24,941 bases of DNA from a virus, in IMG/VR virus record IMGVR_UViG_3300030107_006659, positions 1-24,941 of that record; one strand, written 5' to 3'. A program made the position numbers and the translations under genes. This document shows positions 1 to 24,941 of this stretch, piece by piece. Position 1 is the first letter of the stretch, and each line of letters opens with the position of its first letter. The notes below the pieces were generated by a model that was not told the origin of the DNA, did no database searches, and was given only the letters and a program-made list of their open reading frames with translations.

Positions 1-203
1 TAATTCACCCTCAACAAATTTCTAATTTAGTGGAGATTCATAGAGATGAAACATTAGATATAATTTATCAAAGAATAGCACTTGAGATTATGAAACCAGA
101 TTACGCTAGTCAAATATTTGTGATTGATGGTAAGTTATACTATTTATTAAATATGACCAGATATAACGCCTTACCACAAGGTAAGTTTTTTACAGAGAAA
201 TAA
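1..203 (+). CDS. Hypothetical protein, 3' end only
   Basis: An open frame enters from the left edge; the first whole codon is at base 3 and it stops at TAA 201-203, leaving 67 codons including the stop. The visible part ends in ALPQGKFFTEK and has no membrane segment or motif I recognise. It is followed two bases later by another small gene in the same direction, so it is probably the tail of an early-type operon gene. The absence of internal stops over this length and the tight junction with the next gene support it as coding. Function unknown; the start lies outside the window. Confidence 0.6.
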   Translation, partial: IHPQQISNLVEIHRDETLDIIYQRIALEIMKPDYASQIFVIDGKLYYLLNMTRYNALPQGKFFTEK

Positions 204-205
204 AA

Positions 206-331
206 ATGAAATCACCTATACAAGTAATAAAAGATATGGTAAAGAAATATCCTAATGACCAGCAGTTAGGAGATAAAGTTAGATTTTACATTGAATGGCT
301 TTATCAAGAGGAAAAAAGGCAGAATGATTGA
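206..331 (+). CDS. Small hypothetical protein (41 aa)
   Basis: ATG at 206, two bases after the previous stop, reads 41 codons to TGA 329-331. The product starts MKSPIQVIKDMVKKYPNDQQ and is charged, probably helical, with no membrane segment. It overlaps the next gene by 8 bases (ATGATTGA), a junction typical of translationally coupled phage genes. I do not recognise the family. Support comes from the tight packing on both sides rather than from homology. Confidence 0.5.
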   Translation: MKSPIQVIKDMVKKYPNDQQLGDKVRFYIEWLYQEEKRQND

Positions 332-452
332 AACATTTATATTCACTATTATAATGATTGTTCCAACAATTTTTATGTTGAATTATGGACTTAATGATAG
401 GAAAAAATTAAATTGTGATGATAATTGTAAATGTTTTGAAGATGTGGAATAA
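324..452 (+). CDS. Small membrane protein (42 aa)
   Basis: ATG at 324 lies inside the end of the preceding gene, and the frame ends at TAA 450-452, only three bases before the tmRNA. The first 20 or so residues (MIETFIFTIIMIVPTIFML) form one hydrophobic segment, followed by a short charged tail with three cysteines (C at about 32, 36 and 38). It is therefore likely a single-pass inner-membrane peptide with a small cytoplasmic or periplasmic tail. Function unknown. Its stop codon almost touching the tmRNA suggests that the tmRNA is cut out of a longer transcript that includes these genes. Confidence 0.5.
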   Translation: MIETFIFTIIMIVPTIFMLNYGLNDRKKLNCDDNCKCFEDVE

Positions 453-455
453 TAT

Positions 456-876
456 GGGGCTGAAATGGTATCGACAGGTGTTATTTGACAATTGAGTGCA
501 GCAGAGTTTGAGTAGACTCTTAAATAAAACTCACCAAACTCAAATGGCGATAATTCGCTAGAAGGGTTGGACATTGATTGGCATTTAGCTGCGTATGATA
601 TACCAGCTTTACCAATCGGTAATGACCAACCATCTTACGGCGTTTACGCTTCGTAAGATACTGAGTTGTCTAACACTCGGTCATAAAATAAGTTAGACAA
701 ACTCACTTTAGCCAGAGGGAAGTTAGTGATTAAAGAAACTGCCAGTTGACAACTCTGAACAAAGTTGTTATTGGGTTGTAAGTGACTTCGTATAGTATTA
801 GTAGGAACTTAACTAAGCTGTAAACGACTCATTGAAAAAGACAGACTGGACGCGGGTTCGACTCCCGCCAGCTCCA
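456..876 (+). ncRNA. ssrA: One-piece tmRNA (transfer-messenger RNA)
   Basis: Both ends of a tRNA-like domain are clear. The 5' acceptor strand GGGGCTG (456-462) pairs with CAGCTCC (869-875), including the G3-U70 alanine identity pair, with discriminator A876 and no encoded CCA. The D-like segment GGTATCGACAGG follows, and the T arm is GCGGG/TTCGACT/CCCGC (852-868). Between them lie a pseudoknot-like PK1 region (about 505-540), a tag frame starting at about 546, a 16-bp H5-like stem (565-581 with 612-631), and a 12-bp stem 663-674/692-704 in the later pseudoknot region. tmRNA frees stalled ribosomes by acting first as tRNA-Ala and then as mRNA for a tag. Length 421 nt, longer than E. coli's 363. 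It starts 3 nt after a stop codon and no separate promoter is visible, so RNase processing from a longer transcript is likely. Confidence 0.93.
546..656 (+). other. Putative tmRNA tag reading frame (36 codons)
   Basis: After the PK1-like region the frame GGC GAT AAT begins about where a resume codon is expected. Bacteroidetes tmRNAs also resume on glycine GGC (tag GETNYALAA). The frame gives GDNSLEGLD..., then HLAA at codons 13-16 (582-593) exactly in the loop of the H5-like stem. The next codon is TAT rather than a stop, and the frame continues to ...PSYGVYAS with TAA at 654-656. The alternative frame starting GCG (547) gives only four codons before TAG. The choice of resume codon is an inference from position and comparison. 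Confidence 0.5.
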
Positions 877-893
877 CAAAAAAGTGCTTGAAA

Positions 894-929
894 GTGCTTG
901 ACATATATACATTTTCTTTCGTATATTTG
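894..929 (+). promoter_or_regulatory. Early-type promoter, copy 1
   Basis: GTGCTTGAC at 894-902 (TTGACA at 898-903) is followed by TATATTTG at 922-929. TTG to TAnnTTTG spacing is 21, the exact form of the Bacteroidetes/Flavobacterium promoter; read as sigma70 it is TTGACA-18-TATATT. It lies 22 bases before the start codon at 952. The -35 region is preceded by a tandem copy of the same ten bases (AAAGTGCTTG at 881-890 and 891-900). Confidence 0.75.
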
Positions 930-951
930 GGGGTAACAAAAGGAAAAGAAA

Positions 952-1125
952 ATGAAATCTAAACAACTTAAAAACGGCCTTTGGAAAGACAAAGTTGTTT
1001 TCTTCAATGGTTTTCAAGCCAAAGCCGTTGATTTGCAACTAAAAGATTTGGGACTCAAGTTTAAACTTCAGTTTCTCAATGGTAAAACTAAATGGGTAGA
1101 CTTTAACCTTGTAGTGTGGGATTAA
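952..1125 (+). CDS. Small hypothetical protein (57 aa)
   Basis: ATG 952 follows an AAAAGGAAAAGAA ribosome-binding region and promoter copy 1, and the frame ends at TAA 1123-1125, one base before the phosphatase-like gene. The product begins MKSKQLKNGLWKDKVVFFNG and ends WVDFNLVVWD; it is basic with alternating hydrophobic residues, so probably a small beta-rich fold. It has no membrane segment or cysteine. It is the first gene of the promoter-1 transcript and is probably co-translated with its neighbour. Not recognised; coding status rests on the promoter, ribosome site and adjacency. Confidence 0.65.
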   Translation: MKSKQLKNGLWKDKVVFFNGFQAKAVDLQLKDLGLKFKLQFLNGKTKWVDFNLVVWD

Positions 1126-1126
1126 A

Positions 1127-1636
1127 ATGAATAAGAAAACGGTTATATTTGACTTGGATGGAACTCTCGCTAATATCGATGTTAGGAGAGATAAGTCCCT
1201 TAAACCCAATGGTAAGTTGGATTGGGAAATCTTTGCTGCTCCCCTTTCAATCTTAAATTGGGATGAACCTAATCTACCAGTTATCAAAATGGCTCAGATG
1301 TTTAATGATTACGGTTACAAGGTAGTTATATTTAGTGGTAGAAACGATAGAGGTTTTGTAGCTACTAAACATTGGTTAACAGAACACGATGTGCCATATG
1401 ACCTTTTGGTTATGAGACCTGATAAATTCAAAGCTAACTCGTGGCCGATTGCTGATGGTAATCCAGCCACACCTGATATGAGATATATGCCAGATGAAAT
1501 TCTCAAGAAGAAGATGTTGGATACTTTCGTAGATATTAATGATGTCTTTCTTGTTGTAGATGATAGGGATAAGGTTGTGAAGATGTGGAGAGATTTAGGA
1601 TTAAACACTTTTCAGGTTGCACCAGGAAATTTCTAA
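1127..1636 (+). CDS. HAD-family polynucleotide 3'-phosphatase-like protein
   Basis: The 169 residues match the shape of the C-terminal phosphatase domain of T4 polynucleotide kinase/phosphatase (PseT) without the kinase half. HAD motif I is FDLDGTL with nucleophile D9 and D11; motif II is FSGRND with S70 and R72; lysines 127-129 fit motif III; motif IV is VVDDRDKVVKMW with D145 and D146. The end, QVAPGNF, resembles the T4 enzyme's QVASGDF as I recall it. Such domains remove 3' phosphates from RNA or DNA ends using Mg2+, and in T4 the activity helps repair host-cut tRNAs. Here it sits between the tmRNA and tRNA-Ala in the promoter-1 operon, consistent with RNA-end repair, but no kinase or RNA ligase is visible in the window. 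Substrate is therefore uncertain; a nucleotidase role is possible. Confidence 0.78.
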   Translation: MNKKTVIFDLDGTLANIDVRRDKSLKPNGKLDWEIFAAPLSILNWDEPNLPVIKMAQMFNDYGYKVVIFSGRNDRGFVATKHWLTEHDVPYDLLVMRPDKFKANSWPIADGNPATPDMRYMPDEILKKKMLDTFVDINDVFLVVDDRDKVVKMWRDLGLNTFQVAPGNF

Positions 1637-1652
1637 TAACAAAGGATAAAAA

Positions 1653-1877
1653 ATGAAAATAAAAATAGAAAAAAATATGTTAGAAGATGGTTCTATTGTT
1701 ACAACAGAAGAGCTAGTTTTTGACATACCTCAAAAGATAATAGACGAGTTAGATTGGGAAGATGGCACAGTTTTAGAATGGGAAAGAGATGATGTAGGTA
1801 AAGTGGTGTTACGAAATATTGATGGTCTAGCATTATGTGAGGAAAATGAAAAACAAGAATTTGATTATACTGGCTAA
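1653..1877 (+). CDS. Small acidic hypothetical protein (74 aa)
   Basis: ATG 1653 follows AAAGGATAAAAA, a good ribosome site, 16 bases after the phosphatase-like gene. The product contains FDIPQKIIDELDWEDGTVLEW at residues 23-43, a pattern resembling the IP..hh..LgW..Gd.l.w core of AbrB/MazE-type swapped-hairpin domains and of small phage proteins with that look. The C-terminal third is acidic. DNA-binding or antitoxin-like activity would be a guess; I see only the short pattern. It is the last gene before tRNA-Ala, and the tRNA is likely cut from the same transcript. Confidence 0.65.
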   Translation: MKIKIEKNMLEDGSIVTTEELVFDIPQKIIDELDWEDGTVLEWERDDVGKVVLRNIDGLALCEENEKQEFDYTG

Positions 1878-1890
1878 TAAATAATTATAT

Positions 1891-1963
1891 GGGGCTGTAG
1901 CTCAGTTGGGAGAGCGCCGCACTTGCACTGCGGAGGTCGCAGGTTCGATTCCTGTCAGCTCCA
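1891..1963 (+). tRNA. tRNA-Ala (anticodon UGC)
   Basis: A full cloverleaf can be drawn: acceptor GGGGCTG (1891-1897) with CAGCTCC (1956-1962) and discriminator A1963; D arm GCTC/GAGC; anticodon stem CCGCA/TGCGG with loop CTTGCAC giving anticodon TGC at 1924-1926; T arm GCAGG/TTCGATT/CCTGT. The G3-U70 alanine identity pair is present. CCA is not encoded (ACTT follows), so it must be added after transcription. The acceptor stem is identical over all seven pairs to that of the tmRNA about 1 kb upstream. Confidence 0.96.
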
Positions 1964-1988
1964 CTTTTTTATAAATTAATGCAAAAAA

Positions 1989-2024
1989 GTGCTTGACATA
2001 TACCGCATTTTGTGATTAGCTTTA
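1989..2024 (+). promoter_or_regulatory. Early-type promoter, copy 2
   Basis: GTGCTTGACATATA at 1989-2002 matches copy 1, and TAGCTTTA lies at 2017-2024, 21 bases after the TTG. TAGCTT is a poor sigma70 -10 but fits TAnnTTTG with one mismatch. The block TAGCTTTAGGTGT is identical in copy 3. It lies 24 bases before the start at 2049 and directly after tRNA-Ala. Confidence 0.65.
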
Positions 2025-2048
2025 GGTGTTAAAAAAAGGAAAAAAATA

Positions 2049-2420
2049 ATGGCTTTCATGAATCAAGAAAAGAAAAAGAAACTTGCTCCCAAGATTAAAG
2101 AAATCTTGAAGAAGCATAATATGAAAGGCTCACTCTCTGTTAATAACTATTCAACTTTGAGGCTGACTCTTCAATCAGGTCCTATTGATTTTAAGTATGT
2201 CAGTAAAGATGGTGATACTATCAGAAACATAAATGAGTTTTGGTACAAAGATCACTTCAAAGATAATGCTAAGGCTCTTGCCTTCTTGAGTGAAGTGATA
2301 CCAGCGATGAACAATGGAAACCACGACAACTCTGATATTATGACAGATTACTTTGATGTAGGTTGGTATGTTGATGTTAATCTTGGAAAGTGGGATAAAC
2401 CTTACATTGTAAATAATTAA
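2049..2420 (+). CDS. Conserved phage hypothetical protein (123 aa)
   Basis: ATG 2049 follows an A-rich leader with AAAAAAAGGA, downstream of promoter copy 2. The 123-residue product starts with a lysine-rich helix (EKKKKLAPKIKEILKKH), then a beta-rich core, and ends with NGNHDNSDIMTDYF, then DVGWYVDVNLGKWDKPYI. I recall closely similar small proteins, with the NHDNSDI and GWYVD...G.WDKPY blocks, in many unrelated phages and plasmids, without assigned function. It has no membrane segment and no cysteines, so is probably cytoplasmic. It is transcribed alone or with the next genes, since copy 3 of the promoter follows at once. Confidence 0.75.
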   Translation: MAFMNQEKKKKLAPKIKEILKKHNMKGSLSVNNYSTLRLTLQSGPIDFKYVSKDGDTIRNINEFWYKDHFKDNAKALAFLSEVIPAMNNGNHDNSDIMTDYFDVGWYVDVNLGKWDKPYIVNN

Positions 2421-2425
2421 AAATA

Positions 2426-2460
2426 ATGCTTGACTTTATCAGCATTTATCAGTAGCTTTA
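2426..2460 (+). promoter_or_regulatory. Early-type promoter, copy 3
   Basis: ATGCTTGAC at 2426-2434 followed by TAGCTTTA at 2453-2460 (20 bases after the TTG); TAGCTTTAGGTGT is shared exactly with copy 2. It begins 5 bases after the preceding stop codon and ends 23 bases before the start at 2484. Confidence 0.65.
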
Positions 2461-2483
2461 GGTGTAATTAAAAAGGAGAAAAA

Positions 2484-2696
2484 ATGAATTTCACACCAAT
2501 AGAAAATCCAGAACCAATCATCATCAACGGCGTTGAGATAACACCTGACGAAGGTTACTTAGTTGAAAATTTTATGATTGACCAAGATGAGGAAACAAGT
2601 AATTATCTTTCTGATGGTGTTTCTATGTGGCCTGTCTTAGACGATGCTGAAGTAGATTACTTAGAAATGAAAGCTGAGTTGTCTTATGGAATATAA
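2484..2696 (+). CDS. Small acidic hypothetical protein (70 aa)
   Basis: ATG 2484 is preceded by AAAAAGGAGAAAAA, the strongest Shine-Dalgarno in this region, and by promoter copy 3. The product (MNFTPIENPEPIIINGVEIT...) is strongly acidic and without cysteines or membrane segments. Its last 11 bases overlap the next gene, indicating coupled translation. I do not recognise a family. Confidence 0.65.
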   Translation: MNFTPIENPEPIIINGVEITPDEGYLVENFMIDQDEETSNYLSDGVSMWPVLDDAEVDYLEMKAELSYGI

Positions 2697-3039
2697 AGAT
2701 GCTTTAGATAACTTACTTGAGGGTATTAAATTAGATTATTATAATTGGACTAAACCATCAAGGGTAGAAGGTAATTTATTAAAAATCAAGTTAGAAAGCA
2801 TCGATAGATTTAACGAGAGTCTTAATATAAAGGTTGGTAGTAAATTTGATAAGGTTATTGAAAAAAATAGGGTTTGGGGTTTCATCGCTAAAACTGATGG
2901 AGTTCACAAAGGAATACCACATAAGAAAGGTGATGTCTTCAAAGCTGCTGGTTGGAGAGCTCCAGCAAAGTGGGCTAGAGGTTCTATCTTTGACACTAAT
3001 AGTAATTGGTATTCTTGGACAGGTCCAAATTATTTATAA
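2686..3039 (+). CDS. Hypothetical protein (117 aa)
   Basis: The ATG at 2686 lies inside the previous gene (11-base overlap). The N-terminal half is a charged helical segment. The C-terminal half contains VWGFIAKTDGVHKGIPHKKG (residues about 63-82), then FKAAGWRAPAKWARGSIFD, a Gly/Arg/Trp-rich block of a kind I have seen in small phage proteins of unknown role; such blocks can bind nucleic acid or protein, but nothing here proves it. Net basic and without a membrane segment. The next promoter starts 4 bases after its stop. Confidence 0.65.
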   Translation: MEYKDALDNLLEGIKLDYYNWTKPSRVEGNLLKIKLESIDRFNESLNIKVGSKFDKVIEKNRVWGFIAKTDGVHKGIPHKKGDVFKAAGWRAPAKWARGSIFDTNSNWYSWTGPNYL

Positions 3040-3042
3040 AAA

Positions 3043-3078
3043 GTGCTTGACACATATACTAATTCTATAGTATATTCG
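3043..3078 (+). promoter_or_regulatory. Early-type promoter, copy 4
   Basis: GTGCTTGACACATATAC (3043-3059) followed by TATATTCG (3071-3078), 21 bases after the TTG. It overlaps an in-frame upstream ATG of the next gene, which argues that the real start is the downstream ATG at 3100, 22 bases after the box, as with the other copies. Confidence 0.7.
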
Positions 3079-3099
3079 CATATGAAGAAAAGGAAAAAT

Positions 3100-3426
3100 A
3101 TGAAAAACTTAAATGGTTATTGGGTAAATAAGAGGAGTGGTACTATCCATCATGTCACTCAAGATACTGATTGGAGTGGTAATCCTACTCTATGGGCTAC
3201 TAGCCGTAATCTTAGGTGGGAAAGAGATTATCACTTCAGAGGTGATGCTGTTCAGAGGTTTCAAAAGAACTATGAGTTTATTTGTAAAAATCCAACTACT
3301 GAGTTTTGGACTAATGTGTTGTCTAACATACAACTAAAGGATGAGTATAGTTGGGGTAGAAAAACCAATGGTAGACTTGGTATTACAAAGGAAGAATTTT
3401 TTAACAAAGTAAAAGGAGAAGCATAA
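3100..3426 (+). CDS. Hypothetical protein (108 aa)
   Basis: The frame is open from 3043, but promoter copy 4 covers 3043-3078 and would place the transcript start near 3083. The ATG at 3100, preceded by AAAAGGAAAAAT, is therefore chosen; an ATG at 3082 is the alternative. The 108-residue product starts MKNLNGYWVNKRSGTIHHVT and is basic and rich in aromatic residues (about six Trp), with no cysteine pair or membrane segment. It ends on AAAGGAGAAGCATAA, which supplies the ribosome site for the next gene at 3427. Function unknown. Confidence 0.65.
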   Translation: MKNLNGYWVNKRSGTIHHVTQDTDWSGNPTLWATSRNLRWERDYHFRGDAVQRFQKNYEFICKNPTTEFWTNVLSNIQLKDEYSWGRKTNGRLGITKEEFFNKVKGEA

Positions 3427-3714
3427 ATGACTTATGTTTTTGAATATGTTGTCGGTAGTGACAATGTTAAAGTGGAGTATTGTTTTAGCAGTATTTCAGA
3501 TTCAATCAAAGTGGTTGATATGTGGGTTAATGGTAAATTTCATAGGACTAATTGGATGAGTCCAGAAGGTAACAAGGCGTTGATGGCTAGGTTGGAAGCA
3601 GACTATAAAAGTAGAGTTGATGTAGATTCTTTTATTGACGACATCACAAAGGCGTCTTATGAGTCTGAGATGGATTTGGATAGAGATACACCAGAATGGT
3701 TAGGTCATTCATAA
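3427..3714 (+). CDS. Hypothetical protein (95 aa)
   Basis: ATG 3427 directly follows the previous TAA, with AAAGGAG inside the end of that gene as ribosome site. The product starts with a beta-rich stretch (TYVFEYVVGSDNVKVEYCF), continues with VVDMWVNGKFHRTNW, and ends in an acidic helix. No motif I recognise. It is part of the promoter-4 transcript that continues into the membrane protein gene one base after its stop. Confidence 0.6.
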   Translation: MTYVFEYVVGSDNVKVEYCFSSISDSIKVVDMWVNGKFHRTNWMSPEGNKALMARLEADYKSRVDVDSFIDDITKASYESEMDLDRDTPEWLGHS

Positions 3715-3715
3715 A

Positions 3716-4207
3716 ATGAATTATAGGAACTTTACAATATTATCATTAATGGTGTTGGCAGTAATAACTAGATTACTGCCACACCCACCGAATGTAGCTC
3801 CTATAACTGCTATAGCATTGTTTGGTGGTTGTTACATTAAGGATAAAAACTTAGCATATGTTTTACCTTTACTCTGTATGTTTTTTACTGATTTGTTTTT
3901 GGGGTTTCATATCATAATGCCATTTGTGTATATGTCTTTTATGATTATCTCTTACATCGGTATCATTTCAAAAAAAATTACCAATAAAATTATATTAAGT
4001 AGTTCATTGTTATTCTTTTTGATTACTAACTTCGGAGTTTGGTTTTTTGGTTATCCGAATACATTTGCTGGTTTGATAAGTTGTTATACTTTAGCTTTAC
4101 CATTTTTTATTAATACAATAATTGGAGATTTATTTTTCTCTCATGCTTTAGGTTATGCTTTTAGTAAGTTAGAAGAAAAATATCCAATCTTAACACAAGG
4201 TGTTTAA
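3716..4207 (+). CDS. Polytopic membrane protein, DUF6580/ECF S-component-like
   Basis: A 163-residue integral membrane protein with about five or six hydrophobic segments (roughly 6-18, 28-42, 47-63, 66-85, 93-111 and 117-143). The conserved-looking block RLLPHPPNVAPITAIALFGG at residues 19-38, followed by PLLCMFFTDLFLG at 51-63 and the late FFINTIIGDLFFS, matches my recollection of the DUF6580 family, bacterial membrane proteins related in shape to the substrate-binding S components of ECF vitamin transporters. If so it may bind a small cofactor in the host inner membrane. It is unusual in a phage, has no energising ATPase or T component nearby, and starts one base after a small early gene. 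Substrate unknown; family assignment is from memory of the motif. Confidence 0.65.
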   Translation: MNYRNFTILSLMVLAVITRLLPHPPNVAPITAIALFGGCYIKDKNLAYVLPLLCMFFTDLFLGFHIIMPFVYMSFMIISYIGIISKKITNKIILSSSLLFFLITNFGVWFFGYPNTFAGLISCYTLALPFFINTIIGDLFFSHALGYAFSKLEEKYPILTQGV

Positions 4208-4438
4208 ATGAATTACAAACAAATATTAAATCAATTAACTATTATAGAGTGTCAGTTAGATGACGCTATGAATACTCTACCAGAATATAATGCCAATGTA
4301 GATTCACAAGGTTATATAGATGGAGCAAGATGTGATTTATATTATCTCAAAGAAGAAGTTGAAAAAGCCATCGTGGATGAGGATGTTACACTTGATGAAG
4401 TTATGAATACATCACCAACATTAGCCAAAGGACTTTAA
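4208..4438 (+). CDS. Small acidic hypothetical protein (76 aa)
   Basis: ATG 4208 abuts the previous TAA, and the stop overlaps the next start (TAATG at 4436-4440). The product (MNYKQILNQLTIIECQLDDA...) looks helical and acidic, with two or three amphipathic helices that could form a small bundle. It has no known motif. Position between a membrane protein and a zinc-ribbon protein gives no functional clue beyond co-transcription. Confidence 0.6.
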   Translation: MNYKQILNQLTIIECQLDDAMNTLPEYNANVDSQGYIDGARCDLYYLKEEVEKAIVDEDVTLDEVMNTSPTLAKGL

Positions 4439-4992
4439 TGAGTCTATTGGAAACTGATATGGTCTGTACAAAATGTTCAGCTGAGTTGGATTCTAAGCGA
4501 GTCCAACTTGGTTTGTTCACTTGTATTGATTGTTCCGATACAAAAAAATATGCTGCTCATCTTGTTTACCCACACAAAACAGGTGCGTTTATCCAACCTG
4601 TCCAAGAAGATACTAAAAGGAATATTCAGAAATTAGACCGAAGGTCTGCTAATGGTAGACGAACTGCTAAAGGTATCTTTGCGGATAATAGCTGGGATAG
4701 GTGGTTAGAATCATATTACGATAATATATATAATCCAAAACCAGCGAAAAAATCTTTAAAAAAAATCTCTCACAAATTCTCTCATATGAATAACGAAACA
4801 CTCTACCAAAAAGTTGTCAAGGAATACATTGAATTAGGTTATCCTCGGGCAATAGAAAAAATAAATAAACTTTACTCCGAGGATAAAATATCTTTAGTAC
4901 AAAAAGGTAAGATGATGGATAACCTATCTAAGTTACAAATGATGACATCTAAAGAAAAAAAGTTTTTTAAAAAAATAAATAAGAAATCTTAA
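4438..4992 (+). CDS. Zinc-ribbon hypothetical protein (184 aa)
   Basis: Near the N terminus are two CxxC pairs, C10/C13 (CTKC) and C29/C32 (CIDC), spaced like a four-cysteine zinc ribbon. A middle block (KYAAHLVYPHKTGAFIQPVQ, residues 37-56) is followed by an Arg/Lys-rich segment and a long lysine-rich helical tail (residues about 100-184). The general layout, zinc ribbon plus basic tail, suggests nucleic-acid or RNA polymerase contact, but this is inference. The start overlaps the preceding stop (TAATG). Its stop lies in the 5' arm of a long hairpin (4991-5049), which probably ends or processes this transcript. Confidence 0.7.
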   Translation: MSLLETDMVCTKCSAELDSKRVQLGLFTCIDCSDTKKYAAHLVYPHKTGAFIQPVQEDTKRNIQKLDRRSANGRRTAKGIFADNSWDRWLESYYDNIYNPKPAKKSLKKISHKFSHMNNETLYQKVVKEYIELGYPRAIEKINKLYSEDKISLVQKGKMMDNLSKLQMMTSKEKKFFKKINKKS

Positions 4993-5049
4993 GGTGGCGT
5001 TAATTTTTAGTCCTCACTTATATTACGACTTAAAAAACAGCGTCACCTT
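4991..5049 (+). terminator. Long two-part hairpin, possible terminator or processing site
   Basis: AAGGTGGCG (4991-4999) pairs with CGTCACCTT (5041-5049) with one G-U, and inside it TTTTTAGTC (5004-5012) pairs with GACTTAAAAA (5027-5036) with one bulged T, leaving a 14-nt loop. It starts on the stop codon of the zinc-ribbon gene. No classic T-run follows (ATATATTTA), so it may be an mRNA-stabilising or processing stem rather than an intrinsic terminator. Confidence 0.5.
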
Positions 5050-5081
5050 ATATATTTATATTAAAGAAAGGAATAAATACT

Positions 5082-5657
5082 ATGTCAACAAATAGACTAT
5101 CATTTTTACTTGGTGTATTAACAACATCATTAGCCGTGATGTTGTTTAAGGAATATCAAGGAAAGCCAGAAGTTGTTAGAACTAAAACTGAAACTATTGT
5201 TCGTATGGTTGATGTACCACGAGTATCTGAAAATTACGATGTTCAGGTAGAAGAAATAAAATCTTCTTTAAACAAATCTAAACTTAAACACATACTTATT
5301 TATATAGAAGCTCTCTGTTGGGAGTATGGGGTTGATTATGAAATGGTTAAAGCAGTTATACAAACCGAATCAAGTTGGAATCATAAAGCTATATCTGAGG
5401 TTGGTGCTATTGGTTTAATGCAAGTATTACCATCTACAGCAAAGTCTGAATTTAAAACACCAAAAAAAGACCTTTTTGATCCTTATGTGAATGTAACTGT
5501 TGGTATTAAATATCTGTCAAAACTAAATCAAGACTTTGATGATGTGGATGCCATGTTAACAGCATATAGTCACGGTCCTACTGTAACAAAAAAATATTCT
5601 AATAATTATATTAGTAACAACTTTTATGTTAAGAGGGTTCAAAATAATCTAAAATGA
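5082..5657 (+). CDS. Membrane-anchored lytic transglycosylase (SLT domain)
   Basis: The 191-residue product has an N-terminal hydrophobic segment (about residues 7-22, no clear cleavage site), a linker to about 70, then a soluble lytic transglycosylase domain. YGVDYEMVKAVIQTESSWN (82-100) holds catalytic Glu96; GAIGLMQVLPSTA (108-120) is the signature block; AYSHGP (161-166) replaces the usual AYNAGP. These enzymes cleave the MurNAc-GlcNAc bond in peptidoglycan, here from the membrane or periplasmic side. It could act in lysis or, less likely given its anchor and position away from the tail genes, in virion entry. It overlaps the Popeye-like gene by ATGA (5654-5657), so the two are translationally coupled. 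Start chosen for the AAAGGA upstream. Confidence 0.88.
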   Translation: MSTNRLSFLLGVLTTSLAVMLFKEYQGKPEVVRTKTETIVRMVDVPRVSENYDVQVEEIKSSLNKSKLKHILIYIEALCWEYGVDYEMVKAVIQTESSWNHKAISEVGAIGLMQVLPSTAKSEFKTPKKDLFDPYVNVTVGIKYLSKLNQDFDDVDAMLTAYSHGPTVTKKYSNNYISNNFYVKRVQNNLK

Positions 5658-6307
5658 ATATAGCAACAATAGCTGGACATCTTGCCTTTGGGCTTATTGC
5701 CTTTTCTTTTTTAGTAAAAGACATTCTTTACTTACGAGTAGTATCTATATTGGCTAGTTTGTTTTCGGTTTTTTATAACTACATGATACCAGAAGAACCG
5801 TTATGGTTAGCTATAAATTGGAATTTTATTTTTATTGCTGTTAATGTCTATCATGTTGCTATTTTGATTTATGAAAAAAGACCAGTTCATATGACAGATA
5901 AAGAAAAAGAATTATATGAGACTATGTTTCGTGGGTTAACACCAGTAGAGTTTTTAAAAATAACTAAAGTTGCTGAATGGAAAAAGTTTAATTCTCCATT
6001 ACCAATTATACAGCAAGGTAAGCCAGTTAATGATTTGATTCTTATTTACAATGGCATGGTAGATGTTCTTGTCAATGATAAGAAAGTAGCCGAACTAAAA
6101 GATGGTCAGTTTGTTGGAGAGATGTCATTTCTTACAGAGAAACCAGCAACAGCAACTTGTAGGGTAGAACACAATACTGAATGTTTAGTTTGGAATCAAA
6201 AAGATTTTAAAGATTTATTGAAACGAAATCCTTCTTTATATTTTACAATACAATCACTATTAAGTGAGCAAGTTTCTAACAATTTAGTTTCAAGTTCTCA
6301 AAGATAA
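5654..6307 (+). CDS. Popeye-like membrane protein with cyclic-nucleotide-binding-like domain
   Basis: The 217-residue protein has three predicted membrane helices (about 4-22, 26-45 and 50-73), then a cytoplasmic cNMP-binding-like beta-roll (about 95-205). The order and motifs, GHLAFGLIAFSFLVKDILYLR at the start, LYETMFRGLTPVEF (88-101) and DGQFVGEMSFLTEKPATATC (150-169), match bacterial Popeye-domain-like proteins as I recall them. In CAP-type domains a phosphate-binding Arg follows the GE (GE...pRsA); here the equivalent is PATA, so classical cAMP binding is doubtful, as in other Popeye-type pockets. Its start is inside the transglycosylase stop, suggesting a joint role at the envelope, perhaps sensing or timing lysis (inference). 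Such proteins are rarely noted in phages. Confidence 0.78.
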   Translation: MNIATIAGHLAFGLIAFSFLVKDILYLRVVSILASLFSVFYNYMIPEEPLWLAINWNFIFIAVNVYHVAILIYEKRPVHMTDKEKELYETMFRGLTPVEFLKITKVAEWKKFNSPLPIIQQGKPVNDLILIYNGMVDVLVNDKKVAELKDGQFVGEMSFLTEKPATATCRVEHNTECLVWNQKDFKDLLKRNPSLYFTIQSLLSEQVSNNLVSSSQR

Positions 6308-6340
6308 TGCTTGACTTAATGGTTATTTACTTGTATATTA
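6306..6340 (+). promoter_or_regulatory. Early-type promoter, copy 5
   Basis: ATGCTTGACT (6306-6315) followed by TATATTAA (6333-6340); TTG to TAnnTT spacing is 20, or TTGACT-17-TATATT read as sigma70. It overlaps the stop codon of the Popeye-like gene. Unlike the other four copies, no start codon follows at 22-25 bases; the next gene starts 139 bases on, after two hairpins. Confidence 0.7.
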
Positions 6341-6344
6341 ACAT

Positions 6345-6440
6345 GGATAATTAAATAGGTTATCGTTCTCAAAGAATTGAATCTCAATTTAAGAGGTTCT
6401 AAAGGGGCATAGTTCTTTCTTCCTTTCTTCTATGCCCCTA
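6345..6440 (+). ncRNA. Candidate small structured RNA
   Basis: Downstream of promoter copy 5 there is no gene until 6479. The predicted transcript (start near 6345, inferred) contains a first, imperfect stem (CTC...GAATTGA, 6368-6380, with TCAATTTAAGAG, 6384-6395) and a second perfect 9-bp stem (6404-6412 with 6430-6438). The only ATG near the start opens a three-codon frame. It may be a stand-alone small RNA or a structured leader of the 6479 gene. Confidence 0.4.
6404..6438 (+). terminator. Perfect 9-bp hairpin, possible terminator
   Basis: GGGGCATAG (6404-6412) and CTATGCCCC (6430-6438) pair perfectly around a 17-nt pyrimidine-rich loop (TTCTTTCTTCCTTTCTT). The flank is TAAAATTTAAAT, which is AT-rich but lacks a run of T, so termination would be atypical. 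This is the most GC-rich stem in the intergenic DNA of the window. Confidence 0.5.
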
Positions 6441-6478
6441 AAATTTAAATAATAATAATAATAAAACAAGAGGTTAAA

Positions 6479-6718
6479 ATGAGTAAAAATAAAAAAATAG
6501 ATCTTTCACAATTTATGTTAGATGTAGATGACCAAAGGCAATTAAAGTCTTTAGATAAGTTATCACCATTAAGTGAAAACTATGATAACAATCGCCGTGT
6601 CAATCTTGACTACTACAACGAAGATGATTTGGATGATGTTGCTGTAGATGATTATTCAGATTGTGATGGTCGTGAAAACATAGAAACATTAGGTGACATT
6701 GGAATGGATGTTTATTAA
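6479..6718 (+). CDS. Small very acidic hypothetical protein (79 aa)
   Basis: ATG 6479 is preceded by AAGAGGTTAAA and an (AAT)n run at about 6448-6464. After a short basic start (MSKNKKID), residues 46-70 are dense in Asp and Glu (YNEDDLDDVAVDDYSDCDG). Such acidic small phage proteins can act as DNA mimics or polymerase inhibitors, but nothing specific supports that here. No membrane segment; one cysteine. It is the first gene after promoter copy 5 and its two hairpins. Function unknown. Confidence 0.65.
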   Translation: MSKNKKIDLSQFMLDVDDQRQLKSLDKLSPLSENYDNNRRVNLDYYNEDDLDDVAVDDYSDCDGRENIETLGDIGMDVY

Positions 6719-6779
6719 AACTAAAACCTTAATAATTAAATATAAATGATTTGAATACTGGTGTAATATTTATGGATAT

Positions 6780-7103
6780 ATGGAACAAACGAATAAACAA
6801 ATCATTAAAGTATTATCTTTCATATTAAATAAGTTAGATACTTTAGAAATAGAACAATCAAGGCATAAAGAAATGTTCTTTAAGGTTCGTAAGAATCTAA
6901 CTGATGCTAACGATTTGATAAATCAAATACTAGATGTATTAGAGATTGAAAATCCTGAATTATATGATAAAACAATTCAAAGGTATCATAGTGCTTATAT
7001 GGAAGATATGGTTTCTACATTAGATAAACATATTGAAGAGTTAAGTGATTTTGATAGGCAAGATTTAACACAACTTTTCAATGAAATAGTAGGAGATGCT
7101 TAA
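6780..7103 (+). CDS. Coiled-coil hypothetical protein (107 aa)
   Basis: The product is almost wholly helical with heptad-like leucine and isoleucine spacing over residues 5-60 (KVLSFILNKLDTLEIEQ and onward), then a second helical pair. It is acidic and has no cysteines. There is no clear Shine-Dalgarno; AATATTTATGGATAT precedes the start. Its stop overlaps the next start (TAATG at 7101-7105). It may be a small oligomerising accessory protein. Not recognised. Confidence 0.65.
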   Translation: MEQTNKQIIKVLSFILNKLDTLEIEQSRHKEMFFKVRKNLTDANDLINQILDVLEIENPELYDKTIQRYHSAYMEDMVSTLDKHIEELSDFDRQDLTQLFNEIVGDA

Positions 7104-7237
7104 TGCACATTATTATTTTTTTAGAGGAATTAAAATCTTTGTTGTTGGATGTAGAGCTTGATGAAGAAGAAAAAAACGAAACTATTGTAGAGGTCATAGA
7201 TTTAATAGACAATAAAATCATTGAATTAGAGTCTTAA
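7103..7237 (+). CDS. Very small acidic hypothetical protein (44 aa)
   Basis: ATG 7103 overlaps the previous stop (TAATG), and the frame ends with TAA 7235-7237 directly against the TTG start of the next gene. The product (MHIIIFLEELKSLLLDVELD...) is a single acidic amphipathic helix pair. It fills an otherwise empty 134-base gap with perfectly abutting ends on both sides, which is the main support. Function unknown. Confidence 0.55.
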   Translation: MHIIIFLEELKSLLLDVELDEEEKNETIVEVIDLIDNKIIELES

Positions 7238-7528
7238 TTGTTACATTATATAATAACTGCTTTGCTAGGGATATTTACCATTTTTTTGGGAGTGGTGATA
7301 TTCTTCGCATTAAGGCGTATTAACACTTACGAAAACATAATACTAAACATAAGCAATACTATAGAATCTATAAAACTTCAACTTAAAACAATTGATGATA
7401 AAGGCACATTTGAATCAGATGATGAAGTTGGTTTTTTCTTTACAGAAATAAAACAACTTGGAAAAGAATTAGAAAGTTTATTTGAAACCGAGGTTGAAGA
7501 AAATGAAAAAGAGAAGAAAGAAAAGTAA
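7238..7528 (+). CDS. Single-pass membrane protein with charged cytoplasmic tail (96 aa)
   Basis: The frame begins with TTG at 7238, immediately after the previous TAA; no ATG lies nearby in frame, so TTG is the likely start. Residues 5-26 (IITALLGIFTIFLGVVIFFA) form one membrane helix, followed by RR, then a helical, strongly charged tail ending in EVEENEKEKKEK. The layout resembles small spanin- or holin-like accessory proteins only superficially; no lysis motif is visible. The end overlaps the sigma-factor-like gene by 26 bases. Confidence 0.6.
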   Translation: MLHYIITALLGIFTIFLGVVIFFALRRINTYENIILNISNTIESIKLQLKTIDDKGTFESDDEVGFFFTEIKQLGKELESLFETEVEENEKEKKEK

Positions 7529-8210
7529 AGTATATTTTGGAACACCAGTACACGATGCTATCATAGATTATAATAAATCTAAAGACATAGAGTTTAGACA
7601 CAAAATATACACAGAACAAATTCATCCAGCTTTTATGAAGTTGGCTGAAAATATTATAAATACTTTTAAGTTTAGCTATTTTAGTTATGGATTTAGAGAC
7701 TTACAAGAAGAGGTGGTTTCTAATTTAGTTTTAAATATGCATAAGTTTGACCATAATAAAGGTAGTAAAGCTTTCAGTTACTTTTCTGTTGTAGCTAAAA
7801 ATTATCTTATATTAAATAATAATGCTAATTATAAAAAGTTAAAAATCCACGATGATATTGATATTCTTTATGGTCACGGTCATAAGGACGAGAACATAGA
7901 AAAAAATCCATCAACAGATATTTTCAAAAAAACAATTAGCTATTTTGAAGATAATGTAGAGAGGTTTTTTCCAAAAGAGCAAGACAGAGATATTGCTGAG
8001 TCAATATTATATTTATGTAGAAATAAAGATAACATTGATAACTTTAACAAAAAAGCAATATACATTATGATTCGTGAAATGACAGATGTTAAAACATCTA
8101 AAATAACTCAAGTCACCAATACATTTCGTAAAATATACCCAAAAATACAAGAAGAAGTTCTTAGTCGTGGTCATATTGATAACTTAAGATACACAGGTTC
8201 TTTGATATAA
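7503..8210 (+). CDS. T4 gp55-like late-transcription sigma factor
   Basis: From ATG 7503 the product is 235 residues (a TTG at 7482 would add 7; the ATG with GAGG 10 bases upstream is preferred). After a very basic start (MKKRRKKSK), residues 43-112 parallel the sigma region 2 part of T4 gp55: AENIINTFKFSYF, then EEVVSNLVLNMHKFDHNKG, then KAFSYFSVVAKNYLILNNN. A later helical segment (about 175-215) could be a region 4-like helix-turn-helix. T4 gp55 directs host RNA polymerase to late promoters with the sliding clamp. The SLDFLYE-type clamp-binding tail of T4 gp55 is not seen here (the end is RYTGSLI), and the protein is about 50 residues longer. It lies directly upstream of the structural operon, fitting the role. 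Confidence 0.7.
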   Translation: MKKRRKKSKVYFGTPVHDAIIDYNKSKDIEFRHKIYTEQIHPAFMKLAENIINTFKFSYFSYGFRDLQEEVVSNLVLNMHKFDHNKGSKAFSYFSVVAKNYLILNNNANYKKLKIHDDIDILYGHGHKDENIEKNPSTDIFKKTISYFEDNVERFFPKEQDRDIAESILYLCRNKDNIDNFNKKAIYIMIREMTDVKTSKITQVTNTFRKIYPKIQEEVLSRGHIDNLRYTGSLI

Positions 8211-8218
8211 TATTATAA

Positions 8219-8241
8219 CCATACTATATTTATAAGTATGG
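8219..8241 (+). promoter_or_regulatory. Hairpin covering the start codon of the structural operon
   Basis: CCATACT (8219-8225) pairs perfectly with AGTATGG (8235-8241), which includes the ATG at 8238. The loop is ATATTTATA, and TATATTTATA (8225-8234) occurs as an exact copy at 5051-5060 upstream of the transglycosylase. No Shine-Dalgarno is visible. It could be a translation brake or part of a late promoter; both are inference. Confidence 0.4.
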
Positions 8242-8636
8242 AAAAAGACTTCAATATATTTGGTGATAAGAACTTCTCAGACTTGTCTCAAGAAATATAC
8301 GAAAATAACAAGTTAAAGAAAACTCAAATTGACTTGCTAATCCAAGAGGTGCATGGTTACATACAAGGTATCGAGGATATTGCTATTGTAGGTCCTATAA
8401 TTAAGGAACTGATGGATGTCGGTATAAAGAATGATGATAATCTTGTGAAACTAGCTACTATATATCAACGAATAATGTCCAAACAACCCATTAATGATAG
8501 TGATGTTAGTTTATTATCAGAAGAAGAAAAAGAACAACTCATGGCAACTTTAGAAGATGTGACAACTGATTTACAAAAAAAGAGCGATGAGATTGTTGAT
8601 ATGACAAAGATAAGAAAGAAATACGGAAACACATAA
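8238..8636 (+). CDS. Hypothetical protein, first gene of structural operon (132 aa)
   Basis: ATG 8238 lies in a small hairpin 27 bases after the sigma-factor-like gene and no other good start is near. The product is acidic and mostly helical, with long helices at about 11-70 and 95-130 (SEEEKEQLMATLEDVTTDLQ). Proteins of this look precede baseplate hub or spike genes in marine T4-like phages and may be chaperones or minor virion parts; that is inference. It ends one base before the spike-like gene. No motif recognised. Confidence 0.65.
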   Translation: MEKDFNIFGDKNFSDLSQEIYENNKLKKTQIDLLIQEVHGYIQGIEDIAIVGPIIKELMDVGIKNDDNLVKLATIYQRIMSKQPINDSDVSLLSEEEKEQLMATLEDVTTDLQKKSDEIVDMTKIRKKYGNT

Positions 8637-8637
8637 T

Positions 8638-9924
8638 ATGTCAGTAGGAAGATCATATGATGATTTAATAACCAAAGCAATAGAATTTAATTTAGCTATT
8701 GTAAATCAAGTTTATTTAAATGAACTAGAGCCATCACAAGAAGAAAATGAAAATTCTCAGATTGTGGAAATAAAGCCTTTAAATACAACATTACCAACTG
8801 TACAAAAAAGATTAAAAGCAAGACCACTTCAAAGAGGCTTGAGTGATTCGATAACTAAAGGTGATTTAGTTTTATTTTGCCAAATAAATAAAAAAGTTTT
8901 TTATATAGGACCTCTGAACACATTTAATCAACCTAATGTATCACCAAGTCATTTTTTCTCACAACAACAAACAAATAAAGGTTTACTCGAATCGAATGTA
9001 ACTAACGATTTTGGTTATGGTGTTGAGTATCCACTTATTGGGGTGAGAAAACTATCGAAATCAACAAAACCAGTATTAGATAAATTAAGTTTTGATAGAT
9101 ATAATGCATCTAAACACTCAGATTTTATATTAGAGGGTAGGCATGGTAATGGTATTAGAATCGGTTCAAGATCGATAAATCCAATAATAAACATAAGTAA
9201 TAGTAATTTTAGTTCTGAAGAATCTTTGACACAAGGTTCTTTGATTTCTATGTTATCCAACGGTTCTTTAGCTCAAAATTTTAGTGATATTAATTTTAGA
9301 TTATCAGTAGATACACCGACTGAAGAAGTAAATAATTATACAATAAATGGTGGTAATGATGCTACAGAGAATTTTTATAATTATAATTATTCAGTAGAAA
9401 TAGAAGAAGAAACAGAGAAGATTGAATTTGACCAAATTATAATGTTTTCTGATAGAATTACTTTTGATGCTAGAAGCACAACTGCTGGAGACTTTACTGT
9501 GTCAGCAAACAACAACATAAATTTTGGAGCTAGAAAGAATTTCACTTTGAATAATTCAGGTTACTCAGTTATTAATTCTGGTAATATTTATTTAGGAAAG
9601 GAAGCTAAAAATAGAACTGAACCTATGGTATTAGGAAATCAGTTAAAAGAATTGTTAATAAGTATTGTGGAAATATTAAGAGATTCAAGAGCGTTAGTAC
9701 AAGGGATACCAATTCCTCTTGTCAGACAAGACTCTAGTCCGATATTAGCACAAGTAGAATCAATATTAGGTAATTTAAATAATGAATATAAACCAGAGGT
9801 TGATATAGAAGATCCCAATAATCCTAATCCAATTGCAGATAGGTCAATAGGTGGTCCTTCTTTCTTTAGTAATCATTATTTTATAGAACCAAATAGACCA
9901 AATGAAACACAGGAGAATGTATAA
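8638..9924 (+). CDS. Baseplate hub/tail spike-like protein (gp5/gpV type)
   Basis: The 428 residues contain an OB-fold-like entry block, ITKGDLVLFCQINKKVFYIG (about 72-91), preceding a variable middle. From about 272 comes a beta-helix-like repeat stretch: RITFDARSTTAGDFTVSANN, then INFGARKNFTLNNSG, then INSGNIYLGKEA. This is followed by EPMVLGNQLKELLISIVEIL (about 330-349), a block typical of phage spike proteins whose trimeric beta-helix pierces the outer membrane. There is no lysozyme domain as in T4 gp5. It is followed by gp25- and gp6-like genes as in other contractile tails. The Asn/Asp/Pro-rich C terminus is probably disordered. Assignment rests on pattern and context. Confidence 0.7.
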   Translation: MSVGRSYDDLITKAIEFNLAIVNQVYLNELEPSQEENENSQIVEIKPLNTTLPTVQKRLKARPLQRGLSDSITKGDLVLFCQINKKVFYIGPLNTFNQPNVSPSHFFSQQQTNKGLLESNVTNDFGYGVEYPLIGVRKLSKSTKPVLDKLSFDRYNASKHSDFILEGRHGNGIRIGSRSINPIINISNSNFSSEESLTQGSLISMLSNGSLAQNFSDINFRLSVDTPTEEVNNYTINGGNDATENFYNYNYSVEIEEETEKIEFDQIIMFSDRITFDARSTTAGDFTVSANNNINFGARKNFTLNNSGYSVINSGNIYLGKEAKNRTEPMVLGNQLKELLISIVEILRDSRALVQGIPIPLVRQDSSPILAQVESILGNLNNEYKPEVDIEDPNNPNPIADRSIGGPSFFSNHYFIEPNRPNETQENV

Positions 9925-10341
9925 ATGAAGGTTAATATATTTAAGAAGTTAATAAGAGAAGTAGTAAGAGAAGAGTTAGATTTTAAATTTTCTGCACTTG
10001 AAAAAAAGTTAGATGAAGTGTTAGTTAGCTCTAATAATAGTAGTTTAGTTGAAGATAGCGTTTCACAACCTACCGCATCATCATACAAAAAGATGATGGC
10101 AGATCCAGTGAAAACTAATAAATCAATACCTCCACTTACCAAAGATTCTATTCTTAATGACATCTTAAACGAAACAGCAGCTGCTGGTGATTGGAAAAAC
10201 ATTGATAGAGAAGCTGAAGTTAAATCTGTAAAAGATAGTACCCAAAATTTACCCGACCATTTGGCAGATGCTTTAAACAAGGATTATTCTCAAGTAATGC
10301 AAAAGGTAGAAGAAAAAGCAAGGTTTAAGAATGGGGCTTAA
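9925..10341 (+). CDS. Hypothetical structural-operon protein (138 aa)
   Basis: ATG 9925 directly follows the spike-like gene's TAA. The product begins MKVNIFKKLIREVVREELDF, a basic amphipathic helix, followed by a Ser/Asn-rich linker and a mixed C-terminal half (KDSILNDILNETAAAGDWKN). Small proteins with this type of N terminus occur beside the gp5/gp25 genes of marine T4-like phages as I recall, role unknown. Its end overlaps the next gene by 11 bases. No metal or catalytic motif is seen. Confidence 0.65.
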   Translation: MKVNIFKKLIREVVREELDFKFSALEKKLDEVLVSSNNSSLVEDSVSQPTASSYKKMMADPVKTNKSIPPLTKDSILNDILNETAAAGDWKNIDREAEVKSVKDSTQNLPDHLADALNKDYSQVMQKVEEKARFKNGA

Positions 10342-10735
10342 AACAGACATAGAACAAGCATACATTGATAATTTAGGTCAATCTATTTATGACCAAACTA
10401 CTCAAGGGCAGAAAGATAAACTATCTCGATTAGCAGAGGGTTTAGCCGATGCTATTAGTTCATTTATTCAAGCACAGACATTTACTGTTACAAAATTACA
10501 AGCATCTCAACAAGGTGTTACAACCACACCAAGTCTTACTGCACCAACTGGTATACCACAACCACCAGGTGTGCCTGCAATTCCATCTACTATACCATCA
10601 CTTGTAATACCTAATATTACTGTTAAGATTGACGAAGATGGTTTAGCACCAGACAACGCCTTGGGTGGTGGTAAAACTGAATCATTACTAAGTCAAGTTA
10701 GACTTAAAAATATAGCACCAGGAAGTCTTTCATAA
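10331..10735 (+). CDS. Hypothetical structural-operon protein with Pro-rich linker (134 aa)
   Basis: ATG 10331 lies within the previous gene (ATGGGGCTTAA). The first 50 residues are helical (LSRLAEGLADAISSFIQAQT), followed by a Pro/Thr-rich linker (about 63-95) and a short beta-like tail. The helical half resembles the generic amphipathic pattern of phage proteins that contact the tail or baseplate; I cannot name it. It shares the TAATG junction with the gp25-like gene, so it is co-translated with baseplate components. Confidence 0.6.
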   Translation: MGLKTDIEQAYIDNLGQSIYDQTTQGQKDKLSRLAEGLADAISSFIQAQTFTVTKLQASQQGVTTTPSLTAPTGIPQPPGVPAIPSTIPSLVIPNITVKIDEDGLAPDNALGGGKTESLLSQVRLKNIAPGSLS

Positions 10736-11232
10736 TGCCAATACTAGATAGAAGAAAAGATAGATTCATTGACGACCAAGACAAAAGAGTCTCAGTAGGA
10801 ATAGACTTTCCATTTAGTAGGACTCTTGGCGATGGTTTTTTTACCACAACCAAAACAACTGTAGAGTCTATTAAAAATAACATTAAACTTCTTTTACAAA
10901 CTGAACAAGGTGAAAGAGTTTTCCAACCAGCTTTGGGTATGAATTTGAAAAGCGTTTTGTTTAATCAAATAACAGAAGATTCAAGAATAGAAATTGAAAA
11001 TAACATAGTTGACACATTTAACACTTGGTTACCCTTTGTAGAGCTGAGGCAAATAGATGTTGATACTGGTAGACAAGACCAAAATCAAATTAAAATAAAT
11101 ATAACATTTAATATAAAGAGGGCACCCAATTCTTTAAATAGTGTTCAAGTTACATTTGATGGTGTTGGTGGTGGAGACATTACAACAACTGAAACAACTG
11201 GTGGAACAACAACAACTGCTGGAGCTTACTAA
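10735..11232 (+). CDS. Baseplate wedge protein, gp25-like (GPW/gp25 family)
   Basis: The 165 residues hold the family core: VESIKNNIKLLLQTEQGERV (43-62) followed by FQPALGMNLKSVLFNQI (63-79), equivalent to the conserved GER/EPR...G region, then a beta sandwich with ITFNIKRAP. In T4 gp25 joins the wedge core and helps start sheath polymerisation; related proteins (type VI TssE, R-pyocin) do the same. About 30 extra residues at each end are seen compared with T4 gp25 (132 aa), including a Thr/Gly-rich C-terminal tail. Start overlaps the previous stop (TAATG), and the gp6-like gene follows in the same way. Confidence 0.9.
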   Translation: MPILDRRKDRFIDDQDKRVSVGIDFPFSRTLGDGFFTTTKTTVESIKNNIKLLLQTEQGERVFQPALGMNLKSVLFNQITEDSRIEIENNIVDTFNTWLPFVELRQIDVDTGRQDQNQIKINITFNIKRAPNSLNSVQVTFDGVGGGDITTTETTGGTTTTAGAY

Positions 11233-13151
11233 TGGCATATACAGATAAACAAAAGTTAATACCAACAAATGTAAACTACACAAGTAAAGATTTTAGTTCA
11301 ATAAAATCTGATTTAATTGAATATACTAAATCTTATTTTCCTGATACATACAAAGACTTTAATGAAACATCACCTGGTATGATGTTAATAGAATTATCAA
11401 GTTATGTTGGTGATGTTCTTTCTTATTATATTGATTACAACTATAAAGAAAATCTTTTATCAACAGCAACTGAAAAAAGAAATATAAGGAGATTGGCTGA
11501 ATTCTTAGGTTATAAGGCACCCAATAAAACTCCATCAGTTGTGAAGTTAAAAGTAACAACAACAATAGACGCCGATGCAACAACAGGTGAGCCAAAATAT
11601 GGAGAGGCACCAAATCCTATAGACTCTGGTTTACAAGTCGCTTCTAATATCGATTCAGAGATTTTGTTTGAAACAACTGCTGAAATAGATTTCACAATAA
11701 GTGGCTCTGGTGAGCTAGGACAAGATCCTTATGTAAGCGCTCCAACACTTGATTCGAATGGTGAAGCTTCTTCTTATACTTTAACGAGATATGTTAGAGC
11801 TGTGTCTGGTAAAACTAAAACAAAATCTTTTACAATCACTAGTCCCACTAAATTTCTAGAGTTAGATTTAGGTGAGGATGATGTTATTGAAATTTTGAAT
11901 TGTACAGACGCCTCAGGTCAAAGATATTACGAAGTTGATTATCTAGCACAAGAAAAAGTTTTAAAAGAAACTCATTATACTGATGATCCTACTAGAGAAA
12001 ATGCTTATGACCAAGGTGATGCTACCACAGATACTTCACTTGTTCCAATACCTTATGTCGCTGAGTATATCAGAACAAACAAAAAATTTATTTCTAACTT
12101 TGATGAAGATAGTCAAACATACAAAGTTACATTTGGTAATGGTTTATTTAGGTTTAGTAATTCGGGTTCAAATGTTGATCCTGTTGAACAAGCTGGAGTT
12201 ACCATAAACGGTACTAGTTTAGCACAGATAGGTGCTGTTAGTCCAACTATAGCAAATAACCTTAACTTAGGTGAAACGCCTGCAAATACCATTATGACTT
12301 TTACTTATAGAGTTGGTGGTGGAGCTGACTCAAATGTTCAAGCTGGAGAACTTACTACTGTAAATAACGCGCCATCTGGCGTATCAATAACTGTTACAAA
12401 TGACGATCCTGGAGTAGGTGGAACTGATGGACAAACTGTTGATGAGATAAGAAATAACGCTAGTGCCTTTTTTGCTACACAACTTCGTTGTGTTACCAAG
12501 GAAGATTATACTGCTAGGATACTAAGTCTCCCCCCTAAGTTTGGTAGTATTGCTAAAGCATATGTACAAAGATTAACAGAGGGTTTGGTTGTTTCTACCC
12601 TTTCTTATAATCAAGCAAAACAACTTGTACAATCACCACAATTAATTTTACAGAATGTAGCAATTTATTTAAATCAGTTTAGGATGATAAACGATCAAGT
12701 GGATTTTGGATTTAGTTTAAATGATACTATATTTTCTGGTTATTTCATAAATTTTGGTGTTCGTTTTGAAATAAACTATGATAGGAAATTTAATCCTACT
12801 GAGGTTAAATTAAATGTGATTGATACCATAAAAGATTTTTTTAAGATAGAAAAAATGCAGTTTAGACAAGGCATTAATATGAACGATTTACAATATAACA
12901 TATTAGGTTTGGATGGTGTAATAGGTATTAAAGAATTAAAATTATTTCAAGATGGTAACAATGAATACGCTTCAAATAGAAAATTTTATTATTACAAAGC
13001 TGATGGTGAAATTATAGGAGATAATAGTGACTATGGGTTTCAATATAATTTTGAAAACTCTTTACAAGATGGTATATATAGACCATCAAGTCAACCTGCT
13101 GTATTTGAATTGAGAAATCCAAACCAAGACATTTATGGGAAAGTAATATAA
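11232..13151 (+). CDS. Baseplate wedge protein, gp6-like (baseplate J family)
   Basis: The 639-residue product has the typical N-terminal entry of gp6-type wedge proteins: YTSKDFSSIKSDLIEYTKSY (16-35), then FNETSPGMMLIELSSYVGD (43-61), then ATEKRNIRRLAEFLGYKAP (79-97). The middle is a Gly/Thr-rich beta domain and the C-terminal part contains RCVTKEDYTARILSLPPKFG and IDTIKDFFKIEKMQFRQGIN, also usual for this family. T4 gp6 forms the dodecameric inner ring of the baseplate; length (660 in T4) agrees. It is coupled to gp25 upstream and to the next structural gene downstream by TAATG overlaps. Confidence 0.92.
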   Translation: MAYTDKQKLIPTNVNYTSKDFSSIKSDLIEYTKSYFPDTYKDFNETSPGMMLIELSSYVGDVLSYYIDYNYKENLLSTATEKRNIRRLAEFLGYKAPNKTPSVVKLKVTTTIDADATTGEPKYGEAPNPIDSGLQVASNIDSEILFETTAEIDFTISGSGELGQDPYVSAPTLDSNGEASSYTLTRYVRAVSGKTKTKSFTITSPTKFLELDLGEDDVIEILNCTDASGQRYYEVDYLAQEKVLKETHYTDDPTRENAYDQGDATTDTSLVPIPYVAEYIRTNKKFISNFDEDSQTYKVTFGNGLFRFSNSGSNVDPVEQAGVTINGTSLAQIGAVSPTIANNLNLGETPANTIMTFTYRVGGGADSNVQAGELTTVNNAPSGVSITVTNDDPGVGGTDGQTVDEIRNNASAFFATQLRCVTKEDYTARILSLPPKFGSIAKAYVQRLTEGLVVSTLSYNQAKQLVQSPQLILQNVAIYLNQFRMINDQVDFGFSLNDTIFSGYFINFGVRFEINYDRKFNPTEVKLNVIDTIKDFFKIEKMQFRQGINMNDLQYNILGLDGVIGIKELKLFQDGNNEYASNRKFYYYKADGEIIGDNSDYGFQYNFENSLQDGIYRPSSQPAVFELRNPNQDIYGKVI

Positions 13152-14245
13152 TGCATAGATATTTTTTTATAACGAAAGACGCCTTCATTAGTAGTGGTTC
13201 AGATACAATTACAGGTGAAGACTTTAAAGATAAAAACACAGGACAAGATGAGATTTTAGAATTAAAAAAAGTTTTCTTTGATAGGGCTTTTCATTATCCA
13301 ACTCGTGTCTTGATTCAATTTGATACTGATGAAATTAAAAATTATATAACTGCTTCAAATGTACCTAGTAATTTTAAGTTAAATCTAAGACTTTATGAAA
13401 CAGAAGGAACTAGTGGATTATCGGAAGAATACAAAATTGCTGCTTATCCAATTAGTGAGTCTTGGGATGAGGGTGTTGGTAAAGAATCGGATGTTCCAAA
13501 AACAACTGATGGTTGTAGTTGGAAATTTAGAAAAAATAGAGATGGAGCTGCTGAAAAAACTTGGGAAACACCTGGAACTAGTTATTTAGCTGATGACGAG
13601 GTAACTCAATCATTTTCATCCGAATCGCCAGACATTAATATGGACATTACTTCAATTGCTCAAAAATGGTTTGGTGGTACGAATAATAATTTTGGTCTAG
13701 TCCTTAGATTTTCTGGTAGTAGAGAAACAACGACTGGTAGTTTTGAAGACTTAAAATTTTTCTCAAGACAAACTAATACGATATACTCACCAAAAATAGA
13801 ATTGAAATGGGATGACCATATACCAGCTACTGGTTCAAATACAGGAAGTTTAAGTGCCTTAGACATAACTGGTAATGTAGAAAATTATCTTTATCCTATG
13901 CATCTAAGAGATGCTTATAAAGAAAACGAAACAGTAAAGTTTAGATTTGGTGCCCGTAAAAGATATATTCAAAAAACATTTTCTACATCGACTCAAACAA
14001 TAAGTAGTAGTTACATACCCTTTTCTTCAGGTTCTTACTCTATTATCGATATGGCAACAAATGAGTCGGTTGTTCCTTTTAGTTCGTATACAACTATGAG
14101 TTGTGATACTGTATCAAATTATTTTAAACAAGATTTAAATGCGTTTGAACCTAATCGAGCTTATAAAATTTTAATCAAGGTAAACCATAACGATGGTCAG
14201 GAGATTATATACGACAACGATTTTGAATTTATACTTAGGACATAA
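13151..14245 (+). CDS. Virion protein with DNRLRE-like domain (364 aa)
   Basis: Residues 1-190 resemble a DNRLRE-type beta-sandwich: TRVLIQFDTDEI (51-62), LRLYETEGTSGLSEEYKIAA (79-98), PISESWDEGVG (100-110) and DITSIAQKWFGGTNNNFGLV (165-184), where the W/DVT..QxW..G..N.G pattern is the usual signature. The remainder is beta-rich with no known motif. It occupies the place after gp6 where T4 has gp7/gp8, so is probably a baseplate periphery protein. Domain naming is from remembered sequence pattern, not a search. Start overlaps the gp6 stop (TAATG). Confidence 0.65.
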   Translation: MHRYFFITKDAFISSGSDTITGEDFKDKNTGQDEILELKKVFFDRAFHYPTRVLIQFDTDEIKNYITASNVPSNFKLNLRLYETEGTSGLSEEYKIAAYPISESWDEGVGKESDVPKTTDGCSWKFRKNRDGAAEKTWETPGTSYLADDEVTQSFSSESPDINMDITSIAQKWFGGTNNNFGLVLRFSGSRETTTGSFEDLKFFSRQTNTIYSPKIELKWDDHIPATGSNTGSLSALDITGNVENYLYPMHLRDAYKENETVKFRFGARKRYIQKTFSTSTQTISSSYIPFSSGSYSIIDMATNESVVPFSSYTTMSCDTVSNYFKQDLNAFEPNRAYKILIKVNHNDGQEIIYDNDFEFILRT

Positions 14246-14247
14246 CA

Positions 14248-17200
14248 ATGCCTTATCATAGACCTTCAGGCACACAATCTGGTTTAAATATACAATCACC
14301 TCTTGGTTCACCTGGTCAAACTGGTTTATCTTTTAGTTCATCAACAACGAGTTTATCTTTTCAAGCTCCTACTTCTCCTGCGGCTGGACTGACTTTTGCT
14401 GGATTTACACCACCACAGTCACAAACACAAACAACTATAAGTCCTCCAACTGCACCTTTAGCACCTTTAGCACCTTTAGCACCAACACAAACATTTACTC
14501 AGACTCAAGCAGCTAGACAAACCACTACAACTACACAGACTCAACAGACTGCTCCGACACAGACTACAACTCCAACACAGACGATGACACAGACTACAAC
14601 TCCAACACAGACTACAACTCCAACACAGACTACAACTCCAACACAGACGATGACACAGACTACGACTCCTACACAAACTACGACACCTACACAGACTACA
14701 ACTGAGATACCTACAATTTTGACTGCTCAAATAATGTTAGCGCAAACTTTCAATTACACTAGCTGGACTTATGTTGCTGGTACTGCCAATGATGAGAGTT
14801 TGTTTTCATTATTACAAGAGGGTATGCCAATTACTATATCTGCGGGACAACCAACTGGCACGACAACACCTGTTGTAGAGTATGGTGGTACTGATACCCA
14901 ACTAGATTATCCTTTTAGTTTACCTTTTACTTTCGATGGATACCACGGTGCTGAACCAGAAAACAATAATTTTAGAAATCAAGTTGATTTATTAGAAGGT
15001 AACGGTCAAATAACAATAGATGATGGGACTTACCCAACTGGTACAGCAACTTTGGAGGATATACAACCTAGATCTAATATGTCTAATCCTTTTGCTAATG
15101 GTGGGGCAAAGGTTAACATAACAGTTGATTTTACTGGTTATGATACCACACCACCAGCAGATGAAACTCAAATACAAGATAGTGAGGGAGATGATATTCT
15201 TCAACAAGATGTCTTTGGTTGTACTGATGAAAATGCGATAAACTACAATGAAGATGCAGACGAAGATGATGGAAGTTGTCAATATTTAGGATGTACAGAT
15301 CCTAATGCTGAGAATTTTAATAGTATAGCTACTGAAGACGATGGAAGTTGTATTTATGCTGATGAGCCTATTTTTGGTTGTACTGATCCTTCAGCAAACA
15401 ACTATAATGAAAATGCTACCGAGGACGATCCTAATAATCCTTGTACATACGATCCACCAGAACAAATGTTTACTGGTGGAACTGCTGGTTGTAAAGATGA
15501 AAATGCCACTAACTACGATCCTGATGCTCCTTTTGCTAACAATGAACTTTGTGAATATGAGGGATGTAATGATCCGACTGCAACAAATTATTTTTTCAAT
15601 TTATATCCTGACTTATCACAAGAAGATTTAGGAGAAAGATTTACACCAATTAATGCTTCATGTCAATACGAAGAAGAAGTCAGTACAGAGGAACAACCAT
15701 CAAACCCAATAGTTGCTAATTATACGACAGAGGAGTTCAATACAGATGAAGATGGAAATTATATTGCTTGGGTATTTTTAACTAATCCAACTCAACAATA
15801 TTTTGGTTCTTTTCATGAACACCAAGATGGTACATTCATGATTGACACCGAAGATGAGATGACAGATGATGATATTATAATACAACTTGTTCTAAGTAAT
15901 CCTGTAATTGAGACTGGCATTGAGGCTACAGATACAAACTTATTATTTTTTAAAGAAAGTGGCGAACAATATTTAGGCATCTATCATGTACATGAGGATG
16001 GAACTTTACATATAGGTTCTGCTGTTGAGGGAGAGTATCATTTAGAAGATATAATAGATGAAGAAATAATAGAGTCAAGATTTGATTTTAGAACATTACA
16101 AGATGTACGAGAAGTTGTAAGTGACATATTCTATCAACTTTGGTTTGAGAGTAACACACTAACAACGAGCGAAGTAAGGTCAATGCAAACCACCATACGA
16201 GATGGTATAAAACAAACTGGTCGTGGTGAGGATGAGCCATTAGTATTTTTTAAGAAAGATAGAAATACTTTAGAAAACAGAGATGACTTAGTTGGAGAAG
16301 ATTTCAATAACATATGTCAATACATATACGACAATGGATACGATCCTTTTAGTGATTTGGTCAAACAAAAATTTACCTTACCAACTCCTACAGAAAATTC
16401 TGATGGAGATTTAGATTATTTTATAAATTTTGTAAAAGAGAGTGGTGAGATATTTAGTGTAAAGATAGCGACAAAAGATTCGGATGGTAATTTTACAGAT
16501 GTTTTAAATTTGAGTCAATTAACAACACCCATAATTGGTGCGAAAAAAATTAATCCAAACCTTGCTAGAGAGATTTTAGATACAAACATATTTGAGTTAC
16601 TACCATCACAGTCAACTCGTCAAACACAGATAGATAATTTTTTTCAAGAGTTTAATGAATTATTAGGAGGTCTTCCTAATTTTCAAGACCTAGACGGTGA
16701 TGATTTAGCTAGAGAATTAACAACAGAAGACCAAGACTTAGATTTTAACAATCGTATAAGTAGTGGAGACTTCCCTAATGCCTTCATAACAAGATTAAAT
16801 CAACAAGCAAATAACACTAATGTAGGTAAGACTCTTGAAACGATGAGAGACAGGTTAAATGAGTATCTTGTAGACATCACTCCTTTACCTGGTGGTTTAA
16901 GTAACACGGTACAAAATACAGGTGTTTCAAATCCTGAAGGAACGGATTCAGGTGCTGATACACAGGCAGACGAATTAGATATTGGTATTGCTGACAATAG
17001 ACCACTTTATGAAAATAAATCTAGCGGGTTCTTAAAAATTAGAAAACCAAATCAAGCAATTATATTAAGAGCACCAGGCGATGCTGAGTTAGAGTTTCAA
17101 AAAGGTAACTCTTATTTAGTTGATGGTTTTACCATAACAATGTGGGTACGATTTGTAAGTAAAACATCAGAGGGGACTTTATTTAATTTTCGTAATCCTT

Positions 17201-18018
17201 TAGAAGAAGATGGTGAGGGAATAAGATTAGAAACAAGAACCAACTTAGATGCCAATGGTAATTATAAAAGATGGATTAGATTAGCTGTAAGGGAATCAGA
17301 TGGAATTTTACGAGATAATCATTTTGGTGATACTAATGTAACTAGGAGACTTGCTACAGAAGATGATACAATTAACCCAAATCGTCCTTTACAACGCTAC
17401 GCTTCAACTTCCTTTCATAAACTTTACCCACAAGTATCAACTGATGATTTAGATGAATGGTACTTTGTATGTGCTACATATGATCCTCTTATTTTAGAGG
17501 ATGATGAAGCTAGTCAAAATTTTCTTGAAGATAAACAATTTTGGTTAAATCATAGAAATCCATCAACGGGTAATTTAGAAGCCAAAACTTCATTTGGGGC
17601 TAAATGTAAAGTTGAACTGATAAGTCGCTCGGATTTATTTAGAGCTCGTGGGTTTAGATTACCTGGTGAAAACTTAGGAAGTAGAAGGGCTACTGAATCA
17701 GATTTTTCAACACAAACCTCAACCTCAACCAACTTTCCAGCAGAAATAGCAACTGGTAGAGTCATATTAGATGGTGACGATGCTTCAGTATGGAAATATG
17801 TGGCAGGCTCTATAAATGATAATGACTACTTAACAAGAATACAACCTAATATGACCTTGATTTTATTTATACCTCAGTCTGGAAATCAAGTTGAAATACA
17901 AATAAACTCTATAGACCTTACCACTGGTCAAATTACTTTAGATACAGCGGTAGCAGGTGCGGAGCAAGGACAGGAATTAGATTTTCAAATTAATTTGTCC
18001 TTAATATCAGATGGCTAA
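14248..18018 (+). CDS. Large modular tail/baseplate protein (1256 aa)
   Basis: Probably an adhesion or baseplate-fibre protein. Parts in order: Pro/Gln/Thr low-complexity stalk (about 60-160, with TTTPTQ repeats); a beta module starting at W173 (WTYVAGTANDESL); five Cys-paired modules of the GCTDxxAxNY...DDGSC type (about 324-474); two copies of a (Y/F)xGx(F/Y)HxHxDGT motif (H523/H525 and H580/H582); a helical segment (about 615-900); a LamG-like lectin fold (about 926-1130, TITMWVRFVSKTSEGTLFNF); and a second W-x-Y-V module at W1182. LamG folds often bind sugars, and HxH pairs coordinate metal in T4 gp12 and gp37. No signal peptide. It lies in the baseplate operon and overlaps the next gene by 8 bases. 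Function inferred from modules and place. Confidence 0.8.
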   Translation: MPYHRPSGTQSGLNIQSPLGSPGQTGLSFSSSTTSLSFQAPTSPAAGLTFAGFTPPQSQTQTTISPPTAPLAPLAPLAPTQTFTQTQAARQTTTTTQTQQTAPTQTTTPTQTMTQTTTPTQTTTPTQTTTPTQTMTQTTTPTQTTTPTQTTTEIPTILTAQIMLAQTFNYTSWTYVAGTANDESLFSLLQEGMPITISAGQPTGTTTPVVEYGGTDTQLDYPFSLPFTFDGYHGAEPENNNFRNQVDLLEGNGQITIDDGTYPTGTATLEDIQPRSNMSNPFANGGAKVNITVDFTGYDTTPPADETQIQDSEGDDILQQDVFGCTDENAINYNEDADEDDGSCQYLGCTDPNAENFNSIATEDDGSCIYADEPIFGCTDPSANNYNENATEDDPNNPCTYDPPEQMFTGGTAGCKDENATNYDPDAPFANNELCEYEGCNDPTATNYFFNLYPDLSQEDLGERFTPINASCQYEEEVSTEEQPSNPIVANYTTEEFNTDEDGNYIAWVFLTNPTQQYFGSFHEHQDGTFMIDTEDEMTDDDIIIQLVLSNPVIETGIEATDTNLLFFKESGEQYLGIYHVHEDGTLHIGSAVEGEYHLEDIIDEEIIESRFDFRTLQDVREVVSDIFYQLWFESNTLTTSEVRSMQTTIRDGIKQTGRGEDEPLVFFKKDRNTLENRDDLVGEDFNNICQYIYDNGYDPFSDLVKQKFTLPTPTENSDGDLDYFINFVKESGEIFSVKIATKDSDGNFTDVLNLSQLTTPIIGAKKINPNLAREILDTNIFELLPSQSTRQTQIDNFFQEFNELLGGLPNFQDLDGDDLARELTTEDQDLDFNNRISSGDFPNAFITRLNQQANNTNVGKTLETMRDRLNEYLVDITPLPGGLSNTVQNTGVSNPEGTDSGADTQADELDIGIADNRPLYENKSSGFLKIRKPNQAIILRAPGDAELEFQKGNSYLVDGFTITMWVRFVSKTSEGTLFNFRNPLEEDGEGIRLETRTNLDANGNYKRWIRLAVRESDGILRDNHFGDTNVTRRLATEDDTINPNRPLQRYASTSFHKLYPQVSTDDLDEWYFVCATYDPLILEDDEASQNFLEDKQFWLNHRNPSTGNLEAKTSFGAKCKVELISRSDLFRARGFRLPGENLGSRRATESDFSTQTSTSTNFPAEIATGRVILDGDDASVWKYVAGSINDNDYLTRIQPNMTLILFIPQSGNQVEIQINSIDLTTGQITLDTAVAGAEQGQELDFQINLSLISDG
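14551..14703 (+). repeat. TTTPTQ tandem repeat (18-base unit)
   Basis: The 18-base unit ACTACAACTCCAACACAG (TTTPTQ) recurs several times, broken twice by a 12-base ACGATGACACAG (TMTQ) unit; the last copies have drifted (ACGACTCCTACACAA). It stays in frame within the large tail protein and encodes an extended Thr/Pro linker. Copy number is likely variable between related phages. Confidence 0.85.
15217..15669 (+). repeat. Five Cys-paired GCTD...DDGSC modules
   Basis: Residues about 324-474 hold five modules of 22-45 residues opening with GC(T/K/N)D and closing with a Cys before Tyr; the first two read GCTDENAINY...DDGSCQY and GCTDPNAENF...DDGSCIY, the later ones have diverged. Each has two Cys and many Asp/Asn, suggesting a disulfide and Ca2+ site. 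Such repeats are frequent in marine Bacteroidetes surface proteins as I recall. Confidence 0.85.
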
Positions 18019-21000
18019 TTTTACTAAACCAGAAAACTTGATTAATCAAGCTCAACAATCATTAGGTCCTTTTAATGAGGGTAATGAACAACATGGAATA
18101 ACCCTTAGAGTTTTTCAACCTGATAGAGGTTTGGATGTTGAGTATTTTAATAGAAATAGTAGTGAAGCAGCTAATAATTCTTCTCGTGTTGTAAAATTAG
18201 AAGAGAGTCAAGCAGAACCACCAAGTGATGGTAATCGTGATAAAAGATTAACTTTAGGTACTCAGACTTTTAACGATAGGGGTATGTGGGAAAATATTAA
18301 TTATAACGAGTCCTCACTTCAACCATATATATCAGATGAAAACCCAAAATCATTGACTCCTTCAACATTACCAACGACAATTATCGATACAGATGATAAT
18401 ATAATTTTTGATATAAAATCTCAGAAACCAGCATTTACATCAACTCAATTAGATTATTCAGTTGATGCAATACCTTTCGTTTTAAATCCAGATAACAATA
18501 ACGAAATAGTGAGAGTTGATAGATATTACGACAAAGAAATAGATCCGATAAATTACAATTTAGCTACAGATGGTAAGATAAATTATTATTTATTTTTATT
18601 AGAATCGGGTAGACTACTAGATGAAGAAGTTATGAAAAATATAGATTTGTATCAGATACGAAATCCAAAACTACCAACAAATAATGGCTTTCCATCAAAT
18701 TTTGCCAAACAGAAAGATAGTGATGATAAGGATATACCTGATAGAGGGTTTTATATATTCAACCTTAATTGGGGAGATGGTAGTGACTCTGAATTTACAG
18801 ATAAACCAAAATTGTTAGAAGCTACAACTTTATTAGAACACCTTTATAAAAAACCTGGTTTTTATTCTATCACTGGTGTGATATATCAATATGTAGCTCC
18901 AAATCGTGGTATAAAACAATATGAAAGGTTTCAAACAAATATATTATTAAATCCATCAGAGGACTATGAAATAAATTTATTTAATTATAATAATTTCGCA
19001 ACAATAGGTGGTATAAGTCCTAACTCATCTTTAGTTAAATCTGCTTACAATTTGGTGGGTATAAATCCAAAAGATCCTACATATGTAAGCAAATCAAGCT
19101 TAAATAAAATACAAAATTTAAATTTATTAGACAAACTACAATTGTTTAATTTTTTTACTAAAGTAAGAAATAACAATCTTGAACAATTTGATGAAATTAT
19201 TATTCCTTATTCACAACAGATAGACGACACTTTATTAGCAATTTTCCCTTCAGATGTTTATGGTTGTAATACAATAGGTGCTGACAATTATGGTTTACTT
19301 TCTGATGGCACGCCATTTATTGATGAGGTTACTAGCGAGCAGATTAATATTTTACCAAGTGAAACTTTAGTCAATGCTGGTTGTGTATTTACTTTCATTA
19401 TAAATCTTGGAATAAATAATGAAGCTTTCGCTGGTAATGTTATTGCTAGACGAGGAAATATTAATGTAATACAAGGGGGAGACATAGACGATCGTTTAGA
19501 GAACACAACTTCACTTCATTATGATTTGACAACCAACATAGGTGAAGATTATCCACAAATAAGCCACACAGAATTCACACAAACTTTAGCCACACAAACT
19601 ATTGATACTAGTAAATTTGTTTTATTAGAGGCAGATGATCCTGATAATGGTGATTTTGCTTTTTGGTCTATGCCAGAAGATGGCAGTATTAGATGGGCTA
19701 AAGTAATGCAAATGGCAGGAGAGCGAGCCATTTTAGGTTCTAATGGTTTTGGAACACTAGAATCAGATTTGACTTCACCTTTAATTTTAATACAATTAAT
19801 AGAATCACCTAGTGAGACTAATTATGACGATAAAATAATAACTGCTGTTTGGGGACAAGAGTTGGATGTGCCTGATTATGACCATCATGTAGAGATTACT
19901 TTTGTAAGTAATCCACCAAATGGTGGGATAATACAAGGACCAGACCAGATACTACCTTTAACTCAATATACTGAAATGCCAAGTGGTGTCAGTACACGAG
20001 GTGAAAGAACTGCTCAATTCAATGCAGTTGGTTCTGTAGGTGCTTTACAAAGTTGGTCTTGGACAGGCACAACATATCCAACACAACAAAATCCAAATGG
20101 CACCGAGATAACTAACATTGATCGTATTGCTGGTGAAGAATCAAGCCAATTTGTGACTGGTGATCTTTTTAAAGGTAATCAAGGATTGTTACTCCTTTTT
20201 AATCTAAGTCGTGAAATAGGTCAAGAAATAATAGGAAGTGTAATGGTTTTAGATGGGGGTGCCAGCTTTCAAATAGAAGATTATTCTGTTGATTCTCGCC
20301 AATTGACACTATCTGGCGACATTTCAAGCATACCAATTGGTGAATACACACCTTTTTCGATTGATAGTGATGTTCTTAACTTAAGATTCTTTGAGACTGG
20401 TGCTTACACGATTACCGCTAATTGGTTGATGCCTCCACCACCACCTTGGGCTGGTGGACTGTTTTATTTTTCAGCATATAATGAACAAGGCGTACCTTTT
20501 ACAATAACTGTTAATAAGGTAAATCCACAAAATCCTAATGTGATTATTGAAACTAAAACTGTGTTTTATGATGGAACTGCTTCAACAAATGAACAAAACG
20601 AAGGATTTAGTTCAGATGGTCAACCTTGGCAAGATGAATTTTCTGTATTGGAAGTAGGTGAGGTATACCAAATAGATATTTCTTATAATGAATTAGAATA
20701 TGAATTTTTAAATAATGTGGTTTGGACAGGTTATAATGGTAACAATTCTGGTTGGTTGTCTTGGACACAGATGGGTGGTGATGTCAATAGTCAATCTCCG
20801 ATTTTAACAATACCTGATTTATTAACAGATGTCGGTCAATTTGAAAGAGTAGCAACCATTACACCAGGATTATTTGTCGAAAGAAACTTAACACCAGATT
20901 TTGTTAATGGTATTATAACAAAAGGTGAAGACTCGTCAGAGTGGCAATATGTAACAGATTCAGCTAATGATGAAAGTTTACTTGTTAATATTATTCCAAA

Positions 21001-22801
21001 TACATCAATATTATTAAGTTTAACAAATGAATCTAATGATAATTTATTGAATCAATATGATGATGAAAGTTTAACAGAACTATTAGACTTGATAAACGAT
21101 GAGGCTTCTGGTGGTGTATATAGTGCTGGAGAAGGACCATTAGGTTCTACAATTACAAATTCTCCTAGTGAAGAAGATAATTTGATAAGGCTAAATTTGA
21201 CAGATGAACAAGAGAGTATTTTTAATCAACTTCCCTCTGGCGTTCAATTTTATTTCAATGTAGATTTGGCATTTGTTGAAGAAGAAACTGAACAACCAGA
21301 ACAAATTATTGTCGGTGAGGCTCGTAAATTTAACTCCCAATCTGTAGATGTGCTAGCACTTACTAATGTGATAGAAAATCAATACTTACAACCTGCTATA
21401 GAAGTCGGTATGGTTATTGAACTTTATTATGGTGGTTCAACAGGACAATTTATAATTAGTGATTTTAATTTTAGTGGTGATCAATACTATGATTCAATTT
21501 CAATACAAAAAATGCCAGAACCATATGTTCCTCCTTTAGATGAGACAAATCCTTGGAGAAGTGCTACATTTGATCCAGGTGCTCAGTTGTCAAACGAAAC
21601 ATTTAGTTTTTCTATAAATCTATCAGATGGTATTTATGATCCTACTCAGACAACTACAGAAACAGAGCCAGAACCAAATTTACTTTTTGGTACTGTTGAA
21701 AAAAGACCACAAGCTAATGATAGATTACGAATCATAAGATTGGAGGCAACTCTTCTAGATCCCGCACCATCCTCTGATGCAATAGTGGCTGGTATGAATA
21801 TAACTCTCTCAACAACAGAGTTTAGTGAAACACTCGTTGTTACTGATACACAACCAAACGATTTTCTATTTAATGTGATAGGACAAAATGGAACACTTGA
21901 GGGTTCAAACTTTATTGATGTACCAGCTGGCACCGTTCTTGATTATGAAATTGATCTTAATGAAGAGGTTGGAAGTGTACCTATTCTTGGTTGTACAGAC
22001 AATACAGCAGATAATTATAACTTTTTTGCTAACATTGATGATGGTAGTTGTGTTTACACTTCAACAATAAACACTGGTGATGTGGTAGCTACTGTCGAGA
22101 GAGGTGGTTTATTTGGACTACCTAACAATACTGAAAACCAAGTTCAATTTGAAAATGGACAAAGTGAAACTTATTTAAGTTCTGGTACTGATATAAATAT
22201 GATAGCCACAGTTCAAGAAGAGGACCCAATTCACGAATATAGTTTTGAAAATTGGGAGTTTGCAGTTCCAATAATGGCTGAGTATGCTGAAATAATAAAT
22301 CCAAATGACAGAACTGCAACATTAAGATATATCAACCCAACTGATGAAACACAAGAGGTTGCGGTGATAGGTATTTATTCAAGAACTGATATAATTATTA
22401 GAGGTTGTACAACACCTGGTGATGCAAATTACGATCCTAATGCTACTGTTCATAATGAAGGTGCGTGTGCTGGAGATGCCGGTGATATTGTGGGTTGTAC
22501 TAATGATAGAGCCACAAATTTTAATCCTCTAGCAAATGCTGATGATGGAAGTTGTATTATCGAAGGTTGTATGGATCCTGGTGCTGATAATTTTGATGAA
22601 GAAGCAACACAACAACCTATAGATATTCCTGGTCAACCACCCGTTTGTATTTACAGAGGTTGTACAGATAGTGGTGCTTTAAATTATGATCCTAATGCGA
22701 ATCAAGATGATGGTAATTGTAGGTATCTAGCAGATCCATCTAGTAGACAATCACCAAATAGTCAACCAGCAGGTCCTATATCAGATTTACCTGGACCTTA
22801 A
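18011..22801 (+). CDS. Giant modular tail protein with PKD-like and GCTD modules (1596 aa)
   Basis: The longest gene of the window; probably a baseplate-attached adhesin or tail-fibre protein. Visible modules: a PKD-like fold with NWGDGSDSEF (about 253-262) and EHLYKKPGFYSITG (about 276-289); a degenerate GCNTIGADNY module near 418; long beta-rich Ig-like stretches; a WQYVTDSANDESL module at W978 shared with the preceding protein; a GCTDNTADNY...DDGSC module at about 1327; and four further GCT/GCM modules at about 1465-1575. The end is a Pro/Ser-rich tail (SRQSPNSQPAGPISDLPGP). No signal peptide or membrane segment. It overlaps the upstream gene by 8 bases. PKD and GCTD modules are typical of secreted adhesive proteins; host-receptor contact is inferred. 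Confidence 0.8.
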   Translation: MANFTKPENLINQAQQSLGPFNEGNEQHGITLRVFQPDRGLDVEYFNRNSSEAANNSSRVVKLEESQAEPPSDGNRDKRLTLGTQTFNDRGMWENINYNESSLQPYISDENPKSLTPSTLPTTIIDTDDNIIFDIKSQKPAFTSTQLDYSVDAIPFVLNPDNNNEIVRVDRYYDKEIDPINYNLATDGKINYYLFLLESGRLLDEEVMKNIDLYQIRNPKLPTNNGFPSNFAKQKDSDDKDIPDRGFYIFNLNWGDGSDSEFTDKPKLLEATTLLEHLYKKPGFYSITGVIYQYVAPNRGIKQYERFQTNILLNPSEDYEINLFNYNNFATIGGISPNSSLVKSAYNLVGINPKDPTYVSKSSLNKIQNLNLLDKLQLFNFFTKVRNNNLEQFDEIIIPYSQQIDDTLLAIFPSDVYGCNTIGADNYGLLSDGTPFIDEVTSEQINILPSETLVNAGCVFTFIINLGINNEAFAGNVIARRGNINVIQGGDIDDRLENTTSLHYDLTTNIGEDYPQISHTEFTQTLATQTIDTSKFVLLEADDPDNGDFAFWSMPEDGSIRWAKVMQMAGERAILGSNGFGTLESDLTSPLILIQLIESPSETNYDDKIITAVWGQELDVPDYDHHVEITFVSNPPNGGIIQGPDQILPLTQYTEMPSGVSTRGERTAQFNAVGSVGALQSWSWTGTTYPTQQNPNGTEITNIDRIAGEESSQFVTGDLFKGNQGLLLLFNLSREIGQEIIGSVMVLDGGASFQIEDYSVDSRQLTLSGDISSIPIGEYTPFSIDSDVLNLRFFETGAYTITANWLMPPPPPWAGGLFYFSAYNEQGVPFTITVNKVNPQNPNVIIETKTVFYDGTASTNEQNEGFSSDGQPWQDEFSVLEVGEVYQIDISYNELEYEFLNNVVWTGYNGNNSGWLSWTQMGGDVNSQSPILTIPDLLTDVGQFERVATITPGLFVERNLTPDFVNGIITKGEDSSEWQYVTDSANDESLLVNIIPNTSILLSLTNESNDNLLNQYDDESLTELLDLINDEASGGVYSAGEGPLGSTITNSPSEEDNLIRLNLTDEQESIFNQLPSGVQFYFNVDLAFVEEETEQPEQIIVGEARKFNSQSVDVLALTNVIENQYLQPAIEVGMVIELYYGGSTGQFIISDFNFSGDQYYDSISIQKMPEPYVPPLDETNPWRSATFDPGAQLSNETFSFSINLSDGIYDPTQTTTETEPEPNLLFGTVEKRPQANDRLRIIRLEATLLDPAPSSDAIVAGMNITLSTTEFSETLVVTDTQPNDFLFNVIGQNGTLEGSNFIDVPAGTVLDYEIDLNEEVGSVPILGCTDNTADNYNFFANIDDGSCVYTSTINTGDVVATVERGGLFGLPNNTENQVQFENGQSETYLSSGTDINMIATVQEEDPIHEYSFENWEFAVPIMAEYAEIINPNDRTATLRYINPTDETQEVAVIGIYSRTDIIIRGCTTPGDANYDPNATVHNEGACAGDAGDIVGCTNDRATNFNPLANADDGSCIIEGCMDPGADNFDEEATQQPIDIPGQPPVCIYRGCTDSGALNYDPNANQDDGNCRYLADPSSRQSPNSQPAGPISDLPGP
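21989..22726 (+). repeat. GCTD-type modules at the C-terminal end of the giant tail protein
   Basis: One module at 21989-22060 (GCTDNTADNY...DDGSCVY), then four at 22403-22726: GCTTPGDANY..., GCTNDRATNF...DDGSCII, GCMDPGADNF..., and GCTDSGALNY...DDGNCRY. They match the modules in the preceding gene closely, indicating duplication or recombination between the two genes. Confidence 0.85.
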
Positions 22802-22821
22802 TAATTTGAGATTGGAAAAAA

Positions 22822-23448
22822 ATGGCTAAAATACATAACGGATATATAAATCAAAATTTAAAAAACACATTTAAAGATACAGGTTTAAACAATTTTGATT
22901 TAGCAACAACGAGACTTTATAAAGGTGTAAAACCTATGTGGGAGCAACTTGGTTTTGAAAATAATAGTTTTGATGTACCAGAAGAACATATTTATTGGCA
23001 GAACATAATACCAAGTAATTGGGATTTTTCTAATTTAACAGGTGTATCAGTTCAGTTAGAATCAACAATTATAAATGATGTCGATATGGTTTACTTTGTA
23101 GCAACAATTGACGGTGATGTTGAACAGGAATGGGAAGGTGGTTTTCATTATCCTATTTTACCACCAGTAAATAAAAATGGAAATTTTGAAGGAGTATTAG
23201 ACACAGAAACTTCTTATGGTAATTCTTCAGCACCTGTCGCTAATTTAAATGCTGTTGATGATAACTTAATTTTAGACATAGATTTTGAACAAACAACAAC
23301 TGATGATTTGAGTGATAAAACAGAGATAAATAATGTAGAGTACAGTAAAGATTTTCAAATATCACTTGATGAGGATTTTAGATTAAAAACAGATACCTTT
23401 CAAATACCAGATGGTGTTGAAAGGGAACTATTTGAGCAGGCATTTTAA
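22822..23448 (+). CDS. Hypothetical structural protein (208 aa)
   Basis: ATG 22822 lies 20 bases after the giant tail gene with GATTGGAAAAAA before it; a weak ribosome site. The product starts MAKIHNGYINQNLKNTFKDT and has an aromatic-rich N-terminal half (PEEHIYWQNIIPSNWDFSNL), a beta-rich centre (VYFVATIDGDVEQEWEGGFH) and an acidic Thr-rich C-terminal third. No family recognised. The stop overlaps the next start (TAATG). Its place in the baseplate operon suggests a virion component. Confidence 0.65.
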   Translation: MAKIHNGYINQNLKNTFKDTGLNNFDLATTRLYKGVKPMWEQLGFENNSFDVPEEHIYWQNIIPSNWDFSNLTGVSVQLESTIINDVDMVYFVATIDGDVEQEWEGGFHYPILPPVNKNGNFEGVLDTETSYGNSSAPVANLNAVDDNLILDIDFEQTTTDDLSDKTEINNVEYSKDFQISLDEDFRLKTDTFQIPDGVERELFEQAF

Positions 23449-24941
23449 TGGCATTTACAAAAAAAGAAGATTATCCATCAGTTAGAAAACCTGGTGTGTA
23501 TTTAGAAGAATCTGATGAAAGGTTAGGTTTAAATACTAGCGATTTAGAAAAATTTTCTTTAGGCAATTGGAACTCAATTGTAAGAGATGATAAAGCTTAT
23601 TTTTCATTAGGTAGAAGTGATAACATTGTAGACATTATAAATAGAAATAGTCAATACCAAGGTAGACCAGTTGGGATAGAGTTTATTAGTGACAGTAGTC
23701 CCCAATCTTTGTCAAGTTCAGGTACATTACCATTTTACTTTGTTCAACTTGCCGTAGTAACTGGTATGCCTGATTATGTACCAATATACCCATCACCAGC
23801 TGCTGGGGATTCCCCTCAACCTCAAATAGTTAGAGTTATACCAGAATATTACGATGTATCCTTAGCGACTTTTATGACATTCAACCAACTTAATTTACCA
23901 AGTTTTGTTAAAGGAATTTACACCAGACAACAATTTTTTGATGAAGTAGATATTTTGTATTCACAAATTAGTTCAGAAAATCAAGCAAACAATTCATTGA
24001 TAAATACTTTTCAAAGTATTTATAATCTTAACCTAAAACCAAATGTTTTATCATTACTTAACGATGTTAGTGAGAATTTTGTTGATTTTGTAAATTCAAA
24101 CTCTAAAGCTTATATTCCTGAGAATTCAGATGTAGATTATAAACCTGGTGATTCGGTTCTTGAATATCCTTTTTTAAATGCGAAGTTGGATGAAGTTTTT
24201 GTGGATGGATTACAAAATTCAATAACTGATAATTCAATTTTTTTCAATCCAGGTTATTTTGGGCTACAATCTGGTGAGGGTGGGCCTAGTTTTCCTGAAA
24301 ACATTAGCGATGAAGGTTTTGGTCAGTTTATATCTGCCCTTAAAAATAGTTTGAATCAAGGAGAAAAATTAGTTTATGTAATTCAACCTTTTTTAGACTT
24401 TCCAACTAAATTATCAGACGGTACTGTTATAACTCCACCTGATAATTTTGATGAAAAAGTTAATTTTATACGATTAAGAGATTTTTCAAAACAAATTGGT
24501 ACAACAGGTGATGGTATTTCGACACGAATGAAAATTCTAAATAAAGATGAAGATAATAATACTACTTTTTTTATTAACACAGTTACCTTTGAGTCAACAT
24601 CAACAGTTTCAACTCCTTCGTTTGGTGGTGTTCCGAGTGTAAATTTATCAAGTTTGGGTGTACCAGGTACAGAACTTTTAGAATCTACCAATGTATCTCA
24701 GAATGTACTAGCTAATATAGAAACATTAAAAAGGTGGGGACATCCAAATTATTCTAGAAGTATACCTGTTTTACAATTTGAAGATGTTGATTATGAAATA
24801 CCTGAGTTTGAGGTTTCGTGTACTGCTAGAGGATTTAGTCAAGATCGAGGTAGTGGTGGAGTTACTAGAACAGAATTACTTTATTATAATCCTAATGATG
24901 AGCCAGGTAATTTTTTAGACACTTCATATCCAGTTACAGTT
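23448..24941 (+). CDS. Structural protein, 5' part only (498 codons to window edge)
   Basis: ATG 23448 overlaps the previous stop (TAATG), and the frame stays open to the last base. It begins MAFTKKEDYPSVRKPGVYLE, a start reminiscent of tail-sheath or tube-like proteins (the VRKPGVY(L/I) opening), but the following sequence does not look like a sheath protein: it has long Asn/Ser-rich helices and beta stretches (SLGRSDNIVDIINRNSQYQG, PEYYDVSLATFMTF, WGHPNYSRSIPVLQFEDVDY). It may be a tail or baseplate protein of unknown kind. The C-terminal end lies outside the window, so no family call is made. Confidence 0.75.
   Translation, partial: MAFTKKEDYPSVRKPGVYLEESDERLGLNTSDLEKFSLGNWNSIVRDDKAYFSLGRSDNIVDIINRNSQYQGRPVGIEFISDSSPQSLSSSGTLPFYFVQLAVVTGMPDYVPIYPSPAAGDSPQPQIVRVIPEYYDVSLATFMTFNQLNLPSFVKGIYTRQQFFDEVDILYSQISSENQANNSLINTFQSIYNLNLKPNVLSLLNDVSENFVDFVNSNSKAYIPENSDVDYKPGDSVLEYPFLNAKLDEVFVDGLQNSITDNSIFFNPGYFGLQSGEGGPSFPENISDEGFGQFISALKNSLNQGEKLVYVIQPFLDFPTKLSDGTVITPPDNFDEKVNFIRLRDFSKQIGTTGDGISTRMKILNKDEDNNTTFFINTVTFESTSTVSTPSFGGVPSVNLSSLGVPGTELLESTNVSQNVLANIETLKRWGHPNYSRSIPVLQFEDVDYEIPEFEVSCTARGFSQDRGSGGVTRTELLYYNPNDEPGNFLDTSYPVTV

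Follow-up and report, generated by a model that had tools for sequence, protein, structure and literature searches.

The peptide tags encoded by tmRNAs are usually regarded as short degrons whose exact sequence is of little importance. Canonical one-piece tmRNAs (ssrA, RF00023) combine a tRNA-like domain containing a G3.U pair with PK1, a resume codon about 90 nt into the RNA and preceded by an A at -4, a tag of about 10 codons with a small or hydrophobic end, a helix H5 that holds the stop codon, and PK2; the G.U third acceptor pair is the alanine determinant. All of these elements recur in the phage tmRNA reported here, which differs in that its tag comprises 34-43 codons across the family and in that a conserved peptide module and an extra stem-loop stand between the resume codon and H5. 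In E. coli, A86 fixes the frame four nucleotides downstream, and mutation of A86 abolishes activity (PMC2481249). According to a review, known tmRNA tags range from 8 to 35 aa (PMC8012679); a 2025 tmRNA database paper, with 79 phage sequences, gives 10 aa as the commonest tag length (PMC11915505).

The E. coli ssrA tag resembles the tag described here in carrying an adaptor-binding part (for SspB) in front and an unfoldase-binding end (for ClpX) behind, but both signals lie there within 11 residues, and its sequence is by eye unrelated to the phage module. The nearest precedent is the mf-ssrA tag of Mesoplasma/Mycoplasma, a longer tag with a recognition element besides its end, although that system is cellular and the present one is carried by a phage; we know of no sequence common to the mf-ssrA tag and SLxGLxIDWHLA. 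An 'extended tmRNA tag' figures in the title of a 2009 paper by Ge and Karzai, cited in PMC9097571. The M. florum tag differs in length and sequence, being longer, and is degraded by Lon (PMC8138137). Marine myophage Melnitz and the pelagimyophages are likewise marine T4-like phages with ssrA, but their tmRNAs are described as permuted two-piece molecules, as opposed to the one-piece RNA here, and the available part of that paper mentions no long tag for them (PMC9004378).

The tmRNA gene and its tag frame

The window, by which we mean the whole 24,941-base stretch analysed, is a record from an uncultured virus and contains T4-like genes for a late-sigma-like protein, baseplate wedge proteins and a polynucleotide-kinase-like phosphatase. 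The original prediction of a phage tmRNA with clear tRNA-like ends was confirmed by cmscan with the Rfam models (RF00023 at 456-879, 100.7 bits, E 1.5e-38) and by ARAGORN, which places the gene at 456-877. The ends, GGGGCUG and CAGCUCC, form an acceptor stem with G3.U as the third pair, and the T-arm is CGCGGGUUCGACUCCCG. The features of the gene are as follows, in window coordinates.

456-879, + strand: phage tmRNA gene, one-piece (RF00023, ARAGORN and sequence; CCA not encoded)
503-533, + strand: PK1 pseudoknot; stem 2 (509-513/529-533) covaries in the alignment
507-697, + strand: cassette PK1-tag-PK2, exchanged relative to a short-tag sibling (identity drops to 22-51%)
542, + strand: A at -4 of the resume codon, invariant in 94/94 sequences; equivalent of E. 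coli A86
546-656, + strand: tag reading frame, 36 codons plus TAA (window sequence and relatives)
547-558, + strand: small hairpin GCGA/UCGC over the first codons
555-590, + strand: N-module, codons 4-15, SLEGLDIDWHLA; near-invariant peptide in relatives
565-631, + strand: extra conserved stem-loop (565-570/626-631 and 572-574/622-624) containing the N-module and linker
591-626, + strand: linker, variable in sequence and in length but always in frame
627-653, + strand: C-terminal module QPSYGVYAS (family QPTYAYA(A)), a canonical-type tag end
632-659, + strand: true H5 (632-637/654-659), with the stop codon UAA in its 3' strand
660-681, + strand: first stem of PK2 (660-666/675-681)

Behind PK1, the frame GGC-GAT-AAT is open from 546 for 36 codons, up to a TAA at 654-656 inside H5, and encodes GDNSLEGLDIDWHLAAYDIPALPIGNDQPSYGVYAS. 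Its resume codon lies 91 nt into the gene, and those inferred for the relatives lie mostly 89-96 nt from the 5' end of the RNA, with the A at -4 conserved throughout (in seven sequences with one extra codon, counted from their own first codon). The frame is not a product of chance: it is open in all 94 distinct relatives, of which 93 have the +1 frame closed and all 94 the +2 frame. Linker lengths change by whole codons only, so that the frame to the N-module is kept. The resume codon at 546, the 36-codon tag and the stop at 654 had all been predicted and hold up. We consider the anatomy and frame given here to be almost certain. With 36 aa in the window and 34-43 in the family, the tag exceeds the known length range, which is usual rather than defining for tmRNAs; its length makes this RNA a variant. 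One locus (L225, tag at about 5248) has its stop changed from TAA to CAA, which gives a single stop-loss form of 49 codons; its near-identical sibling L236 retains TAA.

The letters LAA at 585-593, followed by TAT at 594-596, are present as originally described, but the idea that a canonical LAA-stop end is overrun in the loop of H5 did not survive comparison with the relatives. Tag position 16 is variable (E in 40/58 tags of the first set, the usual sequence being HLAE), so the window's LAA is merely the conserved HL-A plus a variable residue, an accident and not a lost stop site. A sequencing error, with TAA read as TAT at 594-596, was ruled out: relatives have sense codons there and none has a stop.

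Several other genes of the window deserve mention. A tRNA-Ala(tgc) lies at 1891-1964, and between it and the tmRNA region a small protein (1653-1877) has a weak MazE/AbrB-type match, below the cut-off in Pfam (phrog_661, E 2e-9). The protein encoded at 5654-6307 has a Popeye domain (POPDC1-3, E 4.6e-14) and a cyclic-nucleotide-binding domain (E 2e-15), each over its Pfam cut-off and together odd cargo for a phage, and a DUF6580 membrane protein is encoded at 3716-4207 (E 5.7e-46).

Relatives and short-tag siblings

A sibling locus found with the exact 5'-end pattern (L083) has a frame that reads GDNSLEGLDIDWHLAEYDYPAAPISRKADVQPTYAFA up to its stop. Searching viral contigs with the tag peptide yielded 24 loci at first and 100 stretches afterwards, 80 of them retained, and a degenerate DNA pattern built on the core of the peptide matched at least 119 stretches; removal of duplicates left at least 94 distinct tmRNA/tag sequences, all of them metagenomic fragments from uncultured phages. 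RF00023 scored over threshold in 18 of the 19 loci from the first tag search that were run through cmscan, the sole exception (L098) starting 8 bases before the tag. Only two pattern matches, L193 and L222, fell outside a tmRNA-like context among the matches listed.

The tag had no match in 50,697 records of cultured phages, nor in Pfam or the PDB, and in 2.6 million residues of phage six-frame translation the N-module turned up nowhere outside tags, apart from weak chance matches. A long tag in mycobacteriophage Bxz1 was looked for and not found. As a host gene the tag could be discarded: its sole match in genome contigs of 84,980 species, one per species, was a phage contig in MAG TMED198, and 245 genomes of the same phylum held no other copy. 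The tags of 40 relatives of this MAG were mostly ADYGYAAAA-like, which names no host for the phages. For one cellular tmRNA from a relative of TMED198 (L329), ARAGORN places the tag at gene position 223 and reads it, implausibly, as ENSFTSVNIQDSFILL; automatic tag calling may fail there also.

Because searches based on the tag cannot show how general the N-module is, we used two patterns independent of it, one from PK2 and one from the 3' half of the RNA. Among the loci fetched with the PK2 pattern, every complete instance had the N-module or a close variant (147 core matches, some redundant, and eight variants, which include KVDWH, EVDWH, VVDWH and IDWQF; five more were cut by contig ends). 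The 3'-half pattern returned 31 distinct long-tag, seven short-tag and six truncated forms. The short tags have nine residues (GNTANFAYA, GTQFNYAYA, GNTANYAYA and GNMSNFAYA), end in YAYA or FAYA, and start at the same AATT-GGC as the long tags, or at AGTT-GGC in one case.

One short-tag sibling amounts to a natural swap. The L062 contig comes from a related phage, whose baseplate protein is 78% identical to that of the window, and carries a 357-nt tmRNA (L356) at the equivalent locus, with a homologous downstream gene and, by eye, a homologous upstream gene. The two tmRNAs are 96.1% identical over 456-506 and 94.5% over 698-879 but only 22-51% between, from which we conclude that the middle cassette has been exchanged. 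ARAGORN starts the L356 tag, GNTANFAYA, at gene position 91, the position inferred for the window, and thereby fixes the window's resume codon independently. The short-tag siblings (L356, L361 and others) thus share the resume context and the YAYA/FAYA end with the long-tag RNAs, and L356 also the locus and outer sequence; they differ in their 9-codon tag, in another PK2, and in having neither N-module nor extra stem.

The swap shows the long tag to be a tag of canonical type, to which an N-module and a linker have been added before the same kind of end. Its front has the consensus G-D-x-S-L-x-G-L-x-I-D-W-H-L-A, with S-L-x-G-L-x-I-D-W-H-L-A as the N-module core. The family ends in QPTYAYA(A), i.e. 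YAYA or YAYAA, and also in YAFA or YAAA, and so has the hydrophobic/Ala C terminus of a ClpXP-type ssrA degron; the window itself closes on YAS, and its VYAS, in which the last residue alone is unusual, is the single exception to the family end. The suggestion that the degron had been replaced by an uncommon C terminus was therefore not upheld, the family ends being of the same type as those of the short-tag siblings.

Peptide and RNA constraints on the tag

The structure was assessed by counting pairs. In 36 diverse sequences the proposed helices jointly had 93.3% of cells paired, compared with 85.6% in shuffles and 25-43% when slid, the alignment being sequence-only and the structure, partly derived from the same sequences, being favoured in the slide test. 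Double changes numbered 82 in the proposed helices and 19.6 in shuffles. The small hairpin at the resume codon (547-550/555-558) had 95.5% of cells paired, compared with 26-39% in slid versions. H5 had 97.7% of cells paired and double changes in 4/6 pairs, and the first stem of PK2 99.6% paired with double changes in 6/7 pairs. The extra stem is moderately supported, with pairs formed in 91% of cells and with 15 double changes, mainly at pair 572-624, against 4.0 in shuffles. The family RNA of the tag stretch folds better than shuffled sequence (median z about -4). The originally proposed stem 565-581/612-631 exists, and its basal part, 565-574/622-631, is conserved; it is not H5, however, which lies at 632-659.

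The peptide is constrained independently of this pairing. Across the 94 distinct sequences, pN/pS is 0.17 in codons 5-15; L5, L8, I10, D11 and H13 are invariant and vary in codon choice alone. Synonymous codons occur at Leu5 (CTA/CTC/CTT/TTA), Ile10 (ATT/ATA/ATC), His13 (CAT/CAC) and Ala15 (GCT/GCC/GCA). Averaged over codons 5-15, which form the 5' arm of the extra stem, diversity at the three codon positions is 0.073/0.059/0.332; over codons 23-29, which form the 3' arm, it is 0.418/0.314/0.422. Since the two paired arms evolve unlike each other, with a coding pattern in the 5' arm only, the N-module is selected as a peptide, and RNA pairing alone does not explain its conservation; base pairing does also tie G7-L8 (codons 7-8) and Q28-P29 (codons 28-29). 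The same strong coding-level constraint makes it unlikely that tagging is weakened while ribosome rescue stays intact, as had been suggested.

These data bear on two other accounts of the front half of the tag. ARAGORN calls only the last 12 residues, GNDQPSYGVYAS, from a resume codon at 618, which would reduce 546-617 to a non-coding, hairpin-forming insertion. The window is not alone in receiving this call, which several relatives share; the extra stem is conserved, and GNDQPTYAYAA resembles a canonical tag. Nevertheless, we regard it as a mis-call with scarcely any prospect of being right, because codons 5-15, upstream of 618, show the coding signature, and the A at -4 and the spacing from PK1 fit 546. 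Moreover, the sibling short tags resume at gene position 91, and cellular tmRNAs with tags of 9-10 aa resume at 94-99. Relatives do not conserve GND at 618, and every linker holds the frame to the N-module. Alternatively, the N-module could be kept for RNA reasons only, by structure or an RNA-protein contact, with the peptide irrelevant. The extra stem, of which it forms the 5' arm, is indeed conserved and covaries at 572-624, and the small hairpin constrains codons 1-5. Yet the equally paired partner strand evolves without a coding pattern and even changes length, the invariant residues are written with two to four synonymous codons, and codon positions 1 and 2 are frozen where position 3 varies, all of which renders this account improbable.

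Possible fate of tagged proteins

A working phage tmRNA whose tag joins two signals, a normal degron and a docking peptide, is probably the best explanation of the whole. Such an RNA would act with host SmpB: a stalled ribosome would accept its Ala, move to GGC at 546, and add Ala plus GDNSLEGLDIDWHLAAYDIPALPIGNDQPSYGVYAS. The C-terminal end (family YAYA(A)) would serve as an ordinary protease-recognised tag end, as in the short-tag siblings, and the N-module (SLxGLxIDWHLA) as a linear docking peptide that lets a specific adaptor or protease capture tagged proteins, the two being joined by a flexible linker whose sequence would matter little. We infer host SmpB, degradation, the docking role and its partner from these features, and hold degradation of tagged proteins to be likely and the docking role of the N-module to be a tentative proposal. 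We presume that the phages depend on host SmpB and, for the most part, on host proteases, because no SmpB gene was recognised in 30 phage contigs (0/30) and no SspB in 25 (0/25), absences that are weak as the contigs are fragments, and because ClpP occurred in only 2/25. The contigs of L122 and L131 encode a ClpP-family protease (L354 and L355), the L355 match having one internal TAA.

AlphaFold2 modelling of the tag alone gave a mean pLDDT of 65, without secondary structure or fold. The hydrophobic residues of the N-module alternate (L8, I10, W12 and L14), a pattern that, judged from sequence, would suit strand-type binding. The window's Ala-Ser end recalls the DAS+4 tag, which has the same end and requires an adaptor for degradation (PMC8138137); by that analogy alone it would fit a docking role.

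The same features could be read differently. A long tag might stabilise or re-localise proteins, without degradation, and so recover truncated phage proteins or sequester host proteins; the window tag does end in Ala-Ser and not Ala-Ala, and a conserved N-module would go well with a partner other than a protease. We consider this unlikely, as nearly all relatives, and the short-tag siblings too, retain an end of the YAYA(A) type, which is what degradation predicts. The N-module might also act within the ribosome tunnel, by pausing or another nascent-chain effect, rather than after release, given that it is short and conserved, contains W and several hydrophobic residues, has no predicted stable fold, always sits at the same place behind the resume codon, and lies in a strong RNA hairpin. 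But outside the YAYA end no arrest site is marked by a conserved residue at constant spacing from the stop, and such an action seems rather improbable.

In 61/81 loci the gene immediately upstream of the tmRNA encodes an acidic protein of ~50 aa, apparently of two helices, and in most of the 61 this gene stops no more than about 15 nt from the tmRNA; in bacteria, smpB often occupies that place. The protein has the pattern ..LeeIIxxLeeAieeeDWdlVkelieeL.., and examples are found among L109-L187, in L083 (about 5664-5807) and in L189 (upstream of the tmRNA on the minus strand). Searches of Pfam and PHROG gave no convincing match. Attractive as it is as a lead, we set this protein aside as the tag partner because it is absent from the window and has no convincing database match.

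If a docking role for the N-module is accepted, tentatively, in addition to the degron, we may be dealing with a widespread phage tmRNA family whose exchangeable targeting peptide, SLxGLxIDWHLA, routes rescued proteins to a specific receptor. That putative receptor, phage- or host-encoded and an adaptor, protease or other protein, might lie beyond the reach of ordinary ssrA tags. Dozens of phage lineages keep an extra peptide of 12-15 residues almost unchanged inside the tag; such a near-invariant front half suggests that phages steer tagged proteins somewhere specific and raises the question of what the N-module binds. Sibling phages with a normal 9-residue tag at the same locus make a direct swap experiment possible. 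Since ARAGORN and cmscan mis-read such tags, phage tags in databases may be wrong, and an orthogonal tag of this kind could serve as a degradation tool. If the proposal is true, trans-translation in infected cells would be a routing system that delivers every rescued protein to a specific receptor.
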